Shown here in pieces: positions 1 to 61,421 of a stretch of DNA of 61,421 nt (its first letter is position 1; each line of letters starts with the position of its first letter). A program made the translations under genes and the position numbers. Source of the DNA: a virus; IMG/VR virus record IMGVR_UViG_3300041411_000160, positions 1 to 61,421 of that record, one strand, 5' to 3'. Under the pieces are notes generated by a model that saw only the letters and a program-made list of their open reading frames with translations, did no database searches and had not been told where the DNA came from.

Positions 1-127
1 CCTGGATCATTACCTAACCTGCTCGCTGGCGGCGGTCCTATCGGTTCATGGGAACCTACTCACCTTTTCTCTGGTGATGCGGATGTCCATACCGACGGTG
101 GCGTTGCCGGTGCTAACTTCGCGATCT
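1..127. repeat. Left copy of the 127-bp terminal direct repeat
   Basis: Bases 1-127 are identical to bases 61295-61421. The repeat is coding (codons 2-43 of the head decoration gene) and has no features of a natural terminal repeat. A 127-base overlap is what a short-read assembler with a largest k-mer of 127 leaves when it opens a circular graph. I read it as an assembly overlap, giving a unit of 61,294 bp. Confidence 0.9.
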
Positions 128-375
128 ATACCGTGCTGGCCGTTACGGCAGCAGGTCTGCTGGTGCCTCACGCGCCTGCTGCCTCAGACGGTACCGAAGT
201 GGCGATGTTCATCGCACTCACAGCCGGTGTTTCCGGTCAGAAAGTCCCTTATTACACGGCCGGTCAGTTCAACCCTGACGCGCTGGTGTGGGATGCCTCT
301 CTGACTACCTTCGAACAACGTCAGGCGGCTTTCCGTAATAGCCCGTCTGCCATCATCATCAAAAAGGTTATCTAA
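1..375 (+). CDS. Head decoration protein (lambda gpD-like), main part; gene starts at 61292
   Basis: The reading frame is open from base 1 to the stop at 375. Across the circular junction it joins the ATG at 61292, giving a 125-residue protein. It begins MPGSLPNLLAGGGPIGSWEP and has a small, Ala/Gly/Thr-rich beta composition typical of lambda gpD, the trimeric protein that cements the expanded capsid. Position supports this: it sits between the S49 protease/scaffold gene and the major capsid gene, as in lambda C-Nu3-D-E. The apparent truncation is only the place where the circle was opened. Confidence 0.85.
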   Translation, partial: PGSLPNLLAGGGPIGSWEPTHLFSGDADVHTDGGVAGANFAIYTVLAVTAAGLLVPHAPAASDGTEVAMFIALTAGVSGQKVPYYTAGQFNPDALVWDASLTTFEQRQAAFRNSPSAIIIKKVI

Positions 376-385
376 GGGGCTTACG

Positions 386-1468
386 ATGGCTGGACTGTAC
401 GATACCTACCGACTTCTGTTGGTACAGCGTAAATTTAAAACTCTGCCTGCGTTCTTCCTGAACTGGTTCCCGCAGCAGATTAACTTCGAAGAAGACTGGA
501 TCTCCTTCGACAAAGTCTTCACTGACCAGACCCGTATTGCTCCGTTCGTGATGCCTACGGCTGAAGGTCGCGTGCTGAAAGAGCAGGGCTGGAGCGCAAT
601 GCGTTTCAAACCAGCTTACGTGAAACCTAAGCACGTCATCGACCCGAACCTCATCATTCCGCTGCAGCCAGGCGAGAATGCTCTGACCGGTACGCTGTCG
701 CTGGCACAGCGCCGTGACCGTATCATCGCGTATCTCCTGCAGAAGCATCGCTCCATGCATGAGAATACGTGGGAGTGGATGGCGGCGCAGGCGTTGATCT
801 ACGGCTACATCGATATCGAAGGCGTTGAAGGTGATTACCCGAAAGTGCGCGTGGACTTCCAGCGTGACCCGGCTCTGACCATCACTACCGACTGGACTGC
901 TGCAGGCGTCACTTCTGAGAAAACCTTCTCGGATCTGCGTCAGGGCAAAAAGCTGGCCAACGACAAATCGGTGTCTGGTGCGGTCATCACTGACTACATC
1001 TTCGGCGGCGACGCGTGGGACCAGTTCGTTAAGGTCAACTACGATCTGCTGTACAAAGAGAATGGCCTGCAGGACCGCAACATCGGCGGCAACGAAACCA
1101 GCGTCACCCGTTTCTGGGATGGCCTGGAAGGTGTCGAATATATGGGCTCCATCGCTGGTCTGAACGGTGCTGGTAAAATCCGTATCTTCGTTAACACCCA
1201 GAAGTACCGCGACCAGGCGAACGTCCAGAAGTATCTGTTCCCGCAGAACAAGATTCTGGGCATCGCTAACTCGGTCAACGGCTTCCGTTGCTTCGGCGCT
1301 ATCCTGGACAAAGGGGCTGGCTATCAGGCTCTGGAGTACTTCCCGAAAATGTGGGAACAGGAAGACCCGAGCGTGGAATACCTGCTGACGCAGGGTGCGC
1401 CGCTGATGGTTCCTGCGGATCCGAACGCGACCTTCCTTATCACCGTGATGCCGGAAGTAACCGCATAA
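386..1468 (+). CDS. Major capsid protein (lambda gpE family)
   Basis: This 360-residue protein resembles the phage capsid E family (lambda gpE, 341 residues): N-terminal LLVQRKFKTLPAFFLNWFP, FEEDWISFDKV, then the IAPFVMP segment followed by a basic stretch. It forms the icosahedral shell and follows the decoration protein gene by 10 bp. Start ATG 386 has GGGG upstream. A strong intrinsic terminator follows at 1482, as often seen after highly expressed capsid genes. Family assignment is from recalled sequence features and gene order. Confidence 0.9.
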   Translation: MAGLYDTYRLLLVQRKFKTLPAFFLNWFPQQINFEEDWISFDKVFTDQTRIAPFVMPTAEGRVLKEQGWSAMRFKPAYVKPKHVIDPNLIIPLQPGENALTGTLSLAQRRDRIIAYLLQKHRSMHENTWEWMAAQALIYGYIDIEGVEGDYPKVRVDFQRDPALTITTDWTAAGVTSEKTFSDLRQGKKLANDKSVSGAVITDYIFGGDAWDQFVKVNYDLLYKENGLQDRNIGGNETSVTRFWDGLEGVEYMGSIAGLNGAGKIRIFVNTQKYRDQANVQKYLFPQNKILGIANSVNGFRCFGAILDKGAGYQALEYFPKMWEQEDPSVEYLLTQGAPLMVPADPNATFLITVMPEVTA

Positions 1469-1481
1469 CGGTAAGCTAATC

Positions 1482-1502
1482 GCCCGGTTCGCCGGGCTTT
1501 TT
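1482..1502 (+). terminator. Intrinsic terminator after the major capsid gene
   Basis: Perfect 6-bp GC stem GCCCGG/CCGGGC closed by a UUCG tetraloop and followed by five T. It lies 13 bp after the capsid stop and may lower expression of the downstream connector genes relative to capsid. Confidence 0.85.
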
Positions 1503-1524
1503 AAGATTTCAGTGGAGAAAGACC

Positions 1525-1938
1525 ATGCCAAAGCGCCTTGTATTGCAAACCATTCTTCTGGACCGTAAAGGTGAATCCGTACGTCCAACTATCGGCCAGC
1601 CTTTCGATTTCAAACCGGAAGAGCTGTCGTGGATTGAGCGTCTGAACCCGGATGCCGTCGGTAAAGTTATCGCTGGCGACGACGCCGGTGAAGGCTCTGT
1701 CGAAACCCTGAAGCTGACCCAGGCGGATCTCGATAAAGAGAAAGCCGATGCGGTCAACGCAGCTCGCGAGCAGATTGAGCAGGAAGTACGCGCTCAGGTG
1801 CTGGCAGAGCAGCAGGCGGCTAAACCAGCTGGCGATACCCAGAACGGTACTGCCAAAGAAGAGAAGAAAAACGCCAAGCCTGAAACGGTCAAGACTGAAA
1901 AGACCGCTAAAGGCAGCGAAGGCGAAGAAGAGCTCTAA
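1525..1938 (+). CDS. Hypothetical head/connector-region protein
   Basis: 137 residues. The N-terminal 65 residues look globular (MPKRLVLQTILLDRKGESV, SWIERLNPDAVGKVI). The rest is a highly charged Lys/Glu/Ala-rich tail with predicted helix (about 75-105) and low complexity to the C-terminus, ending GEEEL. ATG at 1525 follows GGAGAAAG. The next gene overlaps its stop by one base. Position between capsid and connector genes suggests a virion or head-completion role, perhaps like lambda FI, but I recognise no family. Confidence 0.75.
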   Translation: MPKRLVLQTILLDRKGESVRPTIGQPFDFKPEELSWIERLNPDAVGKVIAGDDAGEGSVETLKLTQADLDKEKADAVNAAREQIEQEVRAQVLAEQQAAKPAGDTQNGTAKEEKKNAKPETVKTEKTAKGSEGEEEL

Positions 1939-2294
1939 TGCGTAACTTCGCTGCTATTAAAGCGAAGGCTCGCCGCGACATTCATGATCGTATGAGTGTC
2001 GCGGCTCAGCATTTGGCTCACTCTACCGGTGTCCTTACGGACATCTCGGTCCGCTGGCATAACAAGCTGGCGCTGCTGGGCGACCTCCAGGACAACGGCT
2101 ACGCCAGCGTCATCGAGGGCATCGACAGAGTGATCTTCCTGCGTAGTGAACTGACCACGCTCGGCATCGTGCCGCAGATTGGTGATACCGTTATCATGAC
2201 AGCCGAGGGCTACGACAACGTCCGCCTCACCCTGCAGGTTAAGGAGAAGGTGGCCGGACCCGTCGAAGAAATCTGGCAGGTAACGCGGTTATGA
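1938..2294 (+). CDS. Head-tail connector, probably lambda FII-like
   Basis: 118 residues, overlapping both neighbours by 1-4 bp, which indicates translational coupling. The C-terminal half has the pattern IFLRSELTTLGIVPQIGDTV followed by a beta hairpin ending EIWQVTRL. This matches the layout of lambda gpFII (LFVRTDEVRQLRRGDTL), the head-completion protein that forms the tail joining ring. Assignment rests on this short resemblance plus gene order before a Z-like gene. Confidence 0.6.
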   Translation: MRNFAAIKAKARRDIHDRMSVAAQHLAHSTGVLTDISVRWHNKLALLGDLQDNGYASVIEGIDRVIFLRSELTTLGIVPQIGDTVIMTAEGYDNVRLTLQVKEKVAGPVEEIWQVTRL

Positions 2295-2917
2295 CAGTCA
2301 CTGTCGTCACGGCCGGCTCAGATGATTTAGAGCGATACTTCCGGACGATGCCAGAAATGACAGCGCGCGCGATGCGTCTGGCCATTAACGGCACGGCTAA
2401 AGGGAAAGGCATGTCGGCCATCAAAACTGCCATGCTCGATGAAGTCGCTTTCCCCAATGGCTACCTGAATGCTGACCGTCTTCGCGTCACGCGTCTGGCC
2501 AGCGACACCAAACTCGAAGCGGCCATTCTGGGCCGTAAACGTGCCACCAGCCTCGCGCGGTTCGTCACCGGTAATCCGGTACCGAACAGCAAGATGCCGG
2601 GCGGCGTATCCGTTCGGGTGAAAAGCGGACGGACGACCTACCTGAAAAACGCTTTCGTTGTGCGCCTGAATAAAGGGGCCAGCCTGACTGAGGATAACTT
2701 CAACCTCGGTCTGGCCGTACGCCTCAAGGCAGGCGAGCAGATATCGAATAAGCGGACCACTCACCAGTCGTGGCTGGTACCCGGTAAGGTTGCTCTGCTC
2801 TACGGACCATCCGTTGACCAGGTGTTCTCAGGCGTCATCACGGAGCTGCAGCCGAAGCTGGGCGCCATGGTGGCCGGTGAGTTCTACCGCCAATTCGAAA
2901 GGTTATCCAATGGCTGA
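2291..2917 (+). CDS. Minor tail protein Z-like (tail completion)
   Basis: 208 residues with the architecture of the phage minor tail protein Z family: an N-terminal AMRLAINGTAKG helix, an Arg-rich central region and a C-terminal helix near the tail terminator. Lambda gpZ (192 residues) is needed for correct DNA positioning in the tail connector. ATG 2291 overlaps the preceding stop by 4 bp (ATGA). The gene is followed by a U-like gene, the lambda order Z-U-V. Confidence 0.65.
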   Translation: MTVTVVTAGSDDLERYFRTMPEMTARAMRLAINGTAKGKGMSAIKTAMLDEVAFPNGYLNADRLRVTRLASDTKLEAAILGRKRATSLARFVTGNPVPNSKMPGGVSVRVKSGRTTYLKNAFVVRLNKGASLTEDNFNLGLAVRLKAGEQISNKRTTHQSWLVPGKVALLYGPSVDQVFSGVITELQPKLGAMVAGEFYRQFERLSNG

Positions 2918-3425
2918 GTCCAACCGCCTGCGAATCCTCAAAGCACTTACAGCGCATCTCGAGGGCATCAACGGCATCGATCCCTACGAGTTCAATCTGA
3001 CTGGCCATATCAAGCGTGGCCGCGACCGCTACGGCGCCACGGACCCGTTGCCCCTAATCAGCATTCTCGAAGGCAAAGCGGCCAACTATGGCCAGTTTGC
3101 AGACGAGCGAAATCTCATCCGGCTGGACAGCTGGTTGCTGATGCTGCAGGGCTGGGTGGAGGACGACCCTCTCAATCCTACTGATCCTGCATACAGTCTT
3201 CTGGCAGACGTTGAGCTGCGGCTTTCAGACATCGTCGCTACTGACGGACATGGACGACCAAAATTCCCAGGCATTTTCATGCTGGGCGGGTTAATATCCA
3301 GTCTGACCGTCGCCCAGCCCGTTGTGCGACCGCCGGAAGACGGTTTATCCTCAAAGGCGTTTTTCTACCTACCGGTATTGGTAGGGCTGAAATCGGACTT
3401 ATCAAAACCACAAGGGGGGCGATAA
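2910..3425 (+). CDS. Tail terminator candidate (gpU position)
   Basis: 171 residues starting MAESNRLRILKALTAHLEGI. The ATG at 2910 overlaps the Z-like stop by 8 bp and AAAGG precedes it; an upstream in-frame ATG at 2790 is deep inside the Z-like gene and is not preferred. Small size, the N-terminal helix typical of terminators (RxxILKAL) and location directly before the major tail protein suggest the lambda gpU role of capping the tail tube. No clear sequence signature was seen. Confidence 0.55.
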   Translation: MAESNRLRILKALTAHLEGINGIDPYEFNLTGHIKRGRDRYGATDPLPLISILEGKAANYGQFADERNLIRLDSWLLMLQGWVEDDPLNPTDPAYSLLADVELRLSDIVATDGHGRPKFPGIFMLGGLISSLTVAQPVVRPPEDGLSSKAFFYLPVLVGLKSDLSKPQGGR

Positions 3426-4571
3426 ATGCCTGCTTATGAACCGAATTACGTCGTAGGACGTGGCCGGATTTACTTCAACCAGTTCAAACCTGGTTCGAAT
3501 GTTTCGGCAGGTGGTGAACTCTACTTCGGCAACACGCCGGAGCTGACGATCAACACCGACAGTGAAACGCTGGACCACTACTCATCTGAATCTGGTCTGC
3601 GCGAAATGGACATGCGTGTCCTGCTCGAGCTGACTCAGGGCGGCACCTTTACCACTGACGAAGTCAACGCAGATAACCTGGCGCTGTTCTTCCTCGGTGA
3701 GAAAGCGGTTGTTACTCAGACTCAGGTGACCGGTAAGAAAGAAGTTATCCCGGCGATCCGTAAAGCGCGTTACATCCAGATCGGTACCGACGCGAACAAC
3801 CCGACCGGCGTGCGTGACATTAACAACCTGACCGTGGGTGTTGTTGATGCGAACGTGGCCATCTCGGTGGGCAGCGGTGACATCTCAACCATCAGCGGCA
3901 TCTCCATGGTACCGTTGGCTGGTAACTTCGAGGTTGATCTGGCTACCGGTCGTCTGTACGTCGAGCCGGACGCGCCTGACGTTGGCAACGGTCAGCAGGC
4001 GGTGCTGCAGTACGACGTGAACCCTCAGGTCCGCACGATGATTATCGGTCGGTCTGCGATGGTGTACGGCTCGCTGCGCTTCATCTCTGACAACCCGGTC
4101 GGCAGTCAGAAGGATTACTTCTTCCCGAAAGTTGCTCTGCAGCCGGACGGCGACTATGCACTGAAGGGCGATGACTGGCAGGTTATGTCGTTCACCTTCT
4201 CTGCTCTGCGCCTGAACAGCGCGACCGAACGCGTCTACATCGATATTCGCGATTCGAGCGTGGCGGTGTCACCGGCAGACCAGCGTGCTGTGTCTGTCAC
4301 CAACCCGCCAGCTAACGGCACCGTGGGCACTGCAGCGAACGTCACCTTCACCGTACGCGATGGCTTTAACAACATCGTTCCGGGTGCAGCTATGTCGTTC
4401 ACGGCGACCAACGGCGGTCAGGTTACTCCGGCCAGCGGCGTGACCAATGCGAGCGGTCAGATCACCGTGCAGCTCAACCGTACGACGGCAGGTGCGTCAG
4501 CGGTTACGGCTACACTGAGTGGCACCGGCCAGCAGGTTACGTCGTCCGCGACAACCTTCGCCGCCGCGTAA
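3426..4571 (+). CDS. Major tail protein with C-terminal Ig-like domain
   Basis: 381 residues. Residues 1-280 form the tube domain, with tail-tube traits such as YSSESGLREMDMRVLLELTQ. Residues about 285-381 form a separate Ser/Thr/Ala-rich beta domain (RAVSVTNPPANGTVGTAANV, then FTVRDGFNNIVPGAAMSF) typical of bacterial Ig-like Big_1 repeats of invasin and intimin. Lambda gpV likewise has an Ig-like C-terminal domain, of Big_2 type. The exposed domain may bind cell surfaces weakly. A terminator follows at 4594. Confidence 0.85.
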   Translation: MPAYEPNYVVGRGRIYFNQFKPGSNVSAGGELYFGNTPELTINTDSETLDHYSSESGLREMDMRVLLELTQGGTFTTDEVNADNLALFFLGEKAVVTQTQVTGKKEVIPAIRKARYIQIGTDANNPTGVRDINNLTVGVVDANVAISVGSGDISTISGISMVPLAGNFEVDLATGRLYVEPDAPDVGNGQQAVLQYDVNPQVRTMIIGRSAMVYGSLRFISDNPVGSQKDYFFPKVALQPDGDYALKGDDWQVMSFTFSALRLNSATERVYIDIRDSSVAVSPADQRAVSVTNPPANGTVGTAANVTFTVRDGFNNIVPGAAMSFTATNGGQVTPASGVTNASGQITVQLNRTTAGASAVTATLSGTGQQVTSSATTFAAA

Positions 4572-4593
4572 ATGCGGCACCAGTAACACAGCA

Positions 4594-4613
4594 AAGCGCC
4601 TACGGGCGCTTTT
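4594..4613 (+). terminator. Intrinsic terminator after the major tail protein gene
   Basis: Perfect 7-bp stem AAGCGCC/GGCGCTT with loop TACG followed by a short T run. It separates the abundant tube protein from the chaperone and tape measure genes. Confidence 0.75.
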
Positions 4614-4675
4614 CTTGTATCAGCGCTCAGGTTTCATGCTAAATTAGCCACGTTTAGCCAACAGGAGCATCCACC

Positions 4676-5122
4676 ATGTCATTAGCAGATTTCAAACCAG
4701 AAACTAAAACAATTAAAGGCCGCAATTATGAGTTCACCGTGCGCGCCTTATCCTTCACCGACCTCTCAGCTTTAATCCGTCTTCACTACACCGACCTCGA
4801 AGCACTGTTCACGATTTATGAGCAGGAAGCTGTAACCGGTGGCATGAGCACTATCTCGATGGGCCGCTACGCAACGGGCCTGATCAAAGACGCACCAGGT
4901 CTGGTATCACACATCATCGCCCGCGCCGCCGACGAACCTGAGATGGTAGACACCGCTGGACGTCTCCCACTTCTGGCCCAGGTCGACAGTCTTCAGGCCA
5001 TTGGCAAGCTGACCTTCGAAGAGGTAGGCGGAGCAAAAAAGCTGATGGAGAGGATGATGGCGCTCGTAAAAGACCTCAAGCCAGCCGGGCAAAGCAAGCC
5101 CCAAAAACCGCGGGCGAAGTAA
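4676..5122 (+). CDS. Tail assembly chaperone, zero-frame product (gpG-like)
   Basis: 148 residues, ATG 4676 preceded by AGGAG. It lies between the major tail protein and the tape measure, where nearly all long-tailed phages encode a chaperone pair made by programmed frameshift. Near its end is the heptamer A AAA AAG at 5035-5041 in the zero frame (GGA GCA AAA AAG). This is an efficient E. coli -1 slippery site. Ribosomes that do not slip stop at 5122 and give the gpG analogue. Confidence 0.85.
   Translation: MSLADFKPETKTIKGRNYEFTVRALSFTDLSALIRLHYTDLEALFTIYEQEAVTGGMSTISMGRYATGLIKDAPGLVSHIIARAADEPEMVDTAGRLPLLAQVDSLQAIGKLTFEEVGGAKKLMERMMALVKDLKPAGQSKPQKPRAK
5035..5041 (+). promoter_or_regulatory. 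-1 ribosomal frameshift site A AAA AAG
   Basis: The heptamer AAAAAAG fits X XXY YYZ in the reading frame of the 4676 gene. After a -1 slip, reading resumes at 5041 (GCT) in a frame that is open to the stop at 5362-5364, with no stop between. Conservation of this arrangement in dsDNA phage tail chaperones is established; use of this particular site is inferred. Confidence 0.85.
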
Positions 5123-5364
5123 TCTGGGATTACCACGACAGAGTCCGTGAGCAGGTGTCGCTTCTGCTGTCTGAGGGGCACCCGTTTGCCGCTCACTACT
5201 CGTTAGCGAAAGTAGGCGTGGAAGCGGACATCGTACGGCGCCGCAATAACAACCGTATCGTTACCGAGTCGACGCTGATGCAGGCGTTGCTCGGAGCGGT
5301 AATGGGTGGTAAGGGCGGCGCGAAACAGTACACAGATATGATTAAGGACTTAAACCGTGGCTAA
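5041..5364 (+). CDS. Tail assembly chaperone, frameshift extension (gpT-like)
   Basis: This frame has no Shine-Dalgarno-preceded start of its own near 5041 and is best read as the C-terminal part of a G-T fusion from 4676 via the slip at 5035-5041. The extension is 107 residues, containing VIWDYHDRVREQVSLLLSE and ending MIKDLNRG. The fusion would total about 229 residues. Its stop overlaps the GTG start of the tape measure gene, coupling the two. A separate product from GTG 5155 is possible but less likely. Confidence 0.8.
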   Translation, partial: ADGEDDGARKRPQASRAKQAPKTAGEVIWDYHDRVREQVSLLLSEGHPFAAHYSLAKVGVEADIVRRRNNNRIVTESTLMQALLGAVMGGKGGAKQYTDMIKDLNRG

Positions 5365-8300
5365 CAATTCCAAAGATGTTGAGCTAAGGATCCGCGCCAG
5401 AGACTATTCCCAGAAAACCCTGAAGCAGGTTATCTCAGGTATCGAGGAATTATCGAAGGCGCAGGACGAGCAACGCAAAGCTGCTGAACGCGGTGAAGCG
5501 TCCATGAAGGATCTGGAGGCGAGCTATAAAAAACTGGAGAGTGCCGGTCAGGCGCTGCTCAAGCTCAACTCTTTGGTCGAGGTCTATAAACGCCAGAACG
5601 CCGCGCTTACCGAACAGCAGGCCAAACTCGAAGCCGTCCGCGCTAAGCAGGCGGAAGTCGCCGCGACGTATAAGGCGACAGAGAAAGTATCCAAAACGCT
5701 GGAGACACAGATGGGCCGGGCTAACCGGGCTGTCGAGACTCAGTCCAAGCGTTTCGCGGATGCCGAACAGCGAGTGGCCAAAACTGCCGGTGAGCTGCAG
5801 CGTTACGGCGTGGCCACTAATGATCTCGGGCGCACGCAATCGAATATCGTAGCCAGCGTGGCCCGAGTTAACTCCGTGCTTGAGCGCCAGGACAAAATCA
5901 TTCAGGAAGCACCTGCTGCCGCCAAGCGCTATAAGGACGCGAAAGATGACCAGGCAAAAGCCGATGCAGCGGCTGCGAGCGCAGCAGCAATGGCCATGTC
6001 CCGTATCGAGGAACAGGCTCATGCACAAAACAAGATTATCGATGGCTTGCGCCGACAAGCGGATCAGGCACTGGCAGCGGCAAAGGGTTATCAGACTCTG
6101 GGCCGCGTGGTCGCCTCAACACGCCTGTCTGGCAATACATCTCTGGCTGGTGACCTTCAGACCATCATTTCTCCTGCGGCTGCTGCGCGGTCTACGTTAG
6201 CAGGACTGGAGACTCAGGTTGATGGCCTGAGCTCCGCGCTGGAGCAATCCGGGAAAGACTCGAAAGCGGCTGCAGGCGCACTCCGCGAATTGCAGGCTGC
6301 GCAGACGGCAGCGGTCAGTCTGGCCAGACTTATTGATCAGTTCCGCGCTCAGACCGCGGCAGTTCGTACGGCTCGCGCTGAATACAACGCTGCGAAGAAA
6401 GAGGTGATGGAACTCGCGACGCAGATGCGCAGCGCCAGCGGCGACACCGCCAACCTCGGTCTGCAGATGCAGGGCGCCCAGCAGCGACTCAATGCTGCCA
6501 CGTCCTCGCTTCGTGCGGCCGGCGGCGCAGCGCGCACCACACAGAACGCCCTCAAAGCCGCTGGCGTTGACACCCGTGCGCTGGGTACCGAGTCAGACCG
6601 TCTTCGTTCAACCGTGGATAAAACCCGCGGCGGCGTTGATCAGCTGACCGAATCATTGAAGCGTAACCAGGATGCCTCGAATAAAGCGGGTAAAGGCTTC
6701 TCGTTCTTCGAGGACCAGGGACGCAAGACGCTCTCTACCGTTCAGCGTATTCGCGGCGAGTTGCTGTCGCTCGTCACCACGTACGTCGGGCTGCAGGCGG
6801 GTGTTGATTTAGCAGGCGGCGCGATCGATGCGTACAAGATGCGCCAGCAGGCCATGATTAAGATTTCGCAGGTCGTAGGTAATGACCAGGCGAAGATTAA
6901 CTCCGAGTGGGATTACATGGTCGGCCTGTCCGACAAGCTCGGTATCAAACTGCAGGACGTGGCCAGCGGCTACACCTCGTTTGCCGTTGCGGCCAAATCG
7001 TCGGGCATCACGCTCGAGCAGACCAAATACATTTTTGAAAGTATCGCGAAGACCGGTCGTGTGTTCCACCTCTCAGCGGATGACATGCAGGGCGTGTTCC
7101 GCGCTATGCAGCAGATGCTGTCCAAAGGTCAGGTTTATGCGGAAGAGCTGACCGGCCAGCTGGGTGAACGTCTCCCTGGAGCGGTGGCGTTATTTGCTAA
7201 AGGCATGAACATGACGACCGCCGAGCTGCTGAAGGCTATGCAGAACGGCGAGATCTCCAGTCAGGCGGTTATCAACTTTGCCCGTGAAAACGCCAAAGCC
7301 ATCGATGCGCAGCTGGCGGTCGCAGAGAAAGGCGTGGATGCCATGGAGGCTCGCGCCCAGAACGCCATGACGTCGTTTAAACTGGCGCTGGCTGACTCAG
7401 GCTTCATTGATGCCTATACGCGTCTCCTGCAGCGTCTGACGGAGTATCTGGCGAGCAGCGACGGTAAAGATGCAGCGAAGAATCTCGGTGAAGCCTTCTC
7501 GAAGCTGGCGGACGTTCTTATCTGGTGTATCGATAACGTTGACCTGCTGGTCGCAGCCTTAGGCGTATTTGCCGGTCTGAAGGTTGTTGGCCTGGTCGTA
7601 GGGCTGGTTGGCCAGCTCCGAATCCTGGGCGGTGTGTTTGGCCAGCTGGGAAAAATCGGTGACGGCATTATAAAGATGCTGACCAGTTTCTCCGGCAAGA
7701 TGATTGCGGCCGGCGGAGCAGCCCGCATCATGGGTACCGGTCTCGGAGTACTGACGCGAGCCATCCCGTACGTCGGCTGGGCACTGCTGGCCTACGACAT
7801 CGGCGCCATCATGTACTCTCAGTCGAAGACGTTTGCTAAAGCGGTGGATGAGGTCGTTGCTGACTTTAAACAGATGGCCAACATCATCGTTGCGATCGCT
7901 AAGTCGCCGACCGCGGCGCTGCAGGATCTGGTGTACGCCGTCCTGCGTCCAATCACGACCATGTTCTCCACGACGCTGACGAAGATTGCTCAGTGGATTG
8001 CCAGCGTGCTGCAGCTGATCCCGGGAGTCGGTGATGACTTGTCGAAGTTCGCGCTGGACCTCGCTGATAACCTGACCAAAGAAAACCGGGATATGTTCCA
8101 GAACGTCTCGAAGATCTGGGATGACGTTAATAAAAAATGGGTGGACATGAACAATGACATCAAAAACAAGTACGACGATACGATGTCTGAGGTTGTCAGA
8201 AAGACCCTCCAAACAAAGGCTCAGATGCTTCAGGCTGATTTGGCTGGTGCAACAGCATTCCAGTACACGGCTGATCCGGGCGGCGGCATTACTGAGCGCC

Positions 8301-9802
8301 AGCGGCAGATTGATGCCCTGACCAAATCGTTCGACAAGCAGAAGAAGGCTGCGGACAAAGCCGAGATGGCAGGTAAGCGAGCGCTGCAGCGTAAGAACCT
8401 GCCGGGCCGTCTGGCGCTGGTCGATGAAGAGTTCGCTCCGGACATGAAGAAAGCCCAGGCAATCGGCGGGCCGGAAGGTGCCAAACTGGTGGCTCAGCTG
8501 CAGGGTATCATCAAGCTGCGCAAACAGGCCGAGACCGCAGAGTTCCAGGCATCACAGCGTTCTACCTCAGGCGTGAACAAACGGCAGAAGGCTATCGAGG
8601 CGCTGACGAACCGGTACAAAGAACTGCAGGCCAGCATTCAGCTGAAGACCGTTGAGCAGGATCCGACGAGCAGCCTGCAGGAGCGTACGCAGGCCGCAGT
8701 GCTGAAGATGCAGCAGCAGTACAACGAGCTGAAGGCCAAGGCGGCTAAAATTGGCGGCGCGGAAGGCGACCAGCTGACCAAACAGCTCAACACGCTGGAG
8801 CAGGCTAACCAGAAGTACATCGAGCAGAAGATGCAGCTCGAGGAAATCGCACGTCTGGAAGCTAAGCTGCAGTCGCTGCAGGAAGCGCGCAAGAATCAGA
8901 TTGACACTATCAACGCCAACCGCAAAGCCGGTGTTATCAGCGAAGATACGCAGGTGGCGCAGACGGTGGGCGTCAATCAGAACATGAACCCGCAGATCGA
9001 GGCGGCGACTAATCAGCTGAGCGCCCAGGCCGACCAGTCGAGGAGCCTCTTCTCCGACGAAGAGTGGACCGGGCTGCAGGCGAACATCGCCAACGCTAAA
9101 GCCGCGATGCAGGATCTGACCGGCACGTACACGAAGATGGATTCGCAGATTGTCAACGGGGTGCTGGACGGCGTTGATGCAGGCATCAGCTCTATCGTCG
9201 ATAACATGTCGAAGGTGGTGGCGGGCACGCAGAGCCTGGGTTCTGCGTTTGCAGCGGTCGGTGTGGCCATGCTGCAGTTCTTCTCTCAGCTGCTTCAGCA
9301 GATCGCGACGGCCATCATTAAGCAGCTCGTCCTGAACATGCTGATGAGCGCCATGGGTGGCGGTGCGGCAAGCGGTGTTGGTGCGGCAGCGGCGGCAGCA
9401 GGCGGTGCGGCCATGCACAACGGTGGTATCGTTGGTGACAAATCCTCCGGTACCGGCGTGCAGGCGCGACAGGTGCAGCCGGGCTGGTTCGCAAACGCTA
9501 AGCGCTACCATGAGGGCGGGCTTCCGGGCCTGAAGTCTGACGAGGTACCGGCCATCCTGCAGAAGGGTGAGCAGGTGCTCGATAAGAACGACCCGAACAA
9601 CATCCTTAACATGTCACGGGGTAGCAACAGTTCCACGAATCCACGATCCACTCGCTTCGTGCTGGTGGATGACCGCTCTAAGATTCCAGAGGCGATGAAC
9701 GCTCCGGACGGAGAAGAGGTAATCATGCAGATCCTGAAACGCAACGCTCCAAGCGTACGTCAGATCGTTAAGAGCAGCGGTAAGAGCGGAAGGAGCGGCT
9801 GA
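5357..9802 (+). CDS. Tape measure protein
   Basis: 1481 residues from GTG 5357, overlapping the chaperone stop. Residues about 10-470 are long Ala/Gln/Lys/Glu-rich coiled coil. Residues about 490-650 match the tape measure N-terminal domain pattern (YAEELTGQLGERLPGAVALF, then a TTAELLKAMQNGE stretch). Hydrophobic helices lie near 715-765 and 855-890, and a hydrophobic Gly/Ala-rich region near 1300-1360 is followed by a Gly-rich segment. The protein sets tail length: at about 0.15 nm per residue it predicts roughly 220 nm, consistent with the long flexible tails of Chi-like phages. Confidence 0.93.
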   Translation: MANNSKDVELRIRARDYSQKTLKQVISGIEELSKAQDEQRKAAERGEASMKDLEASYKKLESAGQALLKLNSLVEVYKRQNAALTEQQAKLEAVRAKQAEVAATYKATEKVSKTLETQMGRANRAVETQSKRFADAEQRVAKTAGELQRYGVATNDLGRTQSNIVASVARVNSVLERQDKIIQEAPAAAKRYKDAKDDQAKADAAAASAAAMAMSRIEEQAHAQNKIIDGLRRQADQALAAAKGYQTLGRVVASTRLSGNTSLAGDLQTIISPAAAARSTLAGLETQVDGLSSALEQSGKDSKAAAGALRELQAAQTAAVSLARLIDQFRAQTAAVRTARAEYNAAKKEVMELATQMRSASGDTANLGLQMQGAQQRLNAATSSLRAAGGAARTTQNALKAAGVDTRALGTESDRLRSTVDKTRGGVDQLTESLKRNQDASNKAGKGFSFFEDQGRKTLSTVQRIRGELLSLVTTYVGLQAGVDLAGGAIDAYKMRQQAMIKISQVVGNDQAKINSEWDYMVGLSDKLGIKLQDVASGYTSFAVAAKSSGITLEQTKYIFESIAKTGRVFHLSADDMQGVFRAMQQMLSKGQVYAEELTGQLGERLPGAVALFAKGMNMTTAELLKAMQNGEISSQAVINFARENAKAIDAQLAVAEKGVDAMEARAQNAMTSFKLALADSGFIDAYTRLLQRLTEYLASSDGKDAAKNLGEAFSKLADVLIWCIDNVDLLVAALGVFAGLKVVGLVVGLVGQLRILGGVFGQLGKIGDGIIKMLTSFSGKMIAAGGAARIMGTGLGVLTRAIPYVGWALLAYDIGAIMYSQSKTFAKAVDEVVADFKQMANIIVAIAKSPTAALQDLVYAVLRPITTMFSTTLTKIAQWIASVLQLIPGVGDDLSKFALDLADNLTKENRDMFQNVSKIWDDVNKKWVDMNNDIKNKYDDTMSEVVRKTLQTKAQMLQADLAGATAFQYTADPGGGITERQRQIDALTKSFDKQKKAADKAEMAGKRALQRKNLPGRLALVDEEFAPDMKKAQAIGGPEGAKLVAQLQGIIKLRKQAETAEFQASQRSTSGVNKRQKAIEALTNRYKELQASIQLKTVEQDPTSSLQERTQAAVLKMQQQYNELKAKAAKIGGAEGDQLTKQLNTLEQANQKYIEQKMQLEEIARLEAKLQSLQEARKNQIDTINANRKAGVISEDTQVAQTVGVNQNMNPQIEAATNQLSAQADQSRSLFSDEEWTGLQANIANAKAAMQDLTGTYTKMDSQIVNGVLDGVDAGISSIVDNMSKVVAGTQSLGSAFAAVGVAMLQFFSQLLQQIATAIIKQLVLNMLMSAMGGGAASGVGAAAAAAGGAAMHNGGIVGDKSSGTGVQARQVQPGWFANAKRYHEGGLPGLKSDEVPAILQKGEQVLDKNDPNNILNMSRGSNSSTNPRSTRFVLVDDRSKIPEAMNAPDGEEVIMQILKRNAPSVRQIVKSSGKSGRSG

Positions 9803-11484
9803 TGGCAATGTTGCCGGGCCTGCGCCCGCTGCGTGAAACCTTCGCCCCGGAAAGGGCGGGGAGTGTTAATGGCGGTTACGACATCTACGTCCAGGACGAA
9901 CGCGACCATGCGGAAGCCCGGACGTACTACATGGCCAAGTGGATGAAACTCGCGGCCGGCGCATACACTCTGAAGTTCTGGGTGGATGACTCCGGCACGC
10001 TGTCTATCGATAAAGTGCTGCGTTTCTCGATGACCATTGCCGGTGCGGTGCAGTCGCAGAACTTCAGCATCGCAGCCAATGATGTGTACCGGTGGGATCT
10101 GACGTACACCGAGCTGCCGAACGACAGTCCATCATTTATCACGTATGCGCTGTTCAAAGGTGACGAGCTCATCGAGGTATCGCGTGCTGACGGGTGGGTC
10201 GGTGACATCGTGCCTATCCCTGACAGCGCGCTCGGGCCGAAGCCGCCGTATAACTCAGACGAGCGCCTGAGCTACCCCGTCTTTCTGGCGCCGCCGGATT
10301 ACAGCACCAGCATCATCGAGCGGCTGGAATGGAACACGGATGTGATGTCGTCCGAGTCTGGCGCTGAGCAACGTCGCCGGTTACGCCATTTCCCGCGCCG
10401 GTCCATCGAGGCCGCGTTTCTGGCACACGGTGACCGTCGTGGCTACATCGATGCGTACATCAACGGCGTCGGTTCGTCGAACGGTCTGGTGCCGCTCTGG
10501 TGGGACCGATCGACGGTGACGTCGAAGTCCGTGGCAGGTTCGATTGATCTGTTTGCCGATATCTCACTGCGCGACTTTAACCCGAACGACGTGGTCATCA
10601 TCCGTCACAGCGACCAGCTGTTTGACTATGAGCTGAACATCGTTGCTTCGATCGCCGGTGAGCATATCGTGCTGGCTTACGGTTTGCAGAAAGACGTGCT
10701 GCGCGGTTCGAGCGTCACTCCGGTGCGCGTCGCCCGCCTGCTGGACATGCCGACCGGTAGTAACATTACTGACCACGTTCGCCAGTATTCCATTCGCTTC
10801 AGCACGGTCGAAGCGGCGGCAGTCGATGAAGTGTGGAACCTGCCGGTCTACTCGCGGACCAACCTGTGTATCCTCACCCGGGTGCCGAACTTCAAAGAGG
10901 CTATGTCGCTGGGCTTCGAACGCATGAACTTCGGCTGGGACAATGAAATCGGCAATATCTATAACCGCGATCCCGGTGCGCAGGCATTCACTAACCTGCA
11001 GATGAGTTTCCACGTCTACGGTCGCGAGGACATGCTGAAGTTCAAGCAGACGCTGTATAAGCTGGCTGGGCGGTGGCGGGAGATTCACATCCCAAGCCAG
11101 CAGGATGACATCGTGCTGAGCCGGAACATCGACTCTGCAGCGGGGGCGCTCATCGCTCATCGCTTCGGGTACCAGCAGTATGCGGTGGCCAATCAGAACG
11201 TGCGCCGTGACATTCTCATCGAGACATTCGATGGCCAGCTGTACCCAAACACCATCATCAGCGCCCGTGTTGTTGGCGACGAAGAGTGGTTAACTCTCTC
11301 TGAAACGGTCCCAGCTATTCCCAAAGAGATGGTGCGCAGGATAAGCTACATGTCGCGGGCCCGTCTGGACATCGACACAATCGAGATCAACAGGCTCACG
11401 GACTCAGACGGTGTCAGCCAGATCCCTCTCACATTCAGGACAATGTCAGAAAGGAGGTCGGCACCGCCTATCAATTTCCAGTGA
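9802..11484 (+). CDS. Minor tail protein downstream of the tape measure
   Basis: 560 residues, ATG 9802 overlapping the tape measure stop by one base. The N-terminal 130 residues look like a small beta-sandwich (YYMAKWMKLAAGAYTLKFWV, a PA14- or carbohydrate-binding-like layout). The remainder is mixed alpha/beta with many Trp/Tyr. Its position corresponds to the distal tail or lambda M region. I do not recognise the family with certainty; a baseplate hub or distal tail role is inferred from order. Confidence 0.65.
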   Translation: MAMLPGLRPLRETFAPERAGSVNGGYDIYVQDERDHAEARTYYMAKWMKLAAGAYTLKFWVDDSGTLSIDKVLRFSMTIAGAVQSQNFSIAANDVYRWDLTYTELPNDSPSFITYALFKGDELIEVSRADGWVGDIVPIPDSALGPKPPYNSDERLSYPVFLAPPDYSTSIIERLEWNTDVMSSESGAEQRRRLRHFPRRSIEAAFLAHGDRRGYIDAYINGVGSSNGLVPLWWDRSTVTSKSVAGSIDLFADISLRDFNPNDVVIIRHSDQLFDYELNIVASIAGEHIVLAYGLQKDVLRGSSVTPVRVARLLDMPTGSNITDHVRQYSIRFSTVEAAAVDEVWNLPVYSRTNLCILTRVPNFKEAMSLGFERMNFGWDNEIGNIYNRDPGAQAFTNLQMSFHVYGREDMLKFKQTLYKLAGRWREIHIPSQQDDIVLSRNIDSAAGALIAHRFGYQQYAVANQNVRRDILIETFDGQLYPNTIISARVVGDEEWLTLSETVPAIPKEMVRRISYMSRARLDIDTIEINRLTDSDGVSQIPLTFRTMSERRSAPPINFQ

Positions 11485-11491
11485 GGGCGAC

Positions 11492-12307
11492 ATGGCATAT
11501 AACATCATTGAGACCAGCAATTACGACGGCGAACCCATTTACCTCTATGAGTTCCGGCTGAACGATAATTACTGGCGTTACACATCAGCGGCGACGCGTC
11601 AGTCGTTGCTGGGTTCCATCTGGGAACCAATGGGCATTGCCGACGACGGCGTCAAACAGACCGGTGAAACACAGGTGGATGCGCTAAACATCTCTATTCC
11701 AACCGAGTCTGCCGTCGTCGGCCTTTTTAATGGCACACCTCCAATCAACCCACTCCGCATTATGATCCGCCGGTTCCATTGGGGCGACACCGATGCTGCC
11801 GTCTGTTACGTCGGCGAAATCTACCAGGTCAATATGAGCAGCCCGACTGTCTCGGTCATGACCGCCAACACCCTATCGGCCGCCATGGAGCGCAACGGTC
11901 TGCGCCTCGCCTGGAGCCGCGCCTGCCCGTACGCTGTTTACGACAGCTGCTGCAAGGTGAACAAAGAGTCGAAGCGTTATGATGGTACCATCTCATCGGT
12001 AGGCGGCAATTCGGTGATAATCCCCGGCGTGGCCGCTTTCGGTAACGACTGGTTTACCGGTGGCTACCTCGAGTGGATTGACCCTCAGCGCGGTGTCGAG
12101 CGCCGGGCCATCGAGACGCACCTCGGCGATACCTTATCGATCTTCGGTACCGTGGGCGGGCTGTCCGGTGGGCTGACGATTAAGGTTTATCCCGGCTGTT
12201 CGCGGACGTCGGTCGAGTGCGACACGAAGTTCAACAACCTGGACAATTACGGCGGCATCATCTCTATGCCAGACCGTTCCCCGTTTGACGGTAACCCCGT
12301 CTTCTAA
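11492..12307 (+). CDS. Minor tail protein, DUF2163 / BR0599-like (gpL-like)
   Basis: 271 residues. ATG 11492 after GAGGG is chosen; the longer form from 11411 overlaps the previous gene. It shows the family pattern of paired cysteines: ACPYAVYDSCC, then GCSRTSVECDTKFNNLDNYG, ending in a GG-containing segment. In the lambda gpL and BR0599 families similar cysteines bind an iron-sulfur cluster or metal in the tail tip. Location directly before the J-like gene fits the lambda L-K-I-J order. Confidence 0.75.
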   Translation: MAYNIIETSNYDGEPIYLYEFRLNDNYWRYTSAATRQSLLGSIWEPMGIADDGVKQTGETQVDALNISIPTESAVVGLFNGTPPINPLRIMIRRFHWGDTDAAVCYVGEIYQVNMSSPTVSVMTANTLSAAMERNGLRLAWSRACPYAVYDSCCKVNKESKRYDGTISSVGGNSVIIPGVAAFGNDWFTGGYLEWIDPQRGVERRAIETHLGDTLSIFGTVGGLSGGLTIKVYPGCSRTSVECDTKFNNLDNYGGIISMPDRSPFDGNPVF

Positions 12308-12317
12308 GGAGATCACC

Positions 12318-12554
12318 ATGCCAATTTTTTGGGCACTCGCGATGCTGGTGGTCTCGATCATCATCAACGCAGCGCTGGCGCCAAAACCCGCTCAGCCTAA
12401 GGCGGCAACATTCTCCGACTTCGATGTTCCTCAGGTAGACGAGGGCACGCCGCAAATCGTTTTCTTCGGCGAGAACTGGACATCGGACTGGCAGGTGCTT
12501 GCGTACGGCAATTTCCGTACGAAGAAAATCACAGCGAAGCAGGCTAAAAAATGA
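12318..12554 (+). CDS. Small membrane-anchored tail-tip-region protein
   Basis: 78 residues with a hydrophobic N-terminal helix (FWALAMLVVSIIINAALA) followed by a proline-containing linker and a polar C-terminal half. ATG 12318 follows AAGGAGATCACC, a strong site; an upstream in-frame ATG at 12285 lies inside the preceding gene. It is co-transcribed with tail tip genes and overlaps the next start (ATGA). It may be a tail tip assembly factor or a virion protein with a membrane-active helix; function unknown. Confidence 0.7.
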   Translation: MPIFWALAMLVVSIIINAALAPKPAQPKAATFSDFDVPQVDEGTPQIVFFGENWTSDWQVLAYGNFRTKKITAKQAKK

Positions 12555-12769
12555 CAGACGAGCCACGGATCTACATGCGACACGCTCGCGCCCTCAACAT
12601 CTGCTCGAAGGGCGTACGCCATCAGGCAGAGCGGATGGGTATCGACATTCTGGACTTCATGAAAAATGGCCTGTCATGCGCTCAGGCCGAGCAGACCAGC
12701 AATCCGTTTTTACTCGAGTGCGCCAAGTTAGCGCGCGCGGAGTGGGAGGCTACCCATGGGAAAGGCTAA
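12551..12769 (+). CDS. Hypothetical tail-region protein
   Basis: 72 residues, starting MTDEPRIYMRHARALNICSK, with a 4-bp overlap with the preceding gene and a 14-bp overlap with the J-like gene. Tight overlaps on both sides support it as a real gene. The sequence contains a helical, Cys-containing segment and no recognisable domain. Role probably in tail tip assembly, by location only. Confidence 0.65.
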   Translation: MTDEPRIYMRHARALNICSKGVRHQAERMGIDILDFMKNGLSCAQAEQTSNPFLLECAKLARAEWEATHGKG

Positions 12770-15700
12770 GAAGCAGACGGTCGGCTACAAATACTACATG
12801 GGTGTCCACATGGGTATTGGCCGCGGACCGATTGACGAGATTTGTGAGATTAGAGTAGGCGACCGCAAGGCGTGGGAAGGCAGCGTAACCGAGAACAAAT
12901 CAATCCGGATTAATGCCCCCAAGCTGTTTGGCGGTGAGAAGGGTGAAGGCGGCATCGATGGCCAACTCGACGTCATGCTGGGCGGCGCCACGCAGACTAT
13001 GTCATCCGGCCTGAGGAAGATGCTGAAAGGCAAGCAGTCACAGTTCCGCGGTGTTACCACCACCTTCTTCGACGGCATGATCTGCGCGATGTCTCCGTAT
13101 CCTAAGGCGTGGAAGTACCGCGTTCGTCGTATCCTGCAGGGCTGGGATGGCGGGGTCTGGTACCCGGAGAAAGCGGTCATCGAGATGCAGGGGTACGACA
13201 CGGACGGCAATATCAAGACCATCCGGGCGATGAACCCGGCGCATATCATTTACGAAGCCATTACGAACCGCGCATGGGGGCTGGGCCGGGCACGCGACCT
13301 CTTCCTCGAGGATACCTGGCGTAAAGCTGCGGACCAGCTCTATGACGAGAACTTCGGGCTATGCCTGCGCTGGGGTCGGCAGGACACCATCATGTCTTTC
13401 GTCCAGACCGTCATCGACCATATCGCGGCTGCGGTGTACGTCGATAAGTTTACCGGTCTGTATAAAATCAAGCTGATCCGCGATGACTATGACCCGGATA
13501 CGCTGCCGGTGTTCGATACCGACTCGGGGCTTCTCTCGATCGATGAGGCGACCAACACCTCGCCGTACAACCTGACCAATGAAATCGTGGTGGCCTGGCA
13601 CAACCCGATCACCGATGAAGACGCCCAGCAGCGTGCGCATAACCTCGCGCTCATCCAGACGCAGGGCGCGCTCAGCAGTGACACCCGAGATTACCCCGGC
13701 ATCCCGACCGCTCGCCTGGCGCTCTGGATTGCGAAGCGTGACCTCAAATCCGCATCGACCAACGTTCGCCGCTTCACGATAACGTGTGACCGACGGGCGT
13801 GGCGTGTGCAGCCAGGTGACGTGTTGAAGCTGCGTGACCCGGAAAGCCGCGGGCTGGAAACGGTGATTGTCCGCGTTGGCTCGAACGAAGAGGCCGGGCA
13901 GGCAGACGGCAAGATCAAGATTGTCTGCGTGCAGGATATGTTCGGTATCGACCTGAATACGTTTGGCCAGGTACAGCCACCAGCTCACGTCGAGCCGGAC
14001 AATAAGCCTGCGCTGGCCCGCCGTCTGGTGTACGAGACACCTTATGCCGAAATGGTCCGTATGGTGCCGGACGGCGAGCTGGCTGCGGTCAAACCACTCG
14101 AGGGATACATCCACGCGCACGCTGAGAAGCCAACGCCTATCTCGATGGCGTTTGATCTACTCGTCCGTCCGGAAGGTAGTGACCAGTTTATTGAGAACGG
14201 CGGTGGTGACTTCACGCCGCTGGGTGAGCTGAATCAGGCTGTGATGTATCTCGATAAAACGCTGATGCTGAACGCCCAGACGCTGAGCCTTGATTTCGAT
14301 TGGGATGAGCTCGAGGTCGGTATGGGTCTCGCCGTGCAGAACGACAGCGGTGTGGCCATCGAGATGCTGAAGCTGGAAGGCTGGGATGCCGGTGCCAACA
14401 CCATTACGGTGGGTCGCGGATCGATGGACACCATCCCGCACCGCCTGTTCGCAGGCTGGACCATCTGGATCTCGCATGACAACGGCGGCAGCGATTCGGT
14501 TAAATATCTGTCCGGCGAAGCAGTCGACATGAAGATTCTACCGTGGACGCTGAGCGGCGGGCGCTTCCCTGAAGGCGATGCACCGACTGACCGGATTGTC
14601 TTTGCTCACCGTCAGATCCGTCCGCTGCCGATGGGTAACCTGACCGTCACGACGATGGCGGCCGGCACAGCTAAATGGTACGCCGGTTTCGACCTGCGCG
14701 CGGACATTGGTACCGACGAAGTGCCAGACATGGCCACCTTCCGCTGGGCGCACCGTGACCGCATTATTCAGCAGGACGTGCTGGTTGGCCATGAAGCGGG
14801 TGACATCGGTCCGGAGCCGGGCCAGACGTATCGTTTGCGGGTGTTCAACAACACCGGACAGCTGGTGCGCACCGAGTCTGGCATCGCCGGGACGCAGTTC
14901 GTCTACACCTATGAGAAGGCGGCGACGGATACCAAAGTTGAAGAAGGCGCTACCGAGCAGGCGAACGGCACGATCTTCCTCGACTCGATGCGTGAAGGTT
15001 TCGAGAGCTGGCAGTATTACACCATCCCGTTCAGCGTTCATAAGAAGCCGCCGCAGGAAGCGTCCGTGGCCGATTACAACGTGGCGACGATGGCAGAACC
15101 GGCTGCAGGGGATGAATACCCGACGGACGACCAGGGTGGCATGGTGTCGATGATGTCGATGGCCGCATCGCAGGATTACGTGGATGACGGCAGTGACGGC
15201 GAAGACAACCAGAACATCAACGTCGCGCAGTACAGTGAAGCGGCAACGCAGGCAACGAAGATTGTCCCGCCTGTCGATTTCTACCTGTACGAAGCGCCGT
15301 ACCTGACGCTGGCGCGTGACGGTCTGGATAAAACCAAATCGCAGATGCTGGCGTTTGTTGCTCGCCCGTCTGACCGCCTGACCGATGCGTACGACTTCTA
15401 CGACAAGCTGGACACCGATACAGACTTCCATGCTGCCGGTGCTGGCCCGTGGACACCGTGGGGTCAGATTGCAGGCTTCGTTCAGTTCCTGAGCAACGAG
15501 ATTGAATTGAAGGCGACGAGCGATACCGATGGCGTACCGATCACCGCGTCGCAGCCGGGAGACCTCATTCTGGTCGATAACGAGCTGATGAAAGTCGAGT
15601 CCATCGATGGCAAGCGGATTAAAGTCGGTCGTGGTTCAGCGGACACTATCCCGGCAGCGCATTACGCCGGTGCTGTTGTCTGGCTGTTTGACCGCAATCA

Positions 15701-16583
15701 CTCTAACGGTACGCAGAAATATGGCGACACCGACCTGACCAATGGTGCGGTGGTTCCTCACACCTACAGCCAGTCGCTCAGCACGGACGATGTCACCGTC
15801 AAACAGCTGCAGATGAAAACGCGTCCGCGCCGGCCGTATCCACCGGGACTGATGCTGGCCAACGGTAAGCACTGGTATGAACAGGTCGACGCCCGCGCTG
15901 ATAACTTCGACAACACCAAACCGCAAGGCAAGGATGTCGTGTTCTCCTGGGCGCACCGTAACCGCATCCTGCAGGACGTTACCGCGTACGACCACTTCGC
16001 CTCAGGTATCCGTCCGGAAGAAGGTCTGGATTACCGTGTCTGGATTGGCTACGTGCAGGGCGGGGTAAACCCGGTAACGACAACGCTGCTGGAATACTAT
16101 ACCGCTGACGCCGGTTTCATCCTCACGAAGGCACAGGCTGAGTCAATCGGTGAGACTGCAGGGCGTGCACTGAAGGCTGGCGGTCAGGTTTATATTCAGA
16201 TGGCCATCAACGCCCGTCGTGACGGTCTGTTCAACTGGCAGGGCTACACGATGGATATCGTTCTGCCGTCGTACCCCTTACCGCCAGGCGAGAAGCCCGG
16301 TGGCAACACGCAGCCGCCGACACCGAACTACCCTGATCCGGGCAGTCCAGACCCGAACCCGAATAATCCCAACCCGACTACACCGGGTGACGGTGACGGG
16401 AATACGGACCCGACGCCTGACCCGAACAACCCAGACCCGAATCCGGATCCTGAGGTACCGGGCACCGAGCCGCCTCAACCGCCGGAGCCTCCGCAGCCTG
16501 ACCCGGATAACGTTTATGGCTGGTCGATTATGTGGGACCATGGCTGGGCAGCAGACCTGCCAAACCAGACTAAGGAGTCATAA
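12756..16583 (+). CDS. Central tail fibre / host specificity protein (lambda gpJ-like)
   Basis: 1275 residues. Residues 1-430 resemble the J-type Phage-tail_3 family (YYMGVHMGIGRGPIDEICEI, later AMNPAHIIYEAITNRAWGLG). Residues about 515-1160 contain two copies of a beta-rich module, each carrying a VGRGS-DTIP segment followed by FRWAHRDR or FSWAHRNR. Residues about 1190-1250 are a Pro/Asn/Asp linker, then a short C-terminal segment with VYGWSIMWDHGW. It forms the tail tip and probably touches the receptor. A Shine-Dalgarno (GGGAGG) sits within the preceding gene. Confidence 0.85.
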   Translation: MGKAKKQTVGYKYYMGVHMGIGRGPIDEICEIRVGDRKAWEGSVTENKSIRINAPKLFGGEKGEGGIDGQLDVMLGGATQTMSSGLRKMLKGKQSQFRGVTTTFFDGMICAMSPYPKAWKYRVRRILQGWDGGVWYPEKAVIEMQGYDTDGNIKTIRAMNPAHIIYEAITNRAWGLGRARDLFLEDTWRKAADQLYDENFGLCLRWGRQDTIMSFVQTVIDHIAAAVYVDKFTGLYKIKLIRDDYDPDTLPVFDTDSGLLSIDEATNTSPYNLTNEIVVAWHNPITDEDAQQRAHNLALIQTQGALSSDTRDYPGIPTARLALWIAKRDLKSASTNVRRFTITCDRRAWRVQPGDVLKLRDPESRGLETVIVRVGSNEEAGQADGKIKIVCVQDMFGIDLNTFGQVQPPAHVEPDNKPALARRLVYETPYAEMVRMVPDGELAAVKPLEGYIHAHAEKPTPISMAFDLLVRPEGSDQFIENGGGDFTPLGELNQAVMYLDKTLMLNAQTLSLDFDWDELEVGMGLAVQNDSGVAIEMLKLEGWDAGANTITVGRGSMDTIPHRLFAGWTIWISHDNGGSDSVKYLSGEAVDMKILPWTLSGGRFPEGDAPTDRIVFAHRQIRPLPMGNLTVTTMAAGTAKWYAGFDLRADIGTDEVPDMATFRWAHRDRIIQQDVLVGHEAGDIGPEPGQTYRLRVFNNTGQLVRTESGIAGTQFVYTYEKAATDTKVEEGATEQANGTIFLDSMREGFESWQYYTIPFSVHKKPPQEASVADYNVATMAEPAAGDEYPTDDQGGMVSMMSMAASQDYVDDGSDGEDNQNINVAQYSEAATQATKIVPPVDFYLYEAPYLTLARDGLDKTKSQMLAFVARPSDRLTDAYDFYDKLDTDTDFHAAGAGPWTPWGQIAGFVQFLSNEIELKATSDTDGVPITASQPGDLILVDNELMKVESIDGKRIKVGRGSADTIPAAHYAGAVVWLFDRNHSNGTQKYGDTDLTNGAVVPHTYSQSLSTDDVTVKQLQMKTRPRRPYPPGLMLANGKHWYEQVDARADNFDNTKPQGKDVVFSWAHRNRILQDVTAYDHFASGIRPEEGLDYRVWIGYVQGGVNPVTTTLLEYYTADAGFILTKAQAESIGETAGRALKAGGQVYIQMAINARRDGLFNWQGYTMDIVLPSYPLPPGEKPGGNTQPPTPNYPDPGSPDPNPNNPNPTTPGDGDGNTDPTPDPNNPDPNPDPEVPGTEPPQPPEPPQPDPDNVYGWSIMWDHGWAADLPNQTKES

Positions 16584-17320
16584 TGGCAATTAAGACAGCC
16601 CCCTCACAGGGGCTTTCGTACGGCTGGGTACGCGGTGAAGACTTCTGGGGCGGGCCAGTCAACGATGACCTGCTCTACATCGACAGCATGATCTGCCCGC
16701 TGGTCCAGTCGATGTCGTTCAGCTCACCACCAGCGACGCTGACTGACGGCGATAAATACCTCATTGCATCACCGGCTACCGGCGATTGGGCGGGGCAGGA
16801 GAAGAAGCTGGCCGTCCGTATCGAGGGCGCCTGGGTGTTCTATACGCCTCAGGAAGGGTGGCGGGTTCGTCTCAAGTCGGCCAGCGCCTTCATCTGGTAC
16901 AACGGTGAGAGCTGGGAGAACGAACAGACCGGCGAGGATCCGGATAACCCGGGTACCGACCCGACCGTTAAGCCGACCTATTACGACATCTCCGTCACGG
17001 CGACCGACGAACTATACGCGGACGAGGCGGTGGTCCACATGCCACTGCTCGATGCGCTGATGCTGCCAGCTAATATGAACGGGTCTGCACTGGACATGCT
17101 GAGTGCCGCGCAAGCATACTCCCAGCTGCGGGTGCAACGTAATGGCCAGAGCGTCGGGACCATCACCGTCAACCCCGGGGGATACAACGCAACATTCGCC
17201 ACGACCGGCGGTAACGCCGTGCTGTTTGCCAAGGGTGACCGGCTGACGATTCGTGCACCGTCTGACGTTGTCCAGTCCTTCAAAAACTTCGGATTCACCA
17301 TCCGGTTGAATTATGTGTGA
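16583..17320 (+). CDS. Tail protein with DUF2793-like N-terminus
   Basis: 245 residues. The N-terminal 110 residues follow the DUF2793 pattern: GLSYGWVRGEDFWGGPVNDD, then PPATLTDGDKYLIA, ATGDWAG, GAWVFYTPQEGW. This family is common near phage tail fibre genes. A short Asp/Pro/Gly linker (EDPDNPGTDPT) joins it to a beta-rich C-terminal domain. The ATG overlaps the J-like stop by one base and AAGGAG precedes it. It is likely attached to the tail tip with the J-like fibre. Confidence 0.75.
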   Translation: MAIKTAPSQGLSYGWVRGEDFWGGPVNDDLLYIDSMICPLVQSMSFSSPPATLTDGDKYLIASPATGDWAGQEKKLAVRIEGAWVFYTPQEGWRVRLKSASAFIWYNGESWENEQTGEDPDNPGTDPTVKPTYYDISVTATDELYADEAVVHMPLLDALMLPANMNGSALDMLSAAQAYSQLRVQRNGQSVGTITVNPGGYNATFATTGGNAVLFAKGDRLTIRAPSDVVQSFKNFGFTIRLNYV

Positions 17321-17326
17321 GGCGAT

Positions 17327-18283
17327 ATGACGCTTTTATTTGACGGCTTTGAGCAGTTCTCCCGGACAGAACGGGTCAACCAGTTACTGCAGCTGGCGGG
17401 CTATAAGTTTGTCGGGACACCAACCGTCGCTGCCGGCCGCAAAGGCGGTAACAGCCTTGTCCTGTTTCACGCTTATCTCGAGCGGGAGTGGACGGTTAAG
17501 GCGGGCATCCTGACACACGGCTTCGCAATGAAGAGCGACGGGCGCGGGGCGATCTATGCGATTTACCTGCCCGGCAACTCAGCACCGCAGTACGTTGTGA
17601 GCGTGGACAAAACGACCGGTCTGGTGATGTCCGGTCCGGTGGGCACCGCAGCTCAGCCCGGTTATGCCTCGCCTATCATTGGCAGGTGGTATTACTTCGA
17701 GTTCGAGATTGACTTCAACAACTCTCAGATCCGGATGTACATCAACGGGAAGCTGGACAGCACAACGACCATGCCCGCTCCGATGGTGAACGCCATGGTG
17801 CTGAAGTTACGAATGAGCGCCTATGAGACGGTAAACGATGACAACGTCACCCGCTCACTGGATGACATGTATATCACTGACGCCGCGCGCTTAGGCCCGA
17901 TGCAGGTCACCACCCGCTTCCCTACTGCGACGCCTAAGGACGAATGGAGTATTCAAGGCGCGCCCTCCGCGCACGCAGCCGTGTCGCCGCCGATCGATAT
18001 GCTGGAGAAGTATATCTACAGCGGTACCGCCGACGCGGAAGACCAGTTTACCTCTTCGACGCAGCTGCCGGACACCGCACCGATTCGCCACGTTCAGCTG
18101 ATGACGCTGTACCGTAAAGCGACGTCGGACCCGATGAGTCTGGAGATTAACCTGGGCGGCGATAAAACCACGCTGACTAATATCCCGCGTGACTGGACTT
18201 TCCAGTACACTCCGATGTCCGCTGACGGGCTGGACGCGGGCAACATCGCTGGCACCGAGTTTGGTGTCAAACTGAAACTGTGA
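17327..18283 (+). CDS. Lectin-like tail protein, tandem paralogue 1
   Basis: 318 residues, first of four tandem related genes. Shared layout: an N-terminal LLFDGFEQF / YLxxAGY module, a LamG/concanavalin-like beta sandwich with WYYFEFEIDFNNSQIRMYIN, then a C-terminal half beginning VTTRFPTATPKDEWS. Such folds bind glycans or decorate virions. Start ATG 17327 follows GAGGCG. It is the most diverged in its C-terminal segment, lacking the RK-D-D-R-LG motif. Role as a tail fibre or decoration protein is inferred. Confidence 0.75.
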   Translation: MTLLFDGFEQFSRTERVNQLLQLAGYKFVGTPTVAAGRKGGNSLVLFHAYLEREWTVKAGILTHGFAMKSDGRGAIYAIYLPGNSAPQYVVSVDKTTGLVMSGPVGTAAQPGYASPIIGRWYYFEFEIDFNNSQIRMYINGKLDSTTTMPAPMVNAMVLKLRMSAYETVNDDNVTRSLDDMYITDAARLGPMQVTTRFPTATPKDEWSIQGAPSAHAAVSPPIDMLEKYIYSGTADAEDQFTSSTQLPDTAPIRHVQLMTLYRKATSDPMSLEINLGGDKTTLTNIPRDWTFQYTPMSADGLDAGNIAGTEFGVKLKL

Positions 18284-18289
18284 GGCACT

Positions 18290-19264
18290 ATGCTCAGATT
18301 TATGGAAGGCTTTGACCAGTTCAAAGGTATCGGCAGCGACGCGCTGAAAAGCTATCTGAACTCGGCGGGATACACGGCGGACGGTGCTATCGCGCTGGCA
18401 GAGGCTCGGGATAACACCCAGGTCTGTCTGCAGCTCGGCGATGGCACGGCAGCGACTGCCTCGCTTATCCGGACGTTCAGCAGCACGGCGCAGAAGGTTG
18501 TCATCGGCTTCGCGTACAACGCCAGCGTCCGTACCGACATCGCGGTAATCACCTCACTCGGCACCCTGTCGTGGAGCGCCACTACTGGCAAGGTCACCTT
18601 CGCTGGCGCCACGGGTACCGCCATCCTGCTGGTGGGCCTCTGGTATTACTTCGAGATCGTCGTGGATAAAGCGGGCGGTCTGGTGCAGCTCTGGATCAAC
18701 AACGGCAAAGACCTCGAAGCGCCGCTGCCGTCCAGCGCGCAGTTCCTCAATACCTTCGAGACCAAATGGGCCAGCTCTGACGATAAGAAGCTGCTGGACG
18801 ACGTCGTGTTTATCGACAGCGCGCCGGGCAAGTATGTCGACCGTGTCGGGCCTATCGCTATCCAGACGCGCCTGCCTACCCAGGACGTGGATAAAGAGTG
18901 GTCGCCGTCGAATGGTGCCAATCACTATGCCCTTGTGGACAACCAGCCACCTAAAGACGGCGAGTACGTCCAGTCTAATACCTCAGGTGCCTATGACACG
19001 TTCCTGTCCAATGACGGCCTGCCTGCGGACGCTCAGGTCATAGCGGTCGGCGTGACCGTCCTGAACAAAAAGTCCGACATCGATAACCGCCAGCTGGGCA
19101 TCCTTATCGGTCAGAAAGGGCAGGCTACGAAGGAAGTCGTGGACACTGCTCTATCCACTACCGCAAAATACAGCTACGCCGTGTTTGAGACGGCACCCAA
19201 CGACGCAGCGTGGAACCGAGAAAACACCACCAGCGTACCATTCGGCGTAGTGGTACGCCCTTAA
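18290..19264 (+). CDS. Lectin-like tail protein, tandem paralogue 2
   Basis: 324 residues, starting MLRFMEGFDQFKGI. It contains the family markers YLNSAGYT, WYYFEIVVDKAGGLVQLWIN, IQTRLPTQDVDKEWS and the C-terminal KKSDIDNRQLGILI. ATG 18290 follows GAGGCACT, 6 bp after the previous stop. Similar length and order of motifs to its neighbours indicate duplication followed by strong divergence. Confidence 0.75.
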   Translation: MLRFMEGFDQFKGIGSDALKSYLNSAGYTADGAIALAEARDNTQVCLQLGDGTAATASLIRTFSSTAQKVVIGFAYNASVRTDIAVITSLGTLSWSATTGKVTFAGATGTAILLVGLWYYFEIVVDKAGGLVQLWINNGKDLEAPLPSSAQFLNTFETKWASSDDKKLLDDVVFIDSAPGKYVDRVGPIAIQTRLPTQDVDKEWSPSNGANHYALVDNQPPKDGEYVQSNTSGAYDTFLSNDGLPADAQVIAVGVTVLNKKSDIDNRQLGILIGQKGQATKEVVDTALSTTAKYSYAVFETAPNDAAWNRENTTSVPFGVVVRP

Positions 19265-19273
19265 GGAGTCACC

Positions 19274-20305
19274 ATGTTTAAGTTTTGCGACGGCTTTGAT
19301 CACTATGCGGCTGATGGCGTTAAAGGCGCCACCGTACAGCCTTATCTCGAAGCGGCGGGCTACACCGTCCGTAACGCCTCAGACACGACGTTCGCTATTG
19401 CTCCGGGCAGACGAACCGGCGCGCACGCCCTGCAGTTCAGCGTGGCACGTAACTCTGCGACTAACGCCTCGCTGTCATGGGGCTACACCCCGTCAGGCGG
19501 CTATGCGTGCTTCGGCTTCGCGATGAACGCCAGCGGATCCCGTATGCGCATCTGCCGTATCGAGAACGTCATCGATGTCGATTGGGACGTCACCACCGGT
19601 AAAGTCATGGTCGGTGCGCAGCTGGGCGTGGCGGCGCTGATCCTGAACGCCTGGTATTACTTCGAGATTGAAATTGATATCGCGAATAAGGTTGCGCGCA
19701 TCTGGGCGAACAACGAGCTGCAGCTGACTGTCAGTCTGGCCAGCACCACGCTGCCGACGGTTTACAACATCGTCTGGGGTCAGGTCGGTACCGCACCGGA
19801 CGCGGGCGTACAGCTGCTGGACGACTTCTATGTTATCGATGGCTCGGGCGTCAACAACGTCGCTCGTCTGCAGCCGATTGAGGTCACCACCCGCTCACCG
19901 GATACGGACATCACAACCGAGTGGTCCATCGTGGCCAACGGCGCGACACCGGCACCGACGAATCACTACTCGATCGCGGCGCAGCTCGAACCCAACGCGG
20001 CCAACAAACCGTACCTGCAGTCGAATACGGCCGGCGCCACCGACCTGTTCCGTTCCAACTTCGCGTTGCCGACGGCTAACCAGATCTTCGCGGTGTCCGT
20101 GCTGGCGTATGCCCGTAAAGGTGACCTCGACGAGCGTGCTCTGGGATTACTGGTTCAGCCTGAGGGCGGCACCGAAAGCGAGGTACAACTGGCGCTCAGC
20201 GAGAACTTCAAATACTACCAGGCGACTTACGAGAAAGCACCGGGCGGTACCGACTGGAGCAAAAACTCCGTCGAGTCTCTGCGCTTCGGCATCCGCACAC
20301 GCTAA
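19274..20305 (+). CDS. Lectin-like tail protein, tandem paralogue 3
   Basis: 343 residues, starting MFKFCDGFDHYAADG. Family markers: YLEAAGYTV, WYYFEIEIDIANKVARIWAN, VTTRSPDTDITTEWS, YLQSNTAGATDLFRSN, then ARKGDLDERALGLL. ATG 19274 has the best Shine-Dalgarno of the array (AAGGAG). Closest to paralogue 2 by eye. Confidence 0.75.
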   Translation: MFKFCDGFDHYAADGVKGATVQPYLEAAGYTVRNASDTTFAIAPGRRTGAHALQFSVARNSATNASLSWGYTPSGGYACFGFAMNASGSRMRICRIENVIDVDWDVTTGKVMVGAQLGVAALILNAWYYFEIEIDIANKVARIWANNELQLTVSLASTTLPTVYNIVWGQVGTAPDAGVQLLDDFYVIDGSGVNNVARLQPIEVTTRSPDTDITTEWSIVANGATPAPTNHYSIAAQLEPNAANKPYLQSNTAGATDLFRSNFALPTANQIFAVSVLAYARKGDLDERALGLLVQPEGGTESEVQLALSENFKYYQATYEKAPGGTDWSKNSVESLRFGIRTR

Positions 20306-20314
20306 GGGGGCACC

Positions 20315-21628
20315 ATGAGCAACGTAATGATGGAGTCCTTCCAGCGTTTCGATCTGGGCGACTTCGACCTCGGAACAAAGCGTCCTATTCAGACGGATAA
20401 CGAATGGCGTGAGTTTGCCGGAAACAACGCCGTCGCTGACACAACCAATGGCCCGTACACCGCTAACATCGCGTATCACACGATGGGCATCTACCAGGAT
20501 CCCATCATCGCGAGTAAGAAGCGACTCGGCTTTGCCATCAATCCACCTAACGCTGGCCAGAACCAGTCAGGCGGCGGAGTGTATGGCCTGGAGAGATTGT
20601 TCAGTGCGCCTAAGACGAAATACGTCGTGGGCTTCCTGGCGCGCTTCAAGCTGGGCGCCTACATCCAGACGTCGAGCTACAACGCACCTCAGATGTTCGA
20701 GTTCTGCGCAGCCGGACGTTCGCGCCTTCTTAACTCAGCCACCATGCAACTCCGCTATTTCGTTGTTGGCGGTACCACGGCTGCGGCTCAGTCAGTTTTT
20801 GGCGCAGATAATGCTAACCAGCCAACCGTCAATTGGGCAGCGATGAGCAGTGCGGCCGTGAGTGCTGCGGGGGTTCCGACTTTCCGCATGAAGGGCGCTG
20901 CCGACCCGAACGCCGCGGGTATTCAGCTTAAGTACGATACTGACCACTTCTTCGAGGTCGAGGTCGACATCACGAACAAAACGCTGAAGGTGTGGGTGGA
21001 CGACGTCTACGCGGGGGCGGCAACGTGGAATGACACTTACGACGCGCCGTTGGCCAACGGGTTCCAGATTCGCCACGGCTACTGCTTTGGCCAGAACTTC
21101 GTCGCGAACGCAGACCTCGGCGGGGTTTACATCAGCGACATCTACTGTAATGACCTGTCCGACACCGTAACGCCAAACACGCGCCTGGGTAAAACCACTC
21201 GCGTGATGGGTGAAGCGCCCGACACTGACGTCGCTACGATGTTCACCCGTCCGGACACGTTTAACAGCAACAATGATGTGATTAACGACCCGATCGCGAA
21301 CACCGCTACCCCGACAAACTACCTGTCAGGCGACGGTGCCGGTACTGAGGATATGTACCAGACGGCTAACTCGATCATCGGTCAGTTTGCGGGGCAGGTG
21401 TATGCGGTTCAGATTCATGCACGTTATCAGAACGCCTCAGGTTCGTCGCACACGATGGCCATCACGGCTCAGGATGCGGCCACCAAAACGGAGAACAGCC
21501 TCGGTAATGTTGCGGCCGGCTCAGGTATTCAGATGAAGTCGGTCGTCCTGAACAAAACTCCATCCGGCGAGAACTGGACCCCAGCGAAAGCGGCGGCTCT
21601 CAAATACGGCTTTAAAATCGTCAACTAA
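20315..21628 (+). CDS. Lectin-like tail protein, tandem paralogue 4 (longest)
   Basis: 437 residues, starting MSNVMMESFQRFDLGDFDL. It keeps the family core in a more diverged form (HFFEVEVDITNKTLKVWVDD, then TRVMGEAPDTDVATMF and QVYAVQIHARYQNASGS) and has about 100 extra residues in the N-terminal half. ATG 20315 follows AAGGGGG. The extra length suggests a distinct binding surface or position on the tail. Confidence 0.72.
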   Translation: MSNVMMESFQRFDLGDFDLGTKRPIQTDNEWREFAGNNAVADTTNGPYTANIAYHTMGIYQDPIIASKKRLGFAINPPNAGQNQSGGGVYGLERLFSAPKTKYVVGFLARFKLGAYIQTSSYNAPQMFEFCAAGRSRLLNSATMQLRYFVVGGTTAAAQSVFGADNANQPTVNWAAMSSAAVSAAGVPTFRMKGAADPNAAGIQLKYDTDHFFEVEVDITNKTLKVWVDDVYAGAATWNDTYDAPLANGFQIRHGYCFGQNFVANADLGGVYISDIYCNDLSDTVTPNTRLGKTTRVMGEAPDTDVATMFTRPDTFNSNNDVINDPIANTATPTNYLSGDGAGTEDMYQTANSIIGQFAGQVYAVQIHARYQNASGSSHTMAITAQDAATKTENSLGNVAAGSGIQMKSVVLNKTPSGENWTPAKAAALKYGFKIVN

Positions 21629-21637
21629 GGCGGACCG

Positions 21638-23677
21638 ATGGCCGTAAATATCTTCAGCGTATCGAAGCAATGGTTAATCCAGGACAAGCCGCGTGGGCGG
21701 CTGTTCTCGGAAAGCCGGGATATGCTGACTTCAACTAAACCGCCTGGCAGCATCGTTTTCGAAATGACGATGGCGAAACAGTGGCTGATTCAGGATAAGA
21801 CCCGCGGCCAGCTTTACGCCCAGAGCATCGAATACCTCACAGCCACCGCTAAGCCCGGTGAGCCGACTCGCCTCTATAAGCAGTACAAACAGATCCTGTA
21901 TCGCGGTGTAGACTTCGCGCTGTACCACGTCAGCAAAGACGTGCTGCAGGTGCTGGACCGCGTGCCATCGATCGCCGCTATTTACCGACAGAACAAGATG
22001 GCGGTGACCAGCTCGCGTCCGGTTAAACCTATGGCCGAAGTCATCTCCATCGAGACGGTAAAGCAGGCCACGTCGCTGGTCACGATGAAGACGGAGGCCG
22101 GTGGCTTCCCGTGGTCTATCACTCGTTATGCTGAGGCCCGCAATCTGGTTGTGCAGGCCCGGCCAAATACCGTCATCTCATACGAGAACGTTAAACAGGC
22201 CCGCGTCCTCGTCACTGGCCGCACACCGATCCCTTCGCCGGGCGACACCCTCAGTACCGAACGTGCGGCTCAGGCGCGGATGCTGGTGTGCCAGTCTATC
22301 GATATTCCGTACCAGCCGGTCTCAGGTGAGTACACGCGACAGATGCGGTCGCTGGTGGTGCAGCACGTCGACTACCCGACGGCTTATCGATCTGCGGTGT
22401 CGGTTGGCCAGCAGGTCATGAAGGTCGCCCAACGTCGTCCGTCAGCGCGCCTTCCGCAGTCAACGACCACGGTTGGCCAACAGGTGTCACAGGTCGTACA
22501 GCGTCGCGCTGCTGCCGGTCTGCCGCAGAGTAACACTGATGCGGCCGGCGTGTTCTCGCAGGCGGTGGTAGGCACCGTGATGGACGTCGTGTTCGGCATC
22601 CAGATGACCAAACTGGTGCGCCAGCTGACCGCGCAGGCGACCACCATGCCGGTACCGTTCGGCCTGCAGATGACGAAGCAGTCCCGACTGAAGGTGGCGC
22701 AGGCTTTACCGATGACGCTACCGATCAGCAGCGAGCGCGTTCGTCAGCTGACCACGTTTGTTCTGCAGGGCTCAGACTACCCTCAGCCGTCGGATATGCT
22801 GACGAAAGAGCGCGTGAAAACCGTGAAGATGCTGACCATGCAGCACGCGGATTACCCGTCAGCGGAGATCAGGTCGTTCACCGTTTACGCCCAGAGCCGA
22901 CTGGTATTTGCGTCTGGCGCCAATAGCAGCGATTACCCAAAACCAGAGGACATTTACAACGCGAGCAAGTACACTTTCGCCGCAGCTGTGAGAGAGCTGG
23001 TACCGCAGCGTTTCCTGATTGACCTGCCGATCTCCCGCACCCGGGTGCCTCAGCTGCGCACCAAAGTCGCTTCTTACCTCAAGATGTCGACGCTGGAAGA
23101 GCTGGCCAACACCGGGTCGTTCGTTTCGCAGGTGATGCAGCGTGTCGGTCTGAAGGCGGATTATCCGTCGACATCCGTACCGGTATCACACATGGACGTG
23201 CTGCAGACGCTGGAGCATGTGGCCATCGTTTCATACTATCCACCAGCAACAGTACCGGTGGACGCCATCGTCAGCCAGGTTACAGAGTCAGCAGCGCTGC
23301 AGTCGGCGTATCCTGATCCTGCCAGCCTGTCTGCGCCAGTTAACGTTCTGGCCATCGCAGAACAATCTGCGTACGAAACAGCATATCCTGCTGCTGGCGA
23401 CCTGCACGCGCCCGTGGTACTGTTCCAGCTGGCTACGCACTCAGCGAATAAGACGTCATATCCGGATAAGGGAGCCATCCTTTCTTACTCGAACGTGACC
23501 CAAACTTCGCAGCAGACAGCGTTCAAGGCCACTTACCTGGGCAAAGATGTACCGCAGTCTACGCTTAAGGTAAATCAGGTACGGCATCAGGTAGCACGCC
23601 GTGACCTGACGATGTATCAGATGCCGACGCCTCCCCGAAGACACCGCGTGCGGGTAGTGTGTCGAATAGTGTACTGA
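21638..23677 (+). CDS. Repeat-containing tail protein
   Basis: 679 residues made largely of short degenerate repeats. At the C-terminal end, units begin with YP every 24-25 residues (SAYPDPASLSAPVN, TAYPAAGDLHAPVV, TSYPDKGAILSYSN). Looser DYP-starting units of about 27 residues occupy the middle. The N-terminus has a duplicated SKQWLIQDKPRG / AKQWLIQDKTRG. No catalytic or binding motif was recognised. Position at the end of the tail block with a terminator directly after suggests a fibrous virion protein. Confidence 0.75.
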   Translation: MAVNIFSVSKQWLIQDKPRGRLFSESRDMLTSTKPPGSIVFEMTMAKQWLIQDKTRGQLYAQSIEYLTATAKPGEPTRLYKQYKQILYRGVDFALYHVSKDVLQVLDRVPSIAAIYRQNKMAVTSSRPVKPMAEVISIETVKQATSLVTMKTEAGGFPWSITRYAEARNLVVQARPNTVISYENVKQARVLVTGRTPIPSPGDTLSTERAAQARMLVCQSIDIPYQPVSGEYTRQMRSLVVQHVDYPTAYRSAVSVGQQVMKVAQRRPSARLPQSTTTVGQQVSQVVQRRAAAGLPQSNTDAAGVFSQAVVGTVMDVVFGIQMTKLVRQLTAQATTMPVPFGLQMTKQSRLKVAQALPMTLPISSERVRQLTTFVLQGSDYPQPSDMLTKERVKTVKMLTMQHADYPSAEIRSFTVYAQSRLVFASGANSSDYPKPEDIYNASKYTFAAAVRELVPQRFLIDLPISRTRVPQLRTKVASYLKMSTLEELANTGSFVSQVMQRVGLKADYPSTSVPVSHMDVLQTLEHVAIVSYYPPATVPVDAIVSQVTESAALQSAYPDPASLSAPVNVLAIAEQSAYETAYPAAGDLHAPVVLFQLATHSANKTSYPDKGAILSYSNVTQTSQQTAFKATYLGKDVPQSTLKVNQVRHQVARRDLTMYQMPTPPRRHRVRVVCRIVY

Positions 23678-23686
23678 TATGAAACA

Positions 23687-23706
23687 ACGGGCTTCGGCCC
23701 GTTTTT
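23687..23706 (+). terminator. Intrinsic terminator between tail and lysis modules
   Basis: Perfect stem ACGGGC/GCCCGT with a TTCG tetraloop and a T tract. It lies 10 bp after the tail block. Confidence 0.85.
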
Positions 23707-23722
23707 ATTGAGAGGCCGAACT

Positions 23723-24055
23723 ATGTCGAACAGTACCATTCCAGGAGATCGAGAGACCGGCGTGAAGCTGGACTTAACGATTAACCTACCCACTATCCTC
23801 TCCATCTTCGCAATGATTGCGGGCTCCATCACCTACGTTAACAGCCAGATTACGTCGCTGAACAATCAGCAGCTGGTGACCGTGGGCGACGTAAAGGTGC
23901 TGCAGACGCAGATGCTGGCGTTAACGTCGGCTCAGATGTCCCTGCGTGCAGATACGGCCGGCCAAATCTCACAGATGCGGGCGGAAGTAAGAGGTGACCT
24001 GCGCGACCTGAAAGTCAGCGTCGACCAGATCAAATCTGAGAACAACGGGAGATAA
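23723..24055 (+). CDS. Single-pass membrane protein of the lysis cassette
   Basis: 110 residues from ATG 23723; an upstream TTG at 23708 is in frame but less likely. A polar N-terminus is followed by one hydrophobic helix (residues about 21-42, LPTILSIFAMIAGSITYVNS) and a long amphipathic or coiled C-terminus. It is directly upstream of the endolysin. It could be a holin or antiholin partner, or a membrane-anchored structural factor. I cannot decide from sequence. Confidence 0.65.
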   Translation: MSNSTIPGDRETGVKLDLTINLPTILSIFAMIAGSITYVNSQITSLNNQQLVTVGDVKVLQTQMLALTSAQMSLRADTAGQISQMRAEVRGDLRDLKVSVDQIKSENNGR

Positions 24056-24060
24056 TCACC

Positions 24061-24573
24061 ATGGCTGAAATCACAGCAGAAGCCGCCGGGGGTCGCAACG
24101 TCGTCGCGTTCCTCGATATGCTCCGCTACTCCGAGATCGGGGAGGCGCTGCTTAAGCGGTCGGACCGTGGCTACAACGTCATCGTTGGCAGCTACTACCG
24201 GAACGCAGACGACTTCAATCTTAACCTGATGAAGACCTACACCGACCACCCGAACGTTCTGGTTCGTCTGCCGAAGCTGGGCATCTCGTCCACTGCAGCG
24301 GGCGGCTACCAGATCCTCGCGCGCTACTGGAAGGTGTATAAAGTGCAGTTGCGCCTGCCTGACTTCAGTCCGCTGTCTCAGGACAAGGTGGCGCTGCAGC
24401 TGATCCGCGAGTGCAAAGCGCTGGACGACATTAAAGCTGGCCGGTTCGATGCCGCCGTCTTTAAATGCAAGTCCCGCTGGGCGTCCCTGCCCGGTGCCGG
24501 TTATGGCCAGAACGAGCACTCCCTGGTCAAACTGCGCAATGCCTTCCAGCTGGCGGGGGGTGTGCTCGCGTGA
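24061..24573 (+). CDS. Endolysin, lambda R-type lytic transglycosylase
   Basis: 170 residues closely following lambda gpR: NVVAFLDMLRYSEIG, GYNVIVGSYY, SSTAAGGYQILARYW, LPDFSPLSQDKVALQLI, then WASLPGAGYGQNEHS. The catalytic glutamate is expected at Glu25 in YSE. The enzyme cleaves the MurNAc-GlcNAc bond forming a 1,6-anhydro product. There is no signal peptide, so release needs a holin; two membrane proteins flank it. Confidence 0.95.
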   Translation: MAEITAEAAGGRNVVAFLDMLRYSEIGEALLKRSDRGYNVIVGSYYRNADDFNLNLMKTYTDHPNVLVRLPKLGISSTAAGGYQILARYWKVYKVQLRLPDFSPLSQDKVALQLIRECKALDDIKAGRFDAAVFKCKSRWASLPGAGYGQNEHSLVKLRNAFQLAGGVLA

Positions 24574-24851
24574 ACCTACTGAGCCGCATCATTATGGGGC
24601 TGTTCGCCTCTGCGGGTGACGGCTCGGTATCCCTCAGCAAAACGATGAAACTGGTCGGCTTCATAACCGTCACCTACATCGTGCTGCTGCAGGCACACCG
24701 AGGCACGCTGGCCGGTGAAACATTCCTGATGTACTTTGGCCTGGTCATAGGGAACGACCAGATAGGCAAATGGCAGAGTATCCAGCGCGAGAAAGCACAG
24801 CTGGACGTCGCCGATTCAGGACAAAACGATAATGGGAAACCCAGCGCTTAG
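24570..24851 (+). CDS. Holin candidate
   Basis: 93 residues from GTG 24570, overlapping the endolysin stop by 4 bp (GTGA); ATG 24594 is an alternative. After the motif MGLFASAGDGSVSLSKTMKL come two hydrophobic helices (LVGFITVTYIVLLQA and FLMYFGLVIGN) and a charged C-terminal tail. This is the class II holin-like layout and fits a gene next to endolysin and spanins. The family resembles DUF2644-type phage proteins. Confidence 0.65.
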   Translation: MNLLSRIIMGLFASAGDGSVSLSKTMKLVGFITVTYIVLLQAHRGTLAGETFLMYFGLVIGNDQIGKWQSIQREKAQLDVADSGQNDNGKPSA

Positions 24852-25359
24852 TTTTGCCGGCCGGCTGGTGGCCATCCTCGTCGGTCTGGCGCTGCTGGTT
24901 GGCGCCGGTTACTGGTGGGGCCACTCCGACAGCGAATCGAAATGGAAGCTGGCGTGGTCGGAGCGCGATGGCCGGGACCGCGAATCACAGCGAGCCTTCA
25001 CTGAACAGCAACGCCGCATAGAGCTCCAGCGGCAGGGAGAACTCGATGAAATACAACGACAGTACGCAACTAAGCTGGCTGCAGCGGATGCTAACCTTAA
25101 TGCTGCTCGCGTTCAGTCTAAGCGGTTGCAGTCAGGGATCGACGTCGCCCTCGCCCAGCTCCGAGCAGGTGGCCGCGATACCGACTCTTCCGCCCAGCGC
25201 CAGGCAAAAGACCAGACCGGATATCTGCTCGCCGAGCTGTACCGAGAGATTAACGATCGATCAGTCGCGCTGGCAGGAGAAGCTGACGACGCCTGGCTCC
25301 GAGGAAAGCAGTGCGAAGCCAGCTACGATGCGTTAACATTGAAAAAGGCGGCAAGATAG
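24832..25359 (+). CDS. Rz: Inner-membrane spanin (Rz-like)
   Basis: 175 residues. The N-terminal helix (LVAILVGLALLVGAGYWWG) is followed by a long periplasmic coiled coil rich in Gln/Arg/Glu, typical of DUF2514/Rz i-spanins. It overlaps the holin candidate by 20 bp. Together with the o-spanin encoded inside it, it fuses inner and outer membranes in the last lysis step. Confidence 0.85.
   Translation: MGNPALSFAGRLVAILVGLALLVGAGYWWGHSDSESKWKLAWSERDGRDRESQRAFTEQQRRIELQRQGELDEIQRQYATKLAAADANLNAARVQSKRLQSGIDVALAQLRAGGRDTDSSAQRQAKDQTGYLLAELYREINDRSVALAGEADDAWLRGKQCEASYDALTLKKAAR
25046..25336 (+). CDS. Rz1: Outer-membrane spanin lipoprotein (Rz1-like), embedded in Rz
   Basis: 96 residues, completely nested in Rz in the +1 frame. 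Signal peptide residues 1-27 end in the lipobox LSGC (AFSLSGC). The mature part is short, Ser/Pro/Thr-rich and proline-containing. Start ATG 25046 follows GGGAGAACTCG. Nested Rz1 is the classical lambda arrangement, so this is a real overprinted gene despite being fully internal. Confidence 0.85.
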   Translation: MKYNDSTQLSWLQRMLTLMLLAFSLSGCSQGSTSPSPSSEQVAAIPTLPPSARQKTRPDICSPSCTERLTIDQSRWQEKLTTPGSEESSAKPATMR

Positions 25360-25364
25360 CCGCC
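25342..25364 (-). terminator. Intrinsic terminator for the leftward early operon
   Basis: Read on the minus strand: GGCGGC, loop TATCTT, GCCGCC, then five T. It overlaps the 3' end of Rz and stops leftward transcription before it enters the lysis genes from the opposite side. Confidence 0.8.
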
Positions 25365-25386
25365 GTAACACTGGATTTCCCTTTTC

Positions 25387-25416
25387 GCGGTCAGCCCACA
25401 CTGGCCGCTTCTTTTT
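25387..25416 (+). terminator. Intrinsic terminator for rightward late transcription
   Basis: Stem GCGGTCAG/CTGGCCGC (one G-T pair) with loop CCCACA, followed by a T-rich run. It overlaps the last codons of the converging minus-strand gene, so the two convergent units end in interlocked terminators at 25342-25416. Confidence 0.75.
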
Positions 25417-25633
25417 CTACCCGCATCCACACCCTGCAATGCAGCTTACAACGATAGTGATGCGCCCTGCGCTGATACTGATGGCCGACATGGTAGACCG
25501 CCTCGTCGTACTTAGTGCGCGTCACCAGCGTGTATGGGTAATAAATCTTCCCGGGCTTCACGCCTTCGAAATAGAATCGGGTACCGTCCGGACAATCCCG
25601 CAGGCGGGTGAGCCGGTATCTCTCTTTAGCCAT
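25391..25633 (-). CDS. Hypothetical small basic protein
   Basis: 80 residues from ATG 25633 (MAKERYRLTRLRDCPDGTRF), with AGGAAAG upstream; the 97-residue form from 25684 overlaps the upstream gene and is less likely. Rich in Arg/Tyr/His with a Pro-Gly-Lys beta segment (VKPGKIYYPYTLV). No family recognised. Last gene of the leftward operon. Confidence 0.65.
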   Translation of the reverse strand: MAKERYRLTRLRDCPDGTRFYFEGVKPGKIYYPYTLVTRTKYDEAVYHVGHQYQRRAHHYRCKLHCRVWMRVEKEAASVG

Positions 25634-25901
25634 TCTTTCCTGCCTTAGGGCGCCGTGTGCGCAACTGTTGGAGGTAGAGACCATCTGGCCGGATGTTCTT
25701 AGTGAACGGACTACCTCCGAACCGGTAGAAAGTCAGTTGCACTAAACGCCCTAGCCTGATTTTATCTACGTCGGCCACGGTGTTGAACATGCGTCGCGCA
25801 TTCATGCCACGTTCAGCTGGAACTACGCTTATTTTCATACCGCGCTGGACGTCACGCCCGCGGATCAGCTTGCAGTGCGATATCTTCTGATTAGTCGTCA
25901 C
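25626..25901 (-). CDS. Hypothetical small protein
   Basis: 91 residues, GTG start at 25901 overlapping the upstream gene by 11 bp and the downstream gene by 8 bp. Basic, with a central LGRLVQLTFYRFGG segment; no recognisable motif. The dense overlaps argue for translation as part of the operon. Confidence 0.6.
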   Translation of the reverse strand: MTTNQKISHCKLIRGRDVQRGMKISVVPAERGMNARRMFNTVADVDKIRLGRLVQLTFYRFGGSPFTKNIRPDGLYLQQLRTRRPKAGKNG

Positions 25902-26508
25902 GTCGACCTCCCGGGCGAATCATCCTTACGATGTCCGTAGCGGCATAGCGCGTAGACCCGCCGCTCACCCAGAATACGTCGAAGTCATTACCGAGTCGCC
26001 CCACGCCTTTCACCGTCTCTGCCGCATTAATTCCGGTCTCTACAATGTCGCCGGGGTAAAGGTCCGCAGGTTTGACCTCGAGTACCGGCAACATTTTCAA
26101 GCCATCACCCTTACGCCGATAATTCGGGCTAAACCCTGAGACGTTCACCGTTACTGACGGACGCATGGGCGGTATCTTCGGACCACGCATAGGTTTAATC
26201 CCGCCAGCAGGAGCGGTGGTCTGAAACATGTCGTGTGTGCGGTCAGGGATCCCGCCAATGCCTTCCATGTAGAATGCGTCCATCTTCATATACTCACGGA
26301 CGGCGCGGTACGGGTCACGGTCATCACCCAGCGCGGACCATGGCAGCTCACGGGTGTGGCGGCTACCGTACCAGTTAGGGTTAGTCGTACCGTGCACGGA
26401 GCGATCGCCGTGCCAGACAATCGTGACGCACTTCGGTCCGAGGGTGACGGCCACGTTGGCGCAGGTGTTGGCCGCTTGAGCCATGTCGTACAGTTCTTTA
26501 GTGTTCAT
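25891..26508 (-). CDS. Hypothetical protein
   Basis: 205 residues, starting MNTKELYDMAQAANTCANVA. A short helical N-terminal domain, a Pro-rich middle (MRGPKIPPMRPSVTV) and a C-terminal beta domain with GDIVETGINAAETVKGVGRL. No known family recognised. ATG 26508 overlaps the upstream stop by 4 bp. Confidence 0.65.
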   Translation of the reverse strand: MNTKELYDMAQAANTCANVAVTLGPKCVTIVWHGDRSVHGTTNPNWYGSRHTRELPWSALGDDRDPYRAVREYMKMDAFYMEGIGGIPDRTHDMFQTTAPAGGIKPMRGPKIPPMRPSVTVNVSGFSPNYRRKGDGLKMLPVLEVKPADLYPGDIVETGINAAETVKGVGRLGNDFDVFWVSGGSTRYAATDIVRMIRPGGRRDD

Positions 26509-26978
26509 AGTTTCAGATCTCCGACGTGGCTTTTGAAACCAATCTCGAAGCTGTCGTGAACGATGTCGATCGTTACATCAACCAGCGGATTTTCAGTACC
26601 GTCGGCCATCCAGACGAACCGATGCTCGAGTCTTTCAAAGCCAGAGGCGTTACAGGTCTCACGCCTGCGGATGCCGAGTACCGCACCTGAATCGACCGCT
26701 TCCTGGTAAGAGCCGAAGCGTTTCGCCAGTGCAGCTATCACGATGTCACCTTCAGCACGGGCAATCTGCAGACGGAGCAGGTCACCCGCCGCCGCTGCTT
26801 CTTTCTGCTCTTTAAAGAACTCACGGATGTGGAAGGCGATGTCATTGGCCAGTTTACCCGCGATGTCTTTCGCGGTTTCTTCCATCACTTCTTTCAGGAA
26901 ATGCTGCTTCTGGGTCGAGTCGATCTGGTTGTAGTCCAGCATCTTCTGCCAGTCTGGGGTGCCGTTATTCTTGCTCAT
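26505..26978 (-). CDS. Hypothetical protein with N-terminal coiled coil
   Basis: 157 residues from ATG 26978, chosen because AGAGG lies the right distance upstream; an ATG at 26987 is too close to it. The N-terminal half is helical and charged (FLKEVMEETAKDIAGKL). The C-terminal half is beta-rich with VTIDIVHDSFEIGFKS. Function unknown. Confidence 0.65.
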   Translation of the reverse strand: MSKNNGTPDWQKMLDYNQIDSTQKQHFLKEVMEETAKDIAGKLANDIAFHIREFFKEQKEAAAAGDLLRLQIARAEGDIVIAALAKRFGSYQEAVDSGAVLGIRRRETCNASGFERLEHRFVWMADGTENPLVDVTIDIVHDSFEIGFKSHVGDLKL

Positions 26979-27315
26979 TGGTGTCATCCTCTTTAATCAC
27001 ACGAATGTACTGTGAGTAGTTGCTGAGATACGACAACAACACGCCATAGCGTACTTCAACGCGGCGTCCGTCCCGAAGGTTCAACCAGACCAGCGCTTTT
27101 TCACGGTAGTCATCAAACGTGATGCCGTGGATGATACCGTCGTATGCAACGCCGCCTTTGTCGGTTTCAAGGATGAGACGATGACCGATCGGGAAGAGTC
27201 GGCGTAGAGCCAGCTCAAAATTTTCCCGAGCAAAGTCGAGACGATGATCTGCGTGCGCTACGCCAACAGCTGCCTGGTAGTCAAACTGGCAACGCTTTTT
27301 CTGCTTCTTGCCCAT
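26965..27315 (-). CDS. Hypothetical early protein under its own promoter
   Basis: 116 residues from ATG 27315 (MGKKQKKRCQFDYQAAVGVA). Its Shine-Dalgarno AGAGG lies in the 3' arm of a 10-bp inverted repeat (27321-27351). A longer start at 27351 would lie upstream of the predicted transcription start and is rejected. The C-terminal part is beta-rich (ALVWLNLRDGRRVEVRYGVL). No family recognised. Confidence 0.7.
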   Translation of the reverse strand: MGKKQKKRCQFDYQAAVGVAHADHRLDFARENFELALRRLFPIGHRLILETDKGGVAYDGIIHGITFDDYREKALVWLNLRDGRRVEVRYGVLLSYLSNYSQYIRVIKEDDTNEQE

Positions 27316-27320
27316 AAAAA

Positions 27321-27351
27321 ATGCCTCTGAGAGATTAGTCGTCAGAGGCAT
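27321..27351 (-). promoter_or_regulatory. Inverted repeat covering a Shine-Dalgarno
   Basis: Perfect 10-bp arms (27342-27351 and 27321-27330, loop 11 nt), followed on the minus strand by a T run and the ATG at 27315. The 3' arm contains AGAGG. The 5' arm overlaps the -10 box of the local promoter, so a transcript begun there (near 27343) lacks it, while read-through transcripts would form the hairpin. It may block translation or terminate upstream transcripts. Confidence 0.6.
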
Positions 27352-27379
27352 ACTAAGTTACATACGCGGTGTGTGTCAA
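27350..27379 (-). promoter_or_regulatory. Sigma70-type promoter with shared palindrome
   Basis: Minus strand TTGACA (27379-27374), 18-bp spacer, TAGTAT (27355-27350). The spacer holds the CACACCGCGTATGT member of the operator family seen at six promoters. It reads toward the genes ending at 25391. Confidence 0.8.
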
Positions 27380-27386
27380 ACAGTTT

Positions 27387-27584
27387 CTAATCGAATTGGC
27401 TAAAATCCATCGTCTGCGCTTCACGCCACGCCTGGTTCTTTGCCTGACGGCCAGACATGCCACCATTCCGCAGTTCCTCGGCGCGTTTCTTCTGCCAGTT
27501 AACGTTGTGCCACTGAGCCCAGCCCTTTCCCTTTTTGGCAATATCTTCCAGCCGCTTTACGCGTTCTTCAGTGCTGAGGGCCAT
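27387..27584 (-). CDS. Hypothetical small protein
   Basis: 65 residues from ATG 27584 (MALSTEERVKRLEDIAKKGK), with AAGGAG upstream, preferred over the ATG at 27677 inside the upstream gene. Highly charged and helical, ending DFSQFD. Short Trp-containing motif GWAQWHNVNW. Function unknown. Confidence 0.65.
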   Translation of the reverse strand: MALSTEERVKRLEDIAKKGKGWAQWHNVNWQKKRAEELRNGGMSGRQAKNQAWREAQTMDFSQFD

Positions 27585-27597
27585 TCTTCTTTTCTCC

Positions 27598-27918
27598 TTA
27601 CCAGCTACGCTTCGCCAGATAAGCGGCATTGAAAGCGAAGCGGACATACATCGAGTTATCAAGGTCGGAGTCAACATCGATCATCCTTAACTTGCGCCAG
27701 CCGGTATAGCAGGCGGGTTCGAAGTAGGTGTTGAATCCGGGTATAACGTGCATGTACAGATGAACAGGCTTAAACGGAACGCTCATCGATATCATGTCGC
27801 GGTACGACATTTCACGGACAATTTGCTTCGCTTCAACATACGCTTCAGCGAATCGGGTGTGGCGCCGAACCAGGTCGATGACCCGGTTTTCCTCGGCAAT
27901 TCTTTCTGCGCTAAACAT
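27598..27918 (-). CDS. Hypothetical early protein under its own promoter
   Basis: 106 residues, starting MFSAERIAEENRVIDLVRRH. ATG 27918 has AGGGGA five bases upstream. That Shine-Dalgarno is the 3' arm of a short inverted repeat (27924-27952) next to the local promoter. Helical N-terminus, then an aromatic-rich region (YMHVIPGFNTYFEPACYTGW). No family recognised. Confidence 0.7.
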   Translation of the reverse strand: MFSAERIAEENRVIDLVRRHTRFAEAYVEAKQIVREMSYRDMISMSVPFKPVHLYMHVIPGFNTYFEPACYTGWRKLRMIDVDSDLDNSMYVRFAFNAAYLAKRSW

Positions 27919-27923
27919 AAAAA

Positions 27924-27952
27924 TCCCCTCGTTGGATTAACCTTCAAGGGGA
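27924..27952 (-). promoter_or_regulatory. Second inverted repeat covering a Shine-Dalgarno
   Basis: 6-bp arms TCCCCT (27952-27947, minus strand) and AGGGGA (27929-27924), then five T and the ATG at 27918. As at 27321-27351, the 5' arm lies immediately after the -10 box, so only transcripts from upstream would contain both arms. Confidence 0.45.
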
Positions 27953-27981
27953 ATATAAGTTACATACGCGAGATGTGTCAA
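27952..27981 (-). promoter_or_regulatory. Sigma70-type promoter with shared palindrome
   Basis: Minus strand TTGACA (27981-27976), 18-bp spacer, TATATT (27957-27952). The spacer contains CATCTCGCGTATGT, a member of the shared operator family. Confidence 0.8.
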
Positions 27982-27988
27982 CGACTTT

Positions 27989-28192
27989 CTAGCGCTTTTC
28001 GAACATCCAGTCCGGCGTTCGATAATCGTCAACTACCCTGCAGCCTTCAAAAGGCGCGAACGTCGTACGTGTCTGGTTGTCTACGCCCATATTCACGCAG
28101 ACAGATGAACCCATTGCGGTCCAGGCAGTGTACAACGCGGCCACAACAACCATCGCTAAGATGATCCGGCCTGTCACTTTGCTGGTTACCAT
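27989..28192 (-). CDS. Small exported or membrane-anchored protein
   Basis: 67 residues from ATG 28192, preceded by GGAGG; the 81-residue form from 28234 lacks a good site. N-terminal hydrophobic helix (IILAMVVVAALYTAWTAM) and a polar C-terminal part with two cysteines that could form a disulfide in the periplasm. Possibly acts on the cell envelope; function unknown. Confidence 0.65.
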   Translation of the reverse strand: MVTSKVTGRIILAMVVVAALYTAWTAMGSSVCVNMGVDNQTRTTFAPFEGCRVVDDYRTPDWMFEKR

Positions 28193-28311
28193 AACTACCT
28201 CCGGTGAGGTGTGCCCGCTTAAACTAAACAGCATTGTGGGTCAGCTGGGTAGTCCTTCCGGTGCCGCGCCTCTCCTTTCAGAATAGTCTGTTATCTGATA
28301 GTCAGCTTAGG

Positions 28312-29058
28312 TTACAGTCCGGAGAAGCGGTTGCGCCACGCCTGGCGCGCCTCCGCACGCTCTTTTGCGATCGGCAGACCAATCTCAATCAGCTCCCGAC
28401 GGGTAATGTACTCTTCCGGCTTCCGGTCACGCGACTCACCATCGAACAGAATGATGGACGCGCCGAACCCGGCACCCGAAGGATCCTTCTCTTCGATGTC
28501 CGGTTCATACCAGCTGGGCAGATCAAACGCGATGCGCCCGTTGATGTGGATGACCTGCGTGAACAGCTCGTATGGCCACCACCCCTCGGACGTGGCCGAT
28601 TTCACCAGCCAGACCGATGGCACGCCCTGCAGGTGCTCTTCGTACGCCTTCTGCATGATGTGGGTCATGCCGGTAACGTGCGCTGCCTTCCTGCCCTTGC
28701 TGGCGCGCTTGATGCTGTATGGCGGATTGGCGAAGGCTTTGGCGGGCGCGCAGAGACACGGACCGAGGTCAGAATCGCCGTAGAAAAACCCGCTGCCGTC
28801 GCACAACCGGCAAGTGTGACCAGACCGCTTAATGGCCGCGCCCCAATCCTGCTGCAGCGCGTTGTCATCGGCGGTGAAATACACCGGGCATTTGCTGTTC
28901 TGGCCATCCGTGAAGAGGTCAACGACCAGCGGACCGTAGAGCGCGTCCAGTGCGCAGAACAGCCAGTCCGGTGTACACCACTGGTCACCTATTTCGTTCA
29001 GCTTGTGTGTTGGCTGGCTGACCAGTCGCTGCAGCTCAGCCGTGTACAGGTTCGTCAT
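28312..29058 (-). CDS. Phage DNA N6-adenine methyltransferase (Dam-like)
   Basis: 248 residues from ATG 29058, overlapping the upstream stop. It has the phage Dam family pattern: DQWCTPDWLF at the N-terminus, VVDLFT, and the catalytic NPPY at residues 111-114. Between them, Cys83-x-x-Cys86-Asp-Gly-Ser-Gly and Cys101-Leu-Cys103 suggest a small zinc-binding insert. It would transfer methyl groups from SAM to adenine in phage DNA, possibly protecting it from restriction. Recognition site cannot be predicted here. Confidence 0.85.
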   Translation of the reverse strand: MTNLYTAELQRLVSQPTHKLNEIGDQWCTPDWLFCALDALYGPLVVDLFTDGQNSKCPVYFTADDNALQQDWGAAIKRSGHTCRLCDGSGFFYGDSDLGPCLCAPAKAFANPPYSIKRASKGRKAAHVTGMTHIMQKAYEEHLQGVPSVWLVKSATSEGWWPYELFTQVIHINGRIAFDLPSWYEPDIEEKDPSGAGFGASIILFDGESRDRKPEEYITRRELIEIGLPIAKERAEARQAWRNRFSGL

Positions 29059-29324
29059 TATGCTCCCCAACCTTGTTTAAGCCAGGACGGGTCGTTATCG
29101 CTGGCTTTGGCATACTCTTCTGCGGCATCGATCCGCATTTCCTTAATGATGGTCTGCAGTTCATGCACGTACTCGCGAATTTCCCGGCACGCTACGGTCT
29201 GAATAGCCGCCCACTCAGCGTCGGTGAAGATGATCTTCGTGCCATCTGCGCGCTTCAGGCCATACTGCCGGGCGCCCGGTCCCAGCCATTCCGCCTCTTC
29301 CTCCCATACGACCGGCTCTTTCAT
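29058..29324 (-). CDS. Hypothetical small acidic protein
   Basis: 88 residues, starting MKEPVVWEEEAEWLGPGARQ. Contains a segment like DGTKIIFTDAEWAAI and a C-terminal helix. Overlaps the upstream gene by 4 bp and the methyltransferase start by 1 bp. No family recognised. Confidence 0.65.
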   Translation of the reverse strand: MKEPVVWEEEAEWLGPGARQYGLKRADGTKIIFTDAEWAAIQTVACREIREYVHELQTIIKEMRIDAAEEYAKASDNDPSWLKQGWGA

Positions 29325-29800
29325 ACCTGCATCTCCTTAAATTTCAGGACCGAAAGGACCGGCCGGCTCATCAGGTTAGCGGCCATGCGCAGCTTTATCG
29401 GGTTCAGCTCGAAGTACGGCGTGCGCCCGTGCCCGTGGGCGTCCATCGCCTGCAGCCGTTTGACCTGCACAAATTTATCCGGTGAGATGACACGCGGCAG
29501 ATACGCCAGCACGTCGTCCATGGTCTCGGCATAGAGCAGGGTGGTCGTCTCATGGCCATCCTCTACCGTCCACGCGACCACCGTTCGATGCGGCTGGCCG
29601 TAGTTTGTGAAGGCGGCGGTCAGAAGATCGACGGTGTGAGCTGCCGCTTTGGTCGCACCATTAAGTGCAACGCGCATCGAGCTGGCTGGTTCAGGGGTAC
29701 AGGCTGGCGGCTCAGCGTCGTTGATGTCCCACGACTTTCCGCAGTGCAGGCAGAGGTATTCGCTCTGGAAGCGTTCAACCTTTTTGTGTTCAAGGCTCAT
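29321..29800 (-). CDS. Hypothetical protein with Cys-x-x-Cys pair
   Basis: 159 residues, starting MSLEHKKVERFQSEYLCLHC. Cys17/Cys20 with a later Cys could form a small zinc site. The C-terminal half is mixed alpha/beta (TPYFELNPIKLRMAANLMSR). Overlaps both neighbours by 4 bp. Function unknown. Confidence 0.65.
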   Translation of the reverse strand: MSLEHKKVERFQSEYLCLHCGKSWDINDAEPPACTPEPASSMRVALNGATKAAAHTVDLLTAAFTNYGQPHRTVVAWTVEDGHETTTLLYAETMDDVLAYLPRVISPDKFVQVKRLQAMDAHGHGRTPYFELNPIKLRMAANLMSRPVLSVLKFKEMQV

Positions 29801-30021
29801 TGGCGAGCACCCCCGTCAGGACGAACACGGTACGTTTTTGAACCGTCGGGCGTCTTCACGACACAGTCAATGCGAGTTATGGTGTCTCGGAAGATACCGT
29901 TGCTCACATACTCGGGCACACCACCTATCGCCAGACACTGTGAGGTCGCCGTATCAACTTGCTCTTTGCTCTTTTCGCAGCCTGTCAGCAGCAGGGCGGC
30001 GAGAATAATCGCTCGTTTCAT
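29797..30021 (-). CDS. Small lipoprotein
   Basis: 74 residues with a short signal peptide and lipobox: MKRAIILAALLLTGCEKSKE, acylated Cys15 expected. No Asp follows the Cys, so outer-membrane sorting is likely. The mature part has two more cysteines. Early phage lipoproteins often block receptors (superinfection exclusion, for example T5 Llp), but no similarity to those was seen. Overlaps neighbours by 1-4 bp. Confidence 0.75.
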   Translation of the reverse strand: MKRAIILAALLLTGCEKSKEQVDTATSQCLAIGGVPEYVSNGIFRDTITRIDCVVKTPDGSKTYRVRPDGGARQ

Positions 30022-30212
30022 CAGTTCACCTTCATAATCGGCATGTCCGCAGCCGCACAGATATAGCCGCTGGGGGCATCGGTTTCGAACCGGTACATGT
30101 CGCCAGCAGACGTCTTGTGGATGCGGATGAGTTTGATAACAGTGACCACGCCCTGACGTGCAGAGCGGAACTGGTCACCCGGTTTCAAGTCCTTAAACTT
30201 AATGCGCGGCAT
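30021..30212 (-). CDS. Hypothetical small basic protein
   Basis: 63 residues, starting MPRIKFKDLKPGDQFRSARQ. The beginning resembles a short SH3-like barrel (LKPGDQF, VVTVIKL, YRFETDAPSGYI). Overlaps both neighbours by one base. Function unknown. Confidence 0.65.
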   Translation of the reverse strand: MPRIKFKDLKPGDQFRSARQGVVTVIKLIRIHKTSAGDMYRFETDAPSGYICAAADMPIMKVN

Positions 30213-30634
30213 CAGTAGTCGTCCTCGCCGTGATCGAGCGGGCAGTGGCGACCGGTCGCTTCAGGCTCGTTGTCCCGGAGCTGCGGGCACAGCTTGTTGT
30301 AGCACTCGCCGTCTTTACCCGCGACGCAGCTGGTGAGCGGCTTCGGCGCCAGACTCTCGACCTGTTTAGGCGCGGTGTCGAAGTCCGGATCAGCGTACGC
30401 AGGCGCGTCCTCCGGGATGAATGGCACCAGCATTTCGGACTGCCACGTCTTCAGTTTGACGAAGCCATCCTTCTTCTGGCGCAGCAGGAACTGCGTCACG
30501 ACCTTGCCGGTGCTGGTGGTGCCGGTATGGATAGCTTTACCTGGCCAGCTGAAAACGTCAGGTTCGTCCCAGCCAATCTCTTTTGCCCGCTGAGACGGGT
30601 ACACCTGAAACGGTAGGGTTGGTTGCTCGCTCAT
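30212..30634 (-). CDS. Hypothetical protein with C-terminal cysteine cluster
   Basis: 140 residues. The N-terminal part has Trp-rich beta strands (DVFSWPGKAIHTGTT). The C-terminal 40 residues contain four cysteines (CVAGKDGECYNKLCPQLRD, then HCPLDHGEDDY), a possible metal site, and end in an acidic tail. Function unknown. Confidence 0.65.
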   Translation of the reverse strand: MSEQPTLPFQVYPSQRAKEIGWDEPDVFSWPGKAIHTGTTSTGKVVTQFLLRQKKDGFVKLKTWQSEMLVPFIPEDAPAYADPDFDTAPKQVESLAPKPLTSCVAGKDGECYNKLCPQLRDNEPEATGRHCPLDHGEDDY

Positions 30635-30825
30635 TCTTTTCGGCCCTCGATGTCATTGAGCCACTTCCGCAGCTCGTCTGCTGGTAATGCAACGACGCCG
30701 TCGCCGGGCAACTCGATGATGAGGATCCCGTCGTCGGCATTATGGGTCAGCTGGGCCTGATACTCGGTCGGCTCACGCTGGAAAAAAGGTTTAAAAGCGG
30801 CACGAATGCCGCGTACCGTTTTCAT
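30631..30825 (-). CDS. Hypothetical small protein
   Basis: 64 residues, starting MKTVRGIRAAFKPFFQREPT. Basic N-terminus, then a beta-rich part (ILIIELPGDGVVALPADELR) and a C-terminal helix. Tight overlaps with both neighbours support expression. No family recognised. Confidence 0.62.
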   Translation of the reverse strand: MKTVRGIRAAFKPFFQREPTEYQAQLTHNADDGILIIELPGDGVVALPADELRKWLNDIEGRKE

Positions 30826-31502
30826 CAGATTTCTTCATCCGGACGGGGGTAGATAGCGCACACAGCTTCGCGCGCGCCGGGTGCCAGAATGTTATTGACG
30901 ATATTGATGGCGGTTTCGACCTCTTCTAAATAGCGCGGATTGTTTCTATGCCACTGGTCGATGATGTACTGACGGCGGTCATAACCCGTGGGAACTTTGA
31001 ACGACTTATTGTGGGCACGCATCAGATCCCACGCGGTATCAGCTACGGCAGATGCTACCTGCATGTCCGGCACTTCGTCCGCGTCAGACGGGTTGGCATC
31101 CGGGAAGCGTGCTCCAGCTTTGTACAGCGCTGTGGCGGCGATCTCCGAGGCGTCTTTGGCACCCAGCTCCCAGAGTACCTTCGATGCTTTGCTGACGAAG
31201 TGCGCCTGGTCAATGTCGCAGTACGGCTCGATCTCATGCACCAGCGCCATGCCGAGGCAGCTGCCATCCAGCGCCATCAGCGAGCGTTCATTCTTCACTG
31301 CAGCGATGACGCTGTAGCCGAAGCCGGGTACTGACTTCAGCTGTACTTCGCTGCCCAGCGGGTATTTCAGGCGGGGTTCACCGGCACATACGGCTACACC
31401 AGATTGTTCTGTCATGGTTGGCTCCTTAGTTTCTTTACCGAATTTGACTGGCGAAAGTATCGCGTCTGCAGGAATATCTTTAACCCAAGGATCGAGGACC
31501 AT
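30825..31502 (-). CDS. Hypothetical protein (alternative start 31415)
   Basis: 225 residues from ATG 31502, which overlaps the upstream stop (TGATG). An internal ATG at 31415 has a much stronger Shine-Dalgarno (AAGGAG), giving 196 residues beginning MTEQSGVAVCAGEPRLKYPL. The C-terminal part is helical with VADTAWDLMRAHNKSFKVP. Which start is used cannot be settled here. Function unknown. Confidence 0.65.
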   Translation of the reverse strand: MVLDPWVKDIPADAILSPVKFGKETKEPTMTEQSGVAVCAGEPRLKYPLGSEVQLKSVPGFGYSVIAAVKNERSLMALDGSCLGMALVHEIEPYCDIDQAHFVSKASKVLWELGAKDASEIAATALYKAGARFPDANPSDADEVPDMQVASAVADTAWDLMRAHNKSFKVPTGYDRRQYIIDQWHRNNPRYLEEVETAINIVNNILAPGAREAVCAIYPRPDEEI

Positions 31503-32239
31503 CAGATGAAATCCTCTTCTTTGATCACCTGGAACGCATTGCCGCGCACGTCCCACGGCTGCATTACATCGATGACCAGACAGCCGACGTAGCCGTTCTT
31601 GAAGCAGTTCTCAACCTGATTCCAGAACATCTTGCCGCCGCGCCCAGCGCAGCCAAATGCCGGTGACGCCCAATTGTCTGGCGCCATGGTCATCGGGCGG
31701 ATAGCGGGGTGCGGGTGAGCGTAAGGGTTGGCCATGCCGAGGCGCATACAGCCGCGCATGACGTGGGCCCGGCGCTGCCAGAGGTCGTAGACGTCACGCC
31801 CTTTCTCGAATGCCTCGATCGGCAGCGCTGCCATGACGAAGGCGCAGACGTCAGCCGACGGTACCGGCCACTCTTCATCGAAGCACCAGCTGTCAAACGC
31901 GGCGATAGTTTTGGTTGCCGAACCGTGGCCGGTGCGGTCATGGAGGATCATGTCGAACACCATGCCCGGTTTGTACTTCAGGAAGCCATCCTGCGTCATG
32001 CCGGGGCTGGGTTCACTAAGCATGGCCTGATGGAGTTCAGCGACGACCCGCTCGATCGATGGAGCAAAGCCGGTAATCTCGCCGTTGGTGCTGACCGCGT
32101 TGGTGCTGTAGATTTTGACGCCGCTCGCCGTGCTGACCGCGATGACACGCATACCTTCAGGCATGGGCATCGGGTAGAGCACAACTTTATCGGGATTGCG
32201 GTTATCAAAAGCGAGCACGCGCGGTATTGGTTTACGCAT
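31502..32239 (-). CDS. Hypothetical protein, first gene after a leftward promoter
   Basis: 245 residues, starting MRKPIPRVLAFDNRNPDKVV. Contains an acidic helical middle and a C-terminal Cys/Gly/Trp-rich stretch (WASPAFGCAGRGGKMFWNQV). The promoter at 32274 reads directly into it with a short leader. No family recognised. Confidence 0.68.
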   Translation of the reverse strand: MRKPIPRVLAFDNRNPDKVVLYPMPMPEGMRVIAVSTASGVKIYSTNAVSTNGEITGFAPSIERVVAELHQAMLSEPSPGMTQDGFLKYKPGMVFDMILHDRTGHGSATKTIAAFDSWCFDEEWPVPSADVCAFVMAALPIEAFEKGRDVYDLWQRRAHVMRGCMRLGMANPYAHPHPAIRPMTMAPDNWASPAFGCAGRGGKMFWNQVENCFKNGYVGCLVIDVMQPWDVRGNAFQVIKEEDFI

Positions 32240-32273
32240 GGTGGTGGTCTCACTGTTGGTTGCTGGTCATGGA

Positions 32274-32302
32274 ATACTAATTACATACGTCGTATATGTC
32301 AA
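32274..32302 (-). promoter_or_regulatory. Sigma70-type promoter with shared palindrome
   Basis: Minus strand TTGACA (32302-32297), 17-bp spacer, TAGTAT (32279-32274). The spacer contains TATACGACGTATGT, part of a near-perfect palindrome ACATATACGACGTATGT. Confidence 0.8.
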
Positions 32303-32318
32303 CCGAATTTCAGACATG

Positions 32319-32340
32319 AAAAAGCCCGGCGAACCGGGCT
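32319..32340 (-). terminator. Intrinsic terminator, leftward
   Basis: Minus strand AGCCCGG, loop TTCG, CCGGGCT followed by T run. It ends the upstream leftward unit (genes 32421-40654) just before the next promoter. Confidence 0.85.
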
Positions 32341-32420
32341 ATCTCAGGACGACTTCATTTCCACCAGCTTGGAACCAACCGAGCACGTTTCAGGACGGAG
32401 CAGGTCAGGCACTTAGTAAA

Positions 32421-32696
32421 TCACAGGTCCGGATTGTCGTAAAGCGTTTTTAACCAGATGAACTCTTCGAGGTTAATCTCGTTTGCGACCGAGAGGCTGC
32501 TCTGCCAGTCTGGTATGTTCCAGTCCTCACAGAACACAGCGTCGCTCTCAGGGTGGTGCAGCAGCCGGACACGCCGGTGTCGCATGTTCCACTTCGGATC
32601 CCGGTGCTGCTCCAGCGTTATTTCTCCCTCCCAGATTTTGCCGGTCATCTTGTCCTGGATGTAAACCGGTTCGTCATATGCTTCCACTTTAATCAT
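32421..32696 (-). CDS. Hypothetical small protein
   Basis: 91 residues, starting MIKVEAYDEPVYIQDKMTGK. Acidic with several Trp/His. Its ATG overlaps the stop of the overprinted gene 32693-33619 (ATGA), not the stop of the C5 methyltransferase, which ends 7 bp upstream. Function unknown. Confidence 0.65.
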   Translation of the reverse strand: MIKVEAYDEPVYIQDKMTGKIWEGEITLEQHRDPKWNMRHRRVRLLHHPESDAVFCEDWNIPDWQSSLSVANEINLEEFIWLKTLYDNPDL

Positions 32697-33619
32697 AATT
32701 CCTCACCCAAAGCAGAGCTGGTCGTGCTGGCTCGCGTACCACGCTTTGATGAACGCCGCGGCGACTTGCGGGACGATTGCATTGCCGTAACCGCGCAGTC
32801 GCACCACACGGGCGGGTACCCCATGAGCCAGCGGGAATGTGCCGGGTTCAACGGGCCTGACGTATCCATCCCGGCATCCGAGCCAGTCAGCACCTGACCA
32901 GAAGCTGTTATCCGGACCGCGTTCTCCACGGCCGGCGCGCACAACGCCATGGCTTTCCTGAAACTGCCGGACAATTGCCCGTGCGATTTCTCGCTGTTCG
33001 GCACTGTCAATGGCGTCGGATATGCCGCTAAGTAGGCTTGATAGTCCACCAGATCGTTCCGCATCTTCCCAGACTTCCGAAAGAGCGAGTCTTCCAGATT
33101 CGTCCCGCCCGATTTGTAATCCCGCGTCGTACAGGTCGCCCAGCTGGACATCTGCGCCTGCTGCACCAGACTGCTGCCCGTCATGTTCTCCGTGATGCCG
33201 GTCCCGCCCCGTGTGCCGTCCGATGCCGACGCAGTGGTCCAGCTCCGCGCCAAACATAATTCGGTAACGGCGGTGCGGCGCGCCGACGCTACATGCTGGC
33301 AGTACTGCCGACCCGCAGGTGTAACCTTCTGCTTCCAGGTCAGCGAATATAAAATCGAGCCAGAGTTTTCCAATAGCTGCCTCAACCTGTTCGCCAAATA
33401 ATACTGGCGGGCGTCGCTCTGCAACGAGATCGAGCAGCGCGGGGGCGAGGTGGCGGGGGTCTGCGAATCCGAGCTTATTCCCAGCATTAGAGAAAGGCTG
33501 GCACGGCGGCGATCCCGTCCAGACTGTCGCTGTATCAGGGACTCCGGCGAGTTTGAGGGCCAACGGCCAGCCTCCAAACCCGGCGAAGAAGTGACACTGA
33601 TTGAAGCCTCTGAGGTCAT
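32693..33619 (-). CDS. Overprinted gene inside the C5 methyltransferase gene
   Basis: 308 codons in a different frame, almost fully inside the methyltransferase gene. Evidence for translation: ATG 33619 has a canonical GGAGGT 8 nt upstream (33628-33633), the frame is open for 927 bp, and its stop makes a 4-bp ATGA junction with the next gene. Sequence contains segments I recall from conserved phage proteins: SILYSLTWKQKVTPAGRQYC, TRDYKSGG, and LNPAHSRWLMGYPPVW near the C-terminus. Function unknown; linked to DNA methylation by location. The high Ser/Arg content expected of a shadow frame is the main reason for doubt. Confidence 0.7.
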   Translation of the reverse strand: MTSEASISVTSSPGLEAGRWPSNSPESLIQRQSGRDRRRASLSLMLGISSDSQTPATSPPRCSISLQSDARQYYLANRLRQLLENSGSILYSLTWKQKVTPAGRQYCQHVASARRTAVTELCLARSWTTASASDGTRGGTGITENMTGSSLVQQAQMSSWATCTTRDYKSGGTNLEDSLFRKSGKMRNDLVDYQAYLAAYPTPLTVPNSEKSHGQLSGSFRKAMALCAPAVENAVRITASGQVLTGSDAGMDTSGPLNPAHSRWLMGYPPVWCDCAVTAMQSSRKSPRRSSKRGTRASTTSSALGEEL

Positions 33620-33740
33620 CAGGCTGTACCTCCGTGATTGAACGTGTGTCGACTACACCGTCCGGGATTTGTTTGTGGTTAATGAGGGACTGCAGCACCG
33701 CTGCAGCCTCCGGATCCCATTCGTTGTAGTAAGCCGTCAT
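32703..33740 (-). CDS. C5-cytosine DNA methyltransferase (Dcm-like)
   Basis: 345 residues. Motif I FAGFGG (52-57), catalytic motif IV GSPPCQPFS with Cys80, a variant motif VI EQV (117-119), motif VIII RRYRIMF (157-163) and C-terminal motif X GNAIVPQVAAAFI. The N-terminus AYYNEWDPEAAAVLQSLI is typical of phage members of this family. It would methylate cytosine in phage DNA. Most of its second half, including the target recognition region, is also read in another frame (32693-33619). ATG 33740 overlaps the upstream stop. Confidence 0.9.
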   Translation of the reverse strand: MTAYYNEWDPEAAAVLQSLINHKQIPDGVVDTRSITEVQPDDLRGFNQCHFFAGFGGWPLALKLAGVPDTATVWTGSPPCQPFSNAGNKLGFADPRHLAPALLDLVAERRPPVLFGEQVEAAIGKLWLDFIFADLEAEGYTCGSAVLPACSVGAPHRRYRIMFGAELDHCVGIGRHTGRDRHHGEHDGQQSGAAGADVQLGDLYDAGLQIGRDESGRLALSEVWEDAERSGGLSSLLSGISDAIDSAEQREIARAIVRQFQESHGVVRAGRGERGPDNSFWSGADWLGCRDGYVRPVEPGTFPLAHGVPARVVRLRGYGNAIVPQVAAAFIKAWYASQHDQLCFG

Positions 33741-33943
33741 AGACGGACGACCCTCGAACCCATTTTGCCGTAGATCTCATCCATCACGACAAACCGGATG
33801 CTGAGCTTAATGCCCAGCTTATATCCCAGCTTGCGCACGTAGGTGAGGTCTTCAGGCTTAGCCTCGACGAAGAAGGACTCGCCCTTCTTCATGGCCTTCA
33901 TGAGCTTTTCGTGTTGCGCCTTCGTGGCGTCATCGATCTGCAT
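33737..33943 (-). CDS. Hypothetical small protein
   Basis: 68 residues from ATG 33943, which overlaps the upstream stop; GTG 33946 is an alternative. Lys-rich helices (KLMKAMKKGESFFVEAKPED) followed by beta strands. No family recognised. Overlaps the methyltransferase start by 4 bp. Confidence 0.62.
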   Translation of the reverse strand: MQIDDATKAQHEKLMKAMKKGESFFVEAKPEDLTYVRKLGYKLGIKLSIRFVVMDEIYGKMGSRVVRL

Positions 33944-35247
33944 CACAGGTCATCCGGCATGTCGAAGGTGTCGTCGTGCTCTTCGATCGGGTTCATGACT
34001 TCAGCGTGCTCTTCGGTGTCTTCCCACGCGCCGCCGTCATCCTCGAGGTCAGTGTCGCGCTCTTCCTCAGGCGCAGCTTTCTCTTTGCCGCCGTCTTTAG
34101 GCTTAGCCTGCTCGGACAGCGCGTCACCATCAGCCACGGTGCCCAGCTCCGTACGTGGGAGGCAGACGTTGGCTTCATACATGCCGGCCGAGAATGCGAC
34201 CAGACCCTGCATCAGCATCCAGATCTCAGCGACACGGCTGTCATAGCCCGCGCTACCGCGCTCACGCTGTTGCTTCATATCATCGCCGCCGTCGTCGCCC
34301 TCTTCTTCCACGCTGGCCAGAGAGAACGCTTTGACGTCGCCCTTCTTATTCATCTTCGCCCAGACTTTGTGTTTAACCGGTTCGTCCTGGTAGAACATGA
34401 ACAGCAGCTCGGTCGGCTTGAAGTGCTCAGCGTTGAGCAGATCGATGTAGCGCGGCTCGTCGAGGTCGGAGTCGACCACGGTGATCTTCTCCTTCTCGGA
34501 GTTCATCAGAACGGCTTTATCACCCGGGATGAAGTGCCCGCGCGTTTCCTTACTGCGCAGCATAACGTCGCGGAAGAAGCGCTGAAGAGCGTCCTCACTG
34601 ACGTAGGCCGGGATAGTTGGCCATGAGCCAAAGGCCATGCGGATCATTGCGTTGGTCTCTTCAGCCGCTTTCTGGCTGGAGGTGAAGACGTAGCAGTCGT
34701 TTTCCCAGAGCAACACCCAGATACGCGAGCGCTTGATCGGCGCTTTGGTCAGCTCGACGGCGGTCACCTCATCTTTCAGGATGGCCCAATCTTTCTTCGT
34801 GGCGCTGCGCCCTTCACGCTCTTCGAACTGCTGCACGCGCTCCCAGACTTTATCCGCCAGCGAGCTGGACGGCAGCACACGCTCACGCTTCTCAACGCAC
34901 AGCAGGATGCCCGTAGTTCCGACCACTACGTCCAGCAGGCGCTGGGTCATTTCCAGATTGCGGTCATGGTCCATCAGCTCTTCTTCGACCTGACCGATAA
35001 GCGGGTTAACGAAACCCCAGGTACGCCATGACCCGTTCGCCGGATCTTTGGCGCGGTAGGCGCTCAGTTTGCCGTGAGCAGTGTCAGCAAAAGACTGAGC
35101 ACGCTCTTCCGCACCGAGGTTCAGGCCGCGCTCACCGATGTTGAAGTACATGTCCAGGATGGCCGGTACGTCATCGCCGTTGTGGATCTTCTGGCCAATG
35201 CGGTCGAGGTAGTAATGCTGAAACTTATCGAAGCCTTTAATTTTCAT
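33943..35247 (-). CDS. RdgC-like recombination-associated protein
   Basis: 434 residues. Residues about 110-215 follow RdgC closely in pattern: LADKVWERVQQFEEREGRSA, KKDWAILKDEVT, then SSQKAAEETNAMIRMAFGSW and PTIPAY. Host RdgC forms a DNA-binding ring that limits RecA. A phage copy could shape recombination during replication. The C-terminal 80 residues are acidic and low in complexity, ending DDTFDMPDDL, and include GGAWEDTEE. ATG 35247 overlaps the upstream stop. Confidence 0.7.
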   Translation of the reverse strand: MKIKGFDKFQHYYLDRIGQKIHNGDDVPAILDMYFNIGERGLNLGAEERAQSFADTAHGKLSAYRAKDPANGSWRTWGFVNPLIGQVEEELMDHDRNLEMTQRLLDVVVGTTGILLCVEKRERVLPSSSLADKVWERVQQFEEREGRSATKKDWAILKDEVTAVELTKAPIKRSRIWVLLWENDCYVFTSSQKAAEETNAMIRMAFGSWPTIPAYVSEDALQRFFRDVMLRSKETRGHFIPGDKAVLMNSEKEKITVVDSDLDEPRYIDLLNAEHFKPTELLFMFYQDEPVKHKVWAKMNKKGDVKAFSLASVEEEGDDGGDDMKQQRERGSAGYDSRVAEIWMLMQGLVAFSAGMYEANVCLPRTELGTVADGDALSEQAKPKDGGKEKAAPEEERDTDLEDDGGAWEDTEEHAEVMNPIEEHDDTFDMPDDL

Positions 35248-35588
35248 CAGAATGATTCCGCTGTTACGTTTTTAAGGTGTGCCAGAGCGTCGCCCGGATG
35301 CACGATTGCGCACTTGAGGTGTGCCGTCCCTTCGATGATACGTTCACGCGCAGCCTGCAGGCTGGCCATCTGCTGCGTGTACTGCCGATCGAGGTGCTGA
35401 TAGAGCTGGAAGTCTTCCGGTTTATCGCTCTGCTCGAGTTCTTCCAGCACGGTGCGATAGAAATCCTGATGCTGGTTTTCCATCATCACGATCCAGCCGA
35501 GAAGGTCGCCGGTCGCGTGCTCCAGTTTGTCGAAATTAGCCCGCATCAGCTCGCGGTGCTTCTTACCCATTACGCTCGCGTTGCCCAT
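35247..35588 (-). CDS. Hypothetical helical protein
   Basis: 113 residues. ATG 35588 has AAGGAAAG upstream and is preferred; an ATG at 35570 overlaps the Fis-like stop. Mostly helix, with HQDFYRTVLEELEQSDKPED and QQMASLQAARERIIEG. It overlaps the RdgC-like start by one base. Function unknown. Confidence 0.65.
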   Translation of the reverse strand: MGNASVMGKKHRELMRANFDKLEHATGDLLGWIVMMENQHQDFYRTVLEELEQSDKPEDFQLYQHLDRQYTQQMASLQAARERIIEGTAHLKCAIVHPGDALAHLKNVTAESF

Positions 35589-35896
35589 CGGTTCTTTCCT
35601 TTCGCTTTCGTTGCGACCATCAGCGTGCCGTTAATGATGCGGTGGCACCGCCCCTCTCTGTCTTCAAGATATTTGTTCAGCGTGCCACGGTTGACTTCGA
35701 GCAGCTCAGCCGCCTTAGTCTGGTTGCCGCGTGTCTGGACCATGAAATCCCAGACGGTGCTTGCTTCAGGGTTATCGACCCGCGCTTCAGCTGCAGCGAC
35801 AAGCATCTCGGCCATCTCTCTCGCCTCAGCGGCAGAGGGTGCGAACCCGCGGCGCTCGCATATCTCCTTCAGTCGTTTCTCAGTTAAGTTGCCCAT
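35570..35896 (-). CDS. Fis-like DNA-binding protein
   Basis: 108 residues. The segment TRGNQTKAAELLEVNRGTLN (residues 56-75) matches the C-terminal helix-turn-helix of Fis ([20 protein letters not shown]). An N-terminal helical region could dimerise. In Fis the HTH is at the extreme C-terminus; here a basic 30-residue tail (KAKGKNRWATRA) follows. It probably regulates early transcription or organises phage DNA. It is a candidate for the factor acting on the shared promoter palindrome, though this link is speculative. Confidence 0.8.
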   Translation of the reverse strand: MGNLTEKRLKEICERRGFAPSAAEAREMAEMLVAAAEARVDNPEASTVWDFMVQTRGNQTKAAELLEVNRGTLNKYLEDREGRCHRIINGTLMVATKAKGKNRWATRA

Positions 35897-36209
35897 TGAT
35901 CCAGCCCTCGATTGCCTTAAGCTCTTTCGTGGGTGTGTTGGCCATCGCCCACTTCAGCATCTTCACCTGACGCAGACGCTGCTGCGCACACTGTTCACGC
36001 CCGCGGGCCTGAGCGGCGATGTAGATGCCATCCTCGTAGATGGTCTGGCCGCGGCACATCAAGCGGGCACCGGTAAAGCTGATCTGCACGCTGATACCAG
36101 AGTTCTCCAGCGAGCGGTACACACGCGCCAGGTCAACTCGTTGCGGTACCAGCTGCTGATTGACAGCGTGCGCCAGCAGACGCGGGTTAAGCATCGGATT
36201 TTGTTTCAC
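35880..36209 (-). CDS. Hypothetical protein
   Basis: 109 residues, starting MKQNPMLNPRLLAHAVNQQL. Basic, with two helices flanking a beta segment (GISVQISFTGARLMCRGQTI). Overlaps the Fis-like gene by 17 bp and the upstream gene by 23 bp. Possibly nucleic-acid binding from its charge; no family recognised. Confidence 0.62.
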   Translation of the reverse strand: MKQNPMLNPRLLAHAVNQQLVPQRVDLARVYRSLENSGISVQISFTGARLMCRGQTIYEDGIYIAAQARGREQCAQQRLRQVKMLKWAMANTPTKELKAIEGWINGQLN

Positions 36210-36588
36210 GGATGATCTCCTGTTGATAGCGGTACAGCGTTTTGTCCAGTTCTACCTGCGCCAGCTCCAGCTCTTCACAGAACTCGCTGAAGTACTCGAC
36301 GCCGTGCTTCTCTGCCATTTCACGGTATTCACGCAGGAACCCGTCGTACGCCAGCTCGGTCAGGTCATTCATCCAGCCACCGGCACGCAGCCAGCTGTCG
36401 AACACGGCCAGCCGTGCCTGCGCTTTGGCGGCCGCAACGGTGCGACGAACCTGACTGCGGCGCCAGCGCCAGGTGTTGAACGCCTGCACCGCCATCCAGA
36501 CAACCGACAGCACCAGGGATAACCAGATGGCAGCGTTTACAGCTGCTGCCTGCTCCGGAGATGACAGCCAGATGTACATGTCATTCAT
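36187..36588 (-). CDS. Membrane-anchored protein with long cytoplasmic helices
   Basis: 133 residues from ATG 36588. One hydrophobic helix at residues about 17-37 (VNAAIWLSLVLSVVWMAVQA), then a basic stretch and a long charged helical C-terminus (EFCEELELAQVELDKTLYRY). The basic side suggests a cytoplasmic C-terminus. Function unknown. Confidence 0.65.
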   Translation of the reverse strand: MNDMYIWLSSPEQAAAVNAAIWLSLVLSVVWMAVQAFNTWRWRRSQVRRTVAAAKAQARLAVFDSWLRAGGWMNDLTELAYDGFLREYREMAEKHGVEYFSEFCEELELAQVELDKTLYRYQQEIIRETKSDA

Positions 36589-36778
36589 GATTCGCGTCTT
36601 CCATTGCGTTGAGGGCATCACAGATACGCTGAGCATCTGCCTCGGTGTAGCAGTCACACAGCGGGTCGGTAGACCCCGCTGACTGTCCTTTCGGTCGGGT
36701 GTCTACCACGGTGGCGCTGAAGCAGCAGTCATGCCCGCTATACGCCTCACCCTGAACTTCGTAGCGTTTATTCAGCAT
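36581..36778 (-). CDS. Hypothetical small cysteine-containing protein
   Basis: 65 residues from ATG 36778 (MLNKRYEVQGEAYSGHDCCF), overlapping the upstream stop. Four cysteines (HDCCF, LCDCYTEADAQRI). The C-terminal TEADAQRICDALNAM helix is common in small phage proteins of unknown role. Confidence 0.6.
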   Translation of the reverse strand: MLNKRYEVQGEAYSGHDCCFSATVVDTRPKGQSAGSTDPLCDCYTEADAQRICDALNAMEDANHE

Positions 36779-37922
36779 CTGGTACCGCCTTCTCGTACGG
36801 GTTCCAGGCCACCTGGGCGGCTTCATCGATAATTTCGATGTTCCCTTCCAGGCCGCAATACGCGCACGTCACGCCGTCACCGCTATGCAGGTACTTCTCG
36901 CTGCCGGAAGTCACCACCTTTGCATCCTCAACTTCACAGCGGGGGCACTCGTTCAACCAGTCAATACGGAGCTCTTTGATAGCCTCCGGCTCAGCCATGA
37001 CTGACTCGACTTTGCCGAAAAGATCGGTGTGCAGCACGTCACCGCTCTGGCGCAGGACATACGTCAGCTGGCCCGGTGCTTCAACGATCTCAACGTAGTG
37101 GCCGGTGGTGTCTTTACCCGCTACCTGCTGGAACAGCGCTGCCGTATCGAGGGAGATGCTGGGCAGGCCGGTCGCGATCAGCACGCGCAGCATGATGCTC
37201 TCGAAGAAGGCGTTGAACTGATCGCCGTGGCGCTCTTCCATCGCATCCATCACACCGCGCAGCATGTTGTTCTCGTTGTGCAGATCAAACTGGCTCTGCA
37301 GGAACCCGACCCAGATACCGGCTTCTTCGGCATCCATCGGACGGGTGCTGACGCCGTGATACGCGGCAAACGCTGCGTAGTTGGCCACGTCAACCGGGTC
37401 ACCCTTCAGCATGTGCTGGAACATGCACTCGCGCAGCACGTCATCACTCTCAAAGCCGCCGTCAGCACCGCCGTCCTGCTTCCATTCGTCTTCGTAGTCG
37501 TGCTTCTGCTGAGCTGCGAACAGCTTGCGGCCCATGGCGTTGGCGAAGTCCAGCACCAGTTTCGTGGTGTTAGCGTTCAGGTCGCCCGGCAGGCCGATCG
37601 TGTACGGCGCCATGTTGGCACTGTGGTGGTCCGGCTGGATAGCACCGTACGGAGCAGAGATATTAGTTGGCATACCGACTTTACGTTTAGAAGGCTTTTT
37701 AAACGCTTCCGCCATCCCCAGAAGTTCTTTTGCTTCCTGTGTAACCGCTGGGATCAGTTCTTCCGGGATTTCCATCATGCGTTTACTCTTGCCAATCTCA
37801 GAAACGAGGTTTTTTGCTACGCCCACGCCTTTACGGGTTTTAACGCTAACCAGCAAAGACATCATTTCGATACGAGCATCTGAGGCTTCCTGACGCGGCT
37901 GTTCATCGTTACGTTTAGTCAT
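36768..37922 (-). CDS. dATP/dGTP pyrophosphohydrolase-like protein with zinc ribbon
   Basis: 384 residues from ATG 37922 (GGAG six bases upstream). Residues about 125-193 resemble the phage dATP/dGTP diphosphohydrolase (MazG-like) pattern: DYEDEWKQDGG, then HMLKGDPVDVANYAAFAAYH and GVST. A C-terminal four-cysteine ribbon (ECPRCE, then CAYCGLEG) follows. The N-terminal 100 residues are unassigned. It could adjust nucleotide pools, perhaps with the adjacent PP-loop enzyme. The match is partial. Confidence 0.6.
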   Translation of the reverse strand: MTKRNDEQPRQEASDARIEMMSLLVSVKTRKGVGVAKNLVSEIGKSKRMMEIPEELIPAVTQEAKELLGMAEAFKKPSKRKVGMPTNISAPYGAIQPDHHSANMAPYTIGLPGDLNANTTKLVLDFANAMGRKLFAAQQKHDYEDEWKQDGGADGGFESDDVLRECMFQHMLKGDPVDVANYAAFAAYHGVSTRPMDAEEAGIWVGFLQSQFDLHNENNMLRGVMDAMEERHGDQFNAFFESIMLRVLIATGLPSISLDTAALFQQVAGKDTTGHYVEIVEAPGQLTYVLRQSGDVLHTDLFGKVESVMAEPEAIKELRIDWLNECPRCEVEDAKVVTSGSEKYLHSGDGVTCAYCGLEGNIEIIDEAAQVAWNPYEKAVPDAE

Positions 37923-38772
37923 CATATTCTCCAAAAGGGTTGCACTCTTCGTCACATGATCCGGGCGCGCTGGTGCGCTCGGGTTCGTCGGTTGGTCCTG
38001 TCTCTTCAAACATCGCGATCAGCTGGCCGGTCGAGAGGTTGCCGCGGAACATCTTGCGGATTTCACCCTCAGGCGCGTTGATCTCGCCGTACATGCGTTC
38101 CATGAGCAGCGGGAAAGCGAAGTCGCCCTTCTTCTCCTGCCACACGCGGCGCAGCTTAGCCTGACTCTTTTTGTAGCACCAGGTACAGTTGCCCCGATGT
38201 TCCGGGATCTCGAGGTCAAACGGCATGTCTGCCCAGAAATCCAGTACGTCCTCCTTCGTTGTTGGCCACCAGTGCGCCAGCGGGAAAATCTTGTTCTGCT
38301 TCGTCTGGCGGTCTGGCTTCTTGCTGGTGGTGCGCTTTGGCTCATCGACCCGCATTCCGATAGCGGTCAGGTACTCGCCCTTCTCCCAGCCCAGCTCGTC
38401 CCAGAGATAGCCGTGTATCGGCAGCTCTTTGAGCTCACGGGTGCAGTGGAGGAAATTCTGATTCGGCAATCCGTACTTCTGGATCACCGCCTCATACGGT
38501 GCACCTGTACGTGATGCGGTGATGTAATCCACCCGCTTCCAGCCCGTGCGCTTGCGCTTCCCTTCAACCGGTACCGCCTCGAGCCACACCACCGGAAAGC
38601 CCAGCTGCTCCTGACAGTCGTTGACGAACCGCAGTGTCGCGTCGTCTTCCTGTCCGGTGTTGGCGAACACCACCGCGATTTCATATCCGTCGGCGCATTC
38701 CTGCAGCAGCCGGTATGTCATGTAGGCTGACGTCCGGCCACCGCTAAAGCAGATGAGCAGGCGGGGTTTCAT
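37915..38772 (-). CDS. PP-loop ATPase, PAPS reductase-like family
   Basis: 285 residues. N-terminal PP-loop SGGRTSAY (10-17), then VVFANTGQEDDATLRFVNDC, FLHCTRELK and the Cys-x-x-Cys pair NCTWCYKKSQAK. These are features of the phosphoadenosine phosphosulfate reductase superfamily found in many phages. Members activate substrates by adenylation; here sulfate reduction is unlikely and nucleic-acid or nucleotide modification is more plausible. The C-terminus has SCDEECNPFG. ATGA overlap with the upstream gene; 8-bp overlap with the downstream one. Confidence 0.8.
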   Translation of the reverse strand: MKPRLLICFSGGRTSAYMTYRLLQECADGYEIAVVFANTGQEDDATLRFVNDCQEQLGFPVVWLEAVPVEGKRKRTGWKRVDYITASRTGAPYEAVIQKYGLPNQNFLHCTRELKELPIHGYLWDELGWEKGEYLTAIGMRVDEPKRTTSKKPDRQTKQNKIFPLAHWWPTTKEDVLDFWADMPFDLEIPEHRGNCTWCYKKSQAKLRRVWQEKKGDFAFPLLMERMYGEINAPEGEIRKMFRGNLSTGQLIAMFEETGPTDEPERTSAPGSCDEECNPFGEYDD

Positions 38773-39023
38773 AACTTAATGTGCCCCTGCTCAGCCAGTG
38801 CTTTAAACATCTCGCCCGGTACGATCTCGAAGTGGGCGATCAACAGCGCCACCAGTTGCAGACTGAAATCCCGATTGACGATCATCTCGACTTCAGTGTG
38901 GACGCCGTTCTCGATGCGCAGCGTACTCTGGCCATCGTCCCGGGTGAATGCAGTGGCGATGTACACCAACTCGAAAGGGGTTTCACTGCGTCTCGGCAAC
39001 TTAATGCTGGTCGTTTTACTCAT
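38769..39023 (-). CDS. Hypothetical small protein
   Basis: 84 residues, starting MSKTTSIKLPRRSETPFELV. Beta-rich first half, helical second half (LQLVALLIAHFEIVPGEMFK). Overlaps both neighbours by 4 bp. Function unknown. Confidence 0.62.
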   Translation of the reverse strand: MSKTTSIKLPRRSETPFELVYIATAFTRDDGQSTLRIENGVHTEVEMIVNRDFSLQLVALLIAHFEIVPGEMFKALAEQGHIKL

Positions 39024-39277
39024 TTCAAAAGCTCCTGTATGACTTTGAAGAACATGAGGCCGATAGCGATAAAGAGCATCACCTTGCCTGTCTGGATCTG
39101 GAGACGCGCCCGCTCTGACAATTTTCGGTACTGCGAGTCCAGCGCGTTAAACGTCTGAGGGTGATTAATGCTGGCCTGACGACTGATATCCAGCAACTCA
39201 GCCGCCGTACGGTTTTCCTGACCTGCGCAGGTATAAAATCCGCCGGCCAAAAGGAGTAACAGGATGCCCCAGATCAT
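39020..39277 (-). CDS. Small two-helix membrane protein
   Basis: 85 residues with hydrophobic helices at about 3-16 (WGILLLLLAGGFYT) and 64-81 (VMLFIAIGLMFFKVI) around a polar, helical loop. It might also be an exported protein whose first helix is a signal. Early phage membrane proteins can alter host envelope functions; no homologue recognised. Confidence 0.65.
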   Translation of the reverse strand: MIWGILLLLLAGGFYTCAGQENRTAAELLDISRQASINHPQTFNALDSQYRKLSERARLQIQTGKVMLFIAIGLMFFKVIQELLK

Positions 39278-40161
39278 TGGCTGTATTCCTTCGTGAACCG
39301 GTCGAACTTGTCACCGCTCAGGAAGCCAACGAAGTGCTGCCACTGGTCCAGCTCGAGCAGCGCCTTGAGGTTATCGGGCGTGACGTCAGCGACCCACTCC
39401 GCGTAGCCCAGCGCCGCTTTATCTTCAGCACTGACCATCAGCACTTCGCTCACGGTACGAACCTGGATGCGACCGCTGTCCCAATTGATGAACGGATAGT
39501 CGATGAAGATTTTCTTCACATCTTCATCCCCGTTCACGATCAGCGTGATGTAGCGGTCGCCAATGGCCATACCTTCAACAAGGCCCATCGCGTACATCGT
39601 GGCGCCGTTGGCCACGCCGCGAATGTGAGCCTTTTTATGCGGCACTTCGAAGTTAACCGGCACATGCGGGAAGCGGTATGTCGGGGTTGGCCAGAGACGA
39701 TCAGGAACGTTCTCACCGGTATCTTTGCGGCGACCGATTAGTGTCCAATCCGGGCGTTCGGTCATCGCTTTTCTGATGGCTTCGCCCGGCGCCATGCCGT
39801 CGATTATGGCGGCGGAAAACTCTTCGGCACATTTTTCAACAGACTTGAAATCCAGATTCTGAATGTTGAGAATCTGGCCAGCAATCAGGCTGTACGACGT
39901 GTGCTGCACATCGATGGCCAGGTCATCACGTTTGATCAGGCGGTTCAGCGTTTCCTGCACGCTGTTATCAGCGATAGTCAGCGCGGCAACGTGTTTATTG
40001 CGACGTGCCAGACGGATCAGGTCACGTACCGCCGCTGGTGCCGGGTTGGCATTTGAACCGAAGTCATGGATGGCCTGCGCGCCGAGGTGCTTCATGATGG
40101 CCTGCGGGGTCAGGGCGATGTGATCGCCTGGTACGAAATGAATAAGGGTAATCTTTGACAT
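39274..40161 (-). CDS. Hypothetical protein
   Basis: 295 residues, starting MSKITLIHFVPGDHIALTPQ. Mixed alpha/beta; notable segments are AALTIADNSVQETLNRLIKR and VANGATMYAMGLVEGMAIGD. No catalytic signature recognised. ATG 40161 with GGATCCACC upstream. Second gene of the leftward unit that starts at the 40694 promoter. Confidence 0.68.
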   Translation of the reverse strand: MSKITLIHFVPGDHIALTPQAIMKHLGAQAIHDFGSNANPAPAAVRDLIRLARRNKHVAALTIADNSVQETLNRLIKRDDLAIDVQHTSYSLIAGQILNIQNLDFKSVEKCAEEFSAAIIDGMAPGEAIRKAMTERPDWTLIGRRKDTGENVPDRLWPTPTYRFPHVPVNFEVPHKKAHIRGVANGATMYAMGLVEGMAIGDRYITLIVNGDEDVKKIFIDYPFINWDSGRIQVRTVSEVLMVSAEDKAALGYAEWVADVTPDNLKALLELDQWQHFVGFLSGDKFDRFTKEYSQ

Positions 40162-40240
40162 GGTGGATCCTCGCTGGTGGATTTTTCATGGCTCCGGAGA
40201 AATGCCCCCGAAGCGGGCCTACAGTAGAACTGGCTGGTGG

Positions 40241-40654
40241 TCAGCTGACCCGCGTAACGATTACCTGAAGATAGGTTCGTCCGCTCGAAGTGGTGGTAAC
40301 GGTCGACTCCATCGAGAAGGTGCGGTCGTCAAACTTCTTCGCGTGGCGGATCGACTGGTTGATGGACTGGCGCAGTTTCTCTTTCCACGCCGGGAAGTTT
40401 TCCTGCAGCTCGCCGGCCGTAATGTTGGCATCGATCGGCAGTGATTTAGTGAAGCACTCGCCCACGCTCAGTGCAGTCAGATTGCTCACTACGCTGCCCG
40501 CATGGCTGCGGCCCGGCAGGCCGACATCGAGGTCCGGCGTCATCATCGCGACGGTCAGTGCCTTCGGGTCAACGCGGCGGGTGGTAGAAGCTTTGCCGCT
40601 GGCGTCGCTGCCGGTCTCGGGCAGGTCGAAGGTGTCGTCGTGTTTATCGGTCAT
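40241..40654 (-). CDS. Hypothetical protein, first gene of the leftward early unit
   Basis: 137 residues from ATG 40654 with AGGAAA upstream. The N-terminus MTDKHDDTFDLPETGSDASG is acidic and flexible; the rest is alpha/beta with SINQSIRHAKKFDDRTFSME. The same DDTFD-P string occurs at the C-terminus of the RdgC-like protein. Function unknown; being promoter-proximal suggests abundant early expression. Confidence 0.68.
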   Translation of the reverse strand: MTDKHDDTFDLPETGSDASGKASTTRRVDPKALTVAMMTPDLDVGLPGRSHAGSVVSNLTALSVGECFTKSLPIDANITAGELQENFPAWKEKLRQSINQSIRHAKKFDDRTFSMESTVTTTSSGRTYLQVIVTRVS

Positions 40655-40693
40655 AACGTGTTTCCTGTCTGTTTCGTTTGGGTGTGATGGAAC

Positions 40694-40720
40694 ATTATAC
40701 GCACATGCCGCGTATGTCAA
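40694..40720 (-). promoter_or_regulatory. Sigma70-type promoter of the leftward early unit
   Basis: Minus strand TTGACA (40720-40715), 15-bp spacer, perfect TATAAT (40699-40694). The short spacer is unusual and results from a palindrome (ACATACGCGGCATGT) two bases shorter than in the other members. It drives the genes from 40654 leftwards. Confidence 0.75.
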
Positions 40721-40743
40721 ACGCATTCTTTTCAGCCTGCCAA

Positions 40744-40982
40744 CTTTTTGAAGTACCGGTCAGCGGTGACGAACCTCGATCGCCTGAACGACAACCGGCT
40801 GACTTTCTGAAGTACCAGAATCTCGCAGGTTCGTCCGACAACCGGCAAGGTTTCTGAAGTACCGGGTCTGTCAGTTTTTTCGTTCAACTTTCTCTCAGCC
40901 TGCAAGGTTTCTGAAGTACCGGCTGGCTTTCCGTAAATTCTCGTTGCCTCGATCGACAGCCTGCTAGGTTTTTGAAGTACCG
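40744..40982. repeat. Five iteron-like direct repeats (candidate origin)
   Basis: Five copies of a motif with consensus GGTTTcTGAAGTACCGG. The shared GAAGTACC core is at 40750, 40809, 40856, 40913 and 40974, spaced 59, 47, 57 and 61 bp. Each copy is preceded by CAGCCTGC- or ACAACCGGC-type sequence and GATCG-rich spacers. The block lies between divergent early promoters and has no convincing gene. Iterons in such a place suggest a replication origin or a multi-site operator. Confidence 0.7.
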
Positions 40983-41201
40983 GGTTTTTCTGAACCTTCG
41001 CGCACGTATATAGAGGGATTTGGGCCTGAAAATTCGTGAACCTTAGGCGAAAATGGGTCCGGACTGGCCCGACCAGTGCGAAATCGTGTAAAATCAACGA
41101 CTTAGCTCTGATTATCGGTTTGAGGCTCACCCTGAATTTTTGATAAACCCAGGCGTGGCGCGGCTTGCGGGGCATCGTTGAAAATAGTTGATATAAATCG
41201 T
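40983..41201. other. Non-coding segment between iterons and the rightward promoter
   Basis: About 220 bp without a supported gene. It is more AT-rich near 41000-41050 (GTATATAGAGGGA) and around 41180-41200 (ATAGTTGATATAAATCG), which would suit helix opening next to the iterons. No terminator or RNA gene was seen. Confidence 0.5.
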
Positions 41202-41230
41202 TTGACACATGCCGCGTGTGTCTTTAATAA
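41202..41230 (+). promoter_or_regulatory. Sigma70-type promoter with palindromic operator, rightward
   Basis: TTGACA (41202-41207), 17-bp spacer, TAATAA (41225-41230). The palindrome GACACATGCCGCGTGTGTC (8 of 9 pairs, one T-G) overlaps the -35 box and spacer. The 42987 promoter is identical here. Confidence 0.85.
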
Positions 41231-41279
41231 TTGAGGTCCAGCAGCACACCAAACAACGAAACGAAATAAGGAATTAACG

Positions 41280-41714
41280 ATGAAAACTAAAATCACCCGC
41301 CTGGCTCTCTCCTGGTCTACCTCTAAAGGCCGCGACACATACGGCTATAACATCTGCCGTCTGGATGACACCACCACCGGTGAGCGCTTTAAATGCATGG
41401 GCGGCGGTTACGACATGACCGGCACCGTTTTTGCTCAGTGGTTGTGTGCCAACTATCAGACCGCGCTGATGGGCCTTAAAGATCGTGCCAACTATCAGAT
41501 CCTCCTGTCAGGTCGCAAGACAGCAGACCGCGACGATGCGTTGTATGGCATGACCTATCACGAAGCGGACCAGCGGATCCACATCGACGGCGCTTGCGGT
41601 CTGGATTGTGTGTTACGCATCGCCGCCGAAATCGGTTTAGAGGTTGAGCGCGATTACATCGCTAAAGGTCGCCGCCGTGGTGAAACGGTTGGTTGGTATG
41701 TGTCTGAAGCCTGA
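41280..41714 (+). CDS. Conserved hypothetical early protein
   Basis: 144 residues, starting MKTKITRLALSWSTSKGRDT. Contains the distinctive strings CMGGGYDMTGTVFAQWL and HIDGACGLDCVLRIAAEIGL, which I associate with a widespread uncharacterised phage family. ATG 41280 follows AAGGAATTAACG. First gene after the rightward promoter. Function unknown. Confidence 0.72.
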   Translation: MKTKITRLALSWSTSKGRDTYGYNICRLDDTTTGERFKCMGGGYDMTGTVFAQWLCANYQTALMGLKDRANYQILLSGRKTADRDDALYGMTYHEADQRIHIDGACGLDCVLRIAAEIGLEVERDYIAKGRRRGETVGWYVSEA

Positions 41715-41729
41715 TAGCCCTTAATCCTG

Positions 41730-41748
41730 CCGGTCTGCGGACCGGTTT
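41730..41748 (+). terminator. Probable intrinsic terminator
   Basis: Stem CCGGTC/GACCGG with loop TGCG followed by TTTAATT. The T run is short, so some read-through to the next gene is likely. Confidence 0.6.
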
Positions 41749-41787
41749 AATTAAGTGTTATCCCATTCAATCAAGCGAGGCAATATT

Positions 41788-42444
41788 ATGGAAAAGTCAT
41801 TCAACGAAGTTTTCTCTTTTAAGGGTATTTACGTTTCAATCCTGCACATCCTGGACACCGAAAAGGCGTTTGCTCTGGCGACCGCAGACAGCGCTTACTA
41901 TGTCCACCTGGCGCAGCGTCGCGACTCTATGATTGTGCGTCTGGTCGCGCTGGGCGGCGAGTGGTCGGATGTTGAAGAAGCGCTGAAGGATCACGGCTGG
42001 GATGATGTGCCGGGCTTTATCGACTTCTGTCAGGCTGCGCACGATGCCGGTTATGAGGTTATCCATTTCGATACTGATTGCGACCTGGTCCCTGGTGCAG
42101 CATGGCGCGACGTCGATCAGGAGATCACCTTAACGCCGGTCGAATTGCGGGTTGATGTCCAGAACTTTTATGAGCTGGACGATGAGCAGCGCGCATTTGC
42201 TATCAGTGAGTTTTCACAGCAGGAAGAAGCAGAAGACGGTGAGGATATTCAGGATGATCTGTTTGTCCAGGTTGAAGGCCGTCTCTATAACCTGTCATCG
42301 GAAGTGATGCGTGATCCACGCCTCACGGCCATTTTTGATGACGCGGCGGCGGGTGTGTACGGTGAGAATGCGTTTTCATGTCTGGGCTTCGTGGTATCAG
42401 ATGACGATGGTTATTACGCTGATGTGTATCGCATCACAGCATAA
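41788..42444 (+). CDS. Hypothetical acidic early protein
   Basis: 218 residues from ATG 41788; the upstream ATG at 41755 lacks a good site. Strongly acidic in the middle (EFSQQEEAEDGEDIQDDLFV). N-terminal alpha/beta part with ALGGEWSDVEEALKDHGWDD. High negative charge would suit a DNA-mimic inhibitor, but this is only a guess from composition. Confidence 0.68.
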   Translation: MEKSFNEVFSFKGIYVSILHILDTEKAFALATADSAYYVHLAQRRDSMIVRLVALGGEWSDVEEALKDHGWDDVPGFIDFCQAAHDAGYEVIHFDTDCDLVPGAAWRDVDQEITLTPVELRVDVQNFYELDDEQRAFAISEFSQQEEAEDGEDIQDDLFVQVEGRLYNLSSEVMRDPRLTAIFDDAAAGVYGENAFSCLGFVVSDDDGYYADVYRITA

Positions 42445-42453
42445 GGGGTCACT

Positions 42454-42657
42454 ATGAATGCCCAGGCACAACGCGGAGCAGTGAAATTTTTCCTCTGCTT
42501 CTTGATACTGATATTTATCGGCATCGCGATCGCGGCGGTATGGCCCGCCGGATTCTTCAAACCGATGTTATTTGTTGCAGCAGGTGGAACATGCATCGCG
42601 CTGTTATGGCCTTCACAGGCTGAAGGTAACGCACTCATCAAAGGTGACTCGAAATGA
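42454..42657 (+). CDS. Small two-helix membrane protein
   Basis: 67 residues with two hydrophobic segments, FFLCFLILIFIGIAIAAVWP (12-31) and FKPMLFVAAGGTCIALLWP (35-53). ATG 42454 follows AAGGGGTCACT; it overlaps the next gene by 4 bp. Function unknown. Confidence 0.65.
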   Translation: MNAQAQRGAVKFFLCFLILIFIGIAIAAVWPAGFFKPMLFVAAGGTCIALLWPSQAEGNALIKGDSK

Positions 42658-42953
42658 CAGACCGTAACTCTACTGAGCAGAAGGAATTTGCAGAGCGTGC
42701 CAGCCTGCCAGCACGCCAGGTTTTTCTTGCAAAGGTGATCACCGGCACGCTGGCGCAGAAGCTGCTGCTGGACGGTGTGAATGTGGCGGACCAGCTCGAG
42801 GCGTGTCGCCTGGCGTTTGAGTCATACCCGTTTATCACGCTGGCACCCGACTTTTACGACCAGCTGAGCCTGGCGGCGCAGGGCGGCGCGGAGGCCGTGG
42901 AGCAGCTAAACATTGTTTTCGAGTCAGGACACATCACCATTAAGGCCGCGTAA
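42654..42953 (+). CDS. Hypothetical helical protein
   Basis: 99 residues, starting MTDRNSTEQKEFAERASLPA. Helical, with QKLLLDGVNVADQLEACRLA. The segment resembles small phage proteins of unknown role that accompany others with similar Ala/Glu-rich ends. A terminator overlaps its stop. Confidence 0.65.
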   Translation: MTDRNSTEQKEFAERASLPARQVFLAKVITGTLAQKLLLDGVNVADQLEACRLAFESYPFITLAPDFYDQLSLAAQGGAEAVEQLNIVFESGHITIKAA

Positions 42954-42966
42954 GCGGTCTTTTTTC
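42944..42966 (+). terminator. Intrinsic terminator
   Basis: Stem GGCCGC/GCGGTC (one G-T pair), loop GTAA, then six T. It overlaps the stop codon of the preceding gene and isolates it from the next promoter at 42987. Confidence 0.8.
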
Positions 42967-42986
42967 GCTTAATTGAGATAAACTGT

Positions 42987-43015
42987 TTGACACATGCCGC
43001 GTGTGTCTTTAATAA
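42987..43015 (+). promoter_or_regulatory. Sigma70-type promoter with palindromic operator, rightward
   Basis: TTGACA (42987-42992), 17-bp spacer, TAATAA (43010-43015). Sequence and leader are nearly identical to 41201-41257, so the promoter with its leader looks duplicated. Confidence 0.85.
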
Positions 43016-43064
43016 TGGAGGTCCAGCAACACCCCAGACAACAGACAGACAAGCGAGGCACCAA

Positions 43065-43883
43065 ATGGAAATTTTCGAAATCAACGAAGCACTGCGCATC
43101 AAGCTGGACTCAGTCCAGGCTAAACCTAATTTCGTTATCTCTCATTTCCCTAACTTCAACGGTGACCTGATTGTCATCCGTGATGCAGAGGGTACGCTGA
43201 TGTGGCGCTCCCACGCTTTCGAAACCGATTTCCTGTTTGAGCTGGATAAAGCGCTGGACTACTACGCCACGCCTAAAGCAGCCGCAGAGATCGCAGAAGC
43301 AGCCGCCACCCGTCGCGCTTCTCAGCTGCGCCTCGAGGCTCTTTTCTTCCAGCAGGGTTTTGATGATTTCGACCTGGTCGCAAGCGGTCAATTTACCCGC
43401 GCTGAAGTTGAAGCAGAGATCGCCGCGATCACGCCAGCCGATAAAGCTGCGGATGCCGCCAAAATGTTAGAGGCCGTCCGCCTGCACATCGTGACCGCGC
43501 ACACCATGCGCACTAACGGCGCTTCAGTGTCAGACGCCATGATCTACACCTCAGGCATGTGTGAGACGCTGCTTAGCTCTCCATTCGAGCTGGACGGCTT
43601 CGCTAAAGCCCTGGCGCACATGTTTAACACGCCTAACACCTGCGAGCTGTTCCTTGCCGCTCTCAGCTATGACGGCGACGCGTGGGTATTCGACACCCGC
43701 CGGATGCAGGTCAAAACAAACGCCGGTGTAACCTACATCGCGCCAGCCTGGTCGGTCCGCTTATTCCCTGGTCTCGAGCGCTGCGCTGCTTATTGGGACA
43801 TGCGCGACGGCCTGATCCGTAATGAGCAGTTTTACAAAACCCTTAACGCGGACACCATTAAGGCAATCGACTATGTGGGCTGA
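43065..43883 (+). CDS. Hypothetical early protein
   Basis: 272 residues from ATG 43065 (MEIFEINEALRIKLDSVQAK); the longer frame from 42987 starts inside the promoter. The middle is Ala/Glu-rich helix (AAAEIAEAAATRRASQLRLE); the C-terminal part is mixed with YIAPAWSVRLFPGLERCAAY. No family recognised. Confidence 0.68.
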   Translation: MEIFEINEALRIKLDSVQAKPNFVISHFPNFNGDLIVIRDAEGTLMWRSHAFETDFLFELDKALDYYATPKAAAEIAEAAATRRASQLRLEALFFQQGFDDFDLVASGQFTRAEVEAEIAAITPADKAADAAKMLEAVRLHIVTAHTMRTNGASVSDAMIYTSGMCETLLSSPFELDGFAKALAHMFNTPNTCELFLAALSYDGDAWVFDTRRMQVKTNAGVTYIAPAWSVRLFPGLERCAAYWDMRDGLIRNEQFYKTLNADTIKAIDYVG

Positions 43884-43992
43884 TATCTGCGAAGTGGTGT
43901 GCATCATGGCGCCGTCATTCTCAATCGTCGTGATGTTCGGGATCCTCCTGTCTATCGCTGTTATTTATTTTGATTCTTATAAAGGGGCTTAA
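43873..43992 (+). CDS. 39-residue membrane peptide
   Basis: Short gene overlapping the preceding stop: MWADICEVVCIMAPSFSIVV, then a hydrophobic stretch to YFDSYKGA. Single transmembrane helix. The start overlaps the upstream gene by 11 bp and the stop lies 1 bp before the next ATG, fitting the compact operon. Its stop region supplies the Shine-Dalgarno AAGGGG for the next gene. Confidence 0.5.
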   Translation: MWADICEVVCIMAPSFSIVVMFGILLSIAVIYFDSYKGA

Positions 43993-43993
43993 G

Positions 43994-44281
43994 ATGATTA
44001 TCGGACTCGTTTTAACCATCTGCACCGTGCTGAGCGGCGGTCTCGAGGACTGCGACTCACAGAATTACGTTTTAGAGACCTATCCGGGCGCGACAACGCC
44101 AGCCCTGCAAGCCTGCACCGATGAGATGCTTGCCAACCGCCAGACCCGTGACGACCGCTATTTGTCGTGCCAGTGGGTTAATGAGGCGCTGATCCAGAAA
44201 TCGCCGCACGGTGGTGACCTGAGCGTTAAGCAGCAGCTTGCAGAGCTGGAAGAGGCCGCACATCCGGAGGACTGGAAATGA
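43994..44281 (+). CDS. Small exported protein (DUF1482-like)
   Basis: 95 residues from ATG 43994, AAGGGG upstream. An N-terminal hydrophobic segment (MIIGLVLTICTVLSGG) is followed by a polar part with Cys at CDSQN, ACTDEM and SCQWV. This resembles DUF1482-type phage proteins of unknown role. It is probably periplasmic or membrane-tethered. Overlaps the next gene by 4 bp. Confidence 0.6.
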   Translation: MIIGLVLTICTVLSGGLEDCDSQNYVLETYPGATTPALQACTDEMLANRQTRDDRYLSCQWVNEALIQKSPHGGDLSVKQQLAELEEAAHPEDWK

Positions 44282-44538
44282 AACAGTTTACCGCACTGAT
44301 TAACGCCTCAGACGGCGAAGGCGTTGAATACCTTTTCGCGATCCATTTCGAAACCGATAAACCGGAGAACATGGCCGAAAGCGCGGTTTACGCATACGAT
44401 GATCTTTACGGTGAAGATGCCTATATGTCCTGGGGCGGTGAAATCGTCGCCTTTATCCCCGGTCATGTGCAGGTGCATACCTGGAATGCTACGCAAGGGA
44501 CTTTAGCAGGCGCGGCGGAGGAAGCATGGCGAGGGTAA
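44278..44538 (+). CDS. Hypothetical small acidic protein
   Basis: 86 residues, starting MKQFTALINASDGEGVEYLF. Acidic with aromatic-rich middle (YAYDDLYGEDAYMSWGGEIV). The ATGA start overlaps the upstream stop. Function unknown. Confidence 0.62.
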   Translation: MKQFTALINASDGEGVEYLFAIHFETDKPENMAESAVYAYDDLYGEDAYMSWGGEIVAFIPGHVQVHTWNATQGTLAGAAEEAWRG

Positions 44539-44603
44539 TCGGTCTCGGGCTGTACTGGCTCATAGTGATTGGCCTCGCATGGGCGGTCGTCACGCAACAA
44601 TGA
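44526..44603 (+). CDS. 25-residue membrane peptide
   Basis: MARVIGLGLYWLIVIGLAWA followed by VVTQQ: one hydrophobic helix with a basic N-terminus. ATG 44526 has GGAGGA directly upstream, and it overlaps the previous gene by 13 bp. Good initiation context and a terminator 13 bp after the stop support a real gene. Confidence 0.5.
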   Translation: MARVIGLGLYWLIVIGLAWAVVTQQ

Positions 44604-44615
44604 ATCACCTCTGAG

Positions 44616-44640
44616 AGGGTCGCTTATAGCGGCCCTTTTT
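44616..44640 (+). terminator. Intrinsic terminator ending the rightward early block
   Basis: Stem AGGGTCGC/GCGGCCCT (one T-G pair) with loop TTATA and five T. Confidence 0.8.
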
Positions 44641-45176
44641 ATTGCCTGTAATCCACTCTCACACATACCCCACATAATCCGCGATCCAGGACGAACCCCA
44701 AAAATCGGGGCCATCTGCACCACACATCCCACGTATATCAAAACAACATTATTCCACGCTCCCAGAAGGTGCCCTGCATAGGGGTGCTTAGACATAGATA
44801 TCATTTCACGTATGACACATGCCGCGTGTGTCGTGTGCAGGGGGTGCCAGGACAGGCCCGTATAACGTGCTCAGACATATAAACGGTGTGTATGAGGTGC
44901 CTGAGTGCAGGGTGCTGGGTGGGCGTGTCCTGCTATGTGGGTATGACATATGCAGGGTGTGTCATATAGGGGTGTGTGTGGGCATGGCATGTAATATGGG
45001 TGCATATAGGGGTGCGTGTGGTGTGGTTATGCGAGCTGTACGCTACCCAGACGGGGCGATCTATATGTAGGTAATGCATAGGTAGCGGGTCATGTGGCTG
45101 GGCTGCTCTGCGGGGCGCTGACGGGACTCCGGACAAAAAGCAAAAAGGTACTTCCCAGACCTCTCAGCGGGCCGGG
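44641..45176. other. Non-coding repeat-rich region left of cos
   Basis: About 535 bp with no convincing gene. It contains degenerate copies of the early-promoter palindrome (TGACACATGCCGCGTGTGTC at 44814-44833 and TGACATATGCAGGGTGTGTC at 44944-44963) and recurrent AGGGGTGC / GTGCAGGG words at about 44778, 44834, 44904 and 44954. Composition is G/T-rich. Possible roles are terminase or packaging signals near cos, or relic promoters. Confidence 0.55.
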
Positions 45177-45188
45177 GGTGCGCAGAGC
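45177..45188. other. Putative cos site (12-base cohesive end)
   Basis: The 12-mer GGTGCGCAGAGC lies in an imperfect dyad CGGGG(G)-TGCGCAGAG-CCCCG. From memory, Salmonella phage Chi has 12-base cohesive ends with this sequence; I cannot verify it here. The place fits: a 1.1-kb non-coding gap, with replication genes starting on one side and small early genes ending on the other. If right, virion DNA starts here, not at position 1 of this record. Confidence 0.7.
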
Positions 45189-45718
45189 CCCGATTGAGCG
45201 TTTTGTGGCGAATCCTCTATGGCTCCCCCTTGATGTTTCAATAACTTACCGATATCCAAGCATAGCTTAGGTATATCCGGATTTACTTTCGAAAATGCTT
45301 TATGGCCCCACAAGATTAACGTTTTCAATTACTTACCTCCCACTTTATGTTGGCGTGTCACCCTAATATCCGGTATGTCGCAGAAAGCCGAGCTAAGTGT
45401 GACAGCCCGCAAAGCCTTACCGCTACTGCCTTTCTACCTCTTTCTGTCACACTGTCACACTGTCACTCTATAAATATATGTATGTATGTAAATAAGGTCA
45501 CATATGCATTCTCATGTTACATGTTATTACGTGTATATAGCGAGTTTTGACGTTTAGTGTGACACCCCAAAAAACGTCAATTTCGTTTTGCGGATCATCG
45601 GGTTAGGTTGTCACGCTATGATGTGACACGGTAGTGCGACATGCATTTTCGATCAGGAACTTTTCGGCGAAACTGCATTTTAGCCCCGCATTGCGGATCC
45701 GCGCTGCACCCCAAAAAC
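45189..45718. other. Non-coding region right of cos with GTGTGACA repeats
   Basis: About 530 bp without a supported gene. The octamer TGTCACAC/GTGTGACA or close variants occur at 45355, 45397, 45445, 45453, 45461 (three in tandem), 45557, 45608, 45621 and 45634. An AT-rich stretch follows the tandem copies (45466-45490, TATAAATATATG). It may be a terminase binding region (cosB-like) or an origin served by the adjacent P4-like primase-helicase. Confidence 0.6.
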
Positions 45719-45740
45719 GAAAAACGGGCCCGAAGGCCCG
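45719..45740 (-). terminator. Intrinsic terminator of the primase-helicase unit
   Basis: Minus strand CGGGCC, loop TTCG, GGCCCG followed by a T run, 19 bp after the helicase stop. Confidence 0.8.
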
Positions 45741-45758
45741 AAGCAATTTTCGCGAAAA

Positions 45759-48377
45759 TCACTCCCAAGTGTCTGCGACATCCTTCGCAGCTACCGCGGA
45801 GATCTGGTTTTCAAGGTGTTCACGAACCGCGTCACCATCGACCGTATTTTTGTCCTTCATCCACTTCTCAGGGTTCTTCGCATACACCGTTCCACGCGCT
45901 CCATTTACCCTCGTTACGACACGACCCCGTCCAAGTTTGACATATCCCAGGTCTGCCAAACGGCTCGCAATAAAGCGGTCTGACGGACGCACTTCACGGG
46001 GTATGTGACTGGTCAGGAAGTAGCTGTGGATCAGCTCCGATGTCATGCCTCCGACCTCTTCAGAATCGATAGCCTCACGCACTGCAATACTGAAATCATC
46101 CTGCGCGTTATCGATCATGTCCTCACCCGCCTGCGTCAGCGGAGCGTGGCCACCAGCGTGGTCGAACGTGTCTGAATAGGTCCAGTCTTTGAACCAGAGG
46201 CGGATCTCCCCAGCATGTTTCGTGAACGCTTTCTCGAAGTCACGGAAGAAGTCCGGGTTATCGAAGAGGAACGCTGAGACCTGCTGCTTCGAACGGAAGA
46301 AGCTACGAACCATCAGGAAGCGGCGGTCGTTCTGGCTGATCGGCAGCGCGGCGATGTCGTTGGTGTACATCATCCAGCTGGCGGTGTTCACCTCTTCCAC
46401 GCCTTCCTTGTTCTTACGCTCGACGAATAACGTCTCATTGGTGATCGGCTCTTTAAGGGCGTTGACGACATCGAAGCGATGGCCAGCAACACTGATTTCC
46501 TCGATGACCTTTAAGATTGATCCGCCTTGCCAGCCAGTGAACGATTTGTGTATAACCTGGTTGTTCACGGTGCCGACGTTCTCCATGCCGAGCATGTACT
46601 GCATGAACTTCTTGATGATGGATTTGCCGGAACCCTGGCCACCCAGAATCATCAGGGCATAGGTCATGCGTTTGGTCGGGTTGTTGATCACCCACGCCAG
46701 CCAGTCCATGACGTGCTGAAATTCCACCGGGTCCGGGAACTGCGTTCTGAAAAAGTTGAGCACCACCTCAACTGCCGCCTTACCTTTCTTCGTCAGCTTT
46801 TCAGCCATCACAGGGATCGTGTGCGGCTTGAAAGTGTTGAGCCAGGTGTGACCGTTGTAATAGAAAAACTCTTCCCCCTCGATATTCCTGACAGGCTTCC
46901 AAAGGTGGTTCATGGCCCCATGGTGGCTCGGCAGGTACATCGCACCGTAAACAACCGGCACCGGCCGCAACGACGTTGCGTAGATTTCCGGCGTACAGCC
47001 CAGGTGCAACGTGTGCTGCGCATTCGCGTTATTGAAGGCGTGCGGCACCACCCGCGTCAGGTTCGTCTTATGCATGAAGCAGTTCTCGGTCTCCGCGAAC
47101 ACCCACGGCTGCACCCACTCAGGCGCTTCGAACTGCGTGTGGTCGACCGACAACGCCTGCTTCTTCGTTGAGGCCGGGATCTTCTTACCGGTTAAACGCT
47201 TATATTCGTCACACGCTTTTTCCACGGCGAAATCACGGATGGTTCCCCAGATTGGCGTCTCGCGGAGGCGTGCGGCAGCGGCATCCCATTCCTTCAGGTT
47301 GTCAGCTTGCTCGAATGCCGGAACAATCTTTTGCAGAACGTCCTCTTCCATCTGCACGTCTTCAATCTTGCGCTGGATGGATTTGATAGTGAACGCATGA
47401 CCGCCTGCACGGTTAAACGACCCCTGCTCCCACTTCGTTTCGAAGTAGTCCTCGTCATAGTTATCCGCACGGGATGACCATTCACGGGCGATCTCTTTGA
47501 ACTCGTCCGGCTCACGTTCCGCGTCTTTCAGTGCGGCCAGCACAGGGAACCACTCGCCGTAGTCCTCAGCTGGTGGCAGGTCGGCAATCAAATCTTCGAG
47601 TTCACCGACGGTACCCTGCCATTTCTCTTTGACGTCATCGGCGTCGACCCAATCATCTTCGTCGACTTCCAGGCCTTCGTCCGGACACTCTTCACCACTG
47701 ACCAGCGCGCCACGCGGCGGCGTCTCATTCGGTTTCTCGACAGTCCAGCCCTGCTCGGCGGCGTAACGGTTCATCTCGTCGACAATCTGCCGCGCCTGAT
47801 GAAGGGTGATCACCTCGAGGTCCATCGAAGCGTGCTGGTTCAGCGGGGTATCGACGCTGGTCCACTGGTACGGTTTTTTGGTACCGGGGTGGATCCCGTA
47901 CGCAACAAACTGCTGGCCGGCACCGAGAATTTCGACTGCCTGGCGCTGGCCCCATTCGTCCAGCCACGTCTTCGACTTCACTTTCGAGAACGGTTCGTCA
48001 GCGCGATACAGCAGCAGCACCTTAGGCGCTTTACCGACACGCGTCGGGGCGAAACCGACCAGGGATTCAATGAAGTTGCGCATGTGGCGGGCGGCATCTG
48101 CGTCCGGGCAGTCAACGTCGACAGCCGGGGTGTGCCATGTCCGGATCCCTACGCCACAACGGCGCAGACCGGCTTTGGCCAACCAGCTTTCGATGACGTC
48201 CCGATCGACGGGCATGTTGGCCCAGCCGCGGAACACCGGCGCTTTACCAGCTGCGGGGTGGAGCTCTCTTTCGTCACTGCCTTTTACCGGGACGGTCCAG
48301 TCCGGCGTGGTGATGGGTGTGATGGAATAGCCATTTTCGAACAGGTTGATGGCGTGAGTTCTGATATATTTCTTCAC
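45759..48377 (-). CDS. Primase-polymerase / helicase fusion (P4/D5-like)
   Basis: 872 residues from GTG 48377 with GGAGG upstream. The N-terminal prim-pol domain (about 1-190) has the metal motif VDVDCPD (Asp87, Asp89) and GIHPG with His163. Residues about 250-330 look like PriCT_2 (LPPAEDYGEWFPVLAALKDA). The C-terminal helicase domain has Walker A GGQGSGKS near 580 and the downstream NDRRFLMVRS segment of DUF5906/D5-like superfamily 3 helicases. It would prime and unwind at the phage origin. Transcribed opposite to the rest of the replication block. Confidence 0.88.
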   Translation of the reverse strand: MKKYIRTHAINLFENGYSITPITTPDWTVPVKGSDERELHPAAGKAPVFRGWANMPVDRDVIESWLAKAGLRRCGVGIRTWHTPAVDVDCPDADAARHMRNFIESLVGFAPTRVGKAPKVLLLYRADEPFSKVKSKTWLDEWGQRQAVEILGAGQQFVAYGIHPGTKKPYQWTSVDTPLNQHASMDLEVITLHQARQIVDEMNRYAAEQGWTVEKPNETPPRGALVSGEECPDEGLEVDEDDWVDADDVKEKWQGTVGELEDLIADLPPAEDYGEWFPVLAALKDAEREPDEFKEIAREWSSRADNYDEDYFETKWEQGSFNRAGGHAFTIKSIQRKIEDVQMEEDVLQKIVPAFEQADNLKEWDAAAARLRETPIWGTIRDFAVEKACDEYKRLTGKKIPASTKKQALSVDHTQFEAPEWVQPWVFAETENCFMHKTNLTRVVPHAFNNANAQHTLHLGCTPEIYATSLRPVPVVYGAMYLPSHHGAMNHLWKPVRNIEGEEFFYYNGHTWLNTFKPHTIPVMAEKLTKKGKAAVEVVLNFFRTQFPDPVEFQHVMDWLAWVINNPTKRMTYALMILGGQGSGKSIIKKFMQYMLGMENVGTVNNQVIHKSFTGWQGGSILKVIEEISVAGHRFDVVNALKEPITNETLFVERKNKEGVEEVNTASWMMYTNDIAALPISQNDRRFLMVRSFFRSKQQVSAFLFDNPDFFRDFEKAFTKHAGEIRLWFKDWTYSDTFDHAGGHAPLTQAGEDMIDNAQDDFSIAVREAIDSEEVGGMTSELIHSYFLTSHIPREVRPSDRFIASRLADLGYVKLGRGRVVTRVNGARGTVYAKNPEKWMKDKNTVDGDAVREHLENQISAVAAKDVADTWE

Positions 48378-48655
48378 TCAATCACCTCCCCGTCTTCGTC
48401 GAGATTCATCAGGTCTGGCGCCATCAGCCAGGTGGCTTTTATACCGGAACCAGAAACTTTCTCCGAGAGCGACGTTGCAACACGGTAAGTCATCTGGCCC
48501 GCCACTTTCGCCTTCAGCAGCGTGCTGTAGTTGATGCGGGCGATTTTAGACAGGCGGTACAAAGAGCCATCCGGATGTGCGTAGACACTCATGATCTGAC
48601 ACATGTAGTCGAGCCGCATATATTTGTCGTTGCGTGCCCATTCCGGAAAGCGCAT
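48374..48655 (-). CDS. Small HTH-like DNA-binding protein
   Basis: 93 residues from ATG 48655 with GAGG upstream; a TTG at 48670 is less likely. The segment LYRLSKIARINYSTLLKAKV fits a helix-turn-helix of the Cro/XRE or YdaS type. It overlaps the primase-helicase start by 4 bp, so the two are co-translated. The tandem TGTCACAC repeats 56 bp upstream (48711-48726) are a possible binding site. It may regulate its own operon or help replication start. Confidence 0.6.
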   Translation of the reverse strand: MRFPEWARNDKYMRLDYMCQIMSVYAHPDGSLYRLSKIARINYSTLLKAKVAGQMTYRVATSLSEKVSGSGIKATWLMAPDLMNLDEDGEVIE

Positions 48656-48710
48656 ATTTTCGTTCCTCAAAAGTCGTCCCTACGCAAGCGCGCAGAGAAC
48701 GCCATCTTAC

Positions 48711-48726
48711 TGTCACACTGTCACAC
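48711..48726. repeat. Two tandem TGTCACAC octamers upstream of the primase unit
   Basis: Exact tandem pair, the same octamer as the tandem triplet at 45445-45468 beyond the other end of the unit. A looser GAGTCACAAA is at 48741. Likely binding sites for a protein encoded in this unit. Confidence 0.65.
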
Positions 48727-48828
48727 TATGCAAGGGGGTTGAGTCACAAAACTTATCTGGGTACCGCACCGGGGGTGTGTCCGGAAGACAAAGGATTATC
48801 GTAGAGAGATAAAAATATTTTCGAAAAG

Positions 48829-48876
48829 GTGTTGACGGGGAAGTGGCCACTGTCTTAAAGTTCAATCCGTCAACAC
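48829..48876 (+). promoter_or_regulatory. Promoter-like site within a 10-bp inverted repeat
   Basis: TTGACG (48832-48837), 17-bp spacer, weak TTAAAG (48855-48860). The left arm GTGTTGACGG (48829-48838) and right arm CCGTCAACAC (48867-48876) are perfect inverted repeats 28 bp apart, and the spacer holds the palindrome GTGGCCAC. This looks like a regulated promoter for the replication genes from 48914. Confidence 0.5.
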
Positions 48877-48913
48877 GACATAACTAAAAACCATCAACGA
48901 ACGGAGCTACATC

Positions 48914-49303
48914 ATGTCTCAGCAGAACGGCGTTTTAGAATTACTGATCGCAGCCATCACGGCTAACACCGCAGCAGTTGAAGCACTGACTGCAGCGCAG
49001 GGTGGCGCAGCAGCATCTGACGCGGGTAGCAAGACCACCGCCAAAACTACCAACGCCAAAACCACCAAAACCACTAAGGCTGATGACAAGCCTAAGTCGA
49101 AGTACACCAAACAGCAGGTTACTGACGCGATCGTTGCGCTGAAAGATGCCAAAGGTCAGGCGGAAGCCAAAGCTGTTCTGCAGGCGTCCGGTTTCGCCAA
49201 ACTGGCGGACATTACCGAAGACAAGTTCGACGAGCTGCATGACGCAGCGGTTGAAGCGCTGGGCGGCGGTGACGAAGACAACAGCTCAGACGACGACATC
49301 TAA
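48914..49303 (+). CDS. Hypothetical Ala/Lys/Thr-rich protein with acidic tail
   Basis: 129 residues. An N-terminal helix (VLELLIAAITANTAAVEALT), a Lys/Thr low-complexity linker (about 38-62, repeated TTNAKTTK/TTKA), a C-terminal globular part (KQQVTDAIVALKDAKGQAEA) and an acidic end GGDEDNSSDDDI. The layout resembles a DNA-associated accessory protein with an SSB-like acidic tail. ATG 48914 after GGAGC. No family recognised. Confidence 0.7.
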   Translation: MSQQNGVLELLIAAITANTAAVEALTAAQGGAAASDAGSKTTAKTTNAKTTKTTKADDKPKSKYTKQQVTDAIVALKDAKGQAEAKAVLQASGFAKLADITEDKFDELHDAAVEALGGGDEDNSSDDDI

Positions 49304-49325
49304 GCCGTCGTAGCAGCAACAGTCA

Positions 49326-49348
49326 GGCCCGTTCGCGGGCCTTTCTTT
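49326..49348 (+). terminator. Intrinsic terminator
   Basis: Stem GGCCCG/CGGGCC with a TTCG loop and TTTCTTT. Partial termination before the nuclease gene is likely. Confidence 0.75.
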
Positions 49349-49367
49349 CACCTGAACGGAGTTACCG

Positions 49368-50735
49368 ATGCAGAACCCGCCCGACGTACGTTTCCTGCTT
49401 GATGTTGAAGTCGAGTACGGTTACGGCGGTCACTCAATTTTCGCACCGTCCGGTTCAGCAATGTGGCTTTATTGCAGTGGAAGCCTTATTGCGAACCTGC
49501 TGGAAGAAGACGACGGCTGCTATGAAGCGGCTGAAGGTACCGTCGCGCATGAAGTGGCCGAAGAATGGCTGCGCTCAGGCGTCAAACCGGTTCACCGCCT
49601 CGGCGAGGTCGTCTGGCTTCAGGAGCGTCCGGGTAAACCAGTGTATGAGGTCGAGATCGATGAGGTGATGCTGGATTTCGTGGAAGAGTATGTCCACTGG
49701 TGCCAGTGTCTGCCTGGAAAGCATTACGTTGAGACCCGCGTGTATTTTACGCAGCTCATGCCGCGCCAGACGTTTGACGAGGAAGGCAATGCGCTTCCGG
49801 AAGGCGAGGACCGCGAGTTTGTACCTCAGGGCGGTACCGCTGACCACTGCGCCTGCATATTCGAAACGGATGACGAACCTGCGACGCTGATTATCTCTGA
49901 CTTCAAATACGGCAAAGGCATCTACGTCGAAGTGGTCGGTAACACGCAGGGCATGTTGTACGCGCTGGGCTTCTTCTACGAGTGGGACTGGCTCTACAAT
50001 TTCCAGCGGATAATTATCCGCATCGGTCAGCCCCGCATGGCCAACTTCGCCGAGTGGGAAGTCAGCCGGGAAGAGCTGCTGGCGTTCGCAGAGATTGTCC
50101 GCGATCGCGCTGCAGCGGCCTGGCAGGTTGACGCCCCACGTCGTGTCAGCGAGAAAGGTTGTCGCTGGTGCAAAGCGAAGTATGATTGCGCGGCATACGC
50201 GGTGGCGGTAGACGCGCTGGCGTACGCTGAACTGGAAACGCTGGAGAACGAGGTAGACTTAGAAACCATGTCTCTGATGAAAGCCCGGCTGCGCGAGCAG
50301 TACAAGTTACACACGGCCACCACGTCGCGCCTGACGCACGAAGAGATGGTGGCCATGCTGAAGTTCCGTAAGCCGATGGAAGCGTATTTCGAGTCACTGT
50401 TTAATAAGCTGACCGAAGATGCCAAAGACGGCGTTAAGATTCCGGGTAAGAAGCTGGCCGAGGCGCGTTCGTACCGGCAGTGGAAAAACCCAAGCCTTGC
50501 TGCTGACCACCTGGAGTTTCTGGGCGTGCCGCGTGACCATATCTTCAAAACGGAGATAGCATCACCGGCGCAACTGGAGGAAGCTCTCCGGAAGGTAGCA
50601 AAAATCGATAAGAAGCTGATCCCGGGGTTGCTGGAAGGATATATCTACCAGCCGCCTGGCAAAGCCACCCTTGTCGATGATAACGACCCACGACCTGAGT
50701 TCGGTGATATGGACGACGGCGCGTGGGACGAGTAG
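49368..50735 (+). CDS. PD-(D/E)XK nuclease of the DUF2800 (Cas4/RecB-like) family
   Basis: 455 residues. Family markers: SGSAMWLYCSGSL, AEGTVAHEVAEEWL, then QGGTADHCACIF with the motif II Asp, LIISDFKYGKGIYVE (D-x(n)-K) and NTQGMLYALG. Cysteines in KGCRWCKAKYDCAAY suggest an iron-sulfur cluster as in Cas4/AddB. It is probably a recombination or end-processing exonuclease working with the SSB encoded next. The protein ends DMDDGAWDE. ATG 49368 follows GGAG. Confidence 0.82.
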   Translation: MQNPPDVRFLLDVEVEYGYGGHSIFAPSGSAMWLYCSGSLIANLLEEDDGCYEAAEGTVAHEVAEEWLRSGVKPVHRLGEVVWLQERPGKPVYEVEIDEVMLDFVEEYVHWCQCLPGKHYVETRVYFTQLMPRQTFDEEGNALPEGEDREFVPQGGTADHCACIFETDDEPATLIISDFKYGKGIYVEVVGNTQGMLYALGFFYEWDWLYNFQRIIIRIGQPRMANFAEWEVSREELLAFAEIVRDRAAAAWQVDAPRRVSEKGCRWCKAKYDCAAYAVAVDALAYAELETLENEVDLETMSLMKARLREQYKLHTATTSRLTHEEMVAMLKFRKPMEAYFESLFNKLTEDAKDGVKIPGKKLAEARSYRQWKNPSLAADHLEFLGVPRDHIFKTEIASPAQLEEALRKVAKIDKKLIPGLLEGYIYQPPGKATLVDDNDPRPEFGDMDDGAWDE

Positions 50736-50792
50736 ACCCGTAGACCCGTAAAACGGTAACCCCTGTAAATTAAGTAATCCGAGGTAATTCGA

Positions 50793-51416
50793 ATGGCTGG
50801 ACAAAAGTTAGTACCTGCGAAAAAAGTAAAGAATGGCGTGCTGTACACCAACGGCATGATGCGCATCGACAACGTGATCGCCAGCTATCCGCACCTGGAT
50901 AAGCCTTATGCTGGCGAAGACGGCGGTGAGCCGAAGTACTCCATTCAGGGTCTGGCGCCGAAAGAAACGCACAGCGAAATCATCGAGCTTGTTCGCGACA
51001 CCATGAAGAAAATCATGGCTGACAAGAAAATCAAGATCGCTGCTGACAAGCTGTTCATGAAAGACGGTGACAAGTACTTTGAAGAGAAAGAAGAGTGTGA
51101 AGGCCGCTATGTCTTTGCTGCCCGCGAGAGCGATCGTCCGACGCTCCGTATGGCCGACGGTACTAAGCTGGATGGCAAAGACGACGCTGCCGAAATTAAA
51201 GAGCTGTTTTACGGCGGCTGCGTAGTGTCCATCCTGATTAACCCGTGGGTGCAGGATAACAAGTACGGCAAACGCCTGAACGCTAACCTGCGCGCGGTTA
51301 AATTCGTCGAAGATGGAACTCCGTTCGGCGAAGGTCGTGTTGATGATGACGAAGCATGGGATGACGAAGAAGGCGATAGCGGCTTCGACGAAAATGATGA
51401 CGATGATGGCATCTAA
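50793..51416 (+). CDS. Single-stranded DNA-binding protein (DUF2815, Enc34 type)
   Basis: 207 residues. The N-terminal YTNGMMRIDNVIASYPHLDK and central YSIQGLAPKETHSEIIELVR fit the DUF2815 family, whose Enc34 member has been shown to be an OB-fold ssDNA-binding protein. The C-terminal 35 residues are highly acidic (VDDDEAWDDEEGDSGF and on to DDDDGI), as in SSB tails that bind partners. It lies between nuclease and polymerase genes. A perfect terminator follows. Confidence 0.88.
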   Translation: MAGQKLVPAKKVKNGVLYTNGMMRIDNVIASYPHLDKPYAGEDGGEPKYSIQGLAPKETHSEIIELVRDTMKKIMADKKIKIAADKLFMKDGDKYFEEKEECEGRYVFAARESDRPTLRMADGTKLDGKDDAAEIKELFYGGCVVSILINPWVQDNKYGKRLNANLRAVKFVEDGTPFGEGRVDDDEAWDDEEGDSGFDENDDDDGI

Positions 51417-51442
51417 TCCCTTCAGGATTGCCCGTTAATCCG

Positions 51443-51466
51443 GCCTGCCTTCGGGCAGGCTTTTTT
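51443..51466 (+). terminator. Intrinsic terminator after the SSB gene
   Basis: Perfect 7-bp stem GCCTGCC/GGCAGGC, TTCG tetraloop, six T. Probably keeps SSB levels higher than polymerase. Confidence 0.88.
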
Positions 51467-51482
51467 GTCACCGGAGATCAAC

Positions 51483-53537
51483 ATGCCTCAACAAACCATC
51501 ATGCGCCTGGACTACGAGACCGCCAGCGGCGTATCGATTAAAAACGTAGGTCTTGATCTGTACACCCGAGACCCCGAAGCCCGTTGCCTGATGGCTGCGT
51601 GGGATTTTAACGACAGCGGCGATATCAAATTCTGGGACGAGACCATGTCCCGAAAAATCGATCCCGACCTCAAAGACGCGCTGCGCGACCCGAACGTGAT
51701 CAAGTGGGCATTCAACGCGCAATTCGAGCGCACAGTTACCGAACGTCTTCTCAAAATAAAAACCCCGTACGAGAGCTGGCGCTGCACCATGGTAAATGCC
51801 TACATGATGGGCTTTGCCGGAGACCTGGCCACCATCGGCAAAACGATGGGCTTCGATGCATCGAAGATTAAAGATCCGCTGGGCGGAAAGCTGATTCAGA
51901 TGTTCACCGTGCCGCGAAATCCGACCAAAAAAGACCCGCTGCGCTGGCGTGACGCACTGACGAACCCGGACGAATGGGAGCAGTTTGGCCAGTACAACCG
52001 ACAGGACGTTCGCGCGGAGTCCGCGATCGCCCGGAGACTGAGTAAATTCTCGGTACCGGAAAGCGAGTGGGAAATCTATGCGCTCGACCAGCTTATCAAT
52101 GACACAGGCATCCGGATGGACGCGCAATTCGTCCGCCAGGCGATTCTGATGTCAGAGAGCCGTAAGCCTGAAATCATCGAGAAGATGGTGCGGATGACAG
52201 GGCTGGTCAACCCCAACTCGGTCATGCAACTTCTCGATTGGGCCAAGGAGCATGGTTACCCGTTCGGCGACATGCGCGCGGACTCGGTTGAGAAGGCGCT
52301 ACGCGAGGCGGGCAAGCACAACAAGATGGATCAGGTGTGCTGCGATGTGCTGCAGATGCGCCGAGACAGCTCGAAGTCCTCACTGGCCAAGCTGAAGGTG
52401 ATGCTGCGTGCCGAGAAGTCGGATGGTCGATTCCGCTACGGTCTGCAGATGTGCGGCGCCCAGCGTACCGGCCGGCACGCGGGTCGTGACCTTCAGCCCC
52501 ACAACATGCCCCGCACGCCAAAGCTGCTCGAGAGCGACTACGCGCAGGAGCTGGTGCGCCGGTTCATCAAAGACGGCGACGCTGACGGCGTGGAGCTCTA
52601 CTACGGCGAGGTGATGAACGCCCTGGTCGGTATGCTGCGCGGCGCCATGATCCCGTCCGAGGGTCACCGGTTCGTCGTGTCCGACCTGTCATCCATCGAA
52701 TCGGTGGTGATCGGCTGGCTGACCGACTGTAAATGGTTCATGGACACGCTCAGGGCGGGGCGAGACCTTTACCAGTCGTTCGCCGCGGCCTGGCTGAAGA
52801 TTCCGTATGAAGAGACTAAACCTCACCGCCCGAAAGCCAAACCCGCGACGCTGGGTGCCGGTTATCGTCTGGGGGGTGGTGACCTGATGCCGAGCGGCAT
52901 GAAGTCGGGTCTGTGGGGCTACGCCGAGAACATGGGCGTTCACATGAGCAAACAGGAAGCACACGACTCGGTTAATGCGTTCCGTGAGCTCTGCCCGGAA
53001 ATCGTTGACTACTGGTTCCAGCTGGAGAAGGCAGCAGCACGCTGTCTGAAGACCAAAAGCTCCGTGCGTTGCGGCAAAGTGGTATTCCATTGGGAAAAGC
53101 CATTCCTGTCGATCGAGCTGCCGTCCGGACGCCGCCTGCGCTACTTCAAAGCTGCTATCCGTGAAGTCGAAAAGGAGTACGTCGACAAAGAGACCGGTGA
53201 AGTCCGTAAATACAAAAAGCGCCAGCTGACCTATGAAGGGCGGATGGAAGGTAAGAACAAGTGGGGTATGCAGTACAGCCACGGCGGCAAACTGGTGGAG
53301 AACATCGTCCAGGCCATCGCGCGCGACGTTCTGATGGAAGGTCTGAAGAAGGCCCACGCAGACGGCTTCAAAATCGTATTCCACGTTCACGATGAAATCA
53401 TCACCGAGGTTCCTGAGGAAGACCAGGAGCATAATCTGGCCAGACTGATTAAGCACATGTCCGCACCGCTGAAATGGGCGCCCGGACTGCCTCTCGGCGC
53501 AGCTGGCTGGGAAGGTTACTGGTACAGGAAAGACTGA
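51483..53537 (+). CDS. Family A DNA polymerase with 3'-5' exonuclease
   Basis: 684 residues from ATG 51483 (GGAG upstream). Exo I motif LDYETA with Asp10/Glu12; no 5' nuclease domain, as in T7 polymerase. Polymerase motif A VVSDLSSIESVVIGWL (catalytic Asp near 400), motif B region KPATLGAGYRLGGG near 453, motif C HVHDEII near 635. Motif A reads DLSSIES rather than the usual DYSQIEL. It replicates the phage genome with the primase-helicase and SSB. Confidence 0.93.
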   Translation: MPQQTIMRLDYETASGVSIKNVGLDLYTRDPEARCLMAAWDFNDSGDIKFWDETMSRKIDPDLKDALRDPNVIKWAFNAQFERTVTERLLKIKTPYESWRCTMVNAYMMGFAGDLATIGKTMGFDASKIKDPLGGKLIQMFTVPRNPTKKDPLRWRDALTNPDEWEQFGQYNRQDVRAESAIARRLSKFSVPESEWEIYALDQLINDTGIRMDAQFVRQAILMSESRKPEIIEKMVRMTGLVNPNSVMQLLDWAKEHGYPFGDMRADSVEKALREAGKHNKMDQVCCDVLQMRRDSSKSSLAKLKVMLRAEKSDGRFRYGLQMCGAQRTGRHAGRDLQPHNMPRTPKLLESDYAQELVRRFIKDGDADGVELYYGEVMNALVGMLRGAMIPSEGHRFVVSDLSSIESVVIGWLTDCKWFMDTLRAGRDLYQSFAAAWLKIPYEETKPHRPKAKPATLGAGYRLGGGDLMPSGMKSGLWGYAENMGVHMSKQEAHDSVNAFRELCPEIVDYWFQLEKAAARCLKTKSSVRCGKVVFHWEKPFLSIELPSGRRLRYFKAAIREVEKEYVDKETGEVRKYKKRQLTYEGRMEGKNKWGMQYSHGGKLVENIVQAIARDVLMEGLKKAHADGFKIVFHVHDEIITEVPEEDQEHNLARLIKHMSAPLKWAPGLPLGAAGWEGYWYRKD

Positions 53538-53821
53538 TGGCCAAAGTACCGGTCAGAGAGTCGAAGGTCGAGAAAGCTATCCGGGAATACGCCGAGGCGA
53601 CGGGCTGGTGGCAGGCGAAATTTGTCTCCCCCTCGAAGAAGGCGGTCCCGGACCGTGTGTTTATTCGCGGAGGCATCGTGCTCTGGATGGAGGTGAAACG
53701 TCCGGACGAAGAGCCTACCGCGCAACAGTATCACCGCATAAAAGAGATGAAAGAATATGGCGCTATCGTCTGCTGGGTTGACAACTTTGAGTCTGCTAAA
53801 GAATGGCTTGATCTCTTATGA
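53537..53821 (+). CDS. VRR-NUC domain nuclease
   Basis: 94 residues from ATG 53537, overlapping the polymerase stop. Pattern VPDRVFIRGGIVLWMEVKRP then EEPTAQQYHRIKEM is the stand-alone VRR-NUC form of the PD-(D/E)XK fold (catalytic Asp of PDR, Glu and Lys of EVK). Such phage proteins probably act as structure-specific or Holliday-junction nucleases near replication or packaging. Confidence 0.88.
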   Translation: MAKVPVRESKVEKAIREYAEATGWWQAKFVSPSKKAVPDRVFIRGGIVLWMEVKRPDEEPTAQQYHRIKEMKEYGAIVCWVDNFESAKEWLDLL

Positions 53822-53834
53822 CTATTACCGGGAT

Positions 53835-55355
53835 ATGCGCCATAAGGATGTGACGCTATACCGTTACATGATGCACGAATACCAGAGTGTTACTGGCTAC
53901 AACCACATCATGCAGAACCCGTACTGCGCGCTGTTCATCGATATGGGCCTGGGTAAAACCATTATTTCCCTGACCGCAATGATGGACCTGCTGCAGAGCG
54001 AAGAGATCAAGAAAGTACTGGTGGTGGCTCCGCGTAGGGTTGCGAATAAAACGTGGCCGGACGAACTGGCGACGTGGGATCACACCTGCATGACCAATTA
54101 CATGGTGCTGAACCAGAAAAAGCCGGAGGACCGTGCTCGCGCAGCGCGGGGCAACGAGTCCATCCATATCGTCAGCCGAGACAACATCGAATGGCTGGTG
54201 CTGCAGTACAAAGGCAAATGGCCATACGACATGGTCGTCATCGACGAATCCAGCTCATTCAAAGACCACACTACCAAACGCTTCAAGGCTCTGCGCAACG
54301 TCCGCCGCTACATCAAGCGGTTGGTTGAGCTGACCGCGACGCCTGTTGCTGAGGGCTACATGGGCGTGTTCGCGCAGATCTTCCTGCTGGATGAAGGTAA
54401 ACGGTTCGGCAAAAGCATCACGGCCTACCGGGAGGAATATTTCAAAGAGAACAAATATAACTACACGCACAAACTCAAGCCCGGCGCCGAGGAACAAATC
54501 GTCCAGAAGATAGCGAATATCTGTCTGGTGATGCGCGCGTCTGAGTACCTGCACATGCTGCCGCGCATAGACATCGAGCGCCGTGTGAAGATGACCTTTG
54601 AGCAGAGCAAGATCTACAAAGACCTGCAGGAAAACATGGTCATGGCGGTCGACGACGAATGGGGTACGGGCGAAGAGGTGGCCATCGAGGCAGAGACGGC
54701 GGCATCGCTGTCGGCCAAGCTGCTGCAGATATGCTCAGGCGTGGTTTATGACAGTTATTTCGAAGGACTCAACAGCAACGGTAATGCGATCCGCAAGCGT
54801 GACGTTTACGAGCTGCACGACGAAAAGCTCAACGAGCTGCAGCAAATCGTGGAGGAATGTGAAGGGCACAACATTCTGGTCGGGTATCACTTCCAGTCAT
54901 CGCTGGACCGCCTGAAGAAGCGCTTCCCGAAAGCGGTCCAGATGGACAAAGAGGGCGAATGTGTTACAAAGTGGAATAAGGGCCAGATTAAAATGCTGCT
55001 GGCTCATCCGCAGTCTGCCGGTCACGGATTGAACCTGCAGAAGGGCGGACACATTATCGTTTGGTATGACATCCCGTATTCTCTTGAGCTGTATCAGCAG
55101 TTTGTCGGGCGCCTGGATCGACAGGGCCAGACGCATTCTGTCCAGAACATTCACCTCATCGCTGAGGGTCTGGAGAAGGATAAGAAGACTGGCCAGCTGG
55201 TGAAGATGGAAACAGTGGACGGGGGTGTCGTCGAGGCACTGAAAGAAAAGACCGACGGGCAGGAGTGGATGCTCGGCGAGATTAGTCGAATCAGACAACG
55301 CATTGCAGCTCGCAAGCGTCGTGAAGCCAAAAAGGCAGAGGCAGAAATATGGTAG
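53835..55355 (+). CDS. SNF2/DEAD-type helicase
   Basis: 506 residues from ATG 53835, a weakly supported start; other in-frame starts lie upstream, inside the VRR-NUC gene. Walker A MGLGKT, motif II VIDESSSFK, motif III LTATPV, motif VI QFVGRLDRQGQ. The Q-G-Q after motif VI and overall layout match SNF2-like superfamily 2 ATPases common beside VRR-NUC genes in phages. It may remodel recombination intermediates or replication forks. Overlaps the terminase small subunit gene by 7 bp. Confidence 0.85.
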   Translation: MRHKDVTLYRYMMHEYQSVTGYNHIMQNPYCALFIDMGLGKTIISLTAMMDLLQSEEIKKVLVVAPRRVANKTWPDELATWDHTCMTNYMVLNQKKPEDRARAARGNESIHIVSRDNIEWLVLQYKGKWPYDMVVIDESSSFKDHTTKRFKALRNVRRYIKRLVELTATPVAEGYMGVFAQIFLLDEGKRFGKSITAYREEYFKENKYNYTHKLKPGAEEQIVQKIANICLVMRASEYLHMLPRIDIERRVKMTFEQSKIYKDLQENMVMAVDDEWGTGEEVAIEAETAASLSAKLLQICSGVVYDSYFEGLNSNGNAIRKRDVYELHDEKLNELQQIVEECEGHNILVGYHFQSSLDRLKKRFPKAVQMDKEGECVTKWNKGQIKMLLAHPQSAGHGLNLQKGGHIIVWYDIPYSLELYQQFVGRLDRQGQTHSVQNIHLIAEGLEKDKKTGQLVKMETVDGGVVEALKEKTDGQEWMLGEISRIRQRIAARKRREAKKAEAEIW

Positions 55356-55933
55356 CGAAAACATCGTCAAAACGTCAGACGGAGATGGCTGAGCGCGCGC
55401 GCCGCAGCAATCAGAACGATGCCGAGACGGAGGCCATGATATTCCAGGGAGTGAATATCACGCAGCTGGCCAAGATATTCCACATGGACCGGCGTGACGT
55501 TACGCCAAAGATCCTCGATGTCCCTCAGTGCGGTACCCGTGGCGGGTACCCGATTTACTACATCCACGAAGTCGCACCACACCTCGTTAAGCCGATCTAC
55601 GACATCGAGACGTACATCCGGCGTATGCACCACAACGACCTGCCCAAACACCTGACAAAGGAGTTCTGGGCGGGTGCGCTGTCTAAGCAGAAGTATGAGG
55701 AAGAGGCGGGCGATCTCTGGCGCACCGATGACGTGGTTGAGAAGCTGGGCGGCGTATTCAAAAAGCTGCGTATGACCATGCTGCTGATGGGCGATGCCAT
55801 TGAACGTGAAACCACGTTTACCGATAAACAGCGTGAGATGCTGAGCGCGATGGTAGATGGCGCGCTCAACAAAATGGCCGACTCACTGATCAACAACCCC
55901 ACGGTGAAAAGCGATGAAGAAGAAGACCTATAA
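55349..55933 (+). CDS. Terminase small subunit (DUF1441-like)
   Basis: 194 residues. The N-terminal segment VNITQLAKIFHMDRRDVTPK is a winged helix-turn-helix DNA-binding region, followed by GTRGGYPIYYIHEVAPHLV, as in DUF1441 and Nu1-like small subunits. The C-terminal part is helical with an acidic end DEEEDL that may contact the large subunit. It would bind near cos. It overlaps the large subunit gene by 20 bp. Confidence 0.8.
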   Translation: MVAKTSSKRQTEMAERARRSNQNDAETEAMIFQGVNITQLAKIFHMDRRDVTPKILDVPQCGTRGGYPIYYIHEVAPHLVKPIYDIETYIRRMHHNDLPKHLTKEFWAGALSKQKYEEEAGDLWRTDDVVEKLGGVFKKLRMTMLLMGDAIERETTFTDKQREMLSAMVDGALNKMADSLINNPTVKSDEEEDL

Positions 55934-57992
55934 GAATCTGGACGAGGTGGTGGCCAGCCTCTCCGATAGTCTTCGCCCGCCTCAGCGAATCACAGTCTCC
56001 CGAGCTGCGGAGCAGTACCGCAAGGTCAATCAGCCCGGTGCGTACGTTGGCGACTGGCTGAACTACACGACGCCGTACATGGTTGAGCCGATGGATACGC
56101 TCGCCTCTCGCCGGTACAAAAAGATGGCGTTCGTCGGACCCGCACAGTGCGGCAAGACGGACGCTTTGATCATCAATGGCGTGGCGTACTCGATTAAGGT
56201 TGACCCGCTGGACACGATGGTCGTCTGTCCGACGCTGGCCGCAGCGCGCGACTTCTCGATGCGTCGTATCGACCGTCTGCACCGGGACAGCCCGAAGATT
56301 GGCGCCGTGCTGCGTAAAAGCCGCGATGCCGATAACAAATTCGATAAGCACTACCAGACCGGCATGATCCTGACGCTGACGTACCCGTCGGTCACCGAGC
56401 TGGCCGGTCGTCCAATCGGGCGCATCATCATGACCGACTTCGACCGTATGGACGATGACATCGGTGGGGATGGTAACGCCTTCGACCTGGCAACGAAGCG
56501 TACGACGTCGTTTAACTCATTCGCCATGTGCTGCGCGGAGTCATCACCTTCCCGCCCGGTTATCGACCCGAACTGGATTGCTCAGACGCCTCACCAGGGA
56601 CCGCCGTGTGAAGGGATCCTCGCGCTGTACAACCGCGGTGACCGTCGGCGCTGGTACTGGCCGTGCACGCACTGCGATGAGTACTTTGAGGGCATGTTCC
56701 AGCACCTGCAATGGGACGACATGAAGAAAAGTAAAAACATGACCAACCTTGAGCGTGCGGAAACGGTCCGGATGGTCTGCCCACACTGCGGCGCAGAGAT
56801 CCACCCGGATGACCGCATCGAGATGCAGCAGTGGGGCATGTGGGTGCCAGACGGGTGTAGCGTTAAGAACGGTCGACTGATCGGTGAGTACCCACGTTCC
56901 GAGTTTGCTTCGTTCTGGTTACGGGGCGTGGCGGCGGCGTTTGCGTCCTGGCGTACGTTGGTAATGACCTACCTCGATGCGGAAGATGAGTATCAGCGCA
57001 CCCTGTCGGAAGAGTCGCTGAAGAAATTCTGGAACAACGACATGGGCGAGCCATATATGCCCCGTTCGATGGAGACCTTGCGCGTGCCGGAAGCACTAAA
57101 AGCGCGGTCGGCGCCGTTACCGGAAAGGATGGTACCGCCCGGGGTTCGCTTCCTGGTCGGTACCGTCGACGTTCAGAAACGTTCTTTCCGCGTGCAGATC
57201 ACTGGCGTTGCACCGGGCCAGCCGTTTGACATGTACGTTATCGATAGCTTTGAAATTGTGAAGTCGAATCGTCTGGACCACGACGGTGACCCCATGCCGC
57301 TGCAGCCCGCGGTTTACTCGGAAGATTGGGACTTAATCGAAACCGAGGTCATGCTGCGGGAATACGAGCTGGGAGACAACTCAGGCCGTAAGATGCGCGT
57401 CAAATTTACAGGCTGTGACTCCGGCGGTTCGGCGGGCGCCACGGACAAGGCATATGACTTCTACCGTGGGCTGCGCCAGAAAAACCTGCATGGCCGATTT
57501 ATCCTGTTGAAGGGTGACCACCGGCCATCGATGCCGCGTACGGTGCTGGGCTTCCCGGACACAAACCGGAAGGATAATAAGTCCGCAGCTCGCGGGGATA
57601 TCCCGGTGTTGTTCATGCACTCGAACATGATTAAGGACATGCTGGATAACCGCCTTAGCGTGCTCGAGCCCGGCAAAGGGATGTATCACATGCCCGACTG
57701 GCTTCCGGACGAGTTCTACTCAGAATTATGCGTCGAGATTCGCGACGAGAAGGGCTGGCATAACCCTAACCGGTCCCGAAACGAAGCGTGGGATTTGAGC
57801 TATTACGTTATCGCGTTGTGCGTCTCACCGAAAATGCTGGCGGTTGAATTGCTGGATTGGGATAATCCGCCGGGATGGGCTAAGCCGTGGGACGACAATG
57901 ATCTGGTCCGTACCTCTGAAGGAGAGATGCGATTTGCCGTTGCTCCCGAGACACAGTTCTCATTCAGTTCACTCGCAGAAGAAATGGCCTAA
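55914..57992 (+). CDS. Terminase large subunit (GpA family)
   Basis: 692 residues. Walker A GPAQCGKT (75-82), Walker B region IIMTDFDRMDDD near 170, a Cys pair-rich segment (YWPCTHCDEYF, then MVCPHCGAEIH) typical of GpA terminases, and the nuclease motif GTVDVQKRSFRVQ near 412. It cuts concatemers at cos and drives DNA packaging. Similar in size to lambda gpA (641). Confidence 0.93.
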   Translation: MKKKTYKNLDEVVASLSDSLRPPQRITVSRAAEQYRKVNQPGAYVGDWLNYTTPYMVEPMDTLASRRYKKMAFVGPAQCGKTDALIINGVAYSIKVDPLDTMVVCPTLAAARDFSMRRIDRLHRDSPKIGAVLRKSRDADNKFDKHYQTGMILTLTYPSVTELAGRPIGRIIMTDFDRMDDDIGGDGNAFDLATKRTTSFNSFAMCCAESSPSRPVIDPNWIAQTPHQGPPCEGILALYNRGDRRRWYWPCTHCDEYFEGMFQHLQWDDMKKSKNMTNLERAETVRMVCPHCGAEIHPDDRIEMQQWGMWVPDGCSVKNGRLIGEYPRSEFASFWLRGVAAAFASWRTLVMTYLDAEDEYQRTLSEESLKKFWNNDMGEPYMPRSMETLRVPEALKARSAPLPERMVPPGVRFLVGTVDVQKRSFRVQITGVAPGQPFDMYVIDSFEIVKSNRLDHDGDPMPLQPAVYSEDWDLIETEVMLREYELGDNSGRKMRVKFTGCDSGGSAGATDKAYDFYRGLRQKNLHGRFILLKGDHRPSMPRTVLGFPDTNRKDNKSAARGDIPVLFMHSNMIKDMLDNRLSVLEPGKGMYHMPDWLPDEFYSELCVEIRDEKGWHNPNRSRNEAWDLSYYVIALCVSPKMLAVELLDWDNPPGWAKPWDDNDLVRTSEGEMRFAVAPETQFSFSSLAEEMA

Positions 57993-58001
57993 GGGGGCAG
58001 C

Positions 58002-58268
58002 ATGGCAATCGACACTCCGTACCTCACAGTACTCCGGACACGCCTGGCAGAAGCACAGCAGGCGTACCATGATTTGATGACCGGTGGCAGCGCGCGCGTA
58101 TTCGTTGACCAAAACGCCGAGCGAATCGAGTACACTGCGGCTAACAAGCTCAACTTATGGGCGTACATTAACGGCCTGATGGCTGAAATTTGTCGCCTTG
58201 ATCCATCCGATCCGCTGTGCATGTCCAGCATCGGAAAAGCAAGTCCACCAGCGGGGTTCATTTTCTGA
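58002..58268 (+). CDS. Head-tail joining protein (gpW-like)
   Basis: 88 residues, starting MAIDTPYLTVLRTRLAEAQQ. The pattern AYHDLMTGGSARVFVDQNAE RIEYTAAN matches lambda gpW ([20 protein letters not shown]). It sits between terminase and portal as in lambda. AAGGGGG precedes ATG 58002; the stop overlaps the portal start. Confidence 0.88.
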   Translation: MAIDTPYLTVLRTRLAEAQQAYHDLMTGGSARVFVDQNAERIEYTAANKLNLWAYINGLMAEICRLDPSDPLCMSSIGKASPPAGFIF

Positions 58269-59917
58269 TGACGCAACTAATCGACCTTAAAGGCGCCATC
58301 TCAGGCGCAATTCAGGGCAACGACAAGCAGATGTTCGGCGGCGGCATGGAAGGCGCTGAACGCAACACCCGAGAGCTGGCCACATGGGTACCACGCATCG
58401 AGTCACCCAATCAGCAAATCCAGCGCGTTAAAACGCTGGCTGATGCTCGCGGTCAGGAGATTGTGCAGGCGGACGGTTATGCGACCGGCACAGTGGCCAT
58501 TCACCGTGACAGCATCGTCGGCTCGCAGTATCGCCTCAACGCTAAGCCGGTGGCCAGAGTGCTGGGCGTTACCGAAGATTGGGCACGCGGCTGGCAGCAG
58601 GAAGTTGAGGCCCGCTTCAATCTGGTGGCAGAGTCGCCGAACAACTATTTCGATGCGGCCGGCGTAAACACGCTGACCGGTCTGGTGCGTCTGGCCGTTG
58701 GCGGGTTTTTGATGACCGGTGAGCTGCTGGCGACGGCGGAGTGGATCCGCAAATCTAACCGACCGTTTAAGACTGCGGTCCAGATGGTGTCGCCGGTTCG
58801 TCTCTGTAATCCGAATGGCCTGACGGATTCTGATAACCTGAAGTCCGGCGTGTTGCTGGATGCGTACGGCGCGCCGCTCGGGTACCACTTCCGCAAAGCA
58901 TTCCCCGGTGACGAGCTGGGCGTGGACGACTGGAAATGGATTTACGTGCCAGCGGAGAAACCGTGGGGCCGTAAGCAGGTCATCCATATTTTCGAACCTC
59001 TGCTGCCGGGTCAGGTTCGCGGTATTAGCGAAATGGTCGCGGTGCTGAAGCAGATGAAGATGACCAAAAACTTCCAGGAGATCGTCCTACAGAACGCCGT
59101 GGTCAACGCATCGTATGCAGCGGCCATCGAGTCGGAGCTGCCGAGCGAGATGATCTGGCAGCAGATGGGTATGGGTCAGTCGCAGTTCGGTGACATGCTG
59201 AAGACGTTCATGATGGGTATGCTCGATTATTCCCGCGGCGCCAAGAACATCCAGATGGACGGCGTTAAGATTCCGCATCTGTTCCCGGGTACCAAACTGA
59301 AGATGCAGCCGATGGGCACGCCCGGCGGTGTCGGTACGGACTACGAGCAGTCGCTGCTGCGCAACATCTCCGCTGGTCTGGGCATGTCGTATGAACAGTT
59401 CAGCCGTGACTACACTCAGACCAACTACTCGAGTGCGCGCGCATCGATGGGCGAAACCTGGAAGTTCATGAACAGCCGCAAAAAGATGCTGGCCGATCGC
59501 TTCGCCTCGCACATTTACGCGCTCTGGATGGAAGAAGAAATTGCGGCCGGCAACATCTCGCTGCCCCCGGGCAAAACGCGTGACTGGTTTTACGAGCCGC
59601 TGGTAAAAGACGCTCTGACCAAAGCTGAGTGGATTGGTGCCAGCCGCGGCCAGATTGACGAGAAGAAAGAAACTGAAGCCGCGATCCTGCGAATCAAGAA
59701 CGGTCTCTCTACCTACGAGATCGAGATTGCTCGTCTCGGTGGCGACTGGCGCGACGTGTTTGCCCAGCGTGCTGAGGAAGAGAACATCATTTCCGAGAAG
59801 AAACTCAACTTTACAGGACAGCCCCTTAAAGAAGAGAATGCTGACCAGAACTCCAGCGAAGATGACGCTGGCGATAAGACCAGCGACTCGGACGACGGAG
59901 ATAAAACCGATGAGTAA
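58268..59917 (+). CDS. Portal protein (lambda gpB family)
   Basis: 549 residues from ATG 58268, overlapping the gpW-like stop by one base. Typical segments: DSIVGSQYRLNAKPVARVLG, VRGISEMVAVLKQMKMTKNF, and GLGMSYEQFSRDYTQTNYSS ARASMGE. The last is a strong lambda-portal signature. It forms the dodecameric DNA channel. The C-terminus is acidic and disordered (SEDDAGDKTSDSDDGDKTDE). Confidence 0.93.
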   Translation: MTQLIDLKGAISGAIQGNDKQMFGGGMEGAERNTRELATWVPRIESPNQQIQRVKTLADARGQEIVQADGYATGTVAIHRDSIVGSQYRLNAKPVARVLGVTEDWARGWQQEVEARFNLVAESPNNYFDAAGVNTLTGLVRLAVGGFLMTGELLATAEWIRKSNRPFKTAVQMVSPVRLCNPNGLTDSDNLKSGVLLDAYGAPLGYHFRKAFPGDELGVDDWKWIYVPAEKPWGRKQVIHIFEPLLPGQVRGISEMVAVLKQMKMTKNFQEIVLQNAVVNASYAAAIESELPSEMIWQQMGMGQSQFGDMLKTFMMGMLDYSRGAKNIQMDGVKIPHLFPGTKLKMQPMGTPGGVGTDYEQSLLRNISAGLGMSYEQFSRDYTQTNYSSARASMGETWKFMNSRKKMLADRFASHIYALWMEEEIAAGNISLPPGKTRDWFYEPLVKDALTKAEWIGASRGQIDEKKETEAAILRIKNGLSTYEIEIARLGGDWRDVFAQRAEEENIISEKKLNFTGQPLKEENADQNSSEDDAGDKTSDSDDGDKTDE

Positions 59918-61247
59918 AATGCACGTACGCAGCACGGCCATGAATGTTCTGAGCCAGATGAACCACTCGCCGGTTTTGCTGGAGCCGCGTTTCCTCGCTT
60001 CTCTCAGCGACCACTTCCTCGCGATGAACAGCTGCGATGACGATGACTACGAAGCAAAAGCCGAATTGGCCATGCGTCAGAACCTGTGTGAGACCTACGG
60101 CCTCGGACCGGCATCGGCGGATAAACCTTTCGCGTTTGCCAACGGTACCGCTGTCATCCCGGTTCACGGTTCACTGATCAACCGGTACAGCGGATACTAT
60201 TACGGCTATGTCACCGGCTATAATTTTATCCGTCGCCAGGCAGCGCTGGCATCGATGGATGACGACGTCGAGCGCATCATTTTCGACGTGAACAGTAACG
60301 GTGGGCAGGCAGCGGGTTGCTTCGAGTTATCTGCAGAGCTGGCGGCAATCGAAAAGCCAACGCTGGCGGTGGTGGATTCCAACTGCTACTCAGCTGCATA
60401 CGCACTATCCAGTGCAGCCGACCAGATTGCAGTGACGCCGTCGGGTGGAGCGGGCAGTATCGGCGTCATCTCGATGCACATCGACATCTCAAAAGCACTC
60501 GAAGATTACGGCATCAAGATTACGCTCATCACCGCGGGCGCCCATAAAGCTGATGGCCATCCATTCGCTGAGCTCCCGGAAGAAGTGCGAAAAGATATTC
60601 AGGCAGACATCGATCAGGCGTACGACCAGTTTGTTTCACTGGTGGCGACGAACCGCGGTCTGGATGAAAAAAGTGTGCGCGCCACTGAGGCACGATGCTA
60701 TAGTGCGCAGGACGCATTAGGCCTGGGCCTAATTGACATCGTAGCAACGCCGAATCAGGCCGCTACGACATTTATCAACGGGCCTTCCGGCTCGGATAAC
60801 GACGACATCGAGGACGACGAAATGCCTGGTGAAAACAAAACCACAACCAAGCCGGATAACTCGCAGGCAAATGCGGGCGTGACCGATCAGGAGCTGAATG
60901 CAGCTCGCAATGACGGCGCGAAGGCTGAGCAAACTCGCATCGCAGGTATTCTGGGATGTGAAGCCGCGAAAGACCGACCGGCCTTAGCGAACCATATCGC
61001 CTTCAGCACCAGTATGAGCGTGGAAGACGCTAACACCATGCTGAACGCTGCTGGCAAAGAAACTTCTGCTGCGGCTCCAGCTGCGACCACCACCACCACT
61101 CCGGAAGCGGCTAAAACCAATTTCGAAAAGGCGATGGATTCGGGTGAACATCCGAACGTGGGCGCGAATGGCGGCGGCGAAGAGAAGCAGGCTGAAGAAG
61201 GCGACCTCGAAGCCAATCTCAGTTCTTTCGGCTTCAAATTCAACTAA
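59910..61247 (+). CDS. S49-family capsid maturation protease with scaffold domain (gpC-like)
   Basis: 445 residues from ATG 59910, overlapping the portal stop. Protease part about 75-285: VIPVHGSLINRYSGYYYG, FDVNSNGGQAAGC, catalytic Ser161 in NCYSAAYALSS, Lys213 in GAHKADGHPF. The C-terminal 150 residues are Ala/Thr/Lys-rich with helices, like the lambda Nu3 scaffold region. It processes the prohead and itself. A second start at 60822 could give the scaffold alone. Confidence 0.9.
   Translation: MSKMHVRSTAMNVLSQMNHSPVLLEPRFLASLSDHFLAMNSCDDDDYEAKAELAMRQNLCETYGLGPASADKPFAFANGTAVIPVHGSLINRYSGYYYGYVTGYNFIRRQAALASMDDDVERIIFDVNSNGGQAAGCFELSAELAAIEKPTLAVVDSNCYSAAYALSSAADQIAVTPSGGAGSIGVISMHIDISKALEDYGIKITLITAGAHKADGHPFAELPEEVRKDIQADIDQAYDQFVSLVATNRGLDEKSVRATEARCYSAQDALGLGLIDIVATPNQAATTFINGPSGSDNDDIEDDEMPGENKTTTKPDNSQANAGVTDQELNAARNDGAKAEQTRIAGILGCEAAKDRPALANHIAFSTSMSVEDANTMLNAAGKETSAAAPAATTTTTPEAAKTNFEKAMDSGEHPNVGANGGGEEKQAEEGDLEANLSSFGFKFN
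60822..61247 (+). CDS. Possible scaffold protein from an internal start (Nu3-like)
   Basis: In-frame ATG 60822 inside the protease gene, with GAGG eight bases upstream, would give 141 residues starting MPGENKTTTKPDNSQANAGV. It ends in the same C-terminus as the protease. Lambda makes Nu3 from gene C in the same way. Use of this start is inferred. Confidence 0.5.
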   Translation: MPGENKTTTKPDNSQANAGVTDQELNAARNDGAKAEQTRIAGILGCEAAKDRPALANHIAFSTSMSVEDANTMLNAAGKETSAAAPAATTTTTPEAAKTNFEKAMDSGEHPNVGANGGGEEKQAEEGDLEANLSSFGFKFN

Positions 61248-61291
61248 TCCAGCGGGCTTAGGCTCTGGATAAATCAACAGGGGTAAATAAC

Positions 61292-61421
61292 ATGCCTGGA
61301 TCATTACCTAACCTGCTCGCTGGCGGCGGTCCTATCGGTTCATGGGAACCTACTCACCTTTTCTCTGGTGATGCGGATGTCCATACCGACGGTGGCGTTG
61401 CCGGTGCTAACTTCGCGATCT
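61292..61421 (+). CDS. Head decoration protein (gpD-like), 5' part; continues at base 1
   Basis: ATG 61292 with AGGGG upstream starts the decoration gene, which runs off the end of the record. Bases 61295-61421 repeat 1-127, so the complete gene is 61292-61294 joined to 1-375. Confidence 0.85.
   Translation, partial: MPGSLPNLLAGGGPIGSWEPTHLFSGDADVHTDGGVAGANFAI
61295..61421. repeat. Right copy of the 127-bp terminal direct repeat
   Basis: Exact copy of bases 1-127; see the left copy. Confidence 0.9.

Follow-up and report, generated by a model that had tools for sequence, protein, structure and literature searches.

The replication origin of phage lambda consists of O iterons inside the O gene and serves the loading of host DnaB. 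Phage satellites with primase/Rep genes (SaPI, E. coli PICIs) have iteron origins, which in PICIs lie immediately 3' of rep and have an AT-rich stretch between two sets of iterons (PMC6092414). In pRN1, a small regulator gene lies beside the primase-helicase gene (orf56/orf904) and the stem-loop origin has no iterons; the primase of P4 alpha is of the Toprim type (PMC4234260). For the chi-like phages (Casjensviridae), a large and mostly flagellum-dependent family, our literature search, which covered few subscription journals, returned no mapped replication origin and no description of the repeats, of an origin or of an experiment on the site reported here.

We analyzed a viral record of 61,421 bp with a 127-bp terminal overlap (hereafter the window, meaning the whole stretch). 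By its gene content, the phage is assigned to the Casjensviridae: the prim-pol, PolA, Enc34-type SSB, SNF2 helicase and terminase genes, the gene order and the chi cos were all found. Its nearest relatives by sequence comparison are Cronobacter phage JC01 and Salmonella phage SLP-22, two members of this family whose prim-pol proteins are 62–65% identical to that of the window. An earlier sequence-only reading had described the genome as a 61,294-bp circle, and the overlap does close the contig in this way, but an exact copy of the 12-nt cohesive end of phage chi (PMC4342425) suggests that the virion contains linear cos DNA, with the genome probably cut at this site. About 30 bp from the probable cos, AAGTACC followed by TTTTTG was found on the minus strand (45147–45154), a possible packaging element; two copies of AAGTACCTTTTTGAA, 132 bp apart, lie at a similar distance from the prim-pol gene of XAP3. 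The left early operon also includes an RdgC-like exonuclease gene (33943–35247, minus strand) that is present in most relatives.

The sequence-only reading had proposed that five repeats, 47–61 bp apart in a non-coding gap between divergent early units, mark an origin or a multi-site operator. The repeats proved real, but the unit then described, a GAAGTACC-type copy, is only part of a longer one. The array consists of five copies of a 27-base repeat at 40733–40983, all on the plus strand (Table 1), each built in two parts as CARCCKG-N10-GAAGTACC, that is, CA[AG]CC[TG]G, 10 bases and GAAGTACC, with copy-to-copy spacings of 59, 47, 57 and 61 bp. GG precedes TTT in three of the five copies and CCGG is present in four. 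Matches to GAAGTACC numbered 9 in the window against 1.26 expected, five of them inside 232 bp, and in 20,000 mononucleotide shuffles of the gap two or more copies never occurred. In a whole-window scan, no other spaced array with at least four copies was detected. As in iteron origins, several direct repeats of the same orientation occupy a non-coding stretch. Helical phasing of the spacings was rejected as weak (R 0.28, p ~0.03), several periods having been tried on lineages that are not independent.

Table 1. Coordinates of the repeat array and associated features in the window
Feature	Position	Strand	Detail
Iteron 1	40733..40759	+	CAGCCTG-CCAACTTTTT-GAAGTACCGG; GAAGTACC part 40745-40759
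Iteron 2	40792..40818	+	CAACCGG-CTGACTTTCT-GAAGTACCAG; GAAGTACC part 40804-40818
Iteron 3	40839..40865	+	CAACCGG-CAAGGTTTCT-GAAGTACCGG; GAAGTACC part 40851-40865
Iteron 4	40896..40922	+	CAGCCTG-CAAGGTTTCT-GAAGTACCGG; GAAGTACC part 40908-40922
Iteron 5	40957..40983	+	CAGCCTG-CTAGGTTTTT-GAAGTACCGG; GAAGTACC part 40969-40983
Non-coding divergent gap	40655..41279		625 bp; holds the array; counterpart gap in relatives
Leftward early promoter	40694..40720	-	TTGACA 40720-40715, 15 nt, TATAAT 40699-40694
Rightward early promoter	41202..41231	+	TTGACA-18-AATAAT
Operator-like dyad, leftward promoter	40702..40718		in promoter spacer
Operator-like dyad, rightward promoter	about 41205..41222		ACACATGCCGCGTGTGT
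Further CACATGCCGCGTGTGTC-type dyads	42991..43007, 44816..44832
IHF-consensus site	41092..41104	+	perfect match to WATCAANNNNTTR, sole one in window
GTATATAGAGGG	41005..41016	+	possible (weak) counterpart of relatives' AATTTTTRTAGA box
DUF7609 gene	40241..40654	-	PF24582, phrog_6647; first leftward gene; companion of array; candidate iteron binder
Prim-pol/helicase gene	45759..48377	-	872 aa; Pfam Prim-Pol, PriCT_2, helicase (DUF5906); candidate initiator
98-aa gene	48374..48670	-	adjoins prim-pol gene; relatives annotated HTH or transcriptional regulators
Probable cos	45177..45188	+	GGTGCGCAGAGC, exact copy of chi 12-nt cohesive end

The gap separates the leftward DUF7609 gene from the rightward early gene, and the outward promoters previously suggested to flank the array look real; the leftward one was read from the sequence, its 15-nt spacer being missed by the promoter scanner. 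Dyads of the CACATGCCGCGTGTGTC type are found in both early promoters and at two further sites, in promoter spacers or promoter-like stretches, and possibly represent an early-regulon operator. The stretch 41185–41257 is duplicated at 42970–43042 with 89% identity. AT-rich DNA had also been noted beside the repeats. Such a stretch exists but is modest: the AT-richest 100 bp of the gap, at 41178, reach 64% AT, which is within the top 0.2% of the genome but is not its richest stretch, and the array itself is ~50% AT. Among accessory sites, those matching the IHF consensus were enriched: 12 genomes together had 9 within 600 bp of their arrays against 0.78 expected. A perfect site lay near the array in 8 of the 12, and by eye further ones were seen in Erwinia-type contigs not among these genomes. 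In several relatives, AATTTTTRTAGA boxes cluster in the gap, which has 23 of the 40 matches where 0.37 would be expected (most boxes are scored twice by the pattern); the strict pattern had no match in the window.

We compared first the gaps of JC01, SLP-22, Enc34, PibeRecoleta, Siskin and Redjac and then scanned the whole records of 19 relatives. The counterpart gap holds five copies in each of the first five phages, and the Redjac copies were split by the repeat finder into families of three or four. Repeats of like build were found in the counterpart gap of some two dozen family members, almost all of the related phages examined, so that the proposed conservation check was clearly positive; as expected of an iteron origin, the repeats are conserved across the replicon family, with the exception of Proteus phage Saba. 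The shared build, CARCCKG-N10 and a right half in spaced copies of one orientation beside the leftward early promoter, was detected in the six phages above, XAP3, Soft, MA12, Inception, Kokobel1, Nazgul, Bhz60 and IMG/VR contigs, and in pEp_SNUABM_08 for the right half only. In JC01, SLP-22, Enc34, PibeRecoleta and XAP3, as in the window, it forms the sole spaced array with at least four copies. Spaced arrays of relatives contain 2–5 copies, and tandem arrays contain up to about seven when counted with permissive patterns.

The left half of the unit is conserved across lineages and the right half is lineage-specific, nearly all copies within one genome carrying an identical right half. Most members have AAGTAAG as this half, and the window has AAGTACC. 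Other versions are AAGTGA (Erwinia), AAGCG (Bhz60), AAGGGCA (several distant contigs), AAGTCC (contig L278), GATGCG (L290) and CAGGGGTG (Phobos, where the left half is looser). In distant members, with prim-pol proteins ~30% identical, the unit is repeated in tandem with a period of 26–31 bp and resembles classical iterons. Upstream of its own DUF7609 gene, Erythrobacter phage R22L has a different sequence, 24 bp long, in five tandem copies. Arrays without the family build that a mechanical search returned in some distant loci were left out of the comparison. Aeromonas phages have two or three copies, placed differently relative to the prim-pol gene. In AVP3 (L052-L054) and A18P4 (L055-L058), the array and early genes have moved relative to this gene, and in A18P4 a leftward promoter-like stretch lies near each of two small arrays. 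In the SLP-22 record (L005 4596-5205), the small ORFs XCX10874.1 and XCX10873.1 are annotated over the array and are probably spurious. Among viral contigs, the repeat-pair pattern occurred in 12, each of which has chi-like markers; in bacterial and archaeal genomes it gave 8 matches, in unrelated organisms. Relatives among the viral contigs came from an alignment query, single-protein scans having returned none. A GAAGTACC-pair scan of viral contigs was discarded, as many of the matches listed had spacings in steps of 9 and look like coding repeats.

The absence of an obvious initiator beside the array, as stated by the sequence-only reading, holds in that no recognizable one adjoins it, but two candidates can be named. 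The first is the prim-pol/helicase, the gene of which lies 4.8 kb to the right. Foldseek with its model (43 sequences, pLDDT 87.8) returned the NrS-1 primase, AsfvPrimPol and the SaPI5 primase-helicase (7ola), with resemblance to the NrS-1 primase helicase region (6k9c, E 2e-18), and a profile search returned NrS-1 and pRN1 ORF904. The model shows a winged-helix order of helices and strands at ~aa 761–833, and a C-terminal winged helix is predicted on this reading of predicted secondary structure. The second candidate is the adjacent DUF7609 protein, homologues of which were found by iterated profile in most genomes examined; where a genome showed both homologue and array, the two almost always adjoin. 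Its model consists of a strand, a long helix and two strands, and profile and fold searches with it gave no significant match. The 98-aa protein is a possible binder of the operator dyads. No candidate protein stands out for excess change on the window branch. Given an origin, we put the chance that the prim-pol/helicase is its initiator at about even; the DUF7609 protein is a distinctly less likely choice, and some other protein less likely again.

Taken together, the array is fairly likely to be the replication origin of the family; this estimate also covers the case in which the initiator doubles as a regulator of the early promoter. An origin accounts for direct repeats whose right halves change in concert, for IHF-consensus sites and for the set of replication genes; a right half that changes as a set in each genome is what would be expected were one protein to read all copies. 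It is further supported by the widespread shared build together with the tandem units of distant members, by the concentration of AATTTTTRTAGA boxes in the gap of relatives and by the resemblance of the prim-pol/helicase to NrS-1, SaPI5 and pRN1 ORF904; satellites with primase/Rep genes have iteron origins. A phage-made initiator would bind the five two-part repeats, IHF would bend the DNA at its site ~110 bp to the right of the array and neighbouring DNA would melt; the prim-pol/helicase would then be loaded and prime synthesis, which the phage's own family A polymerase, SSB and SNF2-type helicase would continue. Control of the adjacent early promoter may be a second role of the initiator. 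In this scheme, the repeats, their conservation, the concerted right-half change, the IHF-consensus enrichment, the replication gene set and the predicted winged helix are computed; the binding, bending and melting steps, helicase loading and direction are inferred. We would suggest only tentatively that the family represents an undescribed origin class, in which the left half-site is fixed and the right one is exchanged as a set between lineages. The exchange would follow the DNA-binding part of the initiator, be it the prim-pol/helicase or the DUF7609 protein, and would give each lineage its own replication specificity.

Several observations count against an origin. In many genomes the minimum of the cumulative GC skew, proposed earlier as a check, falls within 1–3 kb of the array, but the skew of individual blocks tracks the coding strand and not the side of the array; without a replichore signal, GC and AT skew were dropped as origin evidence. 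The AT-rich stretch is modest, no DnaA box was found in the window gap, perfect IHF sites are missing in 4 of the 12 genomes, that of PibeRecoleta lies inside the first codons of the rightward gene, and the spacings in enterobacterial members (31–168 bp) are wide for classical iterons. The lack of the array in Saba and its closeness to the leftward -35, both taken up below, count on this side too.

It is also conceivable, if rather unlikely, that the array is not an origin but a multi-site control element of the divergent early promoters, through which a phage protein, most simply DUF7609, represses or activates its own leftward promoter. A multi-site operator would account for the contact with this promoter: in the window, 12 bp separate one end of the array from its -35, and in relatives too the array ends near it. 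DUF7609 constantly accompanies the array, at 0.5–2.3 kb even in the rearranged Aeromonas phages (2.3 kb in AVP3). It would also account for the loss in Saba, where the counterpart gap is short and without an array although the promoters and genes of the region are retained and the prim-pol is 69% identical to that of Kokobel1. No sure replacement was found in Saba, nor, by eye among the matches listed, a clear candidate for a gene that tracks the array and is missing from Saba. A large non-coding stretch around the Saba cos (L045-L048, rotated 13.4–15.0 kb) carries the repeats TGCGGATCGGGAG and GGTTAAAAAATGA, which are a possible substitute. On the other hand, both promoter spacers already have a separate operator-like dyad, so that there seems little need for another operator of five sites spread over 250 bp, the IHF-consensus sites and AATTTTTRTAGA boxes are more in keeping with an origin, and the DUF7609 model has no recognizable DNA-binding fold, though this is no proof against binding. 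Between the two functions raised by the sequence-only reading, we favour the origin. Direct repeats plus an IHF site also resemble lambda cosB, but that type of site adjoins cosN whereas the probable cos lies 4.2 kb from the array, and no partition gene was recognized among the proteins scanned, a subset of the window's, so that a packaging or partition-type site bound by a terminase or ParB-like protein is very improbable.

The array narrows the search for an origin to an exact 250-bp stretch that can be tested by comparison across the family, and its lineage-specific right half offers a natural route to the initiator via repeat swapping. Compared with the early divergent region of other Casjensviridae, the window has the same gene order, promoters, cos sequence and repeat array, and differs in its right half (AAGTACC against AAGTAAG). 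It shares with plasmid and satellite iteron origins the direct repeats in a non-coding gap, an own primase-helicase and accessory elements alongside; unlike PICI origins, it has one repeat set, widely spaced, 4.8 kb from the prim-pol gene and with no clear melting region. As in lambda ori, a few direct repeats would be bound by a phage initiator, but the array is non-coding and the phage has its own prim-pol/helicase. P4 alpha and pRN1 ORF904 are likewise primase-helicases with a C-terminal winged helix, predicted in the window, and a small regulator gene lies beside the primase-helicase gene in pRN1, as may be the case in the window; the repeat array of the window stands against the stem-loop origin of pRN1.
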